Of a stretch of DNA of 64,000 nucleotides, positions 1 through 64,000 are shown one piece after another. The DNA comes from Methanosarcina vacuolata Z-761 (GTDB taxonomy: Archaea; Halobacteriota; Methanosarcinia; Methanosarcinales; Methanosarcinaceae), in the NCBI RefSeq assembly GCF_000969905.1, contig NZ_CP009520.1, positions 992,001 to 1,056,000 of the forward strand, written 5' to 3'. Both the position numbers and the translations under genes were made by a program. How positions within the stretch are numbered: the stretch's first letter is position 1; each line of letters begins with the position of its first letter. The notes beneath the pieces are model-generated. The model was not told the origin of the DNA, made no database searches, and worked only from the letters and a program-made list of their open reading frames with translations.

Positions 1-1393
1 AAGCCTCTGCAAGTTTCTGAGCTATTACTACAAGCGAGTAACAGTCGTTGCACTGCCCGGCGTCGAGAACTCTCGGGATTCCTCCTATATCTCCAAGATC
101 CAGTTTGTTATAGCGGTATTTGGCACAGCCAGCTGTCAGAATTACTGTGTCTTTTGGCAGGGCTTTTGCAAAATCTGTGTAGTAAGCTCTTTCCTTATGT
201 CTGCCGTCACAGCCTGCCATAACTATGAACCTGCTGATTGCTCCACTTTTTACGGCATCTACGATCTTATCTGCAACAGAAAGGGCTGCATCATGTGCGA
301 AACCTCCAACTATTGTTCCACTTTCCAGTTGCTCGGGAGGCTTGCTCATTTTTGCCTGTTCTATAAGGGGATTAAAGTCCTTTGTGCCATCTTCTTTTTC
401 GTATATGTGGGTAAGCCCTTCAAAACCCACGACTCCTGTAGTGTAGATCCTGTTTCTGTATGATTCCCTTGGTGGGATTATGCAGTTTGTTGTTAGCAGG
501 ATGGGGCCGTTGAATTTTTCGAACTCTTCGTTCTGTCTCCACCAGGCATTTCCGTAATTGCCTACGAAATTGTCATATTTCTTAAAGGCAGGATAAGAGT
601 TTGCAGGCAGCATCTCACCGTGGGTATAAACATCGATTCCTGTGCCTTTCGCTTGTTCAAGGAGCTGTTCGAGATCTCGAAGGTCGTGCCCACTGATAAG
701 TATTCCAGGCCTATCTCTTACACCTATGTTAACTACTGTTGGTTCAGGGTTTCCATATGTTTCTGTATTTGCTTTGTCAAGCAGGGCGAGGACAGCTACA
801 CCTTTCTGTCCACACTCCAGGACAAGACCGATTAGAGCTTCCACTCCTAAGCTGTCGTCTGTTGTTGCAACCAGTCCTTTTTCTATAAACTCAAAGCTTG
901 CTTCATCTTTATATCCCAGAATATAGGCATGGTGTGCATAAGCGGCCATTCCCTTCATCCCGTAGGTAAGAAGTTCTCTAAGGGATCGGATATCTTCATC
1001 TGCAGTTGAGTGAACAGCAACATCCAAATTTCCTATGTTTTCAGGGGTAACTGTAGCCACTGCAGGCAGGTCTTTTTCGGCATCTATTATTCCCGAAGGA
1101 AGCTTTGCCTTAATGTTGTCTCTGAGCTCAAATCCTTTCTTTATAAAGGATTCAATTTCCTCCTTGTCAAAATTAGTGTTAGTAAGAGTGGCAAAGAAGC
1201 CGTCGAGAATAAAACGATCTGTTGCTTCTTCATTCAGACCTGCAGCCCTTGCTTTAAGATTATAAAAAGAGATGCTTTTGAGAACATAGATTAATCTGTC
1301 CTGAAGATCTGCAACTTCTCCTTTCTTGCCACACACTCCATTTTTCGTACAACCTATTGACTTAAAAGTTTCTTGACATTGATTACAAAACAT
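1..1393 (-). CDS. hcp: Hybrid cluster protein / hydroxylamine reductase (3' end outside window)
   Basis: Hcp family protein, a cytoplasmic iron-sulfur enzyme that reduces hydroxylamine and probably handles nitric oxide in anaerobes. I translated the minus strand from ATG at 1393; about 464 codons are open to the window edge, so the C-terminus is missing. The N-terminus carries four cysteines (residues 3, 6, 15 and 21, starting [10 protein letters not shown]) that would bind the proximal cluster. Further in, the frame reads [15 protein letters not shown], then [19 protein letters not shown], and near the edge GQCNDCYSL, all conserved Hcp segments that supply ligands of the hybrid cluster. The spacing fits the full-length (about 540 residue) classes rather than the short class III. 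It is divergently oriented from the sulfite-reductase-like gene. The family call is secure; the physiological substrate is inferred from the family. Confidence 0.95.
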
Positions 1394-1884
1394 ACTTTAT
1401 CACCTTTAAAACTGTTATTCAGTTTACTCCCAGTTTTTTCATCCTATCATATATAACGATTCAGTTTCTTAATCATTGAGGTGTAGTGTAATATAGTTGT
1501 AGAATGTATCTGTAAAAAATACAATAGGGAACTATTTTCTATACGATAGTGGCTCATATATAGGAGACAGTTTCGATATGGGTACTTTAATAATAAAAAT
1601 TCAATTTCACAAGCTAGAGCTTGGATTTTGTTTTCTAGGCTGCAAACAGTAGAGATTTTTCTTTTTGTTGACACTTCATTCCGTCTTCAACAGTTTCCCT
1701 TATGACATTCGATCTTGTGCAGGATAGTAGCCCCGGGTAAAGGATATTTCTCCGAGCAGTCGGTACAGGGATAGAAATTCCACGTTTCGGGTTCGGATTA
1801 CAAATAGCAATCTATAAGGAAAATCGAATCATTAACAATTTTTATATACATCCATAATAATGCCTTTTCAACAAGTGACCTTAT
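1394..1884. other. Intergenic region between divergent hcp and sulfite-reductase-like gene
   Basis: About 490 bases with no convincing gene. A 75-codon frame on the minus strand (1447-1674) has no recognisable domain and low-complexity composition, so I do not call it. The right side holds the probable promoter of the downstream gene. Confidence 0.6.
1838..1848 (+). promoter_or_regulatory. Probable TATA box
   Basis: The T/A-rich string TTTTTATATAC lies about 37-47 bases before the ATG at 1885. That position suits an archaeal TATA box with transcription starting some 25 bases downstream. No transcript data; assignment by sequence and spacing only. Confidence 0.4.
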
Positions 1885-2742
1885 ATGAGTGAGAAAAAAA
1901 TAGATGAGTCTTTACTCAAAAGTAAAGGATTTCTGCCTCAGAGGCAGGAAAACATGGTTTCAATGCGGGTTAGAGCTACTAGTGGCAGGATTGACGCAGA
2001 AAAGCTGCGTGCAATTGCTGATGCTGCCGAGAAATACGGACATGGATATATCCACATAACTTCAAGGCAGGGAATTGAGATTCCTTTTGTCAAACTCGAA
2101 GAGGCTGAAGAAGCAAGTTCTGAACTTGAGAAGCAGGGAGTTTTGAGAGGCTCGTCTGGAAAGCGAGTAAGAGCAGTAGTTGCCTGCCAGGGAAATGAGG
2201 TTTGCAGGTTTGGGTTGATCGACTGCCAGCAAATAGCAAACAGGATAACTGAAAAATATGTAGGAGAAACTGTTCCCAAAAAACTCAAGATTGCAGTAAC
2301 TGGCTGTCCATCGGCTTGCGTAAAACCCCAGGATACCGATTTTGGAGTAATGGGTACGACAAAACCACAACTTATCTCAGAAAACTGTGTTGGCTGCAAG
2401 CGCTGTGAAAAAGCATGTAAAATGGAAGCAATAAAGGTTCTCGATGATAAAGCCAGCATAGATAGGGAAAAGTGCATCCTTTGCGGGTTATGTATAGCAG
2501 CCTGCAGGAAAGATGCGCTGAGGGCGGAAAAAACCGGATGCACAATCTTTGTCGGAGGTAAGCTGGGAAGGAAGCCTGGGCACGGGACAAAGCTTCTTGA
2601 GCTTGCTGACGAGGGGCAGCTATTTTCGATTCTAGAAAAAACCTTTGAGTATTACAGGAGAGAAGGCCTTGACGGAGAAAGGTTAGGAGATCTCTTTGAC
2701 AGGCTGGGATTTGAAAAATACAGGAAAGAAGTTCTTCCCTGA
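1885..2742 (+). CDS. Small siroheme sulfite-reductase-like protein with two [4Fe-4S] ferredoxin motifs
   Basis: 285 residues. The N-terminal half is a nitrite/sulfite reductase ferredoxin-like half domain, followed by siroheme/[4Fe-4S] cysteine motifs: ACQGNEVCRFG near residue 110 and TGCPSACVKP near 138 (C-x5-C...C-x3-C). Next come two ferredoxin motifs, CVGCKRCEKAC (about 172) and CILCGLCIAAC (about 197). The last 65 residues are helical and charged. This matches the short dissimilatory sulfite reductase-like proteins common in methanogens; it is much shorter than F420-dependent sulfite reductase (Fsr) and lacks its F420H2-oxidising domain. The role in vivo (sulfite or nitrite reduction, or a siroheme-dependent step) cannot be decided from sequence. 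It stands alone, with long gaps on both sides. Confidence 0.88.
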   Translation: MSEKKIDESLLKSKGFLPQRQENMVSMRVRATSGRIDAEKLRAIADAAEKYGHGYIHITSRQGIEIPFVKLEEAEEASSELEKQGVLRGSSGKRVRAVVACQGNEVCRFGLIDCQQIANRITEKYVGETVPKKLKIAVTGCPSACVKPQDTDFGVMGTTKPQLISENCVGCKRCEKACKMEAIKVLDDKASIDREKCILCGLCIAACRKDALRAEKTGCTIFVGGKLGRKPGHGTKLLELADEGQLFSILEKTFEYYRREGLDGERLGDLFDRLGFEKYRKEVLP

Positions 2743-3463
2743 AATTTCTGAGGTTTTTCCGGTAGCACTGATGAACTCATAATACTCCACCAGAGTATTG
2801 ACTTTGATTCTGTAAATATTAAATTATTTTCAATGTATGTCGAGAATTTCAGTCATTATTTGACTTTTTGGGTATACTCTGAACCATAAATTAACCTACA
2901 TATGTATTAAAATAATTAGATGTTTGAGGCACTCAATTTCCGTTTCTTATGAGTTCTGAGGCACGAAAATTGTCCCATCTCTATCAGGATAAAAGCTAAA
3001 TCATAAAGCTAAATCATGTGCAGAAGAGATAGCTCCTAAATCCCCGAATTATTAAAAAAGATCAAAACATGCGTAATTATATACTAAAACTTCATAGCTA
3101 TTTATGGGGATTTGCTCACCCCGTTACATCCCACATGCCAGGTCCGGAGAAGGTCTTTCGAGATCGTTATTCTCCATGACCAGCTTTTAATCTCCATTTC
3201 AAAAACGGATACATTTTCTCACTACTGGCATCCACTTTTGAATTTTGGTATCATCTCTTTCTGATTATTATCAGGTTGCAATCATTATTCTAAATAATTT
3301 TTTGGATTTATTCATTCTTTCTTTTTCTCCGTGACCTTTGTTTTTTCACTTTCCTCACTTTTCCTTTCATTTTCATTTTTCATCTGACTATTCAGGCAAG
3401 AAAGTGTTTAAAGGAAGCGTTTTTAATTCAGCAGGAGAAATTACTGGGATAGGTGAACTATAT
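2743..3463. other. Intergenic region, no gene seen
   Basis: About 720 bases. The frame of the next gene stays open upstream to 3338, but the extra 42 residues are Phe/His/Ser-rich low complexity and precede a good ribosome binding site, so I treat them as non-coding. I see no RNA gene or clear repeat here. Confidence 0.5.
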
Positions 3464-4267
3464 ATGAAAATCGCAGTGTGCGGAAAAGGAGGAAGCGGAA
3501 AAAGTACGATTTCGGCGCTCCTGGCAAAGGAAATGGCAAAAACTAAAAACGTGCTTGTACTCGACATTGACGAGTCCAATTATGGGCTGCACAGCCAGCT
3601 AGGAATGGTAGCTCCTAAGGATCTTATGGAATATTTTGGAGGAAAAACCGGCTTTAAAGAAAAACAAAGGGCTGCTCCCAAAAAAACGCAGTTCCTGGAG
3701 CTTGCAGCCAGTGGGAGTACTTCAGGTCAGCCAGCTCAACAGAAGTCCCGCTTTTTCGACAAGAGATGGAGTTTTTCCGATCTCCCGCCGGAATTTGTGG
3801 AAGAAAAGGACGGAGTTAAGCTGATGGCAGTTGGCAAAATTCACAATTTCGGAGAGGGCTGTGCCTGTCCAATGGGAGTTCTGACAAGGGAATTTCTTGA
3901 AAACCTTGACCTTGGAAAAGATGATCTTGTAATCGTGGATACCGAAGCCGGCACTGAGCACTTCGGGCGTGGGGTTGACAAGGACTTTGACCTGATCCTT
4001 GTTGTTGTTGATCCTTCTTACGAGTCTTTAAGGCTTTCAAAGAAATTTGATGAATTTGGCGCACAATGCGGCTGCAAGGTTTATTTCGTGCTTAATAAGG
4101 TTGAACCGGACATAAGGGAAGAGATGCTAGCGTCGGTAAATTGCACGAATGTAGTGGCCGAAATCCCGGAAAGAAGAGAAATATTTAAGACGTCACTTAA
4201 GGGCAAAGAACTTAATTTAGAGCTAGATGAGATCAAGAATCTTGCAGAGTTTCTGAGGAAAAGTTAA
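3464..4267 (+). CDS. cooC: CooC-type ATPase, CO dehydrogenase nickel-insertion accessory protein
   Basis: 267 residues from ATG 3464 (MKIAVCGKGGSGKST). This start is preferred over the upstream in-frame 3338 because AGGTGA lies just before it and the P-loop then sits at the N-terminus as in the family. The deviant Walker A is GKGGSGKST, followed by VLDIDESN and, in the middle, EGCACPMG, whose CxC pair is the metal-binding motif of CooC dimers. Later segments (VIVDTEAGTEHFGRG, LILVVVDPS, VLNKVEPD) are typical of the MinD/CooC superfamily. CooC uses ATP hydrolysis to help load nickel into the C-cluster of CO dehydrogenase in the cytoplasm. No CODH gene is in the window, so the partner is inferred from family knowledge. 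Confidence 0.88.
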   Translation: MKIAVCGKGGSGKSTISALLAKEMAKTKNVLVLDIDESNYGLHSQLGMVAPKDLMEYFGGKTGFKEKQRAAPKKTQFLELAASGSTSGQPAQQKSRFFDKRWSFSDLPPEFVEEKDGVKLMAVGKIHNFGEGCACPMGVLTREFLENLDLGKDDLVIVDTEAGTEHFGRGVDKDFDLILVVVDPSYESLRLSKKFDEFGAQCGCKVYFVLNKVEPDIREEMLASVNCTNVVAEIPERREIFKTSLKGKELNLELDEIKNLAEFLRKS

Positions 4268-4632
4268 ATTGTTTATTCATAAGCTGGACAGTGAGCAAAC
4301 TGTTACCAGCATTTAAATCTATTTTTATGTTCTGTCAAAAACTGTAACTCTCATCATTTATTATTTTTTTCTGCAATTTGAGGTCGTACAAGAAGAGAAC
4401 TTCAGGGCACTTATCCGAAAGTATATTATTGATCGTGTTATTTGAATAATGCAAAAGTTTTACCTGGTTTCGGACAGCAGGTATGGTTTGTTAAACTGTC
4501 CTTATGAAACTTCAGATTTGCTGTCACCAATCGAGTAAATCACTTAAATTTGCTGATATGAATCAATAAGAATATATTTAATCTGTTATCTGAACTATAT
4601 TTTTTCCTGTTTAAATACTGGAGACAATAATT
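4268..4632. other. Intergenic region before iorAB
   Basis: About 365 bases without a supported gene. A minus-strand frame from 4869 overlaps iorA in shadow and is rejected. The iorAB promoter should lie here; T/A-rich stretches near 4570-4605 are candidates but none is distinctive. Confidence 0.4.
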
Positions 4633-6435
4633 ATGACAATGCGTGAGTACATGCTTGGAAACGTGGCAATTGCCCGCGGGCTTCTTGAAGGTGGCGTGCA
4701 GGTTATTGCAGGCTATCCCGGGACTCCGTCGTCGGAGATTATAGATACGCTTGCAGCCCGAAAAGACCGGGATTACCATATTGAATGGTCTGTTAACGAA
4801 AAGGTGGCAATGGAGGTTGCAGTCGGAGCTGCCTGGACAGGAGTTCGTTCTGTAGTGACAATGAAACATGTCGGGCTAAATGTTGCAGCCGATCCCTTTA
4901 TGACTCTAGCGTACGCAGGGACAAAGGGTGGGCTGATTGCCATCGTTGCTGATGACCCATCGTGCCACTCATCCCAGAACGAGCAGGATACGCGGCGCTA
5001 TGCCCAGTTTGCCCTTGTGCCCTGTTTTGATCCCTCAACCCCCCAGGAAGCAAAGGACATGCTGCCCTATGCCTTTGAATTTTCCGAAAAGTTTGAAGTT
5101 CCTGTGATCTTCAGGCCCACAACCCGGATTTCGCACGGAAAGTCAGATATTGAGCTTGGAGAGATACCCGTCGAAAAACCGGCTCCTAATTTTGAAAAAC
5201 TTCTGGACCGCTGGGTCATGCTTCCAAAGAACGCACGCCCACGCCATACACATCTCCTTTCTATCCAGCAGCCCATTGAGGATGCCCTTGCCGAATCCCC
5301 ATGGAACTCCCTTGAGCTTAAACCAGATGCAAAATTCGGAGTAATAGGGGCAGGCATTGCCTCAGCGTATGCAAAAGAAGCACTTGTGGAGCTTGGACTT
5401 GATGTTTCTTACCTTAAAATCGGAGTTTATCCAGTTCCGAGAAAACTAATTCTTGAGCTGCTTGAAACCGTAGACGCCGTACTGGTGTTTGAGGAACTTG
5501 AGCCTATCGTGGAAGAACAGGTAAAGATGATTGCACAGGAAGCCGGGATTGAGGTTTCAGTGCTTGGAAAAAATAATGGTTTTGTGCCAAGAGAAGGAGA
5601 ACTGGATGTAAGTGCCTTCCTTGAGGCCCTTAAGAAAACCTTCGACCTTGAGACTGAAGCTGAAACATCAGGCACATCTCTTGAACTTGCTCCTCGCCCG
5701 CCTGCTCTCTGTGCAGGCTGTTCTCACAGGGCGACTTTTTACTCAATGAAAAAGGTCTTTGGAAAAGATGCAATTTACCCCAGCGATATCGGTTGTTACA
5801 CCCTCGGAATTCAGAGCGGAACTGTTGAGACCACACTCTGCATGGGCTCAAGTATCAGCGTTGCTTCAGGGCTTTACCATGCAGGAGAAAAGCGGCCTAT
5901 CTGCTGTTCCATAGGAGACTCGACCTTTTTCCATTCAGGCATGAACTCGCTCCTGAACGCAATTGTTAATAAAGCGAATATCACGGTTACTATTCTGGAC
6001 AACCGTATTACAGCCATGACCGGACACCAGCCAAATCCAGGCGTCGGGTATACGGCAACAGGAGAGCAAACCGTACAGGTTTCACTTGAAGAGCTCTGCA
6101 AAGCAATGGGTGCAGAATTTGTATCGGTTGTCGATCCTTATAAGCTTGAAGAAATACAGGAAGCTTTTAAGGCAGCAAAGGAATTTGAAGGCGTAGCTGT
6201 GGTTATTGCCAGGCAACCCTGCGTGATTTCAGGAAAAAGGGCAGGTATACGTCGGACCCCATATGTTGTTGATCCTGAAAAATGCGAAGGCTGCAAGCAG
6301 TGTGTTAAGTTCGGATGCCCTGCAATTGAGTTTGACGAGCAAAATAAATGTGCTGTAATTACGGCTCTTTGCAGTGGGTGCGGAGTTTGTGCCCAGATCT
6401 GCAAGTTTGATGCTATTCAGGAGGTGAAGCGATGA
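4633..6435 (+). CDS. iorA: Indolepyruvate:ferredoxin oxidoreductase, alpha subunit
   Basis: 600 residues, the usual length. IorA with IorB oxidatively decarboxylates aryl pyruvates (indolepyruvate, phenylpyruvate) to aryl-acetyl-CoA with ferredoxin as acceptor; in methanogens it can also run towards aromatic amino acid synthesis. The N-terminal pyrimidine-binding domain starts GNVAIARGLLEGG and includes AGYPGTPSSEI. The thiamine diphosphate domain has CAGCSHRATF (about 360) and GDSTFFHSGMNS with a downstream TILDN (about 425-450), a GDx...N type motif. The C-terminus has two [4Fe-4S] motifs, CEGCKQCVKFGCP and CSGCGVCAQIC. It overlaps iorB by four bases (ATGA), implying translational coupling. 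Confidence 0.96.
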   Translation: MTMREYMLGNVAIARGLLEGGVQVIAGYPGTPSSEIIDTLAARKDRDYHIEWSVNEKVAMEVAVGAAWTGVRSVVTMKHVGLNVAADPFMTLAYAGTKGGLIAIVADDPSCHSSQNEQDTRRYAQFALVPCFDPSTPQEAKDMLPYAFEFSEKFEVPVIFRPTTRISHGKSDIELGEIPVEKPAPNFEKLLDRWVMLPKNARPRHTHLLSIQQPIEDALAESPWNSLELKPDAKFGVIGAGIASAYAKEALVELGLDVSYLKIGVYPVPRKLILELLETVDAVLVFEELEPIVEEQVKMIAQEAGIEVSVLGKNNGFVPREGELDVSAFLEALKKTFDLETEAETSGTSLELAPRPPALCAGCSHRATFYSMKKVFGKDAIYPSDIGCYTLGIQSGTVETTLCMGSSISVASGLYHAGEKRPICCSIGDSTFFHSGMNSLLNAIVNKANITVTILDNRITAMTGHQPNPGVGYTATGEQTVQVSLEELCKAMGAEFVSVVDPYKLEEIQEAFKAAKEFEGVAVVIARQPCVISGKRAGIRRTPYVVDPEKCEGCKQCVKFGCPAIEFDEQNKCAVITALCSGCGVCAQICKFDAIQEVKR

Positions 6436-7031
6436 GCCAGGCTGAACAAAAGAAATTAGATCTCCTTATTACAGGAGTAGGAGGACAGGGTGCAATTCTT
6501 GCCTCCGACATTATAGGAAAAGCCGCAGTTACTGCAGGAATGCCTATCAGGGCTGCGGAAACTCACGGCATGGCCCAGCGTGGAGGTTCGGTTGTAAATC
6601 ATATTCGGGTTGGAAATGACTACGGGTCCATGATTCCGAAAAAAGGTGCAGACCTTCTGCTTGCCCTTGAGCCTATGGAAGCAGTCAGGTATCTGGATTT
6701 CCTGAAGGACGGCGGAATTATTATAATGAATACTCAACCCATAGTTCCTGTAACTGTTACCTCAGGCCTTACGAAATATCCGGAAGTCTCAGACATTCTT
6801 GATTTTCTTTCGGAAAAATACATAGTCAAAGCCTTTAATGCAGATGACCTGGCTTACGAAGCCGGGAACAGGCTTGCAATGAATGTTGTGATGGTGGGAG
6901 CAGTCTCAGGCTATCTGCCGATTCCTAAAGAAACTCTGCTTGATAGTGTTAAAGCCCTTGTGCCGCAGAAAACAATTGAAGTGAATCTCAGGGCTTTTGA
7001 AGCGGGAAGACAAAAAGTAGAGGAAAGTTAA
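6432..7031 (+). CDS. iorB: Indolepyruvate:ferredoxin oxidoreductase, beta subunit
   Basis: 199 residues; pyruvate/2-oxoacid ferredoxin oxidoreductase gamma-type domain. The N-terminal motif GVGGQGAILASDIIG and the segment ETHGMAQRGGSVVNHIR are diagnostic of IorB. It forms the catalytic complex with IorA, and the ATGA overlap with iorA shows they are one transcription unit. No ferredoxin motif is present here; clusters reside in IorA. Start ATG 6432 is fixed by the overlap and by GGAGGTGA immediately upstream inside iorA. Confidence 0.95.
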   Translation: MSQAEQKKLDLLITGVGGQGAILASDIIGKAAVTAGMPIRAAETHGMAQRGGSVVNHIRVGNDYGSMIPKKGADLLLALEPMEAVRYLDFLKDGGIIIMNTQPIVPVTVTSGLTKYPEVSDILDFLSEKYIVKAFNADDLAYEAGNRLAMNVVMVGAVSGYLPIPKETLLDSVKALVPQKTIEVNLRAFEAGRQKVEES

Positions 7032-7493
7032 ATCTTTCCTTTTACTCCTTTTCAGTGAAGACTTTTTACTTCTTGCAGTGAAAACTTTTTACTTCTTGCA
7101 GTGAAGAAATTGCTTATCATCCTATTTTAATCACTAAGACAGGCGTGTTAATTGCACAGATACTCATTGTAAATCTTTTTAATTCTCTATAGATTCCAAT
7201 AAGCTACTAATGCTAATAGCTCTGTACATTTCTATTCAGAGCTTGAAGGATCACTCATTAAATTATATGCACAAACAGAACATATCTATCTAGAATTTTC
7301 GAAATACTTGTTAATTAATCCGGAAGCCGGAGAAGTAATTTACACTATTTAAGAATTAAAGTTTAGGAGAAAACTTTTTTATACTATTACGTTATTTGTA
7401 TCTTAAACTATAACATTCTTTTAAGGCACTTGCAATACCTAAGCAGGTATCTTATCATTTAGAAAGGAAATATCATTGGTGGAAGGTGTTACT
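7032..7493. other. Intergenic region with a short tandem duplication
   Basis: About 460 bases. Right after iorB a roughly 23-base segment (CAGTGAAGACTTTTTACTTC-like) is repeated in tandem at about 7051-7101. Its T-rich tracts may serve as an archaeal transcription terminator for iorAB (inference). A TTTTTATACTATT string near 7375-7388 could be the TATA box of the next gene. Confidence 0.4.
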
Positions 7494-7760
7494 ATGTTAC
7501 TAAGTAGTATCTCATCTAGTATTGTCTCAAGCGCCGCTGCATCAAGCGCGGTAACTATGATCACGACTCCAGGACTTCCTCAGTATGGGGCTGCAATAGT
7601 TGTTGGACTTATAGCTCTTCTCTCTCTAAAAGAGGTATTTTCAGCATCTGAGAAGTGGAACAAATATCTGAACAATTCCTTTAATATGGCAATTATTCCT
7701 TTGTTCTTCAGCTTTGTGGCAATTGTGGCTTTTAATGTTGCAGCGATTATTTTTGTCTGA
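7494..7760 (+). CDS. Small membrane protein of unknown function
   Basis: 88 residues from ATG 7494, which has GGAAGGTG five bases upstream; an in-frame TTG at 7476 would add six residues but would not have that site. Two hydrophobic segments are visible: residues about 20-45 (PQYGAAIVVGLIALLSL) and about 62-86 (MAIIPLFFSFVAIVAFNVAA), separated by a short polar stretch with KEVFSASEKWNKY. The N-terminus is Ser-rich. I recognise no family with a known role. It is alone between long non-coding gaps. Confidence 0.65.
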   Translation: MLLSSISSSIVSSAAASSAVTMITTPGLPQYGAAIVVGLIALLSLKEVFSASEKWNKYLNNSFNMAIIPLFFSFVAIVAFNVAAIIFV

Positions 7761-7783
7761 TTATAGCTATTAAATAATATTAT

Positions 7784-7915
7784 GAGCTCGTCCCAAAACC
7801 AATATTATTTCCACATCAGTAAGTGTTTCAGGATTATTTTTCAGAATCATAAGCTCTATTGATAATCCAGAATACAAATATTCAGAGAAGCAATTTTGAG
7901 TTTTGGGATCGGCTC
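7784..7915. repeat. MITE-like inverted repeat, family M5
   Basis: About 132 bases bounded by inverted ends: GAGCTCGTCCCAAAAC on the left and GTTTTGGGATCGGCTC on the right. A related, more decayed sequence lies at 52887-52980. No coding capacity; probably a non-autonomous transposon relic. No parent element is in the window. Confidence 0.55.
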
Positions 7916-8098
7916 TTATATTATTTTTTATCTTTTTTTAGATATCAGCAATTATATTTTTATTTTTTGCATATTTTTGATCAAAAAAACCTGTTTTATC
8001 TCACATTTCTCTTTTTGATACTTTTGTATAATTAAAGATCACAAAAGTATAATTATTATAGTCATTCATTAACAAAACGATCAAATACCAAGGGATTA

Positions 8099-8359
8099 TT
8101 ATCCCAAATTGGCAGGGGTTCGAAATGTGCATTTTATGTTTAATCCAAATAATTTCCATGCGTCTTCGGTTAAATGAGGAATCGTGATAATTGCACCGAT
8201 TTCCTCAACTGTTATCAAATAGTTGAATAAGTTATAAGCTGGACCAGGGTATCTATTTAACGTAAATAGGCCAAAATTTAAGACGGCTTCTAATGCAAAA
8301 CCGATAGCTTTCAGGCAAGAAAATTTCTTAACCGATGACCAATGAAATAATTTCTGTGT
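8099..8359 (-). pseudogene. Fragment of an unknown protein gene, related to a second fragment at 35.8 kb
   Basis: The minus strand is open for 86 codons (stop 8099-8101, upstream stop at 8360-8362) with no start codon. It reads FHWSSVKKFSCLKAIGFAL and later PHLTEDAWKLFGL. The plus strand at 35779-35980 encodes a frameshifted relative beginning FHWSSVKEFSCQKAIDFAL and keeps the DNA string for LTEDAWK. Two decayed copies of the same reading frame suggest the remains of a repeated, perhaps mobile, gene. I do not recognise the family. Confidence 0.45.
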
Positions 8360-8563
8360 CTATTCAACTATCCATTATCAATACCAGCTCTAATTTTCCA
8401 GTGCACCAATTTTCCTATAAAATTGAAATATTAAGAAGTTGGGGAGTAGAATCTTCAACGTCGGAAGATTAATTTCCACCATACACAAAAATTTGATTTC
8501 AAATATACAGCAAACTCGCGACACTGCCAACAACTGAATACTTATACTGATTTTAAGAACGTT

Positions 8564-9754
8564 TCAGAATACTGTCCAGCCACTCAGATAATGTGGTAAA
8601 ATCCCAAAAAGGAAAACATTGACCAAGCCGTGCAGAACAACAACAAAGGGCAGGCTTTTTGTCTTGTAGAAAGCAAAGCCCATGAAAAGTCCTACAAAAC
8701 CTGTATATAAAACTTCATGGAAGGTACCATATCCCGAGTGCATGAGACCGAATAGAAGCCCTGCAATTAACACTGCTTCTTTCACACCGAGTGCATCTTC
8801 GAGCCTTGTCTGGAGGATTGACCTGAAAATAAGTTCTTCAACTAAACCTACGAAGAACACCATTATAAAAGTTAGTATAAGCAGGTTTACGATAGAAAGT
8901 TCCTTTATAAGGTAGCCTGGATGGATGGTCAGGTATTCTCCAAGCCCAAGCAGAAAGCCCAGTGGAATTGAAAGGATAATATAAACCGGAAGATTCTTTG
9001 CAGTAATCCCTATACTCTCAAAAGAAGAACGTTGATTAATTACTATAAGTGCTAGGGGAACTAAAAGAGGGCCATAGACAAAAACGAAAGTATAAAGGGT
9101 GGTATTAAAAAATACAGGCATGGAAAGATTTACCAATCTAAGGATAGGGAGAAGCATTAGAGCCTGATAAATTCTGTATACTTTGAGGTTCTTTATGATT
9201 ATATCGGAAAGAGATAACGCAATTAAAACTCCGATATGTATCCAGATAGCGATTTGCATTTTACCTGCAAAGATAAGGAGTTCGGCCAGGCCTATGAATA
9301 CAATAGGTATTGCAGTAAAGAGCCTGATTCTTTCTGCCTCGAATTCTTCCAGATTTATGTCTTCAAGCCCTAATTTTTTCCAGGTTTTATGTGGATAGAG
9401 CTCTTCCGGAGGACTTTCGATCAGTTCTTGTTCTTTTGAAGCCATGTGTCGATATATTAAAATAATCAGAGCTGCTGCCCCAATTCCTGCAAAAGCGTAA
9501 ATAATATCGACATATTGTCCCATTTTCTGGAAAGGCCCCGAATTCTCATCGGATAAGACAAATGTGGAAAAGCCTGGTTCTTCCGTATTGTTGGAAGGTA
9601 CCAGTTTCAAAACAGGCCCTGTCTGTGAGGATGAGGAATTATTTAAGTCACTACAACATGCAGGAGAAACTGCCAGTAAAACCAGACTCAGCACTGAAAT
9701 AATTATTAGAAAATCTAGCTTTTTTTGTTTAGTATTAATAAATCTTTTTTTCAT
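8564..9754 (-). CDS. CPBP family intramembrane metalloprotease (Abi/Rce1-like)
   Basis: 396 residues. Start ATG 9754 (MKKRFINTKQ) has GGAG five bases upstream; the in-frame ATG 18 bases earlier does not. Residues about 12-40 form a signal-like hydrophobic segment ending VSPACCS, followed by a Ser/Asn-rich linker and a membrane segment (AFAGIGAAALIILIY). The C-terminal half is polytopic and has the three CPBP motifs: EELIFR (EExxxR), FGLMH (FxxxH) and HGLVNVF (HxxxN). Such proteins are membrane-embedded glutamic-type or metal-dependent proteases that process prenylated or peptide substrates; the substrate here is unknown. The N-terminal signal and linker make it longer than the bare CPBP domain. 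Confidence 0.87.
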   Translation of the reverse strand: MKKRFINTKQKKLDFLIIISVLSLVLLAVSPACCSDLNNSSSSQTGPVLKLVPSNNTEEPGFSTFVLSDENSGPFQKMGQYVDIIYAFAGIGAAALIILIYRHMASKEQELIESPPEELYPHKTWKKLGLEDINLEEFEAERIRLFTAIPIVFIGLAELLIFAGKMQIAIWIHIGVLIALSLSDIIIKNLKVYRIYQALMLLPILRLVNLSMPVFFNTTLYTFVFVYGPLLVPLALIVINQRSSFESIGITAKNLPVYIILSIPLGFLLGLGEYLTIHPGYLIKELSIVNLLILTFIMVFFVGLVEELIFRSILQTRLEDALGVKEAVLIAGLLFGLMHSGYGTFHEVLYTGFVGLFMGFAFYKTKSLPFVVVLHGLVNVFLFGILPHYLSGWTVF

Positions 9755-9895
9755 TGGAACTCCTTCTTTCACTCAGGGCTAACTTACTCTATTTGTGCAA
9801 ACCTGCCTGATATTCCACAACCTCTTATTGTGAATAATATATAAAGTTTCGTATATAGTTCGTGTTTAGTTTCAGTCGAATACCCCGCTAGCTTG

Positions 9896-10013
9896 CAGGC
9901 TGTCCGACAATTACAGACAGTAATAATCGAATTCCTTTTTTTTCGATTTAAAGATCTTAAATACCTTCTTTTTGTTATCTATTTATTACCAATAGTAATT
10001 GTCGGACAGCCTG
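9896..10013. mobile_element. MITE of family M1, inserted in a palindrome loop (copy a)
   Basis: 118 bases with long terminal inverted repeats, CAGGCTGTCCGACAATTAC at the left and its complement at the right. It is flanked by the 4-base direct repeat CTTG (9892-9895 and 10014-10017). The host is a palindrome, CCCCGCTAG-CTTG-CTGCGGGG, seen uninterrupted at 26358-26377. The ends match the IS1182-like element at 40107-43159, so that element is the likely source of transposase. It is almost identical, in reverse orientation, to the copy at 22155. Confidence 0.8.
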
Positions 10014-10019
10014 CTTGCT

Positions 10020-10168
10020 GCGGGGATGGAAACTTCCCCGGTAACCGTTGATGATTATATAATTATCAATTCCATTTTTCGGTTGTTAACTTCTGTTCAA
10101 ACTAAACCGTTTAGGGTTACTATTTCCTTTGACGGAATTTCGAGCGGTGGCGTGAACATACCCCGTTG
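10020..10168. repeat. Diverged repeat R, left copy
   Basis: About 150 bases between two palindromes that each carry an M1 MITE. A diverged second copy lies at 10450-10596; both contain GTTGATGAT, TTCGG and GTTAACTTCTG in the same order. The start of the unit (AACTTCC..AGTAACCGTTG) recurs at 26381-26404 beside the empty palindrome. Function unknown. Confidence 0.5.
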
Positions 10169-10172
10169 CTTG

Positions 10173-10290
10173 CAGGCTGTCCGACAATTACTTTCGGTAA
10201 TAATAGAATTCCTTCTTTTTTTATTTAAAGGTCTTATTTGCTTTCTTTTTAGCACTTTTTTATTACTACCAATAATTGTCGGACAGCCTG
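10173..10290. mobile_element. MITE of family M1 in a palindrome loop (copy b)
   Basis: 118 bases with the same terminal repeats as copy a and the same 4-base target duplication CTTG (10169-10172 and 10291-10294). The interrupted palindrome reads CCCCGTTG-CTTG-CAGCGGGG. The interior differs from copy a at many positions, so it is an older or separate insertion. Confidence 0.8.
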
Positions 10291-10343
10291 CTTGCAGCGG
10301 GGTTCGCCAGCGCAACTTTGATTTTTAATTTAATATTCCACCA

Positions 10344-10445
10344 GTGTCATGAAAATTAGCTATTGGTAATCGAATAGGCTCAAAATCGTTGTATACTATT
10401 GAGAAGCTACCAAGATTATGCTCAATAATTAAATTGCCAAGATAT
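10344..10445. mobile_element. IS630-type MITE, family M2
   Basis: 102 bases, beginning GTGTCATGAAAATTAGC and ending TTGCCAAGATAT before TA. It aligns along its length with array units A and C at 53.3-53.6 kb. The left TA is mutated, so this is an old copy. Confidence 0.55.
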
Positions 10446-10449
10446 TAGC

Positions 10450-10596
10450 TTGCTGTAGAGATCGAACCTTTTCCAGAAACAGTTGATGATGATATGATTT
10501 GTCAACTACATTTTCGGTGTTAACTTCTGCATAAACATAGTTGTTTATGGTTATTGTCTTCCTTAACGAAATTCAAGCAGTAGAGCGAAAATATCC
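10450..10596. repeat. Diverged repeat R, right copy
   Basis: Direct repeat of 10020-10168 with substitutions and small indels. No protein frame is shared by both copies, so the short frames here are not called. Confidence 0.45.
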
Positions 10597-11160
10597 TGCT
10601 GAAAGAATGAAGTATTCCAGTGTAATCTTGATTTTAAATAAATTATTTTTTACATTCTTTGACCATAAGGAGAGTCTTATTCCATACAGTTTTTTCATTT
10701 TACTCTTAATTTCCCTTCTGCCAGGTGCGGCGACTGGAATCAACTCTTGAATATATAGGAAGATCTTTTCCGATGTAAATAACTATTCTTAAACCTGCGT
10801 ATGAATATTTTTAGGCTTCAACGTTTTCTGTTTTTGATTTTATTACATATTTTAAAAGATTATTCTCGGAAGTATTTTTTCCAAATTTTTAGATCAATAA
10901 TATAGTTTGATATTAACTCTACTCATAGATCTTCTAAATAATGTTATTTCTGACTTAGTATTATAAAACTGTTTATTTTTCATTAACTTTATATAATATT
11001 TCTTCTAATTTGTTCATAAAAATATTACAATGGAATCTGTTTAAAGGGGTATACTACTTAGGTTACGTTACCTTTCAGATCTATACGCAAATTCACTCAA
11101 GATATTGTGTTTATGCTTAAGAGTATCTAAACCGAGCAATGAATTTAGTGACCAGTTTCT
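10597..11160. other. Intergenic region upstream of GT2 gene
   Basis: About 560 bases, very AT-rich, without a supported gene. The stretch around 11069-11100 (CCTTTCAGATCTATACGCAA and onwards) resembles 43569-43600 before the paralogous GT2 gene, so an upstream element is shared by the two paralogs. Confidence 0.45.
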
Positions 11161-12090
11161 ATGCTACTCCCACAAAATCACGAGATATCTATTATGACTC
11201 TAACAATAGCGGCAATGCCTGCTTATAATGAATCAAATTCAATTGCAAACATAATCCTGGAATGCAGGAAATACGTCGATGAAGTAGTTGTTGTCGATGA
11301 TGGTAGTTCGGACAATACTGCCGATATTGCTGAATCCCTTGGTGCTTATGTTGTCCGCCATGAAACAAATAAAGGATATGGAGCAGCTCTAAAAAATTGT
11401 TTTGAGACTGCACGTAAGCTCGATGCATATGCAATGGTCATAATAGATTCTGATGGGCAGCATGACCCCTTTGAAATTCCTAAACTTCTGGAGCCCTTAA
11501 ATAATGGTTTTGATCTAGTAATCGGTTCAAGGTTCGTCAACGGTAACGGTAAAAACGTTCCCCTTTATCGTAAGTTCGGAATGAGAATTCTAGACATTGC
11601 AACTATCATGGCAGGGGGTATCCACGTTACCGATTCACAAAGTGGCTTCCGCGCCTACGGGAAAAAAGCCATTGAATGCATAAATATAAACGGTGTTGAT
11701 ATGTCCGCAGGATCTGAGATTCTTCTTCAGGCTCAAGATCATCGTCTGAAACATACCGAAGTGGAAATCCATTGCAGGTACGATGTGGATGACTGTTCCA
11801 GCCAAAGCCCATTTTTACATGGATCTAAGGTTCTATTGCGGCTTTTAAGAGATATGGAATATAGAAAACCTTTATACTATTTTACTGTTCCTGGAATGCT
11901 TTTGGGTGCAATAGGGATATTTATGGGACTAAAATTTATACAGGTTTTTTACCTTGGTGGAAGCTTAAGTTTTGGACCGACGTTATTGATGATATTACTG
12001 ACTATTGTTGGGATGTTTATGGCGTTTACGGGAATTATATTGCATGCTGTATCGCGGATGATCTTCGAACTAAAAAGATACAGTTATTGA
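11161..12090 (+). CDS. GT2 family dolichol-phosphate-type glycosyltransferase with C-terminal membrane helices
   Basis: 309 residues from ATG 11161; ATG 11194 (MTLTIAAMPAYNE) is an equally possible start and is where the domain begins. The GT-A fold is clear: AMPAYNESNSI, VVVDDGSSDNTADIA, then the metal-binding DSDGQHDP near residue 98, and TDSQSGFRAYG near 155. The last 75 residues hold two membrane helices (PGMLLGAIGIFMGL and LMILLTIVGMFMAFTGI). This is the architecture of archaeal dolichol-phosphate sugar transferases such as AglJ-like enzymes, which start N-glycan assembly at the cytoplasmic membrane face. A paralog lies at 43565. An IS1-family element inserted with its target duplication overlapping this stop codon. 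Confidence 0.88.
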   Translation: MLLPQNHEISIMTLTIAAMPAYNESNSIANIILECRKYVDEVVVVDDGSSDNTADIAESLGAYVVRHETNKGYGAALKNCFETARKLDAYAMVIIDSDGQHDPFEIPKLLEPLNNGFDLVIGSRFVNGNGKNVPLYRKFGMRILDIATIMAGGIHVTDSQSGFRAYGKKAIECININGVDMSAGSEILLQAQDHRLKHTEVEIHCRYDVDDCSSQSPFLHGSKVLLRLLRDMEYRKPLYYFTVPGMLLGAIGIFMGLKFIQVFYLGGSLSFGPTLLMILLTIVGMFMAFTGIILHAVSRMIFELKRYSY

Positions 12091-12096
12091 ATTGTT

Positions 12097-13260
12097 GATG
12101 GTCAATCTTTATTTGATTGATGTTTTAAAACACCTGAATGTCAGCAATTCCTTTAAGGTCCATATTGAGTCCACAATTCCTGCCTCTCTTGCAGGTGTAT
12201 TTTTACATTCTACCCCTCTTTCATCTTTGTACTTTAATCCTCCATGACCTCTACAGAAGTTAAAGTGGGTACAATATAACCTCATTTGATGCTCTAACCA
12301 TTCTTTGACTTTTGAAAACCCTATTGTTTTTCTTGAAACTCTGTTGTTATCCTGCCTAAAAGTCAGGTTTTGTCTTTCAAGTAAAGTTGTTGAGATTTCA
12401 CTTTGTTCAATATTGTTTCCAAAGATAATCTTCTTCTTGACTTTCTTAAGTAACCCATTTATTCTTATTTTGACTACCTGTGCATACTTCAAATCATCAC
12501 GGGGAAAAATTTCTGGTTTCTTTGGTCTTCCTCTTTTCCCAGTTCTTGGATACTCAATTAAAACTCCAAAATGTTTCAAAAGGGCTTCTCTATAAAAGTT
12601 CAATCCATCTGTGACAAAAAGAGGTATTTTATCCGAAAGATGTTTTTTAACTGACTCGACTAACTTATCCGCAACATACTGTTTTCTTGGTCCTATTACA
12701 AAGTCCAGTATTAGCCTACAACCTGGTGCAAAAGCTACCCACATCCATGGCCCATTATCTTCATAATCCTTCATTCTAGGAACTTTTTTTTTGAATTATT
12801 ACCCATAGTTCATCCATTTCTATCTTGGGTACATCCACGTCTTTCATCATACTGTCATTTACTTTATCGCATTGTTCAGCTGCACGAGCTAACCATCGTT
12901 TTACACTGGCAGATTCTACCTCTAAAACATCGGCAATGGCTTCAATGCTCATACCTTTCATAGACATTTTTAAAGCTAAATCAATAGTTTTCTCAGCTTT
13001 CCGAAGATTATGATAAAAAGTGTCTGTATGGTCGTTGAATACTTTACCGCAATGACGGCAAAGATATCTTCTTGTTTTTTCTCCACGACTTATATATGTT
13101 CCATTTCCAGTAATATTGCCTTGGTTAGTAAGACCATAGAGCTTGCAGTTTTTGTTAGGACAGGCAACGTCAATGAATCTTGGTTTTGGACCTCTTTTTC
13201 CCATAACATAAACATATGATGTTAAAAGATATAATACCAATCAGATACAAAGTGACCATC
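12097..13260 (-). mobile_element. IS1-family insertion sequence with perfect 8-bp target duplication
   Basis: 1164 bases. The inverted ends are GATGGTCA...TTTGATTG on the left and, reading inward from the right, GATGGTCA...TCTGATTG. It is flanked by perfect 8-base direct repeats GAATTGTT at 12089-12096 and 13261-13268, the duplication length known for IS1. The left duplication covers the last two bases of the GT2 stop codon, leaving that gene intact. Perfect duplications suggest a recent insertion. Confidence 0.88.
12109..13240 (-). CDS. IS1-family transposase, two frames joined at an A9 run
   Basis: The N-terminal part (13240 to 12776; likely start ATG 13204, MGKRGPKPRF) has zinc-ribbon-like motifs (CPNKNC, CRHCGKVF), a helix-turn-helix (SIEAIADVLEVESASVKRWL) and the first catalytic Asp in IEMDELW. 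The C-terminal part (12774 to 12109) carries GPRKQY, LFVTDG with the second Asp, and ERQNLTFRQDNNRVSRKT with the likely Glu. The frames meet at nine A residues (12785-12793, complement strand): frame 0 runs into TAG, and one A fewer would give a single protein through VPRMKDYEDN. Either a frameshift mutation or slippage on the A run joins them. Confidence 0.82.
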
Positions 13261-13321
13261 GAATTGTTTGTTTTAATTATTTTTGTATTTTTATGATGGG
13301 TCGTTTGGCTTGGTGGAAAAA

Positions 13322-14140
13322 ATGAGAATATATATTAATATTACGGAAGAGCCTTTGTATATCAACCGTTTTATTGAAGATATTATACAATCAAACTCTG
13401 ATGAAATTGTTGGTATTAATATTGTTTCCGGGTCCTTTTTAGAAGGAAATAGCTTTAAAAGAAAGATAGAGTATGTAGCCACCATAGCTCTGATTAGTGG
13501 TCCAATCAAACTTTTAAAGAGAATTTGTATAATGGGATCTTTCTTCATTTTTGATGGAATCAAGATTTTGAGACCAAAAAATCCTCTCTCAATTTCTAAA
13601 GCTGCTAATAAGTATAATATCCCTATCACATATATCGACGATGTCAACTCTATACCATTTTTGGGCCGCCTTAAAAAATTGAATATAGATTTGATAATAA
13701 ATCAGGCCAACTTAATTTTGAAGAAAGAATTTCTTGATGTGCCTAAAATTGGTTGCATAAATAGGCACAGTGCACTTTTACCTAAGTATAGGGGCCAACT
13801 TGCACCTTTTTGGGCATATCTGAACAAGGAGACTGAAACCGGAGTTAGTATTCATTTTGTTGAAGAACAAATAGATAGTGGAGACATTATAGTTCAGAAA
13901 AGAGTCCCTATAATGAAATTTGATACGTTTGATTCTCTTTTAGATAAGATTTTTTTAGTTACTCCTCACGCAATGAGAGAAGCTCTTGATATTATTAGAA
14001 CTGGTAATTTTGAAGAAAAACTGATTGAAAACAACGACAATAGTTCATCCTACTATTCGATACCTAGGTTTAAGGACGCAGTAAGATTTAGAACTGTCAT
14101 GATTAAAAATTGGTTATCGGGATCTGCTAATCCCAGATGA
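13322..14140 (+). CDS. Formyltransferase-family enzyme, probably sugar N-formyltransferase
   Basis: 272 residues from ATG 13322 (MRIYINITEEP), preceded by GGTGG; an upstream in-frame start at 13283 gives no recognisable extension. The catalytic core resembles methionyl-tRNA formyltransferase: GCINRHSALLPKYRG (Asn-His pair, about residue 150), then TGVSIHFVEEQIDSGDII with the essential Asp. The N-terminal 110 residues are only weakly like a Rossmann fold and the C-terminal tRNA-binding domain of Fmt is absent. Archaea do not use formyl-Met, and the gene starts a run of glycan genes, so transfer of a formyl group to an amino sugar is the better reading. The substrate is inferred from context. 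Confidence 0.75.
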   Translation: MRIYINITEEPLYINRFIEDIIQSNSDEIVGINIVSGSFLEGNSFKRKIEYVATIALISGPIKLLKRICIMGSFFIFDGIKILRPKNPLSISKAANKYNIPITYIDDVNSIPFLGRLKKLNIDLIINQANLILKKEFLDVPKIGCINRHSALLPKYRGQLAPFWAYLNKETETGVSIHFVEEQIDSGDIIVQKRVPIMKFDTFDSLLDKIFLVTPHAMREALDIIRTGNFEEKLIENNDNSSSYYSIPRFKDAVRFRTVMIKNWLSGSANPR

Positions 14141-14167
14141 ACATCTATTAAATTTGGAGGAATAATA

Positions 14168-14995
14168 ATGGTTAATGCTCTAAGTGTTGATTTAGAGTTT
14201 TGGTATACAGCAGAGCTTGTTAAGAAATTTGTCCCTCAAAAAATAGATGATCAGGTAGTCGAATCTATAGAGCCGTTACTTTCTCTTATGGACAAATACA
14301 ACACAAAAGCAACTTTTTTTGTTTTGGGTAGCTTAGCAGAAAAATATCCTGAATTAATTAAACATATTCATGATAAAGGACATGAGATTGCTTCTCATGG
14401 TTACTCACATAAGACTTTATACGATTTAGACAAAGAGAGTTTTGATGATGAAATTAAAAGATCTGTAACTATATTGAAAAAAATAACAGGAGAAAATCCT
14501 ATTGGATTTCGCGCGCCTACTTTTTCGATAAACAACTCAACTAAATGGGCTTTTGAGATACTTGAGAAGTATGGGTTCAAATATGATTCAAGTATATTTC
14601 CGATAAAAACAATGTTATATGGAGAACCTACAGCACCACTACATGTATACAAACCTTCTAAACACAATGTTACTATTAACGATCCTTGTGGAAACATTAT
14701 TGAATTCCCAATGACTGTTGCCAGACTAGGAATGAATATTCCTATTTGTGGTGGTTTCTATTTCCGTTTGTTTCCATCATATTTTTTTTACTTAATACTG
14801 AAAAAAATAAAAAATATAAGACCAGTTGTGATTTATATTCACCCATGGGAGACTTACATTCAAACACCACGTTTAAATTTACCATTTTTTTCAAGTTTTA
14901 TCACTTATTATAATATTAAGTCCAATTTAAGCAAATTTGAATATTTGTTGAAGAATTTTGAGTTTACTACAATGAGAAATGTCTTGGAACTTTAA
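14168..14995 (+). CDS. Polysaccharide deacetylase (NodB/CE4 family)
   Basis: 275 residues. NodB-homology motifs are in order: SVDLEFW with the catalytic/metal Asp (residues 6-12), KATFFVLGSLAEKYP (about 47), the metal-binding pair in SHGYSH (about 77-82), GFRAPTFS (about 117) and IHPWE (about 225). There is no signal peptide, so it would act on cytoplasmic or lipid-linked sugars. The sequence most resembles the exopolysaccharide-locus deacetylases with a DUF3473-like C-terminus. GGAGGA precedes the ATG. It follows the formyltransferase by 27 bases, so a free amine made here could be formylated there (inference). Confidence 0.87.
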   Translation: MVNALSVDLEFWYTAELVKKFVPQKIDDQVVESIEPLLSLMDKYNTKATFFVLGSLAEKYPELIKHIHDKGHEIASHGYSHKTLYDLDKESFDDEIKRSVTILKKITGENPIGFRAPTFSINNSTKWAFEILEKYGFKYDSSIFPIKTMLYGEPTAPLHVYKPSKHNVTINDPCGNIIEFPMTVARLGMNIPICGGFYFRLFPSYFFYLILKKIKNIRPVVIYIHPWETYIQTPRLNLPFFSSFITYYNIKSNLSKFEYLLKNFEFTTMRNVLEL

Positions 14996-15042
14996 ATTCT
15001 GTCTGTGTAATAATTATTAATATAAACAATCATCATACCTTA

Positions 15043-15273
15043 CGCAGATGTCTTCAAAAAGGTAACATTTTCCGTGTTATCGTTTTTGGAAAATTATTCG
15101 AAAATCTGTAGTTATTGTCTCAACTGAAGCTTCGGAAATGTGTACTGGAAATTTTCAATAAAAACAAAAGGTCGAAATTGTAGGAAATTTCAAAAACACA
15201 TGTTTGAACAACCGGACAATTTTCAGAAAAAACGATAGCATGAACAATTGTGAAAATTGAAAGGATATCTGCG
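15043..15273. repeat. Long inverted repeat, MITE-like family M6
   Basis: About 230 bases. The outer ends CGCAGATGTC and GATATCTGCG are complementary apart from one base, and a second inverted pair further in (TATCGTTTTT against AAAAAACGATA) extends the hairpin. No coding potential. I saw only this copy in the window. Confidence 0.5.
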
Positions 15274-15294
15274 AAAAGTGGGATCATCTGTCTA

Positions 15295-15376
15295 GTGTCG
15301 AGTCAACCGCAAAATGTCGTATAAAATCAATTGCAATTATTCAGAACCACTGAATCTTTGATGATTGACTCGACAC
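15295..15376. mobile_element. 82-bp MITE, family M3, flanked by TA
   Basis: Starts GTGTCGAGTCAACCGC and ends TTGACTCGACAC, between TA dinucleotides at 15293-15294 and 15377-15378. It has the same length as, and clear similarity to, array unit D at 53580-53661. The TA flanks point to a Tc1/mariner-IS630 type transposase. Confidence 0.7.
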
Positions 15377-15406
15377 TAGTTTAATATTAATGGTTTGGCG
15401 TTTATT

Positions 15407-16573
15407 ATGAAAATTCTGATAAGTTCAATAATTGATTTAAAAAGGACACCACATAGCAGACTACATCAATTCATACTACATCTATGTAAAGATCATGAGG
15501 TAACCGTAATATGCATTAATGATTGGTGGAAGTCTAAACAAACAAGCGTTGATTTGCACTCAAAGAACAGTATCCAATTTATGGAGTCCGTAAATATAAG
15601 ATATATTACTCAAAAGAAAATAAGTCCTATACTTCAGGAGACAGTTCTTAGTTACAATGCAGTAAATAAAATGAGAGATATTAAAAACTTTGATATACAT
15701 CTTAACTATGGCAGTCTTTTTACAGGTTACTTTGTTTCAAGAAAAGTCTCACCTACTATCTTTGACATTATGGATGATTTGCCAGAAATGATTCAAACTT
15801 CACCACAGATTCCTTATGTTTTGAAACCTTTTGGAAAATTTCTTGGACTTTTTATTTTAAATTTAAACATTGCTAAATCTAAAAAAATAACTTATATTTC
15901 TCAGTCCTTAAAAAAAGATTATAACTTTCCTGATTTAAAATCTGAGTATGTTCCTAATGGAGTTGATACTGAACTATTTAAGCCTTGTTCTGTTGATTCA
16001 TTAAGAAAGCAACTCAATATTGGTGATGATATCTTTTTAATCGGGTACGTTGGTGCTTTAAGAGAATGGGTAGATTTAGAACTTGTCTTTAAAGCGCTAA
16101 AATTATTTGATCCAAAACTGAATATCAAATTTATAGTTGTTGGTAAAGAAGCTGAGTTCTTAAAAAATAAACAGTTAGCAGACCTATGTGGCGTTTCAGA
16201 AAATGTAATATTTACAGGAGATGTCCCTTATTCAGACGTTCCGAAGTATATTTCATGTATGGACGTGTGTCTCATTCCGTTTAAGACGAGTGATGTTGCA
16301 AAAAATTCATTACCATTAAAACTTTTTGAATATATGGCTTGTGAAAAACCAGTAATCTCAGTCAGATTGCCTGCTGTTATTGATGCTGTTGGTGATAGGG
16401 TCATATATGCTTCAGATTTCCATGATTTTTATGATAACATCCTTCGTTTATATCATAATAAATTTTACAGAAACTTACTGGGTTCAGAAGGCAGAAAGTT
16501 TGTAAAAAGTCAATATGACTGGTCAGTAATATGTAAAAAATTAGACAAATTATTGGAGGCATCAATTTCATGA
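15407..16573 (+). CDS. GT4-family glycosyltransferase
   Basis: 388 residues from ATG 15407 (MKILISSIIDLKRTPH); the frame continues upstream to a TTG but without reason to extend. GT-B fold: N-terminal acceptor domain, then VPNGVDTELF near residue 190, IGYVGALREW, VIFTGDVPYSDVPKYI and a GT4-like nucleotide-sugar site LPLKLFEYMACEKPVI (residues about 300-315). Such enzymes transfer a sugar from a nucleotide donor to a growing lipid-linked glycan at the cytoplasmic membrane face. Its stop overlaps the start of the radical SAM gene (ATGA), so the two are coupled. The sugar is unknown. Confidence 0.86.
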   Translation: MKILISSIIDLKRTPHSRLHQFILHLCKDHEVTVICINDWWKSKQTSVDLHSKNSIQFMESVNIRYITQKKISPILQETVLSYNAVNKMRDIKNFDIHLNYGSLFTGYFVSRKVSPTIFDIMDDLPEMIQTSPQIPYVLKPFGKFLGLFILNLNIAKSKKITYISQSLKKDYNFPDLKSEYVPNGVDTELFKPCSVDSLRKQLNIGDDIFLIGYVGALREWVDLELVFKALKLFDPKLNIKFIVVGKEAEFLKNKQLADLCGVSENVIFTGDVPYSDVPKYISCMDVCLIPFKTSDVAKNSLPLKLFEYMACEKPVISVRLPAVIDAVGDRVIYASDFHDFYDNILRLYHNKFYRNLLGSEGRKFVKSQYDWSVICKKLDKLLEASIS

Positions 16574-18027
16574 GAGTGTATTTTTTAAATCCTCCGTTTT
16601 TACCGAATTTTGTAAGATGCGGACGTTGGCAGGGCTGTTCTTCAAGAAGTGGAGGGTTAGATTATCCTAAATGGTTAGCTTATGCTACAGCAGTTGTAGG
16701 CCAATCTTTTAAGGATGTAAAGCTTGTTGATGCTCCTGCTAAAAAATGGGATCTAAATAAAGTTTATGAAGATGTGAAGCTTTTTCATCCAGATATTCTT
16801 GTAGTTGATAGTAATTTTTCTAGTCTAAAAAACGACATTGAGATCACAGAATATTTGAAAATAAATGTTGGGATTGATACAACTATAGTCGTAGGGCCTC
16901 CAGTATCTCAATTTCCAGATGAAATTCTTAATCACGAAGGAGTCGATTTAGTAGCAAGATTTGAATATGATTTTACAATTAAAGAAATCGCTGAAGCTAT
17001 TCTTCATGGAAAAACAATTGAGGACATAAAGGGAATATCATATCGAAGAAACGGAATAATTATTCATAATCCTGATAGAGGGTATACTACTTCAAAAGAC
17101 TTGGATAGCATTCCATTTGTGTCAAAAATTTATAAAGAACATCTTGATATTAAAGACTATTTTTTAAGTCAATCTCTATATCCTGAAATTCAGATATTTA
17201 CAGGAAGGGGATGTCCTAACAGATGTTCTTTTTGCTCTTGGCCGGTAACATTAATGGGAAGAAAGTATCGCCATAGAAGTTCTGAAAATATTGTAGATGA
17301 ATTTGAATATATAAAAAAAGATCTTCCCGAGGTTAAGGAAGTTTTCATCGAGGACGATTCTTTCACAATCGATGAAAAATTAGTTCTAGATGTGTGCAAT
17401 GATCTAATCAAAAGGAAACTCAATATGGTGTGGTCTTGTAATTCTAGAGCGACACTGAACTATGAAACTATGAAACTAATGAAAAAAGCAGGTTGTAGGC
17501 TTCTTATCGTTGGTTACGAATCAGGGAGTAATGAAGTACTTCAAACTATTAAAAAAGGGGTAAATAAAGAGAGGATGATAAAATTTACTCATGACGCAAA
17601 AAAAGCTGGATTGCTTATCCATGGAGATTTTATTATCGGTATGCCAGGTGAAAAAGTAGAGACCGCTGAACAAACTCTTCAGTTCATAAAGGAATTGAAG
17701 CCAAATATATTGCAAGTAGCAGTTGCAACTCCTCTTCCAGGCACAGAATTTTATCGTTATGTTAAAGATAATGGGTATATTACTGTGGATGATTTAGGTG
17801 ATAGTATCGATAATAATGGGTTTCAACGATGTATTGTCTCGTATCCAGACTTCTCTAAGAGCGATATTGAATTTTTTGTTGACAAAACTTTGAAGAATTA
17901 TTATTTAACCCCTTCGTTCATTTTAGTAGCAGTTAGTAATATTTGTAGGAAGAATGGATTGCATGAACTAAAATCTATGTTTAAATCAGCTAAGACATTT
18001 ATCAAATATGTAGGTCGAGAAAGATGA
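16570..18027 (+). CDS. B12-binding radical SAM protein
   Basis: 485 residues. The N-terminal 170 residues form a cobalamin-binding-like domain (YFLNPPFLPNFVR, DILVVDSNFSSLKNDIE, VVGPPVSQFPDEIL). The radical SAM core starts with GRGCPNRCSFCSWP (CxxxCxxC, about residue 215) and includes EDDSFTIDEK and YESGSNEVLQTIKKG. Class B enzymes of this type make methyl transfers or ring rearrangements on unreactive carbons; HpnJ-type lipid enzymes are relatives by layout. It overlaps the GT4 genes on both sides by four bases (ATGA), so it very likely modifies a sugar or lipid carrier in the same pathway. Substrate unknown. Confidence 0.85.
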   Translation: MRVYFLNPPFLPNFVRCGRWQGCSSRSGGLDYPKWLAYATAVVGQSFKDVKLVDAPAKKWDLNKVYEDVKLFHPDILVVDSNFSSLKNDIEITEYLKINVGIDTTIVVGPPVSQFPDEILNHEGVDLVARFEYDFTIKEIAEAILHGKTIEDIKGISYRRNGIIIHNPDRGYTTSKDLDSIPFVSKIYKEHLDIKDYFLSQSLYPEIQIFTGRGCPNRCSFCSWPVTLMGRKYRHRSSENIVDEFEYIKKDLPEVKEVFIEDDSFTIDEKLVLDVCNDLIKRKLNMVWSCNSRATLNYETMKLMKKAGCRLLIVGYESGSNEVLQTIKKGVNKERMIKFTHDAKKAGLLIHGDFIIGMPGEKVETAEQTLQFIKELKPNILQVAVATPLPGTEFYRYVKDNGYITVDDLGDSIDNNGFQRCIVSYPDFSKSDIEFFVDKTLKNYYLTPSFILVAVSNICRKNGLHELKSMFKSAKTFIKYVGRER

Positions 18028-19187
18028 GAGTCGGACAATATATTACCCTATTTCCTTCCGACGATTTGACAGGTGACGAAAGAATATATGGGTCTACTAG
18101 AGCTGCTTATGAACTAACTCTTAATTTAGCCAAGAGAAATCATGAGCTTTCTGTGTTTTCTACCTCTGATACATTAAATGATAATATTGAAACTAGAAAA
18201 AATCTAAATATCTATAGATACGGCTCTCAACTGAAGCTGTTTTCTACACATTTCTCTTATAGTATTTTTTATAAACCTCAAAGATGTCATCTTGATATTG
18301 TTCATGTACACTTTGATATTCCCCCAGTTCCATTTGCAGGACTAAAACTTTCTACGGAAACAAAAACACCATTAGTTGTCACCTATCATGGAGATTGGGA
18401 TGATAGTTATGGAAGTTTCTTCCGTAAAACAGGAGTTCGATTTTTTAATCGATTTTTTGTAGATAAACTTCTTACTCAAGCTGATGTCATTATTTCGCCC
18501 TCTGAAAACTATATTAAAGAATCAAACTTTTTAGTAAAATACTCAGATAAAACAGTAGTAATTCCAAACGGTGTTAATATAGAACAATTTAAAACTGTCA
18601 TTTCGAAAGAAGAATGTCGAAAACTATTACATTTGCCTCTTAATTGTAAAATTATCTTATTCTTAGGTGCTTTGAATTTAAGAAAGGGTCCAGATATTTT
18701 GTTAAATGCTATGGTAAATGTCATTAAAGAATATCCCACCTCCAAACTACTTTATGTTGGAGACGGTAGTTTTAAATCAGAATTATTTACAATGACAAAA
18801 AAACTTGGACTAGAAGATTCTGTAATCTTTACAGGATACATTGCTGAGAATTTAAAACCTTTATATTACAAAGCGTCGAATTTATTTGTTGTTCCTTCTA
18901 CAATAAGCACTGAGGTTTTTCCATTGGTTATCTTGGAAGCTATGGCATCGAATATTCCAATAATTGTAAGTGACCTTCTCACTTTTAAAAGTATTGTTGA
19001 TGATGGTCAAAATGGATTAATAGCAAGAAAAAGTGATCCCAATGATCTTTCAATAAAAATACTTCAGTTATTGGATTATCCTAATCTTGTCAAAAAGCTG
19101 TGTCAAAATGGTCTTGAATATGCTGAAAAATATTCATGGGAAAATGTTGCTAAGGAAACTGAGAAGGTTTATAAGAATTATGTCTAA
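18024..19187 (+). CDS. GT4-family glycosyltransferase
   Basis: 387 residues, GT-B fold. The N-terminus includes YGSTRAAYELTLNLAKRNH and VVTYHGDWDD; the C-terminal donor domain has VVIPNGVNIEQF, LGALNLRKGPDIL, VIFTGYIAENLKPLYY and TEVFPLVILEAMASNIPIIV, the E-x7-E retaining GT4 signature. It overlaps the preceding radical SAM gene by ATGA. Likely acts in cytoplasmic assembly of a surface glycan; donor and linkage are not readable. Confidence 0.88.
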   Translation: MRVGQYITLFPSDDLTGDERIYGSTRAAYELTLNLAKRNHELSVFSTSDTLNDNIETRKNLNIYRYGSQLKLFSTHFSYSIFYKPQRCHLDIVHVHFDIPPVPFAGLKLSTETKTPLVVTYHGDWDDSYGSFFRKTGVRFFNRFFVDKLLTQADVIISPSENYIKESNFLVKYSDKTVVIPNGVNIEQFKTVISKEECRKLLHLPLNCKIILFLGALNLRKGPDILLNAMVNVIKEYPTSKLLYVGDGSFKSELFTMTKKLGLEDSVIFTGYIAENLKPLYYKASNLFVVPSTISTEVFPLVILEAMASNIPIIVSDLLTFKSIVDDGQNGLIARKSDPNDLSIKILQLLDYPNLVKKLCQNGLEYAEKYSWENVAKETEKVYKNYV

Positions 19188-19207
19188 AGTTTATTTGAGG
19201 TGGTACT

Positions 19208-20386
19208 ATAAAGATCGGTTTTCTTGGTAGTGGTTTAAACTTGTTGTCAGGGTCTTCTAAACCTATTTTCCAACTAATGATGAATCTTGAAAAAAACGGT
19301 GTCCAAACAACTATGCTCTCAGATCATTTAAGTGAAGCCACGTTAAATATTCACAACATTTTATTAAATAAATATCGTGTTAATTTAGATATTCAGCGTA
19401 CGAATAACTTGAATAAGGGCCTTCTGAAAAGTAGAGAAGATGTAATACATGATATAATATCTTGGTGGAGCGATTGTGACCTACTAATTTCTACAGACTT
19501 CCTTATCCCGTGGCTTTTAAGTCATAATAATATAAAGCTAAATACTAAAATAATTTTCCTTGGTTCAAACAATATGAATTTTAAATTTAGATATCTTATT
19601 GATTCCGGTTTTCCAGCTCTTATCAATCTATATAAACCTTCGTTCTTTAGTAAATATATTTTTCGAGGTTTTCTGCTTCAGAATCTGCTAAACCGTTTTG
19701 ATTTTATCTTGACAACTAGTAATTATGTCAAATCTGAAATGAAAATATTAAATTTGAATGTTCCTATTTTTTCCTTACCTATTGGTGTGGACGTAAAACA
19801 GTATTCACCTCTCAATTTAAGTGAAACCAGTTTTTTATATTTTGGGTGGGGGTCTGGTATAAGAGGGTTACAAGATGTTTTAAAATCCTTTGAAGTTTAT
19901 TCTGAAGAATATGACAACTCTTATTTAAATGTCTGTCTGCAAGGTCAACATGGTCCTGAAGAATCATTTTACGCAAATATGATAAATAAATCTAGAATTA
20001 AAAATAAGATTCATGTCCATTTTTTTACTGAGAATATAGAAAGCTTAATAAAGTCTAGTACTGCGGTTATATTACCTTTTAGAATTCCATTCGGTTATTC
20101 ACAACCCCCACTTGCGGTTCTGGAGAGTATGTCTTTTGGACGCGTTGTAATCTCTACAAATGTAGGCTGTATTCCTGAAATTATTTCTCATAAGTCTGAT
20201 GGTTTTTTGATAAATCCTAATTCACCCAACGAAATTTTAGATGTTCTTATGAGCTTAGACAATTCTGTTGTTAACAATATCGGTTCAAAGGCTCATGAAA
20301 AAATTCATAATTTTTTTTCATGGGAAATTGTTACTCCTCAGTATATAAGATTATTCAGTGAAATATTGGAGGGTTTTTATGACTAA
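19208..20386 (+). CDS. GT4-family glycosyltransferase with apparent AUA start
   Basis: 392 residues if started at ATA 19208. The frame opens after TGA at 19196-19198 and reads (I/M)KIGFLGSGLNLLSG, a typical GT4 beginning. GAGGTGG at 19197-19203 is four bases before this ATA, an ideal Shine-Dalgarno position. The only conventional alternatives are TTG at 19238 or 19241, which lack such a site and would cut the first beta strand. The donor domain shows LPIGVDVKQY and PPLAVLESMSFGRVVISTNVG. The gene follows the previous GT4 by about 20 bases and overlaps the methyltransferase by 8 bases. Function as for other GT4 genes here; the start is the odd point. Confidence 0.82.
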   Translation: MKIGFLGSGLNLLSGSSKPIFQLMMNLEKNGVQTTMLSDHLSEATLNIHNILLNKYRVNLDIQRTNNLNKGLLKSREDVIHDIISWWSDCDLLISTDFLIPWLLSHNNIKLNTKIIFLGSNNMNFKFRYLIDSGFPALINLYKPSFFSKYIFRGFLLQNLLNRFDFILTTSNYVKSEMKILNLNVPIFSLPIGVDVKQYSPLNLSETSFLYFGWGSGIRGLQDVLKSFEVYSEEYDNSYLNVCLQGQHGPEESFYANMINKSRIKNKIHVHFFTENIESLIKSSTAVILPFRIPFGYSQPPLAVLESMSFGRVVISTNVGCIPEIISHKSDGFLINPNSPNEILDVLMSLDNSVVNNIGSKAHEKIHNFFSWEIVTPQYIRLFSEILEGFYD

Positions 20387-21110
20387 TAACATAAATACAA
20401 AATCAAAAGAATACTATATCCAAAAAACTGTTGCTGAAGATTATGATGCAGAAAGATTCACTTCTCTAGGTGGAAAAATGTTCGATATGTTCGAAAAAAA
20501 TGTGGTAATATCCAGTCTTCCACAAAATAAGAATGCAAAAATATTAGATGCAGGGGCAGGTAGCGGCAGATTTACGATTGAGATGTTGAAAAAAGGATAT
20601 GTTAATGTTCACTCATGTGATTTTTCTCCTGCCATGCTAGACATAATTAAATCAAAAGTTAGTACATTTGGCTTTCAAGATCAAGTTAAAATATCTAGAG
20701 AAGATGTAACAAATCTTAGTTTTTCAGATAATTACTTTGACTATATTTCTTGTATCAGGGTTACAGTGAATCTCGACACCCTTGAAAATGTAACCAAAGC
20801 TATTCGAGAGTTTTATAGAGTTTGTAAGCCTGGAGGGGTAGTTGTTTTCGATATCGTTAATCCGATGAGTATCGCATACTTTGGATCTAAAAAGAATTCT
20901 ATGATTACTATGAAAAAGGCAAAAGCAATAATAAAGTCTATCCCAGGAATAAGGGTCAAAAAAGTATTTGGAAGTAGATTTTTAAGTCAGACTGCTTTTG
21001 AAAAAACACCTGCCAGCTTAATGGGAGTTACAAATAATATAGATAAATTATTTTCTTACTTATTTCCATTTTTTTGCGTAAGGATATATTTTGTTTTAAC
21101 AAAAGATTAA
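20379..21110 (+). CDS. SAM-dependent class I methyltransferase
   Basis: 243 residues from ATG 20379, which has GGAGG seven bases upstream. Rossmann methyltransferase: motif [17 protein letters not shown] (about residue 58), [12 protein letters not shown] (motif II acidic residue), [19 protein letters not shown], and [12 protein letters not shown] (motif for beta 5). It overlaps the end of the GT4 gene, so it belongs to the glycan operon and may O-methylate a sugar or quinone-like carrier. Target inferred only from context. Confidence 0.85.
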
Positions 21111-21120
21111 CGCGATTACT

Positions 21121-21660
21121 ATGAATCTCAACTCCTTTATTTTTTTGTTGATTTATTACTCATTTGCAAGGTATCTTCCTGTCTCATACAGTCCATTAAG
21201 TTTCAGTGTAGTTAAACCTTTTAGGGGTTATATATGTAAGCATATTTTCGAAAAATGTGGAACAAATGTAAATATTGAGAGCAATGTTTTCTTCGGTAGC
21301 GGGGTAAATATAAAAATTGGAAATAATTCTACGATTGGAATTAACGCTTATATCGGAGGCATTGGGAGCGGTGGAAGATTAACAATTGGCAATAACGTCA
21401 TGATGGCAAGGGATGTAGTTATTTTAACTAAAACACATAATTTTGAAAATGTTTATCAACCAATGAACACACAAGGTGGTGAAAATTTTAGTGTTACTAT
21501 TGGAAATGATGTTTGGATTGGCGCCAGAGTTATTATATTGCCTGATGTAGTAATTGGAGATGGTGTGATTATCGGAGCTGGAGCGGTGGTGACTAAAGAT
21601 ATTCCGGCGTATTCAGTTGTAGGTGGAGTTCCTGCTCATCTTATAAAAATGAGATGCTAA
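21121..21660 (+). CDS. Hexapeptide-repeat acyltransferase (maltose/WbbJ-type O-acetyltransferase)
   Basis: 179 residues. Left-handed beta-helix repeats run through the C-terminal two thirds ([65 protein letters not shown], ending [12 protein letters not shown]). The residues KTHNFEN contain the catalytic His used by this family to acetylate sugar hydroxyls from acetyl-CoA. It follows the methyltransferase by ten bases and is the last gene of this run. Confidence 0.88.
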
Positions 21661-21725
21661 TTTAGTTTCAGTTCCATTATATTCTTGCAGTAAAAGTAAA
21701 CATTTACTCGATTAAAAAAATATAT

Positions 21726-21921
21726 GTAACTATTCAGCCTATCAAAACATGTCTGTTGATATTGATTCTAGTGAAAGTAAGAACTCAAATAAATAACCTA
21801 TAGAAGAGGACGACATGAAGTCAATTGTCAACAGTTCCATAAAATCAATTTGCAGAAATTTGTCTATTTAATTTTAACAAAGATGGCTATTGATTCTGTT
21901 TTATATGGGCTGAATAGTTAC
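21726..21921. mobile_element. IS66-type MITE with perfect 8-bp target duplication
   Basis: 196 bases with terminal inverted repeats GTAACTATTCAGCC and GGCTGAATAGTTAC, identical to the surviving right end of the IS66-type remnant at 33946-33959. It is flanked by AAATATAT at 21718-21725 and 21922-21929, the 8-base duplication typical of IS66. It has no coding capacity, so it needs transposase from a full element. Confidence 0.8.
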
Positions 21922-22132
21922 AAATATATTTAATTTGATCTTAATGCATAATCTACCTTACTATGGTTGAAAAGTCTATCTCTAACTGAAAATTTAACAT
22001 AAAGTTGTGATCTATTTATTTTTATTCCTAATTTGACAGATTCTGTTAATTAATACAGTATTTTCTTACAAAAAACACATCGCATTGACATATTACTTTG
22101 TGGTAAAATAAAATATATTAAAAATCAAATTG

Positions 22133-22303
22133 CGGGCGGCCACCCCATCCTAAACAGGCTGTCCGACAATTACTATTGGTAATAAATAGATAACAAAAAG
22201 AAGGTATTTAAGATCTTTAAATCGAAAAAAAAGGAATTCGATTATTACTGTCTGTAATTGTCGGACAGCCTGTAAAGGATGGGGTATGCTTCGCGCCGCC
22301 CGC
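22133..22303. repeat. Long palindromic repeat interrupted by a MITE
   Basis: Arms GCGGGCGGC...CCCCATCC on the left and GGATGGGG...GCCGCCCGC on the right pair around a TAAA loop in which an M1 MITE has inserted. The right flank of the IS1182-like element (43165-43185) carries one arm of the same repeat. Function unknown; a terminator or REP-like role is possible. Confidence 0.6.
22155..22271. mobile_element. MITE of family M1 in a palindrome loop (copy c)
   Basis: 117 bases, nearly the exact reverse complement of copy a at 9896-10013. The target duplication is TAAA (22151-22154 and 22272-22275), which is exactly the tetraloop of the stem CCCCATCC/GGATGGGG. Near-identity with copy a, 12 kb away, indicates recent movement. 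Confidence 0.82.
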
Positions 22304-22440
22304 CCGGTTACTTGGAGAAGATGATTAAATATCCTTTAACAAGGTTTCCTTAACATAAGTGATTGAAATTTTTACCTCGGTTTCCTTCTCCGATTTACTA
22401 TCTATATAATAGGAAACTATGGTTTAGATATTTAAAGAGA

Positions 22441-22525
22441 AAACGAAGAGGCGAGGGTTCACTTCATCTCCCAACCTGAAGGATAGGGTATTCGTGACCC
22501 TCTTCGCTCCCGTAGTAATAAATAA
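22441..22525. repeat. Palindromic repeat related to the left flank of the IS1182-like element
   Basis: Arms CGAAGAGGCGAGGGTTCAC and GTGACCCTCTTCG pair around a loop of about 40 bases. The right part (GGGTATTCGTGACCCT and GCTCCCGTAGTAATAAA) recurs in reverse complement at 40062-40100, directly left of the IS1182-like element. Confidence 0.55.
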
Positions 22526-22631
22526 ACACAAAAGATAAATTTGAATTGTATGAAGAAAACAGAAGCTTGAAGTCTATTTGTACATTATAAAATGTATGCT
22601 TTTGTCAAATTAGGGTTTTATGGTGTTTTAT

Positions 22632-23720
22632 ATGAAAGTTTGTATAGTTGCATTAGGTGGAGGAATTGGTGGCATGACTCAATATACATCTCAACTTGCG
22701 AATTCAATCTCAAATTTTAACTTGGATGTACATGTCATAACTCCAAAATGTACAAATGAAAATGTAAATTATTTTAATGAAAATATTTCATTTAACTATG
22801 TTCCCCAAATTAAGAAACTATTGAGTTTAAACTCATTTAGATTTGATATCTTTATAAAATGTATCTTTGATATAAATCCTGATATTATTCATATTACTAT
22901 GGAACACCCTTGGTTGATTCCATATCTGTTAGTGTTTGAAAATAAATGTCCAATCGTTTCAACGATTCATGATAGCAAAAAACATCCTGGAGATTGGAGT
23001 CCTTATCCATACTTAATCTCTTTGAAATTACTTAAAAAAAAGTCAAGTAGAATTATTGTTCATAGTAAAGCCGTAAAAAATCAACTGCTTACAGAAGGAA
23101 TTCCTGAAAAAAAAATTAATGTTATACCACATGGAGCTCATTCTTTTTTTTCTAAATATTGTATAAAGGATGTAGCAGAGGAAAATTGGATTTTATTTTT
23201 TGGTAGGATTGTTGACTACAAGGGAATCGAATATTTAATTAAAGCCGAACCTCTAATAACCAACCAATTTCCAAATACAAAAATTGTTATTGCCGGAAAT
23301 GGTGATGTTTCAAAGTATAAAAATTTTATTTCAAATAAGGAAAAATTTATATTTATTAATGAGTATATATCCGATGAAATGACTGCACAATTATTCACCA
23401 AATCTAAGCTGGTTGTTTTGCCATACATTGAGGCATCACAATCTGGTATAATTCCTATTGCCTATTCTTTTAAAAAGCCAGTTATCACTACACAAGTTGG
23501 AGGTCTACCTGAAGTTGTTAAAGATGGGATCACTGGTTATGTAGTACCTCCTAGAAATTACGAATTATTAGCAAATGCTATTATTAATTTGTTGGGAAAC
23601 GATCAGTTAAGAGTTAAGATGGGTGAAAATGCTTACATTTTCATGAATGAAAATTTATCTTGGGATCAAATTGCTTATAATATACTAGATGTATACAAAA
23701 GCGCATTAAACCAAAAATAA
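22632..23720 (+). CDS. GT4-family glycosyltransferase
   Basis: 362 residues from ATG 22632 (MKVCIVALGGGIGGMTQYT); ATG 22620 adds four residues and is also possible. The glycine-rich N-terminal loop and the donor domain (VIPHGAHSFF, LFFGRIVDYKGIEYLI, VIAGNGDVSKY, FINEYISDEMTAQLF, IPIAYSFKKPVITTQVGGLPEVV) define a GT4 enzyme. It stands alone about 960 bases after the previous operon, separated by MITEs and palindromes, so it probably has its own promoter. Confidence 0.86.
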   Translation: MKVCIVALGGGIGGMTQYTSQLANSISNFNLDVHVITPKCTNENVNYFNENISFNYVPQIKKLLSLNSFRFDIFIKCIFDINPDIIHITMEHPWLIPYLLVFENKCPIVSTIHDSKKHPGDWSPYPYLISLKLLKKKSSRIIVHSKAVKNQLLTEGIPEKKINVIPHGAHSFFSKYCIKDVAEENWILFFGRIVDYKGIEYLIKAEPLITNQFPNTKIVIAGNGDVSKYKNFISNKEKFIFINEYISDEMTAQLFTKSKLVVLPYIEASQSGIIPIAYSFKKPVITTQVGGLPEVVKDGITGYVVPPRNYELLANAIINLLGNDQLRVKMGENAYIFMNENLSWDQIAYNILDVYKSALNQK

Positions 23721-23772
23721 GTAGTTACTCCAAGTTCTAAACTTAATAATGCCTGTACTTAATTATGCCAAG

Positions 23773-23890
23773 TAGGACTTACACACTTGAAGAATAAAAT
23801 CAATCACGGGAACGACTGTAAATTAAAATCACGTCTTAGCAGTTAATGGTCTGATACTGTTTATTCCTCAGTTCAACTGCTTAAATCCTA
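23773..23890. mobile_element. MITE-like repeat, family M4 (copy a)
   Basis: 118 bases with ends TAGGACTTACACACTTGAAG and TTCAACTGCTTAAATCCTA. A second copy lies at 55797-55913, also next to a large membrane glycan gene. No parent element is visible. Confidence 0.6.
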
Positions 23891-23997
23891 ATCAAGTTTA
23901 AATGGGTTATAGTTTCAATTGAATTTTAGATACTTGAATATTTTTTCATGATAGATGTACTTACGTTGGTTGGTTCAATATAAGTCTAAGGATTTCA

Positions 23998-26253
23998 GTG
24001 AGTATTATGGAATACAATAACTCTATATCTTTGAATTGTTGGGACAAGAATAAAATATTCAAAATAATTTTTTCTATGCAACTGATGATGCTAGGATCAA
24101 TAGGAATAGATCTCATTGGTTTTAATGTTCCACTCTTAAGACAAATCATTTGCACAATATATCTATTATTTGTTCCAGGCACGTTAGTTTTCATGTTTCT
24201 GAATATACGCAAAGATAATATTTTAGATGTATTTTTATATGTAATCGGGCTAAGTATTACGGTACTGTTTTTTTTAGGGTTTTTTATTAATCTTTTTTCC
24301 TCTTTTGTTGGGATTTCCAAACCAATGTCGCTTTTTCCGATTTTATGCTCCCTTATTTTATTTTCATTCTTTATGCACCTACTTTGCTTTTTTTTCAGTA
24401 GTAGGTGTTCCAAGGTTTCTTTTACATACATTAATATATTTTCGTTAAAAAATTTATCTTTGATAATCATACCATTTCTTTCTATTTTTGGGACATATTT
24501 GGTAAATTATTATAATTCTAATATTCTACTTATGATATTAATTTTTATACTTTCTATCATTATTATTTTTATTGGATGTCATAATAATATATCTGAATAT
24601 CTGTATCCTTTATCTCTATTTGTAGTTGCTATCTCTCTTCTATTGCATAATTCATTAATATCTCCGTATATATCTGGCTATGATGTTCATTATGAACTTT
24701 ATATATCTAACTCTGTAATGAGTAATTTTACTTGGAATCCTAAAATTCTTGATACATTTAATTCTATGCTTTCAATTTCCATCCTAATTCCTTTTTTTTC
24801 GATAGTTAGCAATATAAGTCCAGTTTGGACTATAAAAATTATTTATCCTTTTTTATTTTCTTTAGTTCCCATTGCTCTATATCAGGCATTTAATAAACAA
24901 ACTAATAACAGTAAACTTTCATTTTTGGCATGTTTCTTTTTCATCTCAGTCTTTGTTTACTATACGGAAATGATCTCATTAGCTAGGCAGCAAATTGCAG
25001 AAGTGTTTTTTTCCTTGTTAATTCTTTTAATAGTTGATGAGGATCTTGATTCTATAACTCGATCATTTTTGATGGTTCTATTCAGCGCCTCTTTAGTCGT
25101 ATCTCACTATGGGTTATCATATATCTATTTAGGCTCTATCCTTTTTAGTTGGTGCATTTCAGTAGTAATTAAAGCAAACCGAACCTTTTTTTCTAAGTTT
25201 TTTCATAAAATTTATATTTTTGATGCTATTCTTTCATCAAAAAGTAATTTTTTAGTACTATCACCTAATTATGTGTTATTGTTTTCAGTTTTAAGCCTCT
25301 CTTGGTATATTTTTACATCACATTCTTCGGCTTTCTCTTTATTGATAAATGTGAATAACCATATATATAACAGCATTTTTACGAATTTTTTAGATAGTAA
25401 GGTAACTGAAGGGCTATATTTAGTAACTCTAAAAACATCTTTAATTCATGATGTAACTAAGTATCTTCATATATTTACTCAAATATTTATTTCAATTGGA
25501 CTATTATACATATCTATAATACCAAATAATTTATTCAATAAAGACTTTTTGTTAATTAGTTGGATATATTTCTTAATATTTATCGCAAGCATAATCATCC
25601 CTTCATTTTCAAGCTCCTTGAATACTACAAGACTATATCATATTGGACTCTTTTTTTTAGCTCCTTTTTTCATTATCGGAACCATTAAGTTTTTCAGTTC
25701 AATTGAAAAAATTATTAATCATCGGATTGACGAAAAGGTTCCAATAAAGTTCATATCAGTATTTTTGGCAATATTTTTACTCTTTAATTCTGGTTTTATT
25801 TACGAAATCACAAAAGATCATCCCACTTCAATATCTCTAAGTCAAAAAAGCATCCTGAGATTCGGTGACGAATCTGATATTATGAATTTTTACGATAATT
25901 ATATTCCAGAAGAAGATCTTTTTGGAGCAACATGGCTTTCACTCCATAGAAATAATACATATAAACTATACTCCGACGATTCAGTTACGCCCTTAAAATG
26001 CAATGTATTAGTTTCTAAAGGTTGCATTAGTTATCTTAACATACATGCATTGTCAAAATTCACTACTGTGATTCCATCAGATTCTTATCTGTTCCTTAGA
26101 TATGTAAATGTAAGGGAAAATCTGATTCAATATAGATCACCTAGTCTTTTTATCAAAATGCCTATTATCTGTAAAACAGATAATATTGATCTTCTTATTG
26201 ACAATAATTCAAAAATATACTCCAACGGTGCTAATTACATTTTTGTGTACTGA
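23998..26253 (+). CDS. Large polytopic membrane protein, GT-C-like (DUF2206-like) putative glycosyltransferase
   Basis: 751 residues from GTG 23998 with AAGGA just upstream; ATG 24007 is an alternative. Hydropathy by eye suggests about 14-16 membrane segments over the first 600 residues, then a soluble C-terminal domain of about 150 residues. The first large loop after the early helices has GYDVHYELY, an acidic motif in the place where GT-C enzymes (PMT, STT3, ArnT types) keep their catalytic Asp. GT-C proteins transfer sugars from dolichol-phosphate donors on the outer face. The gene resembles archaeal DUF2206 membrane proteins. Activity is inferred; no family-specific catalytic test is possible here. 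Confidence 0.72.
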   Translation: MSIMEYNNSISLNCWDKNKIFKIIFSMQLMMLGSIGIDLIGFNVPLLRQIICTIYLLFVPGTLVFMFLNIRKDNILDVFLYVIGLSITVLFFLGFFINLFSSFVGISKPMSLFPILCSLILFSFFMHLLCFFFSSRCSKVSFTYINIFSLKNLSLIIIPFLSIFGTYLVNYYNSNILLMILIFILSIIIIFIGCHNNISEYLYPLSLFVVAISLLLHNSLISPYISGYDVHYELYISNSVMSNFTWNPKILDTFNSMLSISILIPFFSIVSNISPVWTIKIIYPFLFSLVPIALYQAFNKQTNNSKLSFLACFFFISVFVYYTEMISLARQQIAEVFFSLLILLIVDEDLDSITRSFLMVLFSASLVVSHYGLSYIYLGSILFSWCISVVIKANRTFFSKFFHKIYIFDAILSSKSNFLVLSPNYVLLFSVLSLSWYIFTSHSSAFSLLINVNNHIYNSIFTNFLDSKVTEGLYLVTLKTSLIHDVTKYLHIFTQIFISIGLLYISIIPNNLFNKDFLLISWIYFLIFIASIIIPSFSSSLNTTRLYHIGLFFLAPFFIIGTIKFFSSIEKIINHRIDEKVPIKFISVFLAIFLLFNSGFIYEITKDHPTSISLSQKSILRFGDESDIMNFYDNYIPEEDLFGATWLSLHRNNTYKLYSDDSVTPLKCNVLVSKGCISYLNIHALSKFTTVIPSDSYLFLRYVNVRENLIQYRSPSLFIKMPIICKTDNIDLLIDNNSKIYSNGANYIFVY

Positions 26254-26350
26254 TTTCAAGTAACTCATAAGTAGATGAGAAGGAAAATACTAAAAATATT
26301 AATTCTGTAATATATCCGCCTAAGAATCTGATAGAGATTTTTTATTTCAG

Positions 26351-26404
26351 TCGAATACCCCGCTAGCTTGCTGCGGGGATGGAAAACTTCCTCAGTAACC
26401 GTTG
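26351..26404. repeat. Empty palindromic target site of the M1 MITE family
   Basis: Matches the sequence around copy a (9873-9895 joined to 10014-10045): TTTCAGTCGAATACCCCGC before and GCGGGGATGG after, with CTTG once at the centre (26367-26370). It is the uninterrupted form of the site that carries a MITE at 9896-10013. The palindrome itself is 26358-26377. Confidence 0.75.
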
Positions 26405-26589
26405 TAAAATACTTGATTTTATATTGTTAATTACCTTTGTAATGTAGATGGAATTAAGACATGCAAACCATTGTGTCTACAAAATAAGATACCATATGGT
26501 TTTTTGTATAAAGTATCGTAAAAAGCGACTCAGTTTCATAATTTAGTGATTTCTCATTTTTTCTGTCCTTAAAACTTCACTTTTCTCTG

Positions 26590-27017
26590 CTAACTGCTCA
26601 AATAAACTGTAATAATCCTTGAGAAATGATTTCTTTGGCAGGAATGCCCAAGAATTATTCCACATCTTTAATTTTTTTCACTGAATTTTTTGATTAAAAT
26701 CGATACGCTTCGCTACTTAATCCTTAACTCAGCTCTCAAAAATATCTTTTACTAAAGCTTAAATGGAGTAAATAATCTGAACAATTCCAGAAATGACTTT
26801 TGTGGTTTCTTGAGCAAATTTAATCTTCTCATTGAGTAAGTTTAATCTGATTCTCAATTCCTTTATCAGTCCTGAACTGCTTCTTGTTATCCGTTTTTAG
26901 ACTTTTTGAATAATAGCTTTCAATAGGATTATTTGTCGCTGGCGCTCTTGGAAGATAATGGAACAAAGTAAGATTTAGCCAGTGTTTATTGATCATCCAC
27001 AATCGTTTTTGAACAAT
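26590..27017 (-). pseudogene. Degenerate C-terminal part of a transposase
   Basis: The minus strand from about 27017 reads NKHWLNLTLFHYLPRAP then ATNNPIESYYSKSLKTDNKK and QFRTDKGIENQIKLTQ before a stop, followed by frameshifted remains. The ATNNPIE..Y segment with a conserved Glu is typical of the end of a DDE transposase. The N-terminal part is missing at the palindrome that hosts the IS256-like element. Family not assigned. Confidence 0.5.
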
Positions 27018-27051
27018 TCAGGCAGTGTAGCGAAAGTTCTGTAAAATATGA

Positions 27052-27102
27052 TTGACTCTATATCCTTTTTCTTCACCACAAAAAAATAGGATGTAGAGTC
27101 AA
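27052..27102 (+). promoter_or_regulatory. Hairpin in the IS256 leader reaching the start codon
   Basis: TTGACTCTATATCCT at 27052 pairs with AGGATGTAGAGTCAA ending at 27102, with one mismatch and a loop of about 21 bases. The 3' arm ends on the A of the transposase ATG (27102). In transcripts entering from outside, the hairpin could hide the start region; a transcript starting inside would lack the 5' arm. Confidence 0.5.
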
Positions 27103-28229
27103 TGGTTAATCTATTTTCATTTATAAAAGATTATCTTGTCGATCAGGAAGATGGAATTCGCCAGTTAATTACCTGGTTTTTAAATCTTGTCATGGAGGAG
27201 GAAGCCCTCCTCCAATCTTGTGCACAACGTTATGAGCGTACTGCTTCACGGAAAGCCAGTAGAAACGGCTACAAACCCCGAACTCTCCTTACCAAATATG
27301 GAGAACTTGAATTGTTAAAGCCTCAGTTCCGTGAATTTCCTTTTGAAACTCAAGTATTTGAAAAGTATTCCAGGGTTGAAAAGTCCATATTAGCTGCTGT
27401 AGCGGAATCTTACCTTCAAGGTGTTTCCACCCGACGGGTAGAAAAGGTCATGACTGCTTTGGGAATAGAGGGAATCTCAGCTTCTTCTGTTTCCAGAATT
27501 ACTAAAGAACTTGATGAGAAAGTTGAAGAATTTCTCTCAAAGCCAATAGAACATGAAATTCCTTACCTTTTTGTTGATGCGACTTATCTTAAAGTAAGAG
27601 ATGGACTCCATTATGAGAATAAAGCTCTTTTTGTAGTTGCTGGAATCAGAGATGATGGTTTACGTGAGATTCTTGGAGTAAGATTGGCAGACAGTGAAGA
27701 CTCTCTATTCTGGGAAGATCTATTCGAAGACCTTAAAGAAAGAGAGTTAAGAGGCGTAAAGTTAGTTGTTTCTGATGGCCATAAAGGAATACAAAAAGCA
27801 GTAAGAGAATCCTTTATTGGATCAAGCTGGCAGATGTGTCACGTTCATCTGATAAGACAAGTTCTAAAAAAGGTTCCAAAAAAGAAACAGAAAGAAGTAT
27901 CAGAGAAAATAAAAGAAGCATTGGTAGACCGTCAGAAGTTACAGGATTTGATAAGGGAACTGGATAATATGGGATATAAAAGTGCAGCTGATACTCTTGA
28001 ACATTTTCAGTATGATGTAATGAACTACATGCAGTTTCCGCAGAGTCACTGGAGAAGAATAAGGACAACAAATATGATGGAGAGAACTAACAAGGAAATA
28101 AAAAGAAGAAGCAGAGTTGTGGGAGCATTTCCGAACCAAGAATCAGTATTGAGACTGGTAGTCTCAATACTGATAGACATTAATGAAGACTGGATCACAG
28201 GAAACAGGTATATAGTAATCGAGCAGTAA
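27102..28229 (+). CDS. IS256-family (Mutator-type) transposase
   Basis: 375 residues, a plausible full-length protein with no interruption. DDE residues: VDATYLKVRDG (first Asp, about residue 154), VVSDGHKGI (second Asp, about 225) and NMMERTNKEIKRRSRVVG (Glu, about 330). The domain is the Mutator-like transposase fold (WQMCHVHLIRQVL after the second Asp). It is the only transposase in the window besides the ISAzo13/IS1 candidates that looks directly expressible, as the others carry stops or frame breaks. Confidence 0.92.
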   Translation: MVNLFSFIKDYLVDQEDGIRQLITWFLNLVMEEEALLQSCAQRYERTASRKASRNGYKPRTLLTKYGELELLKPQFREFPFETQVFEKYSRVEKSILAAVAESYLQGVSTRRVEKVMTALGIEGISASSVSRITKELDEKVEEFLSKPIEHEIPYLFVDATYLKVRDGLHYENKALFVVAGIRDDGLREILGVRLADSEDSLFWEDLFEDLKERELRGVKLVVSDGHKGIQKAVRESFIGSSWQMCHVHLIRQVLKKVPKKKQKEVSEKIKEALVDRQKLQDLIRELDNMGYKSAADTLEHFQYDVMNYMQFPQSHWRRIRTTNMMERTNKEIKRRSRVVGAFPNQESVLRLVVSILIDINEDWITGNRYIVIEQ

Positions 28230-28370
28230 TCAAAAAAGAAGAATTAGGGGTGTATAGAGTCAAATTTACAGAAGATTAGGCACACTGCCTCTACTTTGAA
28301 AATTAGTGGATAAAAAGTAAGTTCAATTTGTTTTTATCATTCGGAAGTCAGTCTGATCGGAACTACTGAT

Positions 28371-28519
28371 AATATAAGCAATAACTTCAGGGTTTGAAGC
28401 ACATAGAGCAAGAATCTCTTCACGTTTCATCAAGGAGAAAAAGAACTCATTTTATATCCAATTTTTCCTAGGAAAAAGGAAAAATTGTGTAGCCTTAACA
28501 AGGCTACCTGAATAGTTAC
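28371..28519 (-). mobile_element. Truncated left end of an IS66-type element, inverted
   Basis: 149 bases that are the reverse complement of 30510-30658, including the end GTAACTATTCAGGTAGCC, the CCTAGG palindrome, and the first codons of the transposase (MKREEILALCASNPEVIAY). Similarity stops abruptly at 28371. It leaves the region 28520-30509 bracketed by two inverted copies of the same IS end. Confidence 0.75.
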
Positions 28520-28582
28520 AAGATTACTTATGAAAAGGTACAAGAAATCCCTTATAACAGTTTAGGTTTGACTCAACACTAG

Positions 28583-29503
28583 TCACTTTTTCTGTGCGAT
28601 CATGAATATATCAGGTACGAAGAAAAAAATCATAGCCTTTCGTCTTGTTTTATACGGTAATAATGAAATTAATTGTTCTACAGCACACGAGTAAGTGAGA
28701 TATATACTGCTAACCTTAGGTTTGATATAGACTCCAGTTAATTGAGTCAGTGTGTTAGGAATGTGAAACACTCCGTAAATATCCTTAAAACCAGCTTTTT
28801 CTAATGAATTTTTAAGTTCTTTATATGTGTATTCCTTCAAGTGCATTCCAAATGGTTTTTCACATTTAAATACTCTAGAAATATCCGCTGGACCCATATG
28901 CTTATGAGGAGTAATAAATATATATTTGCCTTCACTTGAAAGTATAGAGTTTACATTTTTGAAATGCTCAATTATATCATCAGGATGAAGATGTTCAATA
29001 ACTTGGTCAGAAATCACAACATCATAAGATCCAGATTTTTCAAATTTATTTAAATGAATACCATCTGAAATACCCCATGAAAGGTTAGGTACTTCTGAAG
29101 CATATTTTCCACCTCTCTCACGTGTGATTTCGGTAGCTTTGCACTCAAAACCACAACTTGCTAAATAGGTAATTAGCTCTGCTTTACCAGATCCAATTTC
29201 GTAAATCTTTTTCGGTGGATATCCGAGAATCTCAATTATATTTTTGTATTTTATGGAAGGAGATATATTATTGTTCGAATTTGTAAACTTATTAAGCCAC
29301 CATAGTTCTCTATACAAAGTAGTATAGCATCTATCAGTTATTTCCCAACGATTTTCAGAATTTGATTTTAAAATCTCGCTTGTCAAAGTTTTTTCAAGAT
29401 TCCAATGTTTTAAAATCATTTCTTCTGTGATATCATCTTCTGCAGACATATGATAGTTTTTTTTATACCTATCAATAAGTTCCTGACCTCTTGGTTCCTT
29501 CAT
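28583..29503 (-). CDS. SAM-dependent methyltransferase
   Basis: 306 residues from ATG 29503 (MKEPRGQELIDRYK), which has AGGGA seven bases upstream; an in-frame start 69 bases earlier is less likely. The helical N-terminus of about 95 residues precedes a class I fold: KIYEIGSGKAELITYL (motif I), ATEITRERGGKYA, VVISDQVIEHLHPDDIIEHF, and LSSEGKYIFITPHKH. The C-terminal 90 residues are less conserved. Probably modifies a glycan or lipid intermediate of the surrounding locus. The gene is cut off from other host genes by IS remains on both sides. Confidence 0.82.
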   Translation of the reverse strand: MKEPRGQELIDRYKKNYHMSAEDDITEEMILKHWNLEKTLTSEILKSNSENRWEITDRCYTTLYRELWWLNKFTNSNNNISPSIKYKNIIEILGYPPKKIYEIGSGKAELITYLASCGFECKATEITRERGGKYASEVPNLSWGISDGIHLNKFEKSGSYDVVISDQVIEHLHPDDIIEHFKNVNSILSSEGKYIFITPHKHMGPADISRVFKCEKPFGMHLKEYTYKELKNSLEKAGFKDIYGVFHIPNTLTQLTGVYIKPKVSSIYLTYSCAVEQLISLLPYKTRRKAMIFFFVPDIFMIAQKK

Positions 29504-29773
29504 AGTTTTATCCCTTTCTGAATTTTTGCAAAAACATTTGGACTCTTCGTTGTTTTGTGTGGATGTCCTCATAATATTCTCATGAAAACCAATGCAGTCT
29601 TGAGTTGAAAATCATCTTATCCACAGGGAATGACGAAGAGCTAACATTTGTTACTCGTATAAGGGGTAATATGCAGCTTTAGTATTATAGCTAGAGGCTC
29701 TCAAATTAGACTTTTGCCTTAAAAAGTTATTCTCTTTTTCACTAACTCTAATAGGATTTGCCTTTATTCGATA

Positions 29774-30100
29774 GTGACAACTTTAAACAATGCTGTATAC
29801 GTTGTTCTCATGTCGAAAAACAGTATTTTATACAAAGGAGTCCTCTTCGAGGACTCCTTCGAGAACTATCTTAACAGAGAAAGCACTTCAATTTGCCAAT
29901 TCCTGCGCTTCCTTTGCATTGACGATATTGCAAAGCACGTCGAGCGTACTTTTTATACCAACAAAAGTTGGCACTTTAAGTACAGTGTTTCTTCTATGAT
30001 AAAACTGTTTGTTGTTAAGTGTTTTAGGAATGATAAAAATATAGGCTCTTCGTCATTTCATATGGGTAGTTTGAAATCTAACTTTTTTAATTTTAAATAG
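29774..30100 (+). pseudogene. Possible N-terminal remnant of a transposase
   Basis: A 108-codon frame ending in an AT-rich stop region. The middle (FLRFLCIDDIAKHVERTFY and SVSSMIKLFVVKCFR) resembles the N-terminal region of some DDE transposases, and it is followed at once by ISL3 remains on the other strand. I cannot name a family; it may be chance. Confidence 0.3.
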
Positions 30101-30370
30101 ATCATAGTAATAAAATACTTAGTGTTTTGATATCCTCTTGCATTTCTTTTTATTAACTGTACAATACTGTTAATACCTTCTACAACTCCGTAAGTGACCC
30201 TGGAATCAAAGTAGTTTAGAATTCCATCCCAATGACTCTTAATGGTTTTAGCAACCTTAATTATTGCCTCTAATCTGCTATGAGTTGCCCAAAAATACCA
30301 CTTTTTAGATATTGTTCAGCTTCCTCTCGGCTTTTGCATTCCCATAATTTTCTAAGAGGCTGTCTTATTA
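30098..30370 (-). pseudogene. ISL3-family transposase, C-terminal remnant
   Basis: The minus strand reads LRKLWECKSREEAEQYLK, then after a frame change near 30300 KWYFWATHSRLEAIIKVAKT, HWDGILNYFDSRVTYG and VVEGINSIVQLIKRNARGYQ. The EGIN...IKR.ARGY pattern with the catalytic Glu is characteristic of the ISL3 transposase C-terminus. No start and no N-terminal part are present. Confidence 0.7.
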
Positions 30371-30509
30371 AATACTACATGTAATTCTATTGTTCGCTAG
30401 TATCGTGACAATATAGTTATGAGTCACTTATATACTTTGAATTCAATATTATCTCTTATGTTAAATATAAATCTTAATGATAGTGAAGTTCTATTTCTTA
30501 AAAACTTTC

Positions 30510-32041
30510 GTAACTATTCAGGTAGCCTTGTTAAGGCTACACAATTTTTCCTTTTTCCTAGGAAAAATTGGATATAATATGAGTTCTTTTTCTCCTTGAT
30601 GAAACGCGAAGAGATTCTTGCTCTATGTGCTTCAAACCCTGAAGTTATTGCTTATATTATAAGTCTTGAGTCTCAAATAAAAGAACTCACTGAAAGATTG
30701 ACAGCCTTAGAATCTCGCTTAAATCAAAACAGTAGAAACAGCAGTAAACCTCCTTCTACTGACTATTTTTCCAAAGGAAAACCTAATCCCAAGAGTCTTC
30801 GTAAAAAGAGTGGCAAGAAACCTGGAGGTCAAGAAGGTCATTCAGGAACAACTCTTGAAATGGTTGATAATCCTGAGTAGATAATTGAACATTCTTTGAG
30901 TTGCTGCAAAGAGTGTGGACATCTTCTTGAGGATATTGAAGCTGAAGCTTATGAGAAAAGACAGATTTTTGATATTCCACCTGTAAATCTTACTGTTACG
31001 GAACACCGAAGTCAGATAAAGACCTGTCCTTACTGTGGAAGATTAAATAAAGCTGATTTTCCAGAATCCGTAAAATATCCATTTCAATATGGCCCTAATA
31101 TTTTGTCCTCTGCAATTTACTTTAAAAATCACCATTTCATTCCTTACGAAAGGATTTCTGAATTGTTTAATGATGTAATGGGGATAAAAATCTGTTCTGC
31201 TACTATTATTAAAGCAGAAAGAGATTGTTTCCAGAATCTTGAAGAATTTGAAAACATAATTCGAGAAAAGGTACTAGCTTCTCCTGTTATCCATTGTGAT
31301 GAAACTGGAATGAAAGTTCAAGGAAAAAGACATTGGCTTCATGTAGCTTCTACTGACAAATACACCTGTTATTTTTCTCATCCAAAAAGAGGTTCAGAAG
31401 CTATTGATGCTATGGGAATTCTTCCCGAGTTTAAAGGGGTAGCAGTTCATGATGGATGGAAACCTTACAACGGTTATAATTGTGATCATGCTCTTTGCAA
31501 TGCTCATCTCCAAAGAGAACTTACTGGAATTGAGGAGAATTATAAACAGCAGTGGGCTAAAGATATGAATGAGCTGTTATCTGAAATGAAAAAGTATACC
31601 GATGAGTGTAAAGAGCAGGTTAACTATCTTGATTTTGAACAAGTTAAGGCATTAGAAAAAAGGTTCAATGCTGTAATCGCGAAAGGAATTGAAGAAAATC
31701 CACCTTCTCTAAATCCTGAAAAACAAGGAAAACGTGGTAAGAATCCAAAAACCAAAGCAAGAAATCTGCTTGATAGGTTTATAGGACATAAAGAAAAGAT
31801 TCTGAGATTCCTGACAGACTTGAAAGTTCCGTTTGAGAATAATCAAGCAGAAAGAGATGTCAGGATGATGAAGCTACAGCAGAAAATATCAGGAACTTTC
31901 AGAACTGAACGGGGAGCGGAAGCTTTCTGCAGAATTAGGGCATATATTTCGACAATAAGAAAGAATGGTTTACCTGTTTTAGAGGGTATTCTCGCGGCGC
32001 TCAAAGGAGCGCCGCTAGCTAAATATACCCTGAATAGTTAC
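30510..32041 (+). mobile_element. IS66-type element (copy 1)
   Basis: 1532 bases between GTAACTATTCAGGTAGCC and CCTGAATAGTTAC. It carries one long transposase frame with a single UAG. Flanking 8-mers (AAACTTTC, AAAGAATG) do not match, so the copy has suffered rearrangement or its duplication has decayed. Its right end abuts the C-terminal codons of another IS66-type element. Confidence 0.8.
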
Positions 32042-32050
32042 AAAGAATGA
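30599..32050 (+). CDS. IS66-family transposase with one in-frame UAG
   Basis: 483 codons. The N-terminus is a coiled coil (LESQIKELTERLTALESRLN) followed by the Ser/Lys-rich NSSKPPSTDYFSKGKP linker and GKKPGGQEGHSGTTL, standard for IS66 TnpC. After DNPE comes TAG at 30878-30880, and the same frame resumes directly with IIEHSLSCCKECGHLLEDI, a zinc-ribbon-like segment. DDE residues: VIHCDETGMKVQG, AVHDGWKPY, and NNQAERDVRMMKLQQK. Apart from UAG the frame is undamaged. In a pyrrolysine-using organism UAG may be read through; otherwise this is a nonsense mutant. The natural stop lies nine bases beyond the IS end. Confidence 0.82.
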
Positions 32051-32061
32051 ACTGAATGTTT

Positions 32062-33848
32062 GTATCCTCTTCAAATTGAGTGGAAACCCCTCAATTTCCA
32101 CTCACTGAGCTTTTTTCTCTGATGATTTGAGCTAAAGATGGCATCTCAAATATACTGCTGACTCTATCGCATATGTACTGATATGCACTTACCCCCAGTT
32201 TCTTTGCTGTCTGAATAATCGTCATAAATGTGTCATTTGCTTTTGTTCCTTCCTCTGTTATGGTTTGAAGGCTCACATCTCTTTTTCTGACCTTTGCTCT
32301 TGCTGCCAGTTCCGCTGCATTGTTATGCAGCGGAATCTCTGGCAAAATCAGTACCTTTAACAGCTGTTCCTTGTTCTCTTTCGTCTTAGCGATTCTTTCA
32401 TCCAGCTGTTCATATCCTGTTTTGGTAGAAAACAACTGATCAAACTTAATGGATAATTGCTCCGCTACCTCTGAATCTGGTTTTATTCTAAACTTACAAA
32501 GCTCACCATAAAAGTCCCAGTACCTGTCCAGAAAAGCTTCCAGCTTTTCTCTATGATAAGGAACTACTGGCCTCAATTTCTTGTAGTTTCTACCATCATG
32601 AATCCAGCAAAGAGCATGATGATATGCAATTTGCCTGAATTGACGTGCATCATCACTCAAAAGTGTGGTAACCACAGGTATGTTTGTCATCTGATGATAT
32701 GCCGCAATTGCACCGGCTTCAAGAACTTTCTTCTTAGTAGTTTTTCTACCATGCAAAAAAATACAATCCAGTTTTCGACGCATTTCCTCGTCACTGAATA
32801 TTTTGTTTTTTAAAGAAGAGAGCTTTTCTATCCATCTTTGGGAAACATTAAACGTTTTCATCAGATCAAATGCTTCCTCATTAAAGCAGTACGTTTTTTC
32901 TTTTCCACATAAAAGCACATCTAAAATGGTTTCCCGGTTCTTATTTGGAACTGTAAAATAAGCAGCATAATAAAGATTACAAAGAATCTGAGTATAATAA
33001 TTGACACCATTGACTCTTGCACCTGTATCATCAATCTGCTGATAAGGCGTAGCCTTAAGACCTTCCAGAAAAATCTCGGCTTTCTCCTGATGAAAAATAT
33101 CAATATCTTTTGTCAAGATTCGAGAAATAGTGGCTTTAGATATATGGACACCAATATTTTTTAGGAATTCATGTATCTTGGGTTCTGAAACATTAGCAAC
33201 ATGATTAAGAGTGATTATAAGAGATTTGATCCCAGGACCAAACTCACCCTTTACGCTTTGTGGCAATTTTCCTGCGTATGTTTTATGCTCAGAAGGAGAA
33301 TAAAATATTTCTATCCTGTATTTTGTGTTCTCAGGCTTTATGGATATATCCTGAATTATTACGTCTCTATAACCTTTAAGATACGCATCACTGGGTAAAT
33401 TGGATCTATTAACTTTACATGTTTCAGTTCGATGAACCTCTACTTTGTCCAGTTTAGATTTAGGCTCTTTATCCTATGGAATCTTTCTTTTTCTTCTCTC
33501 TTTTTCAGAAGAAATGTCTTCATGCTTTTTAGAGCCACGAATCTTAGGTTTGGCTTTTTCACCTTTGAGTAAGTTGATTTCATCTCGAAGCTTCTGGTTC
33601 TCTGCCTTGAGGAATTCAATCTCTTCATTCTGTTTTTCAATTATAGCAAACAAAATGCGAAAAGCTTTGGCATATCTTTCATCTTTAATTTCATCAGGAT
33701 TGATGTCCAGTGAAGCAAGCAATTGTTTTAAAGCTTCAAGTTCCATTTTTCTACTCCAAAATATGATAAGGGAAAATGGAACTACTATTATAGTTTTTAT
33801 GTGGTCGAAAATACATTACTGCTTTCGCCCATACAATTTGAAGAGGAT
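32062..33848 (-). mobile_element. IS66-type element (copy 2) with perfect 8-bp target duplication
   Basis: 1787 bases with ends GTATCCTCTTCAAATTG at the left and its complement at the right. It is flanked by GAATGTTT at 32054-32061 and 33849-33856. Removing the element and one duplication restores codons reading KNELNVLEAILTALKGAP, the C-terminus of another IS66-type transposase, which is therefore the insertion target. Confidence 0.88.
32091..33746 (-). CDS. IS66-like transposase (distant group) with one in-frame UAG
   Basis: 551 codons on the minus strand. The N-terminus (33746-33477) is a coiled coil (EKQNEEIEFLKAENQKLRDE) ending SEKERRKRKIP, then TAG at 33474-33476, then the same frame continues without a break: DKEPKSKLDKVEVHRTETCK, LPSDAYLKGYRDVIIQD and SVKGEFGPGIKSLIITLNH. 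Catalytic candidates are QQIDDTGARVNG, the Asp of CWIHDGRNYK, and IPLHNNAAELAARAKVRKR. The frame has no other damage. As with copy 1, UAG is the only interruption, so readthrough as pyrrolysine is a real possibility. Confidence 0.78.
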
Positions 33849-33959
33849 ACGAATGTTTTGGAGGCTATTTTAACGGCGCTCAAGGGAGCGCCGTTATTAG
33901 CATGAGAATTCAAGCATTTAGCTCCAAAACATACTTTTTTACATTGGCTGAATAGTTAC
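33849..33959 (+). pseudogene. C-terminal remnant of a third IS66-type transposase with right IS end
   Basis: Continues the codons at 32042-32061 after removal of copy 2: N-V-L-E-A-I-L-T-A-L-K-G-A-P, close to the end of copy 1 (PVLEGILAALKGAP). Both share the palindromic DNA GGCGCTC...GAGCGCC. The remnant ends with GGCTGAATAGTTAC (33946-33959), the same terminal repeat as the MITE at 21726. Confidence 0.75.
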
Positions 33960-34128
33960 AAACCAGAACAGATAGCTGGATATTACAGCTCTATTATGAT
34001 TTTTCAACATGCATTACTGACTTTTCGGATAGGCTCTTAGTAGGATTATCTCAAACAGAAGGGATAGAGTCTAAGCAATACGTTTTATAACTTCTTGTCG
34101 CACTTACAGAACTTTTGAGAGATTGTCT

Positions 34129-35643
34129 CTAGAAAATCGATTCCAACTTTTTTTTTATTTTTTCTAATAGTTTAAAATCATCTTCATCTAGAGATTTAGT
34201 AAGTGGTATTGATAGTATATATGTTACTAGGAATATTGAGTAAAATTTCCATATTGTCCATACTGTTTGAGCAATTAAAGTTCTAAACGTGTAAAAGGCA
34301 ATTATCAATAAAACTGTTGTCAAAACAAATTTGATATACATTTTCGTAAATAAGTGAACCCTAAGAAACTGATATAATTTTATAGTCATATATATTTCTA
34401 TAAATGTAAAGGAGACTGCTGATGCAATGGCCGCTCCAAGCATACCATATGGAGGAATTAATATCAGATTCAAAATTATGTTCATTATAGCACTAATTAT
34501 AGAACAGTTCATTAAGAGACGAGATTTACCTGCTGAGAGTAATGTGTAGTAATTTAATCCAAATAACGAATTCATAATATATCCTAGAGCAAGAATTTGC
34601 AGAACGTTGCCAGCTCCGCTATATCTAGATCCATAGAGAACATTTATTATAAACTCTGGATACATAAATAACAAGGCAAACACTGGTATAGTTGCTATGA
34701 AATTCCATTTTGTTGAGCTTTCGCTAATTTTCCTGATATCTTTTATCTGATTTTTGCTATATAAGTTTGATATAATAGGTAAGTACAAAAAGCCTACCGA
34801 ATTAATTCCTGTTGATAATAAGGTAGCTAAAGGATACACTGCATTGTAAGAGGCCACTATTTCAGGTGTTTTAAAATATCCAAGCATTAAGGTATCAGTC
34901 CAAGACATTATCATTATTAAAATACTCACTCCTAAAAGAGGAATGGAGTTTCTTAATAGTGTCTTTGTATTGTGGTTAATATTTACATTTTTCCAGTTAA
35001 CTAAAATAGGATTTTCTTTAACAAAGTATATTATTATCATTATAAATGTACTCAAAACTGAAATCAAATAAACAGTAATCATTTTAATAAATGAAGGATT
35101 AAAGTAAACTACCACTCCAAGAAGGAAAAGATATACTATTGGTTGTAATATATTGTTAAAATAAATCTTAGTAGTAACTTTATCGAAACCTCTAAATATA
35201 GCTATAATAATATTTATTAATACAGTGAAAGGAATTGATATCGCCATAATTCTTAATATATATGAAACCTCTTGAGAATGAAAAATATCTACTGCAATAT
35301 AATCTGCTACTGTAAATACCAGACTAGTTATTAAAATGCTTGCCATCAGTGTACTTATTATAGATGAATAAATTATATCTTGAACATTTTTTGTTTCATT
35401 TTTTCCTCTGAAATATGCAACATATCTTGCAGTTCCATCTTGTAATCCAAGCGTAGATATTGTCGTACAAATAGTTATTATAGTGAATGTAAGGGAATAA
35501 ATTCCATATTCATTTTGAGTGGTAAATCTTATCATAATTATCCTAGATAGAAATCCTAAAAAGAGGCTTACAATTGTTCCTACAAATATCACTGTAGATC
35601 CTTTTACTATTTTTCGAAGTGATTCATCTATATTCTTTGACAT
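34129..35643 (-). CDS. Polysaccharide flippase (Wzx/RfbX-like, MOP superfamily)
   Basis: 504 residues with about 14 predicted membrane segments. The start VKGSTVIFVGTIVSLFLGFLSRIIMIR and the block PPYGMLGAAIASAVSFTFIE near residue 400 are typical of Polysacc_synt/MVF-like transporters. These proteins flip lipid-linked glycans across the membrane. It is on the opposite strand to the glycosyltransferase runs and isolated by IS remains, so its partner glycan is not obvious. A second flippase gene is at 57179. Confidence 0.88.
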   Translation of the reverse strand: MSKNIDESLRKIVKGSTVIFVGTIVSLFLGFLSRIIMIRFTTQNEYGIYSLTFTIITICTTISTLGLQDGTARYVAYFRGKNETKNVQDIIYSSIISTLMASILITSLVFTVADYIAVDIFHSQEVSYILRIMAISIPFTVLINIIIAIFRGFDKVTTKIYFNNILQPIVYLFLLGVVVYFNPSFIKMITVYLISVLSTFIMIIIYFVKENPILVNWKNVNINHNTKTLLRNSIPLLGVSILIMIMSWTDTLMLGYFKTPEIVASYNAVYPLATLLSTGINSVGFLYLPIISNLYSKNQIKDIRKISESSTKWNFIATIPVFALLFMYPEFIINVLYGSRYSGAGNVLQILALGYIMNSLFGLNYYTLLSAGKSRLLMNCSIISAIMNIILNLILIPPYGMLGAAIASAVSFTFIEIYMTIKLYQFLRVHLFTKMYIKFVLTTVLLIIAFYTFRTLIAQTVWTIWKFYSIFLVTYILSIPLTKSLDEDDFKLLEKIKKKLESIF

Positions 35644-35778
35644 AATTTACCAAATCTATGTTTGTTTTTCTATAATTTTTAAATCTATGATGCCTTCAAT
35701 ATTTGTTCATCTGTCAAATCTCTACATCATTTCTGCTTTGCGACGCTTTCATATTAGTTTATAATAAGTTTAGAAATA

Positions 35779-35980
35779 TTTTCATTGGTCTTCAGTTAAG
35801 GAATTTTCTTGCCAGAAAGCTATCGATTTTGCATTAAAGACCAGCCTTCAATTTTGGCCTATTTACATGAAATCGATACCTTGTTCCATTTCACAACCTA
35901 TTTAACTATCTGCCAAATGTTGAGAAAATAGACTCAATTTATCAAGATTCCTCACTTAACCGAAGACGCATGGAAATATT
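35779..35980 (+). pseudogene. Decayed relative of the fragment at 8099-8359
   Basis: Reads FHWSSVKEFSCQKAIDFAL for the first 20 codons and is then broken by stops and frame changes, while keeping DNA similarity to the other copy through the LTEDAWK codons. Family unknown. Confidence 0.45.
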
Positions 35981-36194
35981 TTCAATTTCATAGGTATCTC
36001 TTCAAATTGTATGGGTAAAAGTAAATTTCATGTATTTGCTGAAAATTTAAGAATTTATCCAAGTCTGAGAAACAACCTCAAGCAATGCATTCAACTTTAT
36101 AACTGTATGCTAAAATTGTTGTACATTTTTTTGAGTTGGAAAATTATCCATTGAATTTGAAGAGAATACTTTCGTAAGATTTTTTCGTTCCAAT

Positions 36195-36347
36195 TAGAGT
36201 TGAACTTTTTTCTTTCTTTAATCTACTGATGAAAAGGGAGTCAATTTTTCAGGGTACTGGTAGGGCCGAAATTGTTTGTACAACGGGTTATAAATACAGG
36301 CAAGCCGTATGTGTATAATGATGCAAGGAGATTGGAACCTTCTTTAC
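36195..36347 (-). pseudogene. rfbB: 3' remnant of a dTDP-glucose 4,6-dehydratase gene
   Basis: The minus strand just left of the MITE reads SKEGSNLLASLYTYGLP, then VFITRCTNNFGP, and after a one-base loss YQYPEKLTP and LFISRLKKEK. This is the segment that follows the catalytic Tyr region in RfbB (YSASKASSDLLVRAYHKTYG in active enzymes). It continues the gene whose 5' half is at 37469-37912; the IS630-like element and a MITE lie between. Confidence 0.7.
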
Positions 36348-36349
36348 TA

Positions 36350-36452
36350 GTGTCATGGCAACTTAGTTATTATGATACTTCAATACATAGAAAATACTTC
36401 ATCTGTAGTCCCGTTCTTAATTTAATGATCCATAACTAAATTGCTTAGACAC
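36350..36452. mobile_element. IS630-type MITE, family M2, abutting an IS630 element
   Basis: 103 bases from GTGTCATGGCAACTTAG to AAATTGCTTAGACAC, flanked by TA at 36348-36349 and 36453-36454. The right TA is also the left TA of the IS630-like element. The sequence is almost the same as array unit B at 53373-53473. Confidence 0.75.
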
Positions 36453-36454
36453 TA

Positions 36455-37466
36455 GTGTTTTGACAATTTAATTATGGTGTATAGTATTTTGACATTTTTT
36501 CGTCAGCAATTTTTCGAGTAAACTTCCAGTTGATCTTACATTCATGTTCGTTTCTCCTCTTAGTCCATGAATCTACTTCATGAACCAAAGTACCCATGTT
36601 ACCAATCCGCCTTCCAGTGCATTCTATATCCATGACATTAATTTCTATTTCTGCTGCATTCAGCCAACTCGCATGTTTAGGAGTATAATGGAATTCTGCA
36701 TTTTTTAGAATCTTTTCTGTTTCTTCTTTTCCGAAAGCTTCTTCACGCAACTTTTCTTTGTGGGTGTTGAGATTATCCATGACCAAACGTGTAGTTTTTG
36801 TTTTCTAATTCCTTTCTACAAGTGCCTTAACAAAATGTGCAAAATCTATCTTAGTCCTTCTATTGGTAACCAAAGTCATCCTTTTTCCTGCTTTAAATTC
36901 TACTGCCATGAATATGTTTGCAGTTCCATTCCTAACATATTCATAATCATATTTTTCTGGACTTCCAGGTTTCATCGGAATGGACTTTCTCTTATCCCCA
37001 AGAATTTGCTTTGGTTTTTCGTCATACATATTAGAGGTTTTTCCGGATCATAGTCTTCTTCAAAGACTGAGAACGTCATACATTCTTTTCCTACATTCTG
37101 CGCCTATAGTTTGGATGCACCACATTCTCTTCGACTAGGGCTTATTTTTGCTTTTTTTAAAACAAGCCTGATGCTCTCTTTGTTTATTGTCTCAAAACCT
37201 TCTTTTTTCTTCAATTCTTCAGTCAGCAGTGCAAGTGTCCACTTTTTTCTTCCATCAGGAGGTGTAGTACATGCTTGAGCTATGATTTCTGCAATGTGTT
37301 TCTCTGTATATTTTATGGGTTGACCAGTCTCTTGCATCTTTCTGTCCTTTTTTAACAAAGTCTTGAAGGTATTGTTCTTCGTGATCTTTAAGTTTGATTT
37401 TCACCATTAAGAGTTATATAGCATTTAATGTATCTAAAAAACACCAAATTTAAATTGTCATGACAC
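36455..37466 (-). mobile_element. Decayed IS630-family element
   Basis: 1012 bases; ends GTGTTTTGACAATTTAAT and, from the right, GTGTCATGACAATTTAAA, between TA at 36453-36454 and 37467-37468. Its termini resemble those of the M2 MITEs, which makes an IS630 of this kind their likely parent. It interrupts the rfbB gene. Confidence 0.78.
36472..37407 (-). pseudogene. IS630-family transposase, broken, with two in-frame UAG codons
   Basis: Start region MVKIKLKDHEEQYLQDFVKKG at 37407, then an internal loss of the helix-turn-helix region. The main part reads GQPIKYTEKHIAEIIAQAC to SPSRRECGASKL, TAG at 37104-37106, then AQNVGKECMTFSVFEEDYDPE. A one-base deletion near 37040 shifts to DEKPKQILGDKRKSIPMKPG and so on to VKALVERN, TAG at 36805-36807, and KTKTTRLVMDNLNTHKEK. 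PKHASWLNAAEIEI holds the catalytic Glu. Frame damage beyond UAG makes it inactive. Confidence 0.75.
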
Positions 37467-37468
37467 TA

Positions 37469-37912
37469 GGGGTAGGGACTTGAAGGATTCAAATTATCTG
37501 TTTCGGTAAAAGAACCTTCCTTTGTGCTTCTGTAAACCTTATCAGTAGAGAGATTACTGAACTTTTTGATCTTATTCGCAAGGGCACTCTGAAGAAGGAC
37601 ACTTGTTCCGAGTACATTTCCCCTCACAAAGATTGAGCCGTCATCAATTGAGCGGTCTACGTGACTTTCGGCTACAAAATGGACAACCTTATCTGCTTTT
37701 TTCATGATTTCATTTACAATCACAGAGTCACATCTATCACTTTTAATGGAAGAGTAGTTTAAATTTGCCTCAATATTTTTGAAATCTGCGGGGTTTACGA
37801 CGTAGGTAAACTTATCAAGGTTTACAACTTCATAATCCAGATATTTTTTCAACATGTAACGGATAAAGTTGCTGCCTATGAATCCGCAGTCTTCTGCAAC
37901 CAGAAGTCTCAC
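37469..37912 (-). pseudogene. rfbB: dTDP-glucose 4,6-dehydratase, 5' half, truncated by IS630
   Basis: About 147 codons matching the N-terminal half of RfbB: FIGSNFIRYMLKKY, NPADFKNIEANLNYSSIKSD, VVHFVAESHVDRSI and ending TDNLNPSSPYP. The glycine-rich NAD motif is degenerate (LLVAEDCGFIG in place of LVTGGAGFIG), a sign of relaxed selection. The frame ends in a TAG contributed by the IS terminus. The other half of the gene is at 36195-36347. RfbB would have made dTDP-4-keto-6-deoxyglucose for rhamnose-type sugars; this copy cannot. Confidence 0.85.
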
Positions 37913-38091
37913 TTAGGTCACCTCTTGATCAAATAGTCAAAGTCAACTGTTTGTGCTTATTGAAAATATCGAATTCTCAAAAACTTATTATGTATTTTAA
38001 TACTTTAGTAGGAGTTTATCTTTCAATGAAAGTCTTTTCAATGCCAGTTTATTCCAATAGTTTGTACTGAAACTCGGCTCGGTATGTATTT

Positions 38092-38230
38092 TTAGCAAAT
38101 AGTACCATCCATTAATTCCTGGAAACTTTTTTCCTTAAAGGGTACTTTGCCTGCTTTGAGAGTATCTACAGTACGTTTGTTTATATCAACCCCTACAAAT
38201 TCATGACCACTGTTTGAGAAAATCAGGCCT
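38092..38230 (-). pseudogene. wecC: Fragment of a UDP-N-acetylmannosamine dehydrogenase gene
   Basis: Reads SNSGHEFVGVDINKRTVDTL and then AGKVPFKEKSFQELMDG, the region after the first NAD-binding strand in UDP-sugar dehydrogenases. It is fused out of frame to the truncated wecB upstream, implying a deletion that removed the 3' end of wecB and the first codons of wecC. The intact family member in the window is at 63289. Confidence 0.7.
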
Positions 38231-39142
38231 CTCTGTATTATCCCGGAGCGCCACGCAAGGAACTTTGAGGATACAGCTTTCTTCCTCCACACCTCCACTG
38301 TCGGTCAGGATCATTCTTGCCCCGCTCTCGAGCTGTAAAAATTCTAGGTAGCCAAGAGGTTCAATCAGCCTTGTTCTTTTAGGGACTTCAACACCGAATT
38401 TTTTGATCATTTTCACAGTTCTAGGATGGGCTGGAAAGATGGTAGGAAGACCAAATTCTTGGTATATCTGCGAAAAGCCGTAAAGGATCCTGCCGAGGAG
38501 TTCTTTGCCGTCCACGTTTTCGGCACGGTGCGCTGTAGCTGCAAAATATTCTTTTTCCTTTAAGCCGAGTTCTTTAAGGATATTAGCTCCATTTTTAGAA
38601 ATCTCAAGGTTCTGATAGGCTGCATCAACGACCGTATTTCCTGTGACAAAGATTTTTTCTTCGGGAATACCTTCATTTAGCAGGTACTTTCTTGAAGTTT
38701 CGGTAGGGGTGAATAGGTAATCAGAAATGTGGTCTGTAATGATCCTGTTTGTTTCTTCGGGCATTGTGCAGTCAAAAGATCTCAAACCTGCTTCAACATG
38801 TCCGATTTTGATCTGAAGTTTGGAAGCTGCAAGGGCCCCGGCAAGGACAGTGTTTGCATCTCCCTGGACAAGTACAATATCCGGTCTGTCTTGAATCAGA
38901 ATTTCTTCGATGGCTACAAGCATTTTTCCGGTTTGTTTCCCATGTTTGCCAGCGCCGACGTCAAGATTATATTTTGCGTGTGGGAGTTTTAGCTGCTCAA
39001 AAAAGATTTTGTCCATTTCGTAGCTATAATGCTGACCTGTGTGGAGAATATAATAGTTAATGCCCTGTTTTTCACATTGCCTTATAATAGGGCTCATTTT
39101 TATAATCTCAGGCCTCGTGCCGAGAATGATTGCAATCTTCAT
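38201..39142 (-). pseudogene. wecB: UDP-N-acetylglucosamine 2-epimerase, C-terminally truncated
   Basis: 313 codons; intact family members have about 360-380. Matches WecB from MKIAIILGTRPEIIKMSP through LHTGQHYSYEMDKIFF, GHVEAGLRSFD, TAHRAENVD, LTDSGGVEEE to LRDNTERP, after which seven unrelated residues precede a stop. The lost part includes the C-terminal helices that close the active site. An intact paralog lies at 45109. The base composition is more GC-rich than the IS-laden surroundings, as expected of an older host gene. I judge it non-functional. Confidence 0.85.
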
Positions 39143-40106
39143 AATTTTGCCTTGCCTGCGCCGGGTAATTTTATTTTCTTTAAAAATTTACATAGAATTG
39201 TATCAATTTTCACCCAAAAATAACTAAGGAATGATATAATATCAAGGAATTTTGTTACCATGAATGGTTATTTGGGAAATGGAACTATAAGAGCAATTCC
39301 TAGATTGAAAATTTGAAGTTATATGTTTAACATTATTCATTCTCTGACCCTTGAAAGACCATCTAAAGTTCCAAACCTGACATAAATACACTAAAATAAT
39401 ATCACGCAGACCCATTTTTTGTATAACTCCTCAAAAACCCCACTTGAGTTCTCGTTTATATTGCATTTTTATTACTTCAGTAGTAGTCCCCTAAATTTTT
39501 TGCTCAGAGTTATCTTACCCAGTTTATTAAATTACAGAGGTACAGGTTTTAATCTTATTTACAGATCTGAGTAGTAAATTTTAATATCATAGTAGTAAAT
39601 TTAATTATGTTTTTGACTTTATATATATGTCGATTCAGTTAAAATTTTCGATATAGAAAGTAACAAATGTGTTGAAAGTTTTCTCAGTAAAATGACTAAA
39701 TTTGTCAGAAATAACAGGAGTAAAATCAAAAAAGAACTCAGGATTAAATTAATCAATTACCAACCAAGTTGTGCTGATATTCCGGCAGAAGCTTTAATCC
39801 CGTATCTACTCTTTTGATTATCCTGCCGACTGTTATCAAAAGTTTTATTATTTTTGCAAGAATTTTATTATGTTTAATAACCGGCTTGATTAAATATGCC
39901 GTAAAACTTGCCTTTCAAAGATGTGTGAGTTTACGTTATCTAGAGACTTTGTTTGTGTATGCCTAATAAAAGAATAGTCCTTAAGGTAACGATTTTGTTA
40001 GGATGACAGGTATTTCTTTAACAAAATTTTTGAAAGATTTTAGTTTTCGTACCTGTAGCTTTATTACTACGGGAGCGCATAGGGTCACGAATACCCCATC
40101 CTTCAC
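39143..40106. other. Long AT-rich gap left of the IS1182-like element
   Basis: About 960 bases with no supported gene. A short direct repeat (AGTAGTAAATTT) occurs near 39570-39605. The last 45 bases (40062-40106) are a half palindrome shared in reverse complement with 22480-22525. Confidence 0.45.
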
Positions 40107-40599
40107 AGGCTGTCCGACAATTATCTCAGTTAATTGAGGTTTCTGCTTTGAATATATTAATGATTATATAATATTTCACTAATTTTTAGATTTATGGCGT
40201 TTATCAAATCTTCAAAGAATCAAGTTTGGACTTTACCTCCAGATATTCGAGATCTAATTCCTATAGATCATATCTGCTACTTGGTTGAATCTTTTGTAGA
40301 TGAGATGGATTTCAGCGAATTTGAAACAAGGTATGAGGGTTCTGGACACCCAGCTTATCATCCGTGCATAATGTGTAAAATTTTGATTCAGTCGATGCTT
40401 GATAGAGTTCGATCATCGCGAGCAATAGCTCGCAATGTCCGAGAAAATGTAGTTTACATGTATTTGGCTGAAAACCTACAACCGGATTTTAGAACAATAA
40501 GTGACTTCAGAAAAGATAATGAAAAATTGATTACAGAACTGTTCAAAAACACAGTTAAAGCAGCTAAAGATCTAGGTATAATAGGTCTTGAGCAGTTAA

Positions 40600-41919
40600 G
40601 GAATGACAAAAATATAAATTCAAATATATTCATTGCCTAAAGCTAATTCTGTTTTAACTGATACAACCAGAAAGGACTTTACTTAAATGCTACGCAAAAA
40701 ATACCCTGAAGAAACAGAAAAGCAAATGAAATCATTTTTTGATTCTTTGAATGAGAGAGACAGAAGGAGATACGCAGCCATAGAAACAATGAAGTTAGGT
40801 CATGGCGGACAAAAGTATATAAGTAGTGTAATGAGCTGTCATTTTCAAACTATCATGGCTGGAATTAATGAAATCACTAATGGTATAGAAACTCCAGATA
40901 ACAGGATTCGAAAGCCTGGTGGAGGTAAAAAGAAAATCATCGACAATGTGGAAAATATAGATGAAGTTTTCTTTGAGATCTTAAAAGATCATACTGCTGG
41001 AAGTCCTATAGACGAAGAAATAAAATGGACAAACCTCTCCCTTAAAGATATTTCAAATGCTTTCAAATCGAGAGATATGAATATATCACCATATGTAGTA
41101 AAGCAGCTATTGAAGAAACATGGTTTTGTAGAAAGAAAAATGACTAAAGCTGTCACAATGAAAGACTGTAAAGACAGAAACAGGCAATTTGAGAGAATTA
41201 AAGAGCTGAAAGAAGAGTACTCTAACAGCGAAAATCCGATTATCAGTATAGATGTTAAAAAAAGAATTCATAGGTAATTTCTACCGAGACGGAAAATTTT
41301 ATTGTACTGGACCGGTAAAAGTATATGATCATGACTTCAATACATTTTCAAATGGTGTCGTAATTCCACATGGCATATACGACGTGAAACTTAATGAAGG
41401 CTATATCACTTTAGGAACCAGTAAGGATACGAGTGAATTTTGTTGTGACTGTATTAAATACTGGTGGGAAAATTACGGCAAGGAAAATTACCCCAGTTCA
41501 TATAGCATTTTGGCTTTTGCAGATGGTGGTGGAAGCAACTCAAGTAGACATTATATTTTCAAGGAAGATTTACAAAAGCTGGTAAATGAAATTGGAATTG
41601 AAATTCGAATGGCTCATTACCCACCATACACTTCGAAATATAACCCAATTGAACATAGGTTATTCTGCCATGTAACGGCTGCCTGTAAAGGTGCCGTTTT
41701 CAGCAATATTGATGTGGTTAAAAGTCTGATTGATAAGACTTCGACATCAACAGGATTGAAAGTGTTTTCGACTATCAAGGATAAAGTTTATGCGACAGCA
41801 AGAAAAGTAAGTGAAAACTTCAAGAAAAATATGAAAATTGTATTTGATGATTATTTGGGAAAATGGAATTATAGAGTAATTCCAGAAGTGAAAACTTGAA
41901 GTTATATTTCAAACGTTCC
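40600..41919 (+). mobile_element. ISAzo13-family element nested in the IS1182-like transposase
   Basis: 1320 bases with imperfect inverted ends (GGAATGACAAAAATATAAAT on the left; GGAACGTTTGAAATATAACT reading in from the right) and a 3-base duplication TAA (40597-40599 and 41920-41922). Removal of the element plus one TAA restores the IS1182 reading frame exactly. Confidence 0.83.
40687..41899 (+). CDS. ISAzo13-family transposase, two frames joined at an A7 run
   Basis: The first frame (40687-41277) has RYAAIETMKLGHGGQKYISS, RIRKPGGGKKKIID, LSLKDISNAFKSRDMNISP and ends IISIDVKKRIHR. The second (41252-41899) has KKEFIGNFYRDGKFYCTG, LAFADGGGSNSSRHYIF (catalytic Asp) and YTSKYNPIEHRLFCHV (catalytic Glu), all ISAzo13 hallmarks. 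They meet at seven A residues (41257-41263); one A fewer or two more gives the uninterrupted SIDVKK(K)EFIGNF. Either mutation or slippage on the A run explains this. Together they make about 400 residues. Confidence 0.8.
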
Positions 41920-43159
41920 TAAGCATTGACGGATCCATAGTAAAAGCTTCTGCGTCAAAAAATAGTGTGGTTTTGGAAGAGGTCTTGAAAGTTATTGGAG
42001 AATACGTCAACAATGAATTAAAAAAAGGTATAGAAGTAGACAAACTTGAAGATGAGCATTTTGGTAATTGCCGTGGTTACGATCAATTGAATGAAAATGA
42101 AAAGTACAAAGTAAAAGCTGTAGTTGCAAGGTACATAAAGCAAGTAAATAAAGATAATTCTGATGACCGTAAAAATGAGATAAAAAACATAGTTGAAGAA
42201 TCACTTGAAGAATTTAAAAAAGACGGTATTGATAAAGTAAGCTTGACCGATAAAGAATCTCGTTTTATGAAAAACAAAAAGAGAGTATTTGAACTGGCAT
42301 ACAATTCTCAAATAACTGTGGATCATAAACTGGGGATTATTGTTGCAAATGCTGTATCTCAAGATAGAACTGATATGTATCAATTGGAGCCACAGATTAA
42401 ACTTGTGGAAGAAAATTGTGGTTTATTAAAAGAAGGCACTAAAATATGTGCAGACAGTGGATACTATAGTGGAAATAATATTCATTATTTGAATGATAAA
42501 AAATTGGATCCATACATTCCAGGGCAAAAAGAAATAGCTAAATCAAAAACAGAAAACGTTGAAGATACTATATTCGACACTAGCAATTTTCAATATGACG
42601 AAGAAAATGATGAGTTTATATGCCCTGAAAATCAAAGATTGAAGTTTTTATACGAGGGTCATGAGAAAGAAAGGAAGAAAAAGTATAGACTTTACAAGGG
42701 GACTAAATGTAAAAAATGTGAATTCGGCAAAAAGTGTACAAATAGGATGGATGGAATTAGGCATTTAAAAATAGATGAATTTTCAAAGGAAAGAAAGCAA
42801 TTAGCCGATAAAATGGGGACAAAATAAGCTAAAAGAATATATGGACAAAGAAAGCAGGTAGTGGAACCTGTAATTGGGAACTATAAAGAGAATTTAGGGT
42901 TTAGAGAATTTTTAACCAGAGGACTGAAATCAGTCAGAAACGAATTTAATTTAGTGTGTACTGCAGCTAATTTAAGGAAAACATGGATTTACTCAAATAA
43001 AAACGAGATCATTGGAAAGAATATTGGAAATAGATGGAATTTTTCATTTTAAAAATTGAGTCACCACAAAAAATAGATAACAAATTTGTATAAAGAAAAA
43101 ATTCTAACCTACCAACATACTACTTTATTTCATTACTATCAGTAATTGTCGGACAGCCT

Positions 43160-43564
43160 CTTTAGGGTGGGGTGGCCGCCCGCAATTTGATTCATATATT
43201 GCCTCAAGCGACCCTGTATCCGACATATTTTGGAGACACGCCACCAAATGCGAATTTTATCTGCAAAATATAGAAAAACGTGCCCTACAGTTTACAGGAT
43301 AGCTTTTTTGGAGTCTCAATTTATGCTTTGCAAGAGATCATTCACGGAAAATTTATATTTATGGAGCTATTTATACATGACTTTCCCTAAATAACTTAAT
43401 TTTATATTCATTTATACAAAAAAGGATAACTAATAAGATTATTCTCCAATTATTTTCATTGATTAAATGAATTGCAGTAAATTTATATGATAGTTTTTCA
43501 TATTAGTCTCCAAAAAGTTAATATCGCAGTATATATTAGACACTTATAATATTATCGGAATTAA
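43160..43564. other. Half palindrome and non-coding gap before the GT2 gene
   Basis: The first 30 bases are an arm of the palindrome also seen at 22130-22150 (GGGTGGGGTGGCCGCCCGC). The rest is AT-rich with no gene that I can support; it probably includes the promoter of the following operon. Confidence 0.45.
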
Positions 43565-44596
43565 ATGGCCTTTCAGGCTCATAGGCAAATTCACTTTAAA
43601 TTGCATAATATCCAGGGGTCATCCAAATTGAGCAAAGAAAAAATAGTGGATAAGAGTGCCCAGCGCATAGTCCAAAAACAAAGTGAGTGTGTAAAGAGCA
43701 CAGCCCCGCAGAATGTCACAGTGATCCTTCCTGCCTATAATGAAGAAATTTCCATAGGAAGTGTAGTCCTGCTTGCCAGATACTATGCCGACAGCGTAAT
43801 CGTGGTCGATGATGGCAGTTCGGACCGGACAGCCGAGATTGCAAAAAAAGCAGGAGCTGAGGTAATTGTTCATGAGGCAAACAAAGGGAAAGGCGCAGCC
43901 CTCAAGACCGGTTTTGCAGCCGCAGACGACCTGGGCGCAGATATTATAGTTACAATGGACTCTGATGGTCAGCACAATCCTGCCGAGATCCCCAAGCTTG
44001 TTGATCCTATTATTAAAGGTGAAGCCGACATGGTCAACGGCAGCAGATACTTAAACGGCCTGGATAAAAATACGCCTTCCTACCGTCGGGTCGGCCAGAC
44101 TATTCTTGACGGGGCCACCAAGCTAAATTCAGGGCTTCAGATTACCGATTCCCAGAGCGGCTTTCGTGCCTTTTCAGCCTCAACGAAAAATGTTTTCCGC
44201 TTCAAAGCTCAGGGTATGGCTATTGAAAGCGAAATGCTTGCAGATGCAGGCAAATCCGGCCTTCGTATAGCCGAAGTTGAAATTGGCGTCCGATACGACG
44301 TAGACTGTTCAACTGTAAACCCGATAAAACACGGCTTTGGAGTTCTTTTTATGATTTTAAAAGATATTGAATTCAACAAACCTCTTTACTACCTTACAGT
44401 CCCGGGATTGATTCTTGGAATAAGTGGTTTTATTATGGGCGCTTATTTTGTACAGGATTTCACGATGGGAAAAAGTTTGTATTTTGGGCCTACAATGCTC
44501 ATGATTCTGTTTATTATCGTAGGAAGTTTCATGGCTTTGACAGGTATCTTACTGCATTCCATATCTACAATTTTGAAGGACGTGAAAATCGCGTAA
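43565..44596 (+). CDS. GT2 family dolichol-phosphate-type glycosyltransferase (AglJ-like)
   Basis: 343 residues from ATG 43565; the first 48 residues are basic and poorly conserved, and a later start (TTG 43628) is possible. The GT-A domain shows VILPAYNEEISIGSV, VIVVDDGSSDRTAEIA, TMDSDGQHNPAEIP (DxD-like metal site) and TDSQSGFRAFS. Two C-terminal membrane helices (PGLILGISGFIMGAYF, MLMILFIIVGSFMALTGILL) anchor it. It is a paralog of the enzyme at 11161 and probably charges dolichol phosphate with the first sugar. Base composition is more GC-rich than the neighbouring mobile DNA. Confidence 0.9.
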   Translation: MAFQAHRQIHFKLHNIQGSSKLSKEKIVDKSAQRIVQKQSECVKSTAPQNVTVILPAYNEEISIGSVVLLARYYADSVIVVDDGSSDRTAEIAKKAGAEVIVHEANKGKGAALKTGFAAADDLGADIIVTMDSDGQHNPAEIPKLVDPIIKGEADMVNGSRYLNGLDKNTPSYRRVGQTILDGATKLNSGLQITDSQSGFRAFSASTKNVFRFKAQGMAIESEMLADAGKSGLRIAEVEIGVRYDVDCSTVNPIKHGFGVLFMILKDIEFNKPLYYLTVPGLILGISGFIMGAYFVQDFTMGKSLYFGPTMLMILFIIVGSFMALTGILLHSISTILKDVKIA

Positions 44597-44706
44597 TTTC
44601 TTTATGTAAGTGGCTGGCAGTTTATAAACTTCATTTTTCAGGCAGTAGATAAATTGGAGCTTTATATTTGTTATATAATTCTCTTGAGATACCAATACTG
44701 TGCTGA

Positions 44707-44916
44707 TTTCAGTCTAATAATTTCAGTCTAATAATTTCAGTCTAATAATTTCAGTCTAATAATTTCAGTCTAATAATTTCAGTCTAATAATTTCAGTCTA
44801 ATAATTTCAGTCTAATAATTTCAGTCTAATAATTTCAGTCTAATAATTTCAGTCTAATAATTTCAGTCTAATAATTTCAGTCTAATAATTTCAGTCTAAT
44901 AATTTCAGTCTAATAA
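44707..44916. repeat. Tandem array: 15 perfect copies of a 14-bp unit
   Basis: Unit TTTCAGTCTAATAA, repeated 15 times without a mismatch over 210 bases, ending about 190 bases before the wecB start. A 14-base unit is not a multiple of three, and no gene covers it. Lack of decay suggests recent expansion or contraction by slippage. Confidence 0.97.
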
Positions 44917-45108
44917 TGTGTTAGTTCGATCCACAATATGGCGAATACAAACGACATGATATTCTTCGAATAACATGCACAACCAATGAAAGTGTTTGCA
45001 GATGGCAGCATTTTCATGCTAAATATGGTGAATAATACTTGAGAATTTATGTTGAATTGGTTGCTAAAGTAATAAAAACTAAGATTATTAAAAAAGGTGT
45101 TAATAGCA

Positions 45109-46260
45109 ATGATCGGTATTATTCTAGGTACACGACCGGAAATTATCAAAATGTCTCCTGTCATAACAGAATGCGAAAAACTAAACCTGAAATATTTCAT
45201 ACTTCACACTGGTCAGCATTATTCCTATGAAATGGATCGTATTTTTTTTGATATGCTAAATCTCCCTCAACCTGACTACAACTTAGATACAGGTTCTGGA
45301 ACCCACGCTTCACAGACTGGTAAAATCATGCTGGGTATTGAAAATGTTCTCTCCATGGTACAACCTGACATTGTTCTTGTACAGGGAGATACTAATACCG
45401 TTCTTTCTGCAAGTCTTGTGGCAGCTAAATTAAATATTAAAGTTGGGCATGTTGAGGCTGGTCTCAGGAGCTTTGACCGAAATATGCCAGAAGAGATAAA
45501 TCGCATTGTCTCAGACCATATTTCCGATTATCTTTTTGCTCCAACTGAAACTTCATATCAACAATTAGTAAAAGAGGGAATTGATCCTGAAAATATCTTT
45601 GTCACGGGAAATACCGTTGTCGATGCAGTATATCAAAATATCAAAATTGCAAAAAATAAAGTAGATATACTGAAAAAACTGGGCTTATTTCCTAAAAAAT
45701 ATATCCTTGTTACCTTTCATCGAGCTGAAAATGTAGATATTAAAGAAAGGCTGGAGGGAATTATTACAGGACTAAAATTGATTAAGGATTATTTTTCACT
45801 TCCAATAATTTTTCCTATTCATCCAAGAACTGAAAAAATGGTAAAACAGTTCGGCTTTTCTCTAGAAGGAATTAATATTATCCCCCCACAGGGATTTCTT
45901 GAGTTCCTTCAACTGGAAGCTAATGCCAAATTTGTATTAACAGATTCCGGAGGCTTACAGGAAGAAACCTGCATACTGGGAGTACCTTGCATTACTTTAA
46001 GGGATAATACTGAGCGTCCGGAAACTCTGGAAGTCGGGTCCAATGTTCTTGCAGGTGTGAACCCGCTTGTAATACTCAGCCATGCTAAGAATGCAGTTAG
46101 GGAAAAACATTGGAGTAATCCCTATGGCAATGGGACTGCGGCAAAATTAATCGTAGACATATGCAAGAATGCAATCAAGGAGAAAAATTGGAGTAATCAA
46201 TATAAAGATGAAGCTACGGAAAAAATTGCTTTAGATATATGCGGAGAAGTTTCGAAATAA
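45109..46260 (+). CDS. wecB: UDP-N-acetylglucosamine 2-epimerase (non-hydrolysing)
   Basis: 383 residues from ATG 45109 (MIGIILGTRPEIIKMSP). Converts UDP-GlcNAc to UDP-ManNAc in the cytoplasm. Conserved blocks: LHTGQHYSYEMD, VQGDTNTVLS, GHVEAGLRSFDRNMPEE, TGNTVVDAVYQN, FHRAENVD, IHPRTEKM, LTDSGGLQEET and LRDNTERPET. An oddity is a tandem duplication of 26 codons at the C-terminus (46087-46164 and 46165-46242; KNAVREKHWSNPYG against KNAIKEKNWSNQYK). The product would feed a UDP-ManNAc dehydrogenase such as the one at 63289. A truncated paralog is at 38201. Confidence 0.93.
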   Translation: MIGIILGTRPEIIKMSPVITECEKLNLKYFILHTGQHYSYEMDRIFFDMLNLPQPDYNLDTGSGTHASQTGKIMLGIENVLSMVQPDIVLVQGDTNTVLSASLVAAKLNIKVGHVEAGLRSFDRNMPEEINRIVSDHISDYLFAPTETSYQQLVKEGIDPENIFVTGNTVVDAVYQNIKIAKNKVDILKKLGLFPKKYILVTFHRAENVDIKERLEGIITGLKLIKDYFSLPIIFPIHPRTEKMVKQFGFSLEGINIIPPQGFLEFLQLEANAKFVLTDSGGLQEETCILGVPCITLRDNTERPETLEVGSNVLAGVNPLVILSHAKNAVREKHWSNPYGNGTAAKLIVDICKNAIKEKNWSNQYKDEATEKIALDICGEVSK

Positions 46261-46311
46261 TACCGTCAGTTAAATATTAATAAATTATTATTAAAGACCC
46301 GGAGAAAAAAT

Positions 46312-47253
46312 ATGGAAACCCAAAGAATACTTGTTACTGGTGGAGCAGGTTTCATCGGTACAAATCTTGTTAATGAATTGAAAAGTAGAGGTCACGAAGT
46401 AATCGCGGCTGATCTCTATAACACCAGGCGTGAAAATTACATTAGAGCTGATGTCAGAAACTATAGACAAGTTGAAAGAATTTTTGAACAATCAAAATTC
46501 GACTATGTCTATCATTTAGCAGCCGAATATGGCCGATGGAATGGAGAGGATTACTATGAAAATCTCTGGCAGACTAATGTGATAGGCACTAAGAATATGC
46601 TTCGGCTCCAGGAGAAACTCAAATTCCGCATGATTTTTTATTCCAGTGCAGAAGTGTATGGAGATTATAATGGGGTTATGACCGAAGATGTGATGGAAAA
46701 TAACCCCATTAAAGATACTTATCAAATGAATGACTATGCCATCACTAAATGGGATGGGGAACTTATGTGTATGAACTCTGCGAAGATGTTTGGAACAGAG
46801 ACTGTCAGGGTTCGTCCCGTAAATTGTTATGGTCCCTATGAACATTATACACCTTATCGAGGTTTTATTCCTAAATTTATCTATCTGGCCCTCCATAATA
46901 AACCGTACACGGTGCATGGCGGACATAAACGAATAATCGACTTCGTTGAAGATTCCTGTAATACCTGGGCAAATATTGTTGATAATTTCATTCCTGGAGA
47001 GGTCTACAATGTAGCTGGAAGGCCTGAATGGGAGAAAGATATTAAAGAATATTCAGATCTTGTGTTGAAAGCCGTAGGTATAGATGATTCCCTTGTTACT
47101 TATGAAGGGGCAGAAGAGTTTACAACAAAAGTAAAAACAATTGATTGTTCTAAAGCCATAAGAGACCTTAAACATAATCCAAAAGTTTCTCCAGAAGAGG
47201 GGATAAGCAGAACAGTAGAATGGATGAAAAAATATTACAGAATAGGTGAATAA
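46312..47253 (+). CDS. NAD-dependent nucleotide-sugar epimerase/dehydratase (extended SDR)
   Basis: 313 residues. NAD motif ILVTGGAGFIGTNLV at the N-terminus, YHLAAEYG at beta 4, SSAEVYGDYNGVM with the active Ser, YAITK for the catalytic Tyr-Lys pair (about residue 143), and RPVNCYGPYEHYTPYRG. The exact reaction (4- or other epimerisation, dehydration) is not readable; the WNGEDYYENLWQTN segment is unlike common GalE proteins. GGAGAA lies before the ATG. Its end overlaps the next SDR gene, which points to paired action on one nucleotide sugar. Confidence 0.87.
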   Translation: METQRILVTGGAGFIGTNLVNELKSRGHEVIAADLYNTRRENYIRADVRNYRQVERIFEQSKFDYVYHLAAEYGRWNGEDYYENLWQTNVIGTKNMLRLQEKLKFRMIFYSSAEVYGDYNGVMTEDVMENNPIKDTYQMNDYAITKWDGELMCMNSAKMFGTETVRVRPVNCYGPYEHYTPYRGFIPKFIYLALHNKPYTVHGGHKRIIDFVEDSCNTWANIVDNFIPGEVYNVAGRPEWEKDIKEYSDLVLKAVGIDDSLVTYEGAEEFTTKVKTIDCSKAIRDLKHNPKVSPEEGISRTVEWMKKYYRIGE

Positions 47254-48253
47254 AGTGAGAGACTATACAAGTGATTATGAAGGAAAAACTATACTTGTTA
47301 CTGGAGGAGCTGGTGCTATTGGAGGAAACCTCTGCCGAAAACTCTCCGATATGAACGCACATAAGGTTATCATATTAGATGATCTCTCCTCTTCTTATGA
47401 GTGGAACATACCAGAAGCAGATAACATCTTTTTTGTTAAAGGGAGCATTTTGAATGATGAAATGCTCAAGCGGGTCTTCAAAGAAAAACCTGATTATGTA
47501 TTCCATCTAGCTGCCCATTTTGCAAACCAGAATTCTGTTGACAACCCTGAGAAAGACCTCATGATCAATGGTATAGGGATTCTCAAAGTTCTTCAGTACG
47601 CTCAACTTGTTAGTGTAAAGCGGTTTGTTTATTCCTCATCCGGATGCGGAGTTTATGGGCTTGATTCCAAAATGCCATTCGAAGAACATGATATTTCAAT
47701 CAGTCTTCACACACCTTATCAGGTAACGAAACTTCTTGGTGAACTGTACACCAATTACTTCCATAATCTTTACAATATGCCCATTGCAAACGCTCGCTTC
47801 TTCAACTCCTATGGGCCAGGGGAAGTTCCAGGAAAGTATAGAAATGTAATCCCCAACTTTTTCTACTGGGCGATGAAAGGACTGTCACTCCCAATTACTG
47901 GTAACGGCACAGAAACAAGAGACTGGACTTATGTAGGAGACATTGTCAATGGTCTGGTTGCCATGGGTATAGAAGAAGAAGCCATTGGTGAGGCTTTTAA
48001 CCTTGGTTCAGGGATAGATCATCAGGTCATTGAAATGGCAACAATTGTCAATGGATTAACGAATAACGAAGCTGCAGTTTCTTTTAAAGAACGCAGGGAC
48101 TGGGATGTAAAGACAAAACTTCTTTCCTGCGTTGATAAAGCGAATAGGGTACTTGGTTATAAACCTCAGATGAAATTTGAGGACGGCCTGAAAAATGTAC
48201 ATGCCTGGTTTGAAGAAAATTGGGAAAATATTGAGAAGAGTGCAGAGTTCTGA
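47246..48253 (+). CDS. NAD-dependent nucleotide-sugar epimerase/dehydratase (extended SDR)
   Basis: 335 residues from GTG 47246 (GTG 47255 is an alternative), overlapping the previous gene by 8 bases. TILVTGGAGAIGGNLCRKL binds NAD, VFHLAAHFANQNSVDNP follows, SSSGCGVYG supplies the active Ser, and YQVTK the Tyr-Lys pair. ARFFNSYGPGEVPGKYRNV resembles UDP-glucose 4-epimerase-like and dTDP-sugar enzymes. Acts on an unidentified UDP- or dTDP-sugar. Confidence 0.87.
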   Translation: MNKVRDYTSDYEGKTILVTGGAGAIGGNLCRKLSDMNAHKVIILDDLSSSYEWNIPEADNIFFVKGSILNDEMLKRVFKEKPDYVFHLAAHFANQNSVDNPEKDLMINGIGILKVLQYAQLVSVKRFVYSSSGCGVYGLDSKMPFEEHDISISLHTPYQVTKLLGELYTNYFHNLYNMPIANARFFNSYGPGEVPGKYRNVIPNFFYWAMKGLSLPITGNGTETRDWTYVGDIVNGLVAMGIEEEAIGEAFNLGSGIDHQVIEMATIVNGLTNNEAAVSFKERRDWDVKTKLLSCVDKANRVLGYKPQMKFEDGLKNVHAWFEENWENIEKSAEF

Positions 48254-48266
48254 TGTGTGATGCTGA

Positions 48267-49445
48267 ATGAATATCTTAGTGCTTCAGGAAACCGATTGGA
48301 TAAAAAGAGGGCCTCATCAACAGCACCATTTAATGGATAGAATGGCGTTGAAAGGCCATAAGATAAGAGTAATTGATTACGACTACCTATGGAAAGAAGA
48401 CAAAGATACAGAAATAATCACCGGTCGGAAAGAGATTAACGGAGCTTACAAAATATTTAAGGAAGCTGATATTACTCTTATCAGGCCAGGAATGATTAAA
48501 GTTCCTATCCTTGATGTAGCATCTATCTTTTACTTCCATAAAAAAGAGATTAAAAAACAGATTAAAGAGTTTAATCCAGATGTAATAATTGCATTTGGCA
48601 TTCTTAATGCATATATTGGTATGCAGCAGGCTAAAAAGCACAATATTCCCTTTGTATATTATCTTATAGACCATTTACATACATTGCTTCCAGGTGAACT
48701 CAAACGAAAAACCGCAGAACAGTTTGAGAAATGGACAATCAAGGGCGCAGATAAGGTATTTGTTATTAACCAGGGTTTAAGAGACTATGCTATGGAGATG
48801 GGTGGAAATAGCAATAAAATATCTGTAGTACCTGCAGGCGTTGATCTTGAAAAATTCAATCCTCAGGTAGATGGTTCATTGATCAGAGAAAAATATGGGA
48901 TCAAAAAAGATGATATCTTATTGTTCTTTATGGGGTGGATATACGAGTTCTCGGGAATGAAAGAAGTTGCAGAAAGTATTTCTACCACTAAAAACGAACA
49001 CTTTAAATTAATGGTAGTCGGAGAAGGAGATCTCTTCAAACCTTTACTCAAAATGAAAACTGAAAAAAAAATGGATGGAAAATTGATACTAACAGGAAAA
49101 ATCCCGTTTGAAGAAATTCCGGAACATATTGCTGCTGCTGATGTTTGCCTTTTGCCAGCTTATAAAAATGAAATTATGATGAACATAGTGCCGATCAAGG
49201 TCTACGAGTATATGGCTGTAGGAAAACCTGTAATAGCCACCAACCTTCCTGGTATACAAAAGGAGTTTGGATTTAATAGTGGAATTAACTATATTGAAGA
49301 CTCCGCTGATACGTTAGAAAAAGCAACATGGCTTTACAAATCACATAAAGTTGAAGATGAAGGTGAAAAAGCATACTCCTATGTTCATAATTTAAGTTGG
49401 GATAAAGTTACTGTTCAGTTTGAAAATCTCTTGAGCAATTGTTAA
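48267..49445 (+). CDS. GT4-family glycosyltransferase
   Basis: 392 residues. N-terminal acceptor domain starts MNILVLQETDWIKRGPHQQH; donor domain has VVPAGVDLEKFNP, LFFMGWIYEFSGMKEVA, VVGEGDLFKPLL, LTGKIPFEEIPEHI and PIKVYEYMAVGKPVIATNLPG. It follows the SDR pair by 13 bases in the same operon and probably uses the sugar they make. Donor and acceptor unknown. Confidence 0.87.
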   Translation: MNILVLQETDWIKRGPHQQHHLMDRMALKGHKIRVIDYDYLWKEDKDTEIITGRKEINGAYKIFKEADITLIRPGMIKVPILDVASIFYFHKKEIKKQIKEFNPDVIIAFGILNAYIGMQQAKKHNIPFVYYLIDHLHTLLPGELKRKTAEQFEKWTIKGADKVFVINQGLRDYAMEMGGNSNKISVVPAGVDLEKFNPQVDGSLIREKYGIKKDDILLFFMGWIYEFSGMKEVAESISTTKNEHFKLMVVGEGDLFKPLLKMKTEKKMDGKLILTGKIPFEEIPEHIAAADVCLLPAYKNEIMMNIVPIKVYEYMAVGKPVIATNLPGIQKEFGFNSGINYIEDSADTLEKATWLYKSHKVEDEGEKAYSYVHNLSWDKVTVQFENLLSNC

Positions 49446-49458
49446 AAAGAAGAGAAAG

Positions 49459-50496
49459 ATGAATATGCCAACTAACAGCCCTAAAGTCTATATTAACACA
49501 ATTAATGAACAAAATCTTTTAGAAGAAATTCAAAAAGGATTAGAATTCATACAAGTAGATGAAATTATCAATAGAAATTCTGTAATTTTTATTAAACCGA
49601 ATTTAACTGATTATATTCACAAACCTGGAATAACCACAACTCCACAAATGATTAAAGCAGTAATAGAAACGTTTTCTCCACGCGTAAAAAAAGTATTTGT
49701 GGGAGAATCAGATGGAGGAAACTATTCTTACTCAGCGGATACTTCTTTGAAGAACCATGGCATTTTTGACGTTGCTAGTCATTTTTCCAATGTAGAGGTT
49801 GTCAATCTTTCAAAGTTGCCTAGAAAGAAAGTTATCGAAAATGTATGTGGAAAAGAAGTGTGGGTTGATCTTCCAGACTTATTACTTAACGAAATAGATT
49901 GTCTTGTTTCAGTACCTGTCCTGAAGACTCATGCAATGACCCATGGAACTTTTAGTATTAAAAATCTATGGGGATGTTATCCTGATCCAATGAGGCTACT
50001 TTACCATAAAAACCTTGACTATAAACTGGCTCTTATCAGCAAATTAACTAAAAATAAGATTCAAATAGTCGATGGCTTCTGGGCACTGGACGGTCACGGT
50101 CCTATGGAAGGAACTCCTGTAAAAACAAATAAGATTTTAATCTCGAATAACCCTGTTGCAGTTGATTCTTCAGCAGCATACTTAATGAATCTAGATAAAA
50201 GTAAAATAAAACATCTGGGTGTAGCTGAACAATTTGGCCTGGGAATATCTGATATTAATAAAATTCAATATAATAGAGATGTGCATAGAGAGAAGTTACA
50301 AAGTTTCAAGCCTTATAAAGTAAGACTTGACTATCTTTCAGTTTTACTGTTTAAAAGCGAAATCCTTTCAAAAATTGTATTGTCTTCTCCAATTACACCT
50401 CTTATTTATAAAATCGTGAATGTTTCAAGGCCAAAAAACAAAAGGACATACTGTGCAGAGCATAATAAGGCTAAAAATGAATTCCGCGGCAGGTAA
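49459..50496 (+). CDS. DUF362 domain protein in the glycan operon
   Basis: 345 residues. The DUF362 pattern is visible in VIFIKPNLTDYIHKPGITTT, VFVGESDGGNYSYSADT, CLVSVPVLKTHAMTHGTFSIKNLWGCYP and NPVAVDSSAAYLM. Many DUF362 proteins carry a ferredoxin domain, but this one has no Cys cluster. The family has no agreed biochemical role that I can state. It is 13 bases after one GT4 gene and 21 bases before another, so it is part of the glycan pathway by context. Start ATG 49459 follows AGAGAAAG. Confidence 0.8.
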   Translation: MNMPTNSPKVYINTINEQNLLEEIQKGLEFIQVDEIINRNSVIFIKPNLTDYIHKPGITTTPQMIKAVIETFSPRVKKVFVGESDGGNYSYSADTSLKNHGIFDVASHFSNVEVVNLSKLPRKKVIENVCGKEVWVDLPDLLLNEIDCLVSVPVLKTHAMTHGTFSIKNLWGCYPDPMRLLYHKNLDYKLALISKLTKNKIQIVDGFWALDGHGPMEGTPVKTNKILISNNPVAVDSSAAYLMNLDKSKIKHLGVAEQFGLGISDINKIQYNRDVHREKLQSFKPYKVRLDYLSVLLFKSEILSKIVLSSPITPLIYKIVNVSRPKNKRTYCAEHNKAKNEFRGR

Positions 50497-50517
50497 AATA
50501 CTTCCATATGTGGTACT

Positions 50518-51666
50518 ATGAAAATACTACAGGTCATTCAATTTTTTTCTTCAAACCATGGGGGTTCAGCAGTAGTTCCCTATGAATTATCAAAAAATCT
50601 TCAAAAAAGAGGGCATGAAGTTACAGTCCTGACAACTGATTTTCAACTAAATAATGATTTTATTGATTCATTAGAGGGAGTAGAAGTTATTCCTTTTCAT
50701 TGTCAATTGAGTATAGGAGGCTTATTAGTTTCTCCTTCTATAAACAAGTACTTAAATGAAAATATTGCTAAATTCGATATCATCCACATGCACAACTTTA
50801 GAACTTATCAAAATATTATTGTTTATAAATATGCAAAAAAATATAATATTCCTTGCATTCTTCAGGCGCATGGCTCGGTATCTCGAATTGTCGAAAAAAA
50901 AAGTTTAAAATACATTTATGATGTGTCTTGCGGAAATCGATTGCTAAAAAGCGTATCAAATGTTATTGCTGTATCTAATGTCGAAGTTAATCAATATTTA
51001 CAAATGAATGTCCCTCTTGAAAAAGTGGTTGTTATCCCAAATGGTATAGATATTGGTTCATTTTCTAACTTACCTAAAAAAGGTAGTTTTAGAGCCAAGT
51101 ACCATATTAACCAGAAGCATATGATATTGTATTTAGGCAGGCTGCACGAAAGAAAAGGTATTGATTTTTTAATCAGATCATTTGCAGAGCTATTAACTGA
51201 AATGGATAATGTTATTTTGGTACTGGCAGGTCCAGATGATGGACATCTAAACAAGGCAAAATCTATAGTTGAAGAATTAAGCCTAAATGATAAAGTCAAG
51301 TTTACTGGTTTTATAAGTAGTGCTGAAAAACTCGAGGCATATATGGATGCTGATGTCCTGGTTTATCCCTCGGTTCTTGAAATATTTGGTCTTGTTCCAT
51401 TCGAATCTATTACATGTGGGACTCCAGTGATCGTAACTGATGATTGTGGTTGTGGTGAATTTATAAAAAAAGCTAATTGTGGATACTTGGTAACATACGG
51501 GGATATAATTGATTTGAAATACAAAATTAGGCAGATACTTGAGAATCCTGATATTGGAAGCAAATTTGTTGAGAATGGGAATAAATATATTACAAATAAT
51601 TTAACCTGGCCACTGATTTGCAAAAAAATAGAGACGCTTTATGAGGATTGTATTCATAAAAAGTGA
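50518..51666 (+). CDS. GT4-family glycosyltransferase
   Basis: 382 residues. FFSSNHGGSAVVPYELSKNL gives the N-terminal glycine loop; QAHGSVSRIVEKK follows; the donor domain has VVIPNGIDIGSF, LYLGRLHERKGIDFLI, LAGPDDGHLNKA, VKFTGFISSAEKLEAYM and EIFGLVPFESITCGTPVIVTD with the E-x7-E signature. Cytoplasmic glycan assembly; specificity unknown. Confidence 0.9.
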   Translation: MKILQVIQFFSSNHGGSAVVPYELSKNLQKRGHEVTVLTTDFQLNNDFIDSLEGVEVIPFHCQLSIGGLLVSPSINKYLNENIAKFDIIHMHNFRTYQNIIVYKYAKKYNIPCILQAHGSVSRIVEKKSLKYIYDVSCGNRLLKSVSNVIAVSNVEVNQYLQMNVPLEKVVVIPNGIDIGSFSNLPKKGSFRAKYHINQKHMILYLGRLHERKGIDFLIRSFAELLTEMDNVILVLAGPDDGHLNKAKSIVEELSLNDKVKFTGFISSAEKLEAYMDADVLVYPSVLEIFGLVPFESITCGTPVIVTDDCGCGEFIKKANCGYLVTYGDIIDLKYKIRQILENPDIGSKFVENGNKYITNNLTWPLICKKIETLYEDCIHKK

Positions 51667-51758
51667 ATGTGTTACAATCCATTTCGAGACCCTCGGAAGA
51701 CCCGGAAATATATTTTTAAACATATTTTTAGACAATGCTAATAGACGAAGGAGCATAT

Positions 51759-52877
51759 ATGGTTATCAAAAGAAAAAGTATTTGCGTAATCACTTTTCCA
51801 CCCATGAAAGCAGGGCTTACTCCATTATCTAATCTTATTGATATTTTAACTTCTTCTTTTAAAGAAATACATCTTATTACTGGAAATGATGGTTATAATT
51901 ATTTTACGAATAATAAATATATTCATTTGTATGGTATATTTCATTCCCAGGGTACTGGCAAAATTAATAGGATTAAAAATTATATCTTTACTCAGTTGAA
52001 AATAGCTCATGTACTTCTCAATATAATTGGCAAAATAGATGTATGCATCTTTTTTTTGGGAGGGGAAACGCTGACTTTGCCATTAATACCCGCAAAGCTA
52101 TTTAATAAAAAAACAGTTATTATACTTTCGGGCTATTCGATAAAATACGAAAAAAATACTCTATCGAAAATAGTTGCAAAATTATGTACTATAAACTTAA
52201 ATCTTGCCGATAAAATAATTTTATATTCCCCACGTCTTATTGATGAATGGAACTTAAAAAAGTATTCTCATAAAATTTTGATAGCTCCTCGACACTTTTT
52301 GAATTTTTCCAATTTTAAATTAAATACTGAGTTTACTCAAAGAAATGATTTAATCGGGTATGTGGGTCGTTTGTCTGAAGAAAAAGGCATTCTAAATTTT
52401 GTAAAGTCAATTCCTCTTCTTTTAAAGCAAAAGCCATTTCTGAATATTTTGATAATAGGTGATGGAGATTTGAAAAATAATGTTAAAAATTATCTTTCCA
52501 ATAATAGTCTTGAAAACAATGTAAAACTTGTCGGATGGAGTTCGAATGAAGACCTCCCTAAATATCTAAATTTATTAAAGTTATTAGTCATACCTTCGTA
52601 CACAGAAGGTTTGCCTAATGTCATGTTAGAAGCAATGGCTTGTGGCACACCTGTACTTGCAACAAAAGTAGGGGCAATACCTGACATAATTAAAGACGAA
52701 GAAACCGGTTTTTTAATGGAAAATAATTCTCCAGAGTGTATCGCAGAAAATATTATTCGTGCTTTGGAGTTTCCAAATCTTGGAAACATTGCGACTAAAT
52801 CCGAAAAGTTAGTAGAAAATAATTTTACTTATGAAAAAGCAGTCGAAAGATACTCAATAATATTCAATAAGATTTGA
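51759..52877 (+). CDS. GT4-family glycosyltransferase
   Basis: 372 residues from ATG 51759, chosen because GAAGGAG lies six bases before it; ATG 51735 is in frame but has no such site. Donor-domain motifs: GYVGRLSEEKGILNFV, LIIGDGDLKNNV, VKLVGWSSNEDLPKYL and TEGLPNVMLEAMACGTPVLA. Separated from the previous gene by about 90 bases, which contain no other gene. Probably adds one sugar of the same glycan. Confidence 0.89.
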   Translation: MVIKRKSICVITFPPMKAGLTPLSNLIDILTSSFKEIHLITGNDGYNYFTNNKYIHLYGIFHSQGTGKINRIKNYIFTQLKIAHVLLNIIGKIDVCIFFLGGETLTLPLIPAKLFNKKTVIILSGYSIKYEKNTLSKIVAKLCTINLNLADKIILYSPRLIDEWNLKKYSHKILIAPRHFLNFSNFKLNTEFTQRNDLIGYVGRLSEEKGILNFVKSIPLLLKQKPFLNILIIGDGDLKNNVKNYLSNNSLENNVKLVGWSSNEDLPKYLNLLKLLVIPSYTEGLPNVMLEAMACGTPVLATKVGAIPDIIKDEETGFLMENNSPECIAENIIRALEFPNLGNIATKSEKLVENNFTYEKAVERYSIIFNKI

Positions 52878-52886
52878 AAAAAAGAT

Positions 52887-52980
52887 CAGAGCCTATCTCG
52901 AAACTCAAAATCTGATGTTTTATATCATGGATTTGGAATAGTCAATCGAATACTTAATCATGGAAAATGATCCTGAAAAC
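52887..52980. repeat. Partial copy of MITE-like family M5
   Basis: Related to the reverse complement of 7784-7915: AGAGCCTATCTCGAAACTC matches the end, and a further stretch to about 52980 keeps intermittent identity. The far inverted end is not recognisable. Confidence 0.4.
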
Positions 52981-53268
52981 TCCTGATAATTGGAATAGAA
53001 TAAGTTTGGAATTAGTTTTACATGTATATAAGTATAACTTTAGTTGACATTACCAACAGTTTTAAATCTCATCATAGCCGTAATAGCACGGAAATTTATA
53101 TTGGTGACTTATATACTCTGATTCCTTATACATATATAAACTACTCAAATATTATATTTTATAATTAAATATTTTGCAGCATTAATTTTGCTATTAAAAC
53201 AAAATGTCATTATGGCATAAAAGTCAACTGTAGTTAGTAGAAATCATTACATCTTCAGGGAGTGACTA

Positions 53269-53370
53269 GTATCTTGAAAATTTAGTTATTGGTCACATGT
53301 TAACTCTGAATCGCTATCTGTTGATGAAAAGCTATCAAAGATTTGCTCAATAACTAAGTTGCCATGATAC
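53269..53370. mobile_element. MITE array unit A (family M2)
   Basis: 102 bases starting GTATCTTGAAAATTTAG and ending GTTGCCATGATAC, between TA at 53267-53268 and 53371-53372. It resembles unit C and the copy at 10344. Confidence 0.75.
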
Positions 53371-53372
53371 TA

Positions 53373-53473
53373 GTATCATGGCAACTTAGTTATGATACTT
53401 CAATACATAGACAATACTTCATCTGTAGTCCCGTTCTTAATTATAATGATCCATAACTAAATTGCTTAGACAC
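53373..53473. mobile_element. MITE array unit B (family M2)
   Basis: 101 bases starting GTATCATGGCAACTTAG and ending AATTGCTTAGACAC. It shares its TA dinucleotides with units A and C and is nearly the same as the copy at 36350-36452. Confidence 0.75.
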
Positions 53474-53475
53474 TA

Positions 53476-53577
53476 GTGTCAAGAAAATTTAGTTATTGGT
53501 CATTTAATGCTCATAATCATTGTGTGTTGACAAGAAGCTATTAAATATTATGCTCTATAATTAAGTTGCCATGACAC
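53476..53577. mobile_element. MITE array unit C (family M2)
   Basis: 102 bases starting GTGTCAAGAAAATTTAG and ending GTTGCCATGACAC, sharing TA with units B and D. Confidence 0.75.
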
Positions 53578-53579
53578 TA

Positions 53580-53661
53580 GTGTCACGTCAACAGCAAAAT
53601 GTTGTATAATATCAATTACAACTATGCAGAATCATTCAATCCTTATGAATTTACGCGACAC
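53580..53661. mobile_element. MITE array unit D (family M3)
   Basis: 82 bases starting GTGTCACGTCAACAGC and ending TTACGCGACAC, between TA at 53578-53579 and 53662-53663. Same length as and related to the copy at 15295-15376. It differs in its interior from units A-C, so two families share the array. Confidence 0.72.
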
Positions 53662-53963
53662 TATATATTAGTTTAATATGTCCTGCTAATTGATATTATT
53701 ATCTTACAAAAATTCATTGTTTCAGCATAGTATCTTCCAAAAAATAAAAAATTTTGAAAGTCAACAAATAAAGAAGATAAGAATTTGAACCGTATTGAGA
53801 AAGAATAAAGCACACGGACCACTACATTAAAATATGTGATTTTAACATATGTGATTTATCAAATCAGGCTATATAAAAAGAAATATTATAAATAAAGTTA
53901 CTAAAAGGAACATAAACGAATGAACGAAAAATAAAATATTACGGATTTCAGTGTGGTTGTCAG
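53662..53963. other. AT-rich leader of the membrane protein gene
   Basis: About 300 bases between the MITE array and the next gene, with no frame worth calling. It should hold the promoter; TATATTAG-like strings at 53662-53690 are candidates only. Confidence 0.35.
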
Positions 53964-55751
53964 ATGTTTTCCAAAAATGATCATTTTAGTATTTCTAGAT
54001 TTAATAAAATAATGTCAATATTTGGATTCATGTTAATACTTTCGACATTATCTATTATTATTCATAACTCTTCTGCAAATGTCTATAACTTTTCAATATA
54101 TGAATCATATCCAGAATACTTTTGGGCACTTATTATTATAGCTCTCTTTATAGGTCAGATTATACTACTGAACAGTGCATTTTCTAAATCTAAAACTAAT
54201 TCCTGGATAGCTGGATTTCTAATTATTATTATCTCAGACTTAATTTTGTTACTTATGCCAATTATAAAAGGTTATTTTGTAAATGGTAGGTATGATGCTT
54301 TAACTCATATTGGTTATATGGTTGATATCGGGAAATATCATAATATTGGTTCGAACCCCTATCCCATACTTCATATATGGGGTTTTGTACTAAATTATAT
54401 GTCCGGTCTGAGTTATAATGATATATCTATGTTAATACCTGCTTTTCTTTCATTATTCTATATTTTTTCATGGTATTTATTAGGGAGATTAGTATTCAAA
54501 AAGAATAATATGATATTATTTATGTTATCCATGTCTTCAATATTATTATTTGGTAGTAAAAATAGCATGCTTAGTCCAAACGGAGAAACACTTCTTTTTG
54601 TTCCTTTTTTTCTTTACATTTTTTTCAAATCAAGAGTAGCCAAGAAACCTATACCCTACGAAATTTTATTAATATTAATTAGTTTTTTTGTTGTGTTTTC
54701 TCATCCATTAATATCAATTTTACTTATAATGACTCTTATAATCTCAGATTACCCAATTTTCACTACCGTTAAATGGAGGAAATCAAATTATATTGTTTTA
54801 ATAATCTTATGTTGTTTTTTAATGTGGTCTTCTTATATTCCTATTTTGACTAACAATATAAAACTAATATTAGATAATATGATTTTATATGATGGAACTG
54901 GTTCCGAATTAGGAAGATATTCTAATTCTCTCAATTCTATTCATATTCCATTTTTATATATAGTTATAATAGGTTTGAGACTTTATGGTTTAGAGGTTTT
55001 GTTAGGTGTTCTTTCACTTATTTGCATATCCTTAGTATTTATATTTTGGAAAAAATATCATGTAGAAGTAGACTACTACCATAAATTTTCAATAGTAGGC
55101 TGGCTATTTTTTGTACTTCTTTCATTGTTAATCTTAATTTTTGCTGATTCATTTGGTTTTATAAGAATTTACCAATATTCTATACTTTTTTCTATTATGC
55201 TTATTCCCTTATCAATAAATATGTTATTAGAAAGAACTGAAGTAAAAGAAAAAAAACATCATTTTAAATTGTTGCCGCTATTGTCTCTTTTTTTACTACT
55301 AATTACATATTTTTCAACATATAATTTGTTTTTCGCTCCAATTAACTTAAATATAGACCAACAAACTCCAGAAAGCGAATTTTCTGGAATGGAGGTATTT
55401 TATCACGTAAAAAATAATTCACAACCTACCTTAGAACTTGGAATTACAAATTTTAGAGTTTATGACGCAGTTTATGGTGTGGCAGAAGGCAAAAAAGAAA
55501 AGATACGCTATACGAATCCCGTTATCGAGCACTTTGACTACACAAGTAACTCTTCGATAAACAGTTATTATAATGAAACATCATACCTTTTAATTAGCGA
55601 TGTAGGTAGATATCAAAAACAAAAACTGTTTCCAGATCTTAAAAGCGAATGGGATTTTACTCCTAAGGATTTTAATAAATTAAACAATGATGCAGGAGTT
55701 ACTAAATTTTACTCCAATAAATTCTTGGAAATGTATATAATTAACCATTAA
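53964..55751 (+). CDS. Polytopic membrane protein, GT-C-like putative glycosyltransferase
   Basis: 595 residues: about 12-13 hydrophobic segments to residue 460, then a soluble C-terminal domain of about 130 residues. After the third helix the loop GYFVNGRYDALTHIGYMVDI places an acidic residue where GT-C enzymes have their catalytic Asp, followed by NPYPILHIWGF, a common pattern in dolichol-dependent mannosyltransferase-like proteins of archaea. It is the counterpart, in layout, of the protein at 23998. The likely role is extracytoplasmic sugar transfer from a lipid-linked donor, by inference. Confidence 0.7.
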   Translation: MFSKNDHFSISRFNKIMSIFGFMLILSTLSIIIHNSSANVYNFSIYESYPEYFWALIIIALFIGQIILLNSAFSKSKTNSWIAGFLIIIISDLILLLMPIIKGYFVNGRYDALTHIGYMVDIGKYHNIGSNPYPILHIWGFVLNYMSGLSYNDISMLIPAFLSLFYIFSWYLLGRLVFKKNNMILFMLSMSSILLFGSKNSMLSPNGETLLFVPFFLYIFFKSRVAKKPIPYEILLILISFFVVFSHPLISILLIMTLIISDYPIFTTVKWRKSNYIVLIILCCFLMWSSYIPILTNNIKLILDNMILYDGTGSELGRYSNSLNSIHIPFLYIVIIGLRLYGLEVLLGVLSLICISLVFIFWKKYHVEVDYYHKFSIVGWLFFVLLSLLILIFADSFGFIRIYQYSILFSIMLIPLSINMLLERTEVKEKKHHFKLLPLLSLFLLLITYFSTYNLFFAPINLNIDQQTPESEFSGMEVFYHVKNNSQPTLELGITNFRVYDAVYGVAEGKKEKIRYTNPVIEHFDYTSNSSINSYYNETSYLLISDVGRYQKQKLFPDLKSEWDFTPKDFNKLNNDAGVTKFYSNKFLEMYIINH

Positions 55752-55796
55752 TAATATATTAATTTCAATATACTTTGTATATATCGGAATGTATTC

Positions 55797-55913
55797 AGGA
55801 CTTACGCACTTGAAGAACAAAATCAATTACGTCAAAGACTGTGGATTAAAGTAAAGTTTTAAACAGTTGGCGGTCTAATGCTGTTGATTCTTCAGTTCAA
55901 CTGCGTAAGTCCT
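55797..55913. mobile_element. MITE-like repeat, family M4 (copy b)
   Basis: 117 bases with ends AGGACTTACGCACTTGAAG and TTCAACTGCGTAAGTCCT, clearly related to the copy at 23773-23890. Its ends are better preserved than those of copy a. Confidence 0.65.
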
Positions 55914-55964
55914 AATATTGTTAAAAATGTTTTAATATCGTATATATATTAATGAGGGCTTTCC

Positions 55965-57128
55965 ATTAAAATATTGTATCTAATCTCGGCAATGGCATAT
56001 AATTCCGGAAAAGGTGGCCATTATTATAGTTTAAGAACAACTTCTGAAGCAATTAGTATGAAGTTTGACTGTACAATAGTTGTTATTGGAACTAAAGAAT
56101 CCCCAGTGATAAATCAGTCTAAACTAAAAGTATATAACTTAGTATACAAAAACCTAGGTTTTTTTCAAGTAATGAAAGACCTGAAAAAAGTTGTTGATCT
56201 TGAGTGTCCTGATGTTATTCACAGTTTTGATGAGGATGCTTTCTTTTTTGGAAGTTTACTTAGTTTTGTTTACAAAAAACCATATATACATACGAAATGT
56301 GGGGGTGCCAATCCAAGAATAGCTCTCCCAAAAGTTAATAATTTAATACTATACTCCCAGGAAAATTTTAAATATTATCAGTCTTCAAGAAGATTTAAAA
56401 AAGCAAACATTCAGTACATTCCAAATAGAGTAGGGACAATTAATCAAAATTTTTATAAAATAAATAATCTCAAGTCTTCAATAGGCAGTGATAGCTCAAA
56501 AATCTTTTTGATAATCTCAAGGATCGATGAATCTAAAAAAAATGACATATTACAGACAATAAACCTTGTAAAAAGATTAAATATTGAGGGCGTAAAAGCT
56601 AAATTGATAATTGTCGGAGTTATTCAGGATGAAAAAACTGGTGAAGAAATTAAAACCACTGTCGATAGCAACATATATCTATTTACAGATGATGAATATG
56701 CAATCAATGCCAGTCAATTAATTGATGTTGCAGATTTTGTTGTGGGGGGAGGAAGAAGTTTTATGGAAGCTGCATCAAGAGGTAAGATAATGTTATGTCC
56801 CTTAAAGAATTCAAAGTATCCTTTACTAATTACCGAAAAAAATTTTGACAAAGCATTTAATCAGAATTTTTCAAGTAGGATAACTATTGACGACTTTGAT
56901 CCAGATGAAAATTATCAACAAATATCTCAGGCATTAATAGATGAAAAGTATGCAAATGAAATTACAATATTTATAAAATCGGCTTCGAACAAGTACTTTG
57001 AGATTGACAGTCAACTCACGAAATACTACGAGATTTATAGTAAAATAAAATACAAGCCTTGTTTCAATATCTTTGATCTGACGGCCCAGTTTTTTAGACT
57101 GAAGGTATGTAATAAATTAACGTTTTAA
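55965..57128 (+). CDS. Glycosyltransferase (GT-B, GT4-like) with apparent AUU start
   Basis: 387 residues if started at ATT 55965. The frame opens after TGA 55953-55955, and ATT AAA ATA TTG gives (I/M)KILYLISAMAYNSGKGGHYY, a typical first strand and glycine loop. GAGGG at 55954-55958 is six bases before this ATT. TTG 55974 is the first usual start but is too far from that site and would remove the strand. The later part (FLIISRIDESKKNDILQTI, LIIVGVIQDEKTGEEI, VVGGGRSFMEAASRGKIML) fits a GT-B donor domain, though the E-x7-E motif is degenerate. Confidence 0.77.
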   Translation: MKILYLISAMAYNSGKGGHYYSLRTTSEAISMKFDCTIVVIGTKESPVINQSKLKVYNLVYKNLGFFQVMKDLKKVVDLECPDVIHSFDEDAFFFGSLLSFVYKKPYIHTKCGGANPRIALPKVNNLILYSQENFKYYQSSRRFKKANIQYIPNRVGTINQNFYKINNLKSSIGSDSSKIFLIISRIDESKKNDILQTINLVKRLNIEGVKAKLIIVGVIQDEKTGEEIKTTVDSNIYLFTDDEYAINASQLIDVADFVVGGGRSFMEAASRGKIMLCPLKNSKYPLLITEKNFDKAFNQNFSSRITIDDFDPDENYQQISQALIDEKYANEITIFIKSASNKYFEIDSQLTKYYEIYSKIKYKPCFNIFDLTAQFFRLKVCNKLTF

Positions 57129-57178
57129 TATATATCGACCCGTGCTCTGTAGCTTTTAAACATGAAAGCAGAGAAACT

Positions 57179-58507
57179 TTAGTTCGATTTTGATGATACA
57201 TTTTTTCCCTTAATAATTTTCAAAATTACATTTAACAGAAAATCAAAATCATTTTTATTACAAATAAATAACTCTCTTAAACTCAACTGAGTAATTCGTA
57301 GATAATAATATAAAATTGATATCGATGCAAGCGTATAACTAACGGTTGAAGCAAAAGCAGCACCACAACCTCCAAAATCTGGTATTAAAATTATATTAAG
57401 CACTATATTGATCAAAACGGCTGGTAAAAACAATTTTATAGTAATATCAGGTTTCCCTCTACCAGCCAGATCCATGTTAATAATTTTAAAAAAACTCATC
57501 ATAACTATTCCAGGTAATAGTATTTTTAGCATTTTGATACTTGGAATATATTCTTCTCCATACAAAAAAGGAATTATATACCCACTTGCAAAATACAAAA
57601 ATACTGATCCGAAAAGGACAACAGGGAAAATAATCCTTACCATTTTTGCAATATCTTGAGAGAATTTATTTGAATCCTTTGCGTTTGCACTATACGCAAA
57701 AATAACTAGCCCAAATGCAGCTGGTAGCTGCCATAATAATTCAGCAAAACCAACTCCTATTGTATATTGACCTATTTCTGCAACATTACTCAAGTGTTCA
57801 AGTATGATTATGTCCACTCTATAATTTAGATTCAAGATAAACAATGACAGAGCATATACAGATCCTATAGAAACCATCTTTTTAATTATTTCAGATTTAC
57901 AGCATATCTTCAAAGAATATTGACTCTTAATAGACAAGACTGCATATATAGCAAGCCCCATTTTGGCAATCAGTGTGGCTAAAACTGCGCCTAATATATA
58001 TAATTTTATAACAAATACAAAAAAGATAATGAGTACAAAATTAATTATAGGTACTAAATACGTTATTTTATTGAATTTATTTATTTTTTGTTTGCCGATT
58101 AAAATTCCAGTAAAGTAATTTATAGTCAGATCTGCAGGAACTGTAAGCGAAGCAAGTAATATTAACATCAGGTTATAATCTGGATTTTTAGTGTACGCAA
58201 TTATTGCAACTGAAGTTAAAACTCCAATTATGCTCGATGAAATAAGTAATAATAATGTTACACCTACAATGTCTGACTCTGAATACTTTTTCCTACCAAG
58301 ATAATAAACAGTTGCCTGACGCATTCCCATACTTAAAAGGCTAATCAAAATTGTAGGATAAACTAAAAGAGCCGTGAAGGCTCCTCTTCCCGCAGGTCCA
58401 AGCCATCTCGCAAGTAGTACTCCTGATACGAAACCTATAATCAATGTTAACATCTGAGTGCCAAAAACAGATATACCATCTTTTGCCAAACTGTAGTTCT
58501 TTACCAT
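57179..58507 (-). CDS. Oligosaccharide flippase (Wzx-like, MOP superfamily)
   Basis: 442 residues from ATG 58507 (MVKNYSLAKDGISVFG), with AGGG seven bases upstream; a TTG 21 bases earlier would overlap the previous gene. About 12 membrane segments. GTQMLTLIIGFVSGVLLARWLGPAGRGAFTAL is the usual N-terminus of Wzx/O-antigen flippases, and PDFGGCGAAFASTVSYTLAS lies in the C-terminal part. It is the last gene of the murA-murB operon, so its cargo is probably the lipid-linked glycan made with those enzymes. Confidence 0.88.
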   Translation of the reverse strand: MVKNYSLAKDGISVFGTQMLTLIIGFVSGVLLARWLGPAGRGAFTALLVYPTILISLLSMGMRQATVYYLGRKKYSESDIVGVTLLLLISSSIIGVLTSVAIIAYTKNPDYNLMLILLASLTVPADLTINYFTGILIGKQKINKFNKITYLVPIINFVLIIFFVFVIKLYILGAVLATLIAKMGLAIYAVLSIKSQYSLKICCKSEIIKKMVSIGSVYALSLFILNLNYRVDIIILEHLSNVAEIGQYTIGVGFAELLWQLPAAFGLVIFAYSANAKDSNKFSQDIAKMVRIIFPVVLFGSVFLYFASGYIIPFLYGEEYIPSIKMLKILLPGIVMMSFFKIINMDLAGRGKPDITIKLFLPAVLINIVLNIILIPDFGGCGAAFASTVSYTLASISILYYYLRITQLSLRELFICNKNDFDFLLNVILKIIKGKNVSSKSN

Positions 58508-58520
58508 TTTATACCCTACG

Positions 58521-59069
58521 TTATTCAATTTTTTTTGCAGGAATTCCTACGGCGGTTGTGTTTTTAGGTACATCAGTCAGTACAACTGAATTTGCACCAA
58601 TTACAGCATTTTCATGAACAGTTATTCCACCTATAACTTTTGCCCCAGAATAAATTATTGCTCCTTGTTTTATTGTGGGGTAGGACTTTGGTTCGCCTTT
58701 ATGCCCATGGCTTCCAAATGTAGTTTGTTGAAAAATTGTAACTTCATCTTCAATAATTACTCCCGCTCCAATTATTACGCCTGAAGGATGAGTAAATTTT
58801 ATTCTATTACCTAACTTAGCTCTATAATCTATTTCATTGCCGCCAAGAATATATTGTCTATATTTAATAAGAGGAAGAGCTCTCCTGGCCATTTTTGATT
58901 TTAGATAACAATATCTAGAAATACGATACCAAAATATCAGTTTAAAAGAAATATTCAAAGAAAAGATCACAACCTTACCCAATAAATTTTTGCCACCGTA
59001 GAAAATTAAATCTTGATTTATATCTTTCAAGCAGGTCTTTAAACTGTATTCAGGTTCATCTTTTTTCAA
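58521..59069 (-). CDS. Serine-acetyltransferase-like hexapeptide O-acetyltransferase
   Basis: 182 residues from TTG 59069, overlapping the end of murB by 14 bases. Hexapeptide repeats form the C-terminal half (IKFTHPSGVIIGAGVIIEDE, VTIFQQTTFGSHGHKGE, AIIYSGAKVIGGITVHENA and VIGANSVVLTDVP). The catalytic His is in FTHPSG. The fold is that of CysE, but the short N-terminus and location argue for acetylation of a sugar or lipid-linked intermediate rather than serine. Donor acetyl-CoA by family. Confidence 0.83.
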   Translation of the reverse strand: MKKDEPEYSLKTCLKDINQDLIFYGGKNLLGKVVIFSLNISFKLIFWYRISRYCYLKSKMARRALPLIKYRQYILGGNEIDYRAKLGNRIKFTHPSGVIIGAGVIIEDEVTIFQQTTFGSHGHKGEPKSYPTIKQGAIIYSGAKVIGGITVHENAVIGANSVVLTDVPKNTTAVGIPAKKIE

Positions 59070-60018
59070 TTATTCCAACCTCATGCAACGATCTGAGACT
59101 TCCCAGCTCTCCTAAATACTTTACTTCGCTTTCTAAACAAATTCCATAACGTTGATATACAATTTTTCGAATATATTGGGCAATAGAAATCACATCTTTA
59201 GCTGTAGCATTCCCCAAGTTTACTATAAAATTGGCATGCTTTTCCGAAATTTGAGCACCACCTATTTGATAACCTTTTAAACCTGCTTCTTCAATTAACT
59301 TTCCAGGAGGTGCAACAGTGTCGTTCATAACAGGATTACTTAAAAAAACAGATCCACAATTTGGATAATTAAGTGGAAATTTGTTCTTACGTTTATTTAG
59401 TATATTTCTCATTTCGGACTTTATTCGTTCTTTTTCTCCAATTTCACATTCTAACTCAATTTTACAAATTATATAACCAGAATCCTGAAATACTGATTTT
59501 CTGTAAGAAAAATCACATTCTTTTTGAGAAAAAGATATCAAATTATAATTCCTGTCAATAACCCATATTTTTTTGACAATATCTCCTATGCATTTTCCAC
59601 CGCTTCCCCCGTTCATAAAAATAAGTCCGCCAAGAGTGCCTGGAATTCCAATAGCATGTTCAAGACCTGATAAACCATTATCTGATAATATTTTTGCAAA
59701 TTTTGGAGTCCAGATACCTGCTTCTGCGCAAACCTTTTCACCTTTAATAGTATACCTGGAAAAATTATTTCCCAACTTTACAATGATTCCACGAAAACCT
59801 TCATCAGAAAAAAGTAAATTTGTTCCATTTCCTATAATGGCTGTGGGAATTTTCATTAAATCAGCGTATTGTATAATTTCGATTATCTGTTCGATATTAT
59901 ATGGTTCAATTAAAACGTCTGCAGGACCGCCAATACGCCAGCTACTATGTTTTGAAAGAGGCTCTTTTAAATAAATATCTCCTACATTTTTATTAATCAA
60001 ATCATTTATTTTATCCAT
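59056..60018 (-). CDS. murB: UDP-N-acetylenolpyruvylglucosamine reductase
   Basis: 320 residues, normal for MurB type II. Reduces the enolpyruvyl group of UDP-GlcNAc-enolpyruvate to the lactyl ether of UDP-MurNAc, using FAD and NADPH in the cytoplasm. Motifs: KHSSWRIGGPADVLIEP, IGNGTNLLFSDEGFRG (FAD site), GLEHAIGIPGTLGGLIFMNGG, and near the C-terminus NYPNCGSVFLSNP (Ser of the proton-donor loop), AGLKGYQIGGAQISEKHANF and the final Glu in CLESEVKYLG. All match bacterial MurB. It starts 8 bases inside the 3' end of murA. Finding it in an archaeal context without other peptidoglycan genes in view is unusual. Confidence 0.92.
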   Translation of the reverse strand: MDKINDLINKNVGDIYLKEPLSKHSSWRIGGPADVLIEPYNIEQIIEIIQYADLMKIPTAIIGNGTNLLFSDEGFRGIIVKLGNNFSRYTIKGEKVCAEAGIWTPKFAKILSDNGLSGLEHAIGIPGTLGGLIFMNGGSGGKCIGDIVKKIWVIDRNYNLISFSQKECDFSYRKSVFQDSGYIICKIELECEIGEKERIKSEMRNILNKRKNKFPLNYPNCGSVFLSNPVMNDTVAPPGKLIEEAGLKGYQIGGAQISEKHANFIVNLGNATAKDVISIAQYIRKIVYQRYGICLESEVKYLGELGSLRSLHEVGIIEKR

Positions 60019-61273
60019 ATCTCACATTTCCCCCCAATGAAATTAATTTTTCCATAAAATTGTCGTATCCTCTTTCAATCTGCCAGGCATCTGAGATCCG
60101 GGTCTCGCCTTTTGCCACCAGGCCAGCTAACGTTAATGAGATACCAGCTCGGAGATCAAGAGCTCTTACTTGAGCACCATTAAGGGGATTCCCACCGATG
60201 ATTTCCAGTATATTACCATTGATATTATATTGCAAGCCCATTTTGGCCAGTTCACTTGCATAACAATATCTACCAGGAAAACGCAGGTCAATAATTTTGG
60301 AACTACCTTTTGCACAGGCGCCATAAACGGCAAATAAAGGTTGCATATCTGAATTAATTCCCGGGTAAGGGCCGGTACTAATCTCTATTGGATAGGGGGT
60401 CCCTCCTCTGACGATCAGGCTATTTTCACCAATATAGTACTTTGCTCCACTTTCACGAAGATGTATTAATGGAACTTCAAGATCTCGGAAAGGAAAATTG
60501 ATAATTTCAATATCTCCACCTGTAATTACTGTAGCAATTAACCAGGTAATCGCTTCCATATTATCAGGAATTACAGAATATTTAACCCCATATAATTTTT
60601 CTACCCCTGTAATTTCTATATGTTCCTGTCCAAATACCTGGATTTTTGCACCCATCTTATTAAGAAAATTAATTAAATCTAAAATTTCAGGACGAATATG
60701 AGGGTTCCAAACTCTAGTTATACCTTCAGCCAAACATCCACATATTATTGAATTTTCAGTAGCACCTGTCGAACGAATAGGTAAGAATATATCGGTGCCT
60801 TTTAGCCCATCTTCTGCTTTGGCACAAAGCATATCATTTTCAACCCAAACTTTTGCCCCCATGTTCCTGAGAATCATTTCGTGCAAATCAAATTTTCTCT
60901 CTCCGAGATCACACCCTCCGGGAAGGGGGACTTTCGCTTCGCCTATACGGCTAACTAAAGCACCTAATACAAGTAGGGTGTTACGAATTGAACGTTTTTT
61001 CCAGTTAAGAACTGATAAGGGAGTTTCTTTCTCAGAAATGATTATTTTGTCTTCACTTATATCACAGTTTTTCCCAAGAACTTCTAGCATACCAACGTGA
61101 ATTTGAGCATCAAGTAACTTAGCAGGATAATTTGTAAGTTCTATTTTTTCCTTTGTTAGCAATGATGCTGCAAGGAGCCTTAAAGCGCTATTTTTTGCTC
61201 CACTTATTTTTACTTTCCCTTGAAGTTTAGATGGTTGAATAATATATTCACATGTTGGCACATTCATTTTCAT
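60011..61273 (-). CDS. murA: UDP-N-acetylglucosamine 1-carboxyvinyltransferase
   Basis: 420 residues from ATG 61273 (other nearby starts: GTG 61276, ATG 61267). Transfers enolpyruvate from PEP to the 3-OH of UDP-GlcNAc. The catalytic features of bacterial MurA are there: KISGAKNSALRLLAASLL with the Lys-Asn pair, PGGCDLGERKFDLHEMIL with the Cys equivalent to E. coli Cys115, TGATENSIICGCLAEG, PDNMEAITWLI with the Asp region, and RALDLRAGISLTLAGL with the Arg equivalent to 397. This separates it from the related AroA (EPSP synthase). It is the first step of muramic acid formation; overlap with murB means the pair is translated together. Confidence 0.92.
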   Translation of the reverse strand: MKMNVPTCEYIIQPSKLQGKVKISGAKNSALRLLAASLLTKEKIELTNYPAKLLDAQIHVGMLEVLGKNCDISEDKIIISEKETPLSVLNWKKRSIRNTLLVLGALVSRIGEAKVPLPGGCDLGERKFDLHEMILRNMGAKVWVENDMLCAKAEDGLKGTDIFLPIRSTGATENSIICGCLAEGITRVWNPHIRPEILDLINFLNKMGAKIQVFGQEHIEITGVEKLYGVKYSVIPDNMEAITWLIATVITGGDIEIINFPFRDLEVPLIHLRESGAKYYIGENSLIVRGGTPYPIEISTGPYPGINSDMQPLFAVYGACAKGSSKIIDLRFPGRYCYASELAKMGLQYNINGNILEIIGGNPLNGAQVRALDLRAGISLTLAGLVAKGETRISDAWQIERGYDNFMEKLISLGGNVRYG

Positions 61274-61320
61274 CACTTTCTTATTTAATGACCTTTTAAA
61301 TCTGTTGTAGATTATTTAAA

Positions 61321-62256
61321 TCAATTCTCATTTATGAACCACTTTGAATACATCTCAAGCCCTTCATCTATTTTGATTTTTGGTTTCCATCCGATCTCGT
61401 TCCATGCTTTTTGATAACTTGCAAGGGTATGGTCTGCATCACCTTTTACAGGAGATGTGTAGACAACTTCCGATTTGCTATTATTTATTTTTATGATTTT
61501 TTGTGCAAGTTCATTAATGCTGATAGAATGCCCACCACCAATGTTATACACACCTTCTCCTTTTTTCATAAAGATCAAATTTGCCTCAATTATATCATCA
61601 ATATAAGTGAAATCCCTTGTTTTTTCACCATTTCCAAATATAGTTATAGTTTCATTATTCAAAGCTGATCTTGTAAATATGCTGATTGCAAGATCTGGTC
61701 TCATTCGTGGTCCGTAAACAGTAAAATATCTTAAAGATACACTTTTTAAACCATAAAGCTCGTCGAAAACCCGGCAATAGTGTTCTGCTAACAGTTTCGA
61801 AACTCCATAGGGAGATAAAGGTTGATTTGGATGTTCTTCATCGAAAGGGAGATATTTTACCTTTCCATATACAGAAGAAGAAGAAGCATTTATGATCTTT
61901 TTTACATTAGAGTCCATGGCCGCTTTAAGGAGATTCAAGGTTCCAGTGGCATTTACGTCGTGAGATTTCATGGGATCAGTAACCGAGGTCCTAACTCCCG
62001 CTTGAGCAGCCTCATGAAAAACATAATCTACTTCATCTAATATGCTTTTCAACAAATGTTCATCTCTTATATCTCCTTCAACGAGTTCAAAATTCTTATT
62101 TTCCATGAAAAAATGTATGTTTTTTCTTTTTATTGAAGGATCATAGTAGCTATCAAAATTGTCCAGACAGATAACCTCATTCCCCAATTTTAATAAACGG
62201 TCAATAATATGAGAGCCTATAAATCCTGCTCCACCAGTTACCAATATTTTTTCCAT
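61321..62256 (-). CDS. UDP-glucuronate/UDP-glucose 4-epimerase-like SDR
   Basis: 311 residues. ILVTGGAGFIGSHIIDRLL binds NAD; LDNFDSYYDPSIKRKNI is the stretch typical of UDP-glucuronate 4-epimerases; VFHEAAQAGVRTSV, ASSSSVYG, YGVSK (Tyr-Lys) and RYFTVYGPRMRPDLA follow. Likely makes UDP-galacturonate or a related sugar for the polymer built by this operon. Gap to murA is only about 48 bases. Confidence 0.85.
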   Translation of the reverse strand: MEKILVTGGAGFIGSHIIDRLLKLGNEVICLDNFDSYYDPSIKRKNIHFFMENKNFELVEGDIRDEHLLKSILDEVDYVFHEAAQAGVRTSVTDPMKSHDVNATGTLNLLKAAMDSNVKKIINASSSSVYGKVKYLPFDEEHPNQPLSPYGVSKLLAEHYCRVFDELYGLKSVSLRYFTVYGPRMRPDLAISIFTRSALNNETITIFGNGEKTRDFTYIDDIIEANLIFMKKGEGVYNIGGGHSISINELAQKIIKINNSKSEVVYTSPVKGDADHTLASYQKAWNEIGWKPKIKIDEGLEMYSKWFINEN

Positions 62257-62323
62257 TTATACTCTCCCTTGCACATTTCAAAATCCAAAAATTTCCGTTT
62301 ATGTTTTTATTTTTTTAAGTTTA

Positions 62324-63256
62324 TTACTGGACATTTTTAAACCACTCTACTGTTGCAATTAATTCTTTTTTAAATTCATTTTTCGGATTATACCCGAATT
62401 CTTTAGCTTTTGATATATCTGCCAGAGAATGTTTGATATCTCCAGGTCTTGGTTCTGCATGTATTGATTTTATTTCCTTTCCCAGTATTTCATTAATGTA
62501 ATCGGCTAGTTGATTAATTGTAATTCTTCTACCACATGCTATATTGAAAATTCCAGTTTTCTTAGACTCACAGGAAAGAATATTCGCATCAACAACGTTT
62601 TTGACAAAAGTGAAATCTCTGCTTTGTTCTCCGTCTCCGTATATCACGGGACTCTCATCGTTTAAAATTGAAGTTATGAAGTTTGGGATTACAGCTGCAT
62701 ATTGAGAATTTGGGTCCTGACGTGGGCCAAAAACGTTGAAATATCTTAAGCTGACTGTTGGAAGGCCATAAAGGTCTTGAAAAACCCTGCAGTACATTTC
62801 TCCGGTTGCTTTTGTAATTGCATATGGAGACATCGGGTTTATTGGCATATCCTCTCTTTTTGGGAGAGTTGGAGTGTCACCATATACCGAAGAGGACGAC
62901 GAAAATATTACTTTCTTAATTCCAGCGTCTTTTGCAGCTATCAGAACATTCAGTGTTCCTGTGACATTCGAGTTATTTGAACTAAAAGGATCTTTCACGC
63001 TTCTTGGAACACTGGGAATTGCTGCAAGATGGAAGACATAGTCCTTGTCTTTGAAAATTTCTGTTAAGTTCAAGTCTACTATACTACCTTTTATTACAGT
63101 TAAATTTTTGTGGTCGAGTAGATGTCTTATATTTTCAATCTTACCTGTAGATTCATTATCAATAATTGTTACTTCATTATCTTCAAGTAGTTTCTCAGCA
63201 AGATGGGAACCAATGAACCCCATTCCACCTGTGACTACTACATTTTTAGTTTTCAA
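62324..63256 (-). CDS. UDP-N-acetylglucosamine 4-epimerase-like SDR (WbpP/GalE type)
   Basis: 310 residues from TTG 63256, with GAGGGGA four bases upstream; the longer frame from 63286 would not use that site. [19 protein letters not shown] (NAD), [38 protein letters not shown] (Tyr-Lys), [19 protein letters not shown] and [10 protein letters not shown]. The [14 protein letters not shown] block is characteristic of WbpP-like enzymes acting on N-acetylated sugars, so UDP-GalNAc (or its acid) is a probable product. Confidence 0.85.
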
Positions 63257-63288
63257 ATAATCCCCTCTGTAAAATTGTAATTGCAAAG

Positions 63289-64000
63289 TTATGAAAGCTG
63301 TTGCAGTTTTCTTTTCTGGACTTCTTTTTTGATTTGCTGAATATGGCCTCTTCCAAGGGCTTTAACTTCACAGCCAAGTTCGAAATATCTTTTGATATTC
63401 TCATCCGATAGTATTCCAAAACAGTCAATAACTGCAATAGGCCCGCCTGCCATCTCTACAATAGTTTCCGGCTCAAAATTAAGATATTCCTTGTGTGGAA
63501 CTGCGAGGATCAGGGCCTCTATATCTTTAATTGCTGCTGGAAAATCACTTTCGATTTTTAACTCTGCCAGACCTTCCTGGTTTCTGAAGAAATGTTTCCA
63601 GGAATGACCAGATGCTGGATATGTATCCTGGTTTTCCATCTCGTACCAGTGATCTACGTATGGATCATGAACACGAATCTCAGCGCCCATTTCAGTCAGT
63701 TTTCTGACTACAATTTCACTTCCACTGTATCTTGTATCGCCAACATCCTGCCTGTAACTGGCCCCGCAGATAAGAACATCTGCTCCGGCTATATAGTGCC
63801 CCATATTCCGAAGTGCATCTCGAGTAAGTTCGGCTACGTGAAGAGCTCTTGTGTCGTTTACATCAATTGCTGTGGGGGTGATCTTGAAGACCTCATCTCC
63901 ATCCTCAAAGCCCAGAATATGCTTATAAGCCCAGTAACCCAGACCTCCGTCTTTTGGAAGGCAATAGCCTCCAATCCCTGGGCCTGGGAAGATTATATTA
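63289..64000 (-). CDS. UDP-N-acetyl sugar 6-dehydrogenase (5' end outside window)
   Basis: The C-terminal 237 codons, open to the window edge (the 64000 side is the missing N-terminal half). [20 protein letters not shown] contains the catalytic Cys of UDP-glucose/UDP-ManNAc dehydrogenases. [20 protein letters not shown] and [11 protein letters not shown]-like segments (read [11 protein letters not shown]) belong to the UDP-binding C-terminal domain. Such enzymes oxidise C6 of UDP-ManNAc, UDP-GlcNAc or UDP-Glc to the uronic acid with two NAD. WecC-like by overall pattern, and WecB is in the window, but the exact donor cannot be fixed from this half. First visible gene of the minus-strand operon. 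Confidence 0.85.

Follow-up and report, generated by a model that had tools for sequence, protein, structure and literature searches.

Some members of the IS1182 family of insertion sequences are reported to target palindromes (Siguier 2015, cited in PMC4923244 and PMC5678879). The staphylococcal IS1182-family elements IS1272 and TnSha1 are described as entering inverted repeats that have no primary sequence consensus (PMC4923244; PMC5678879), and PMC5678879 infers that IS1272 replaces or deletes the stem-loop without generating a duplication; duplication of the loop alone is drawn in the same paper (its Figure 13) as a hypothetical pathway c. For the family as a whole, PMC7335449 gives target duplications of 2-60 bp. 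Insertion into repetitive extragenic palindromes is reported for IS1397, ISKpn1, IS621, ISPpu9 and other REP-targeting elements (PMC1525189; PMC8450116), of which IS1397 and ISKpn1 are placed in the IS3 family and IS621 in the IS110 family (PMC1525189), and a fixed 4-bp target, the sequence TTAA, is described for piggyBac (PMC7351741).

The Methanosarcina element that we describe here has its transposase family and its use of inverted-repeat targets in common with IS1272 and TnSha1; in IS1272, however, the stem-loop is lost without duplication, whereas in Methanosarcina the stem is kept and the loop duplicated, as in pathway c. The element is set apart within the IS1182 family by a tight, loop-sized duplication of 4 bp and by its archaeal MITEs, from the REP-targeting elements (which have other transposase families and use one REP family per species) by its occupation of several unrelated hairpins, and from piggyBac, whose target is likewise 4 bp long, by the latter's dependence on the TTAA sequence. 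IS200/IS605 elements have no terminal inverted repeats, produce no target duplication and encode an HUH transposase, whereas terminal inverted repeats, a 4-bp duplication and a DDE transposase are all present in this case. Palindrome targeting is thus already known for the family; the loop-only duplication appears to be new and looks like a natural case of pathway c. The literature searched, with ISfinder outside its scope, yielded neither a Methanosarcina IS1182 MITE nor an observed loop-only duplication, and priority is uncertain.

The window, by which we mean the whole 64,000-nucleotide stretch of the Methanosarcina vacuolata Z-761 genome that was analysed, contains three copies of the MITE, each bracketed by the two arms of a hairpin:

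9883-9895, + strand: left hairpin arm of copy a, CCCCGCTAG, and first loop duplicate CTTG (9892-9895)
9896-10013, + strand: MITE copy a, 118 bp, with the 18-nt terminal inverted repeat CAGGCTGTCCGACAATTA
10014-10025, + strand: second loop duplicate CTTG (10014-10017) and right arm of copy a, CTGCGGGG
10161-10172, + strand: left arm of copy b, CCCCGTTG, and loop CTTG (10169-10172)
10173-10290, + strand: MITE copy b, 118 bp, 95/118 identity with copy a
10291-10302, + strand: second CTTG (10291-10294) and right arm of copy b, CAGCGGGG
22143-22154, + strand: left arm of copy c, CCCCATCC, and loop TAAA (22151-22154), in a family A host unit
22155-22272, - strand: MITE copy c, 118 bp, equal to copy a reversed
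22273-22284, + strand: second TAAA (22273-22276) and right arm of copy c, GGATGGGG

An earlier note on this DNA had assigned copies a, b and c to palindromes with CTTG, CTTG and TAAA duplicates, and the coordinates and arms bear this out. All three copies lie at a palindrome centre, with the 4-bp loop doubled and both arms kept, an outcome that differs from the stem-loop replacement of IS1272. Copies a and c are identical at 118 of 118 positions, yet their hairpins and loops differ.

A fourth hairpin in the window, absent from the earlier note, is occupied by a much longer element with the same terminal inverted repeat:

40094-40105, + strand: left flank of the parent insertion sequence, arm CCCCATCC and TTCA
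40106-43160, + strand: parent IS1182-family insertion sequence, 3055 bp, its transposase broken by an ISAzo13-type gene
40194-40640, + strand: N-terminal part of the IS1182 transposase (DUF772)
40687-41899, + strand: inserted ISAzo13-type transposase in two frames (DDE_Tnp_ISAZ013)
41967-42827, + strand: DDE part of the IS1182 transposase (DDE_Tnp_1, DDE_Tnp_1_6)
43161-43172, + strand: right flank, TTTA (one mismatch to TTCA) and arm GGGTGGGG

The sequences identify all three copies as MITEs of a DDE insertion sequence from the IS1182 family, since the copies have the same ends as the element at 40106-43160 and IS1182-type transposase parts lie inside the latter. The terminal repeats of this insertion sequence match the 18-nt repeat with no mismatch on the left and one on the right, the ends of the MITE copies differ from its right end at 4-7 of 32 nt, and the terminal repeat of the family as a whole has the consensus [CG]AGGCTGTCCGACAATTA. 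At 118 bp the copies are non-autonomous, and they share with the insertion sequence both their ends and the 4-bp duplication rule. Intact copies of the insertion sequence in genus genomes measure about 1.72-1.73 kb, and all three intact genus transposases match the NCBIfam IS1182 profile at 407-429 bits (cut-off 270); profile match, DDE domain, terminal inverted repeats and palindromic target all agree with the family assignment. Within the M. vacuolata genome we saw only the broken copy and no intact parent, and the MITEs presumably moved in trans while an intact insertion sequence was present. An AlphaFold model of the transposase, built from 6 sequences, reached a pLDDT of 42 and was not used, and a sequence search of the PDB with the transposase profile gave chance matches only.

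The hairpins that host these elements also occur unfilled, both in the window and elsewhere in the same genome:

9870-10323, + strand: family B host repeat unit (210 nt without its inserts) with two hairpins and one MITE in each; its joined flanks match an unfilled unit, L217, without gaps
26358-26378, + strand: empty family B hairpin CCCCGCTAGCTTGCTGCGGGG, with CTTG once

The second of these, an uninterrupted palindrome of which none was found in 100 shuffles, had been described as equal to the copy a target in its unfilled state, with a single CTTG, and the sequence agrees. L217, at 4.469 Mb of the same genome, is the stronger empty-site evidence, as an unfilled 210-nt repeat that contains both target hairpins with each loop present once. 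When the flanks of copy a are joined they match L217 at 173/176 positions, and those of copy b at 175/179, in both cases without a gap, which indicates that both hairpins of one repeat unit in the window have been filled. For copy c, the joined flanks match a further locus (L208) at 177/185 positions, with one gap that lies away from the junction. At up to 3 mismatches, the genome holds 6 uninterrupted family A hairpins and 19 of family B, with no match for the control. Host repeats A and B gave no credible match in Rfam; a link to IS200/IS605-type elements is a guess, and TnpB zinc-ribbon domains, found at 5 places in the genome, were not matched to the hairpins.

The MITE is present in 24 of 30 genus genomes (E<=1e-6). 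From the listed genus matches that looked full length we took 100 MITE copies, of which 99 were usable, and these, together with 10 elements of the M. vacuolata genome, 14 full-length insertion sequences and L254 (an insertion sequence from another genus, see below), make up 124 two-ended sites; L119 (cut by a contig end), L105 (the same place as L100) and L092 (partial) were dropped, as were L233, L247-L249, L274 and L275, which are repeat fetches of the same insertion sequence copies. An exact 4-bp direct duplication flanks 92 of the 124 sites, and the exact duplications called in a 109-site set never exceed 4 bp. Full-length insertion sequences, for example L091, L099, L103 and L104, likewise lie inside hairpins with a 4-bp duplication. 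The earlier note had named a majority of copies outside palindromes, or duplications of other lengths, as the outcome that would count against its reading of the insertions as centred on palindromes and duplicating a loop of 4 bp. Related genomes instead show the pattern to be general, with a dyad axis that falls on the duplication and with unrelated stems in other phyla.

The remaining 32 sites have no exact 4-bp duplication; several are one base off, and in 6 the loop is inverted. An inverted loop order is expected from recombination between inverted copies, and these sites are probably recombinants or decayed copies. Two loop copies that are inverted (TTTA..TAAA) or mixed were noted at L081, L098, L100, L102, L160, L164 and L167, and such pairs suggest recombination between inverted elements; at L164, arms from two different hairpin families are joined. 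One copy of the insertion sequence (L232; 89% identity), located in a hairpin of family A, came from a contig of a Parabacteroides MAG, which is probably a misplaced Methanosarcina contig.

Outside Methanosarcina, all four insertion sequence copies with both ends of the TGTCCGA type sit in hairpin loops and are flanked by a duplication of 4 bp: L234 (Woesearchaeota), L236 (Dadabacteria), and L252 and L254 (two other Methanosarcinaceae genera), with loops TTTA, CAAG, TGAA and TAAA, respectively, and with unrelated stems, that of L254 being ATGACATTGC/GCAATGTCAT. Two non-Methanosarcina loci with TGTCCCA-type ends, L261 and L269, have no duplication and no clear hairpin; L268 was dropped because its two ends made a poor pair, and the remaining distant loci gave no recognisable pair of ends. 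Among plasmid-borne IS1182 relatives, of which we sampled 8 from 60 listed of 2643 matching records, ends were ambiguous and the 4-bp rule was not seen; in 3 of the 8 (L278, L280 and L282) the flanks are inverted repeats but show no 4-bp duplication, again with ambiguous ends. A scan of viral contigs returned 343 pattern matches and no relatives.

What is observed directly is that the elements share their ends, duplicate 4 bp and insert on the dyad axis, that empty sites exist, that the stems used are numerous and unrelated, and that intact insertion sequences behave in the same way. The explanation that we favour, and consider likely to be correct, is that these are IS1182-family MITEs whose target is joined 4 bp apart around the palindrome dyad, with the loop duplicated as a result. 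By this mechanism, the transposase would act in trans on the MITEs and would join the 3' ends of the element to both strands of the palindromic target, 4 bp apart and flanking the dyad centre, such that, on either strand, joining would take place 5' of the loop; repair of the gaps would then double the loop without altering the two stem arms. The data fit pathway c, and a 4-bp staggered attack on the dyad of an ordinary duplex would leave an identical trace. The sites are a natural and repeatedly observed example of a DDE transposon whose loop-length duplications lie precisely at hairpin tips.

How the target is recognised bears on the main alternative, in which a transposase homodimer reads a symmetric sequence (approximately CCC N4 C-TTTA-G N4 GGG) in duplex DNA and strikes hairpins only because repeat families carry that sequence. 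By folding, at least 5 enclosing pairs form at 71 of 91 sites versus 17% of 1200 background 32-mers, but 70% of the combinations of arms taken from different sites also reach this number, because CCC/GGG is common to the sites, and pooled folding is thus weak evidence. Once dereplicated to 36, the sites show a sharp peak in the Watson-Crick fraction, 0.64, where the axis is that of the duplication, versus 0.21-0.41 at shifted axes; they form 198 pairs, versus 143.1 (sd 6.7) when right arms are permuted, with none of 10,000 permutations reaching 198. The dyad axis is exactly the centre of the duplication, and the arms covary beyond what column composition allows, which argues against the duplex-sequence alternative; when the set is cut to the 5 sites least like one another, the covariation signal is weak (274 of 5000 permutations come up to the observed value). 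At least 6 of 9 rigid pairs are present at 50 of 92 sites versus 1.5% of genome positions.

Sequence is nonetheless constrained at these sites, in ways that favour duplex reading. C-G pairs prevail at stem positions 1 and 6-8, and loops are nearly always TTTA/TAAA (72 of 91), CTTG/CAAG or TTCA/TGAA. When a 464-kb sample of the M. vacuolata genome is scored with a weight matrix built on the sites, just 24 positions come up to the lower-quartile score, such that sequence by itself is selective. In the same sample, 149 palindromes that are strong but differ in sequence stand unused; 10 of these have CC/GG at positions 6-8 and 6 have a loop of the kind used. Set against this, empty positions matched for sequence pair less than sites do (mean 3.6/9, n=80, versus 5.2/9, n=16; P 1.2e-5; P 0.023 for folding energy), in a comparison that scored sites with their own family left out and genome positions from all sites. 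In addition, the lowest family-left-out scores include the most palindromic site, L254, which has no CCC and scores -7.7 but forms 9/9 pairs; L099, L104, L236 and L252 also combine low sequence scores with 7-8/9 pairs. We regard the duplex-sequence alternative as possible but doubtful, and a target read as structure as more likely than not. The proposal of the earlier note that structure, not primary sequence, is recognised holds in part: palindrome centring and covariation speak for it, while the C-G stem positions, the narrow set of loops and the 149 unused palindromes speak against the exclusion of sequence. We infer that the target may be bound as an extruded hairpin or cruciform, and that stem sequence (C-G pairs beside the loop and at positions 6-8, with a T-rich loop) probably adds to recognition; an extruded hairpin and a duplex dyad met by a symmetric transposase look alike in sequence data. 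With many filled and empty sites and with intact transposases at hand, the way in which IS1182 transposases recognise a target, by the shape of the DNA or by its sequence, becomes directly testable.

Two further readings are far less plausible. That the palindrome and 4-bp repeats are parts of the element itself, or of a composite that moves as a whole, would suit the repetitive nature of several flanks (families A and B; HEARO), but is very improbable given the existence of unfilled single-loop repeats (gap-free matches for a and b, with the 6 family A and 19 family B hairpins), the different hairpins and loops around identical copies a and c, and stems that vary by site. It is equally improbable that insertion is near-random and that only copies in intergenic hairpins persisted: the targets identified here seem to be mostly repeats outside genes, but the centre of the duplication and the dyad coincide with single-base precision, and purifying selection would favour harmless regions rather than an exact hairpin centre.

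Returning to insertion around the palindrome dyad, some of the hairpins used belong to other mobile elements. Across 38 loci scanned, 5 MITE copies (L137, L165, L169, L177 and L180) overlap and interrupt the first hairpin of HEARO RNA (RF02033), the model of which has a UAAA loop in that hairpin; the HEARO match at L165 is below the gathering score. Use of HEARO hairpins as targets is not described in the literature searched. No HEARO match in the M. vacuolata genome passed the search threshold, and the targets there are repeat families A and B. It is about an even chance that an archaeal and bacterial clade of IS1182-family transposases (terminal inverted repeat AGGCTGTCCGA) targets the tips of extruded hairpins, joins 5' of the loop on both strands as in pathway c, and in Methanosarcina preys on hairpins that belong to other mobile elements, among them the first hairpin of HEARO RNAs (OMEGA guides), which it interrupts. 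The sites show one class of mobile element lodged in the hairpins of others (REP-like repeats and HEARO guide-RNA elements), which are not deleted. Three further MITEs, at L171, L175 and L181, lie past a HEARO at a distance of about 110 nt, and one genus genome (G023) has 45 HEARO matches.

The window contains other repeats as well. About 15 head-to-tail copies of the 14-bp unit ATTTCAGTCTAATA occupy an intergenic region at 44706-44917, and a 171-nt inverted repeat, 95% complementary and 1958 nt apart (28365-28535 and 30494-30664), flanks a methyltransferase-like gene, with Mutator-type and IS66 transposases nearby. A further palindromic repeat family, with the centre ACTAGTGT/ACTAGTAT, is found at 30396, 36423 and 53265-53612.

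Follow-up and report, generated by a model that had tools for sequence, protein, structure and literature searches.

Genes of the murAB locus

The window analysed here is a 64,000-nucleotide stretch of the Methanosarcina vacuolata Z-761 chromosome, and a murA-like and a murB-like gene lie near its end within a run of genes on the reverse strand. The features of this region, in window coordinates, are as follows.

50518..52877 (+): two GT4-type glycosyltransferases
53964..55751 (+): multi-span membrane protein, 595 aa; no Pfam hit; glycosyltransferase/ligase-like by topology only
55974..57128 (+): glycosyltransferase-like gene, convergent to the operon, 384 aa; no Pfam hit
57179..58528 (-): polysaccharide flippase, Wzx/MATE-like, 449 aa
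58521..59069 (-): CysE/EpsC-like hexapeptide acetyltransferase, 182 aa
59056..60018 (-): murB-like FAD reductase, putative surface-glycan type, 320 aa
60011..61276 (-): murA-like enolpyruvyl transferase, putative surface-glycan type, 421 aa; GTG start
61321..62256 (-): NAD-dependent sugar epimerase 2, GalE/TviC-like
62324..63286 (-): NAD-dependent sugar epimerase 1, TviC-like, closest to UDP-GlcNAcA 4-epimerases
63289..64000 (-): nucleotide-sugar 6-dehydrogenase, C-terminal part; the 5' part lies past the window end

The murA gene (with in-frame ATG alternatives to its GTG start at 61273 and 61267) and murB lie where an earlier sequence-only reading of this DNA had placed them, and they overlap by 8 nt. 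Further overlaps join the acetyltransferase gene to murB (14 nt) and to the flippase gene (8 nt). As that reading had described, the acetyltransferase, flippase, two epimerases, and UDP-sugar dehydrogenase are all co-directional with murAB. The complete dehydrogenase has 580 aa (G000:C2:1055292-1057031).

The family matches of both proteins are far beyond chance. MurA matches Pfam EPSP_synthase (PF00275) over its full length with 249 bits (cut-off 22.8) and belongs to the NCBIfam subfamily NF006873 (398 bits, cut-off 297); its top PDB match is a solved MurA (E=6e-78). MurB belongs to the equivalog families TIGR00179 (247 bits, cut-off 144.5) and NF010480 (322 bits, cut-off 259), with a solved MurB as its top PDB match (E=1e-62). 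An AlphaFold2 model of MurA from a two-sequence input was unusable (mean pLDDT 37) and lends no support to the function proposed below.

The known catalytic residues had been read as intact in both proteins, and alignment bore this out for all of them. The catalytic and PEP-binding set of MurA comprises K28, N29, R98, C122, R127, D310, R336, D374, R376, and R402, the counterparts of E. coli K22, N23, R91, C115, R120, D305, R331, D369, R371, and R397. Catalytic Cys115, Lys22, Asn23, Asp305, and Arg397 (E. coli numbering) are invariant, together with the PEP-binding Arg residues, in all 10 sub-lineage members aligned (see below). MurB keeps R173, S223, and E298, which do not vary across the 10 EPS-type and nine murein MurBs compared. 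The archaeal MurA shares with murein MurA (TIGR01072; E. coli MurA, 1UAE) the fold family, a full-length alignment, and the catalytic/PEP residues, including the Cys targeted by fosfomycin, while MurB shares with its murein counterpart (TIGR00179; type II, S. aureus 1HSK) the catalytic Arg, Ser, and Glu and the FAD-binding domain.

A putative surface-glycan sub-lineage

Murein MurAs nonetheless differ from the MurA found here in their sugar loop, in sequence (at most 39% identity), and in their scores against the TIGR01072 equivalog. The M. vacuolata protein reaches 382.3 bits and falls below the cut-off of 392.7; relatives of this type score 321-382 and the Haematobacter protein 300, whereas ten murein MurAs score 516-612. 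This shortfall proved meaningful, and a gap of more than 130 bits separates the type from the murein MurAs. The archaeal MurB passes the murein MurB family cut-offs yet sits in its own clade: trees of both proteins, a check proposed with the sequence-only reading, united the MurBs of this type with support of 100/99 and split MurA from murein MurA with 100/100. MurA is 59-65% identical to proteins of alphaproteobacterial plasmid polysaccharide loci and of one haloarchaeon, and MurB is 38-46% identical to its nearest relatives.

The MurA and MurB of the locus thus form a separate sub-lineage rather than being ordinary murein enzymes, a distinction that is new here. Both have the marks by which we define this surface-glycan sub-lineage, namely a separate clade, type-specific residues, and a glycan locus. 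It was otherwise found only in one haloarchaeon and in polysaccharide loci of bacterial plasmids, the bacterial relatives having been sampled from plasmid records. The plasmid pairs of Rhizobium gallicum, Rhizobium CC1099, Agrobacterium MA01, and Qingshengfaniella belong to the same sub-lineage and are likewise encoded by adjacent genes in a glycan setting; for Haematobacter, only MurB is counted in this set. The Agrobacterium MA01, Haematobacter, and Rhizobium loci carry genes for a sugar dehydrogenase, epimerase, glycosyltransferase, flippase, or O-antigen ligase. These pairs differ from the archaeal one in that their hosts are bacteria, presumably with murein enzymes as well, and in that they usually have a GT2 partner. 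A related GT2 glycosyltransferase follows murA-murB in Rhizobium, Qingshengfaniella, and the haloarchaeon, whereas none was found in this genome at E<=1e-15.

Partners within the pair are not fixed. The haloarchaeon combines a MurA of surface-glycan type with an ordinary-type MurB, and Haematobacter combines a MurB of surface-glycan type with a divergent MurA. Such mixed pairings suggest that the partners are interchangeable, which fits one shared intermediate.

The sequence-only reading had raised the possibility of a transferred bacterial cassette. Transfer still seems probable, but in place of a murein pair, what moved would be MurA and MurB from a sub-lineage dedicated to surface glycans. 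A single origin of the archaeal MurAs was absent from the best tree and from the bootstraps (0%), although the AU test did not reject it (p=0.198). A viral origin was considered and dropped, as viral contigs held no relative of this MurA; phage records contained murein-type copies only (about 39% identity or less), and the two MurB matches in viral contigs were a short fragment and, at the end of a contig, an ordinary bacterial-type gene beside secA.

Predicted product and its alternatives

We propose that the product of the pair is a sugar nucleotide with a lactyl ether, destined for a surface polysaccharide, and a conversion of UDP-GlcNAc to UDP-MurNAc is slightly more probable than not. The enolpyruvyl group that MurA takes from PEP would go to the 3-OH of a UDP-linked N-acetylhexosamine, with UDP-GlcNAc the likeliest candidate, and MurB, using FAD and NAD(P)H, would reduce the enol ether to a D-lactate ether; the outcome would be UDP-MurNAc or a sugar nucleotide very similar to it. 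No peptide would be added to the lactyl sugar, Mur ligases being absent. A glycosyltransferase of the island would then add this acidic product to a lipid-linked repeat, alongside the uronic and amino sugars that the co-transcribed dehydrogenase and epimerase supply, and the operon flippase would export the repeat for an exopolysaccharide or S-layer glycan. The MurA/MurB pair itself was probably acquired by transfer. Taken more broadly, it is on balance probable that a group of Methanosarcina and at least one haloarchaeon build a lactyl-ether sugar (MurNAc or a new uronic/galacto relative) into a surface glycan, and, as part of the same reading, that a dedicated MurA/MurB sub-lineage moves between bacteria and archaea. 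Our literature searches found no paper describing this archaeal pair, and no biochemistry or characterised product for any member of the sub-lineage.

The reading first suggested from the sequence, an amino sugar with a lactyl ether that goes into a surface polysaccharide, remains the best one. UDP-GlcNAc as the exact substrate is not deducible from the protein, for the loop next to the sugar in murein MurA has been exchanged: where E. coli has T326-V327-F328-E329-N330-R331-F332, all ten members carry L-R-F-P-G-R-Y, and R332 is invariant at the position of E. coli V327. Nearby, A92N, V161R, V163T, and T304S (E. coli numbering) are also fixed in the sub-lineage. That the loop is changed in every member counts against the proposed reaction in that the sugar may not be GlcNAc, as does the absence from this genome of the GT2 partner of other loci.

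A real though lesser possibility is the same chemistry on another UDP-sugar, such as UDP-GalNAc, or UDP-GlcNAcA or UDP-GalNAcA formed by the operon dehydrogenase and epimerase; the product would be a lactyl sugar other than muramic acid, and a muramic acid test would miss it. Consistent with this alternative, the loop has changed throughout the ten members with the PEP and catalytic residues untouched, and MurB carries matched type-specific residues (H121, L132, G137, S139, and F214) plus an insert; compared with murein MurB it has MNGGS for MNAGA, Phe for Gln at 214, and this insert around P237-P238. In Methanosarcina, Agrobacterium MA01, and Haematobacter, murAB also has dehydrogenase and epimerase genes as neighbours. 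However, no sugar dehydrogenase was seen within the stretches available for the Qingshengfaniella and haloarchaeon loci, the haloarchaeal MurA works beside an ordinary-type MurB, and between archaeal and bacterial copies the identity of the dehydrogenases and epimerases is just 23-31%, so that they are not one inherited module. The dehydrogenase-epimerase module also turns up in Methanosarcina genomes that lack murAB and is therefore no guide to the substrate. A uronic-acid substrate deduced from the adjacent dehydrogenase is weakened on both counts, the bacterial versions not being orthologous.

It is unlikely that the chemistry itself differs, with the MurA homologue using a non-sugar or sugar-phosphate acceptor, or the MurB homologue reducing something else, so that no lactyl-ether sugar is made. 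Evolution has turned the MurA fold to other acceptors, as in NikO, an enzyme of this fold whose enolpyruvyl acceptor is UMP (PMC6801904) and which is a distant match to the MurA here, and the changed sugar-side residues would agree with such a shift. Against it, MurA retains UDP-binding R127 and D130 (E. coli R120, D123) and likewise D310 (E. coli D305), and in every locus of the sub-lineage, nearly all of them glycan loci, murA adjoins the gene for a reductase in which the MurB catalytic residues are complete.

Distribution, murein, and known systems

The murAB cluster is syntenic in five of the 31 Methanosarcina genomes, M. spelaei among them and the only one of the named genomes scanned in which it was found. 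Here it lies on the 4.5-Mb chromosome, and the syntenic copies are on large contigs or chromosomes. The genes at 55974..57128, 53964..55751, and 50518..52877 adjoin the operon in all five. Epimerase 1 is present in 5/5 clusters; epimerase 2 occurs in G000 and M. spelaei and is absent from G151, G152, and G153. The acetyltransferase gene is frameshifted in G153 and a mere remnant in M. spelaei, and is thus dispensable. The reading frames of murA and murB are intact in all five genomes, and their dN/dS values (0.10-0.18 and 0.16-0.27, respectively) place both under purifying selection. Their presence in the same operon in five genomes, together with the low dN/dS, argues that both are in use.

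Recently transferred or decaying bacterial genes without function, or contamination of the assembly, are accordingly very improbable as explanations. The patchy distribution (this MurA type was found in 1/294 sampled genomes of the haloarchaeal class) and the acetyltransferase lesions in 2/5 genomes would suit them; the five-genome synteny, intact frames, dN/dS of 0.10-0.27, and full catalytic sets speak against them. Bacterial DNA in the assembly, an outcome that the sequence-only reading had named as fatal to it, is ruled out by the same synteny and selection and by the lack of murC-F. PADLOC gave no match that would point to anti-phage defence.

MurA and MurB catalyse the first committed steps of murein synthesis, yet a murein-like, peptide-bearing polymer is just as improbable, and we reject it: the 99.99% complete assembly holds no match to Mur_ligase_M (PF08245) or Mur_ligase_C (PF02875), which bacterial controls do match, the enzymes fall outside the murein lineage, and the related plasmid copies sit in polysaccharide loci. 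The absence of Mur ligases, first noticed in the window, extends to the whole genome and implies that no murein-type peptide is made. A search for D-Ala-D-Ala ligase domains returned only generic ATP-grasp matches, as in 14/14 control genomes, and so does not bear on the question.

To our knowledge, no MurNAc-type surface glycan has been described in archaea. Textbooks list the absence of muramic acid among the marks of archaea, and it helped define the domain; the 1977 study of M. barkeri walls by Kandler and Hippe reportedly also found none. By its title, as cited in PMC11111885, that study (Kandler and Hippe 1977) concerned a 'Lack of peptidoglycan', which weighs against the proposed product. 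A suggested link to methanochondroitin found no support: this is a GlcA/GalNAc polymer whose genes are unknown and whose published repeat has no lactyl sugar (PMC12369344), and murAB is confined to 5/31 genomes of the genus.

MurNAc in surface glycans is already known from bacteria, and the archaeal pair would be a variant on that theme. It is proven in the lipooligosaccharide of Psychrobacter arcticus (PMC4515632), and that paper also cites the Vibrio vulnificus capsule and the isomuramic acid of Proteus penneri. These glycans contain, outside murein, the kind of lactyl-ether amino sugar proposed here, although their hosts are bacterial. The pseudomurein pathway of Methanobacteriales and Methanopyrales (PMC11915815) similarly reuses murein-type enzymes of bacteria in an archaeal envelope, but in reverse: it has Mur-type ligases and talosaminuronic acid without a lactyl ether, whereas here MurA and MurB occur without ligases.

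If the pair works as its sequence suggests, the muramic-acid mark would fail for some Methanosarcina, and an archaeal envelope would contain a fosfomycin-sensitive step. The 'MurA/MurB' annotation also splits: members of the polysaccharide-locus sub-lineage are now labelled as murein enzymes and mislead pathway inference. The motifs IRSTGATEN, NPHIRPEI, and DLRFPGRY (MurA) and MNGGS (MurB) may serve as markers for finding lactyl-sugar glycans.

A MurA/MurB pair in a polysaccharide locus

The right-hand edge of the window is taken up by seven minus-strand genes. Listed from that edge inward, they encode a nucleotide-sugar 6-dehydrogenase (580 aa; the gene crosses the edge), two epimerases, the first of them TviC-like, then MurA, MurB, a CysE/EpsC-like acetyltransferase and a Wzx/MATE-like flippase. 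From murA through murB and the acetyltransferase to the flippase, successive genes overlap by 8, 14 and 8 nt.

60011-61276, minus strand, murA (421 aa)
59056-60018, minus strand, murB (320 aa)

Glycosyltransferase genes lie in facing orientation to this operon. To its left extends a long island of polysaccharide genes, which encode two UDP-GlcNAc 2-epimerases, more epimerases, GT4 glycosyltransferases and a second flippase. The island shows signs of gene turnover, namely a short dTDP-glucose-dehydratase-like fragment (37466-37912) and a shortened UDP-GlcNAc 2-epimerase (38201-39142), with transposase-like genes nearby.

The sequence-only reading had described the catalytic residues of both enzymes as intact, which alignment with E. 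coli MurA and murein MurBs bore out: of the E. coli MurA positions that serve catalysis or PEP binding, all 10 that were checked are conserved, including the fosfomycin-target Cys115, as are the catalytic Arg, Ser and Glu of MurB. Each protein also matched a solved bacterial structure from end to end (E=6e-78 for MurA, 1e-62 for MurB) and, judged by these comparisons, both look functional. Among the five Methanosarcina genomes with the operon, dN/dS values were 0.10-0.18 (murA), 0.16-0.27 (murB) and 0.04-0.13 (dehydrogenase); these genes are therefore maintained by selection.

Separation from the murein enzymes

Our main new result is that, by sequence, the pair is a sub-lineage apart from the murein enzymes, here called the surface-glycan type. 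In a tblastn search of 72,556 plasmids, MurA was 59-65% identical to proteins of Rhizobium, Qingshengfaniella and Agrobacterium MA01, and at most 39% identical to all other listed matches, among them the murein-type copies of E. coli, S. aureus and Rhizobium. MurB had the same relatives plus Haematobacter (38-46%) but is less sharply set off from murein MurB, which reaches 39.7% identity. These bacterial relatives were sampled from plasmid records only. Against NCBIfam's murA equivalog model (TIGR01072, cut-off 392.7 bits), surface-glycan-type members scored 321-382 bits and ten murein MurAs 516-612. A very divergent MurA on a Haematobacter massiliensis plasmid (L021:7632-8945), 35% identical to the Methanosarcina MurA and encoded beside a surface-glycan-type MurB, scored 300. 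The trees of both proteins proposed earlier agree: surface-glycan-type MurB forms a single clade (support 100/99), and surface-glycan-type MurA separates from murein MurA at 100/100, with long branches.

Predicted substrate and partner genes

Relative to murein MurA, all ten surface-glycan-type MurAs have T326-V327-F328-E329-N330-R331-F332 replaced by L-R-F-P-G-R-Y (E. coli numbering), together with A92N, V161R, V163T, A185P, A186H and T304S. These positions cluster at what we take to be the UDP-GlcNAc site of E. coli MurA (1UAE). Surface-glycan-type MurB has its own residues (H121, L132, G137, S139, F214 and an insert that contains Pro-Pro). The chemistry is therefore conserved but the sugar side is not, which would suit the same reaction on another UDP-sugar, an alternative that we consider rather unlikely. 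Partners are mixed in two loci: a haloarchaeon (G363) pairs a surface-glycan-type MurA with an ordinary-type MurB, and Haematobacter pairs a surface-glycan-type MurB with the divergent MurA. Such mixing is expected if all share one intermediate and counts against a very different sugar. On balance we lean towards conversion of UDP-GlcNAc to UDP-MurNAc as the predicted reaction.

Bacteria are known to use MurNAc in molecules other than murein: it was identified by NMR in Psychrobacter arcticus LOS (PMC4515632), in a paper that also cites MurNAc in a Vibrio vulnificus capsule and isomuramic acid in Proteus penneri as earlier cases. No lactyl sugar is part of the methanochondroitin repeat, and the genes for making that polymer are not known (PMC12369344). 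The literature searched, mostly outside subscription journals, contained neither an archaeal MurNAc-type surface glycan nor a description of this MurA/MurB type, a slight hint that both are new.

The Agrobacterium, Haematobacter and Rhizobium loci are polysaccharide loci, which between them encode an O-antigen ligase, a tyrosine autokinase, a dehydrogenase, an epimerase, glycosyltransferases and a flippase; in the stretch seen of Qingshengfaniella, the only glycan-like genes are murA, murB and a GT2 glycosyltransferase. A GT2 gene directly follows murB in Rhizobium, Qingshengfaniella and the haloarchaeon (33-35% mutual identity), and a relative (36-43%) adjoins the Haematobacter pair.

L022:9936-10925, GT2 (bacterial locus)
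L042:11264-12271, GT2 (bacterial locus)
L023:9963-10934, GT2 (bacterial locus)
L017:2821-3834, GT2 (haloarchaeal locus)
L017:2821-6006, surface-glycan-type murA, ordinary-type murB and GT2 in a row

This GT2 is a candidate transferase for the lactyl sugar. No relative was found in the M. vacuolata genome at E<=1e-15; another transferase must therefore serve there, perhaps one conserved beside all five operons.

Separately, the small Paracoccus aestuarii plasmid pAES7 encodes an 845-aa fusion of a polysaccharide pyruvyl transferase domain and a full MurB (FAD_binding_4 and MurB_C; L024:2492-5029), and also carries a UDP-galactopyranose mutase.

Distribution and history of the locus

The MurB_C domain occurred in 5 of the order's 186 genomes, all within Methanosarcina (31 genomes). 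The proposed search for archaeal murA/murB neighbours recovered five Methanosarcina genomes, M. spelaei MC-15 (NZ_LMVP01000457.1) among them, plus the haloarchaeon, which had the only surface-glycan-type MurA beyond Methanosarcina in a phylum sample of 394 genomes (1 of 294 in its class). Two more genomes of this phylum encode distant MurB-like FAD proteins of ~290 aa, at L018:4963-5832 (G466) and L019:4607-5482 (G453), with no MurA within the fetched stretch. Assembly contamination is ruled out by synteny of the operon in all five Methanosarcina genomes. Murein synthesis is likewise ruled out: the local lack of Mur ligases noticed earlier holds across the M. vacuolata assembly (4.56 Mb, 99.99% complete), where neither ligase domain (PF08245, PF02875) was found. 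Controls were positive in all ten bacteria, and the control Methanosarcina acetivorans matched neither domain.

Three other Methanosarcina genomes (G155, G159, G160) carry the dehydrogenase-epimerase module without murAB, a pattern suggesting that a variable glycan locus received murAB by insertion. We infer the direction of transfer from the bacterial nature of the MurA/MurB pathway. The 5' two thirds of murA (window 60350-61276; same stretch in L009-L012, other Methanosarcina loci) fall into two allele classes (~80% versus 90-98% DNA identity) that switch inside the gene; in the same comparisons the dehydrogenase is 86-97% identical, and the second epimerase gene varies in presence in this stretch. 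Allelic exchange of this kind is seen at surface-polysaccharide loci. The acetyltransferase is frameshifted in G153 (L009:9543-10095) and a remnant with a stop in M. spelaei (L012:9406-9519); despite this, murA and murB are intact in both.
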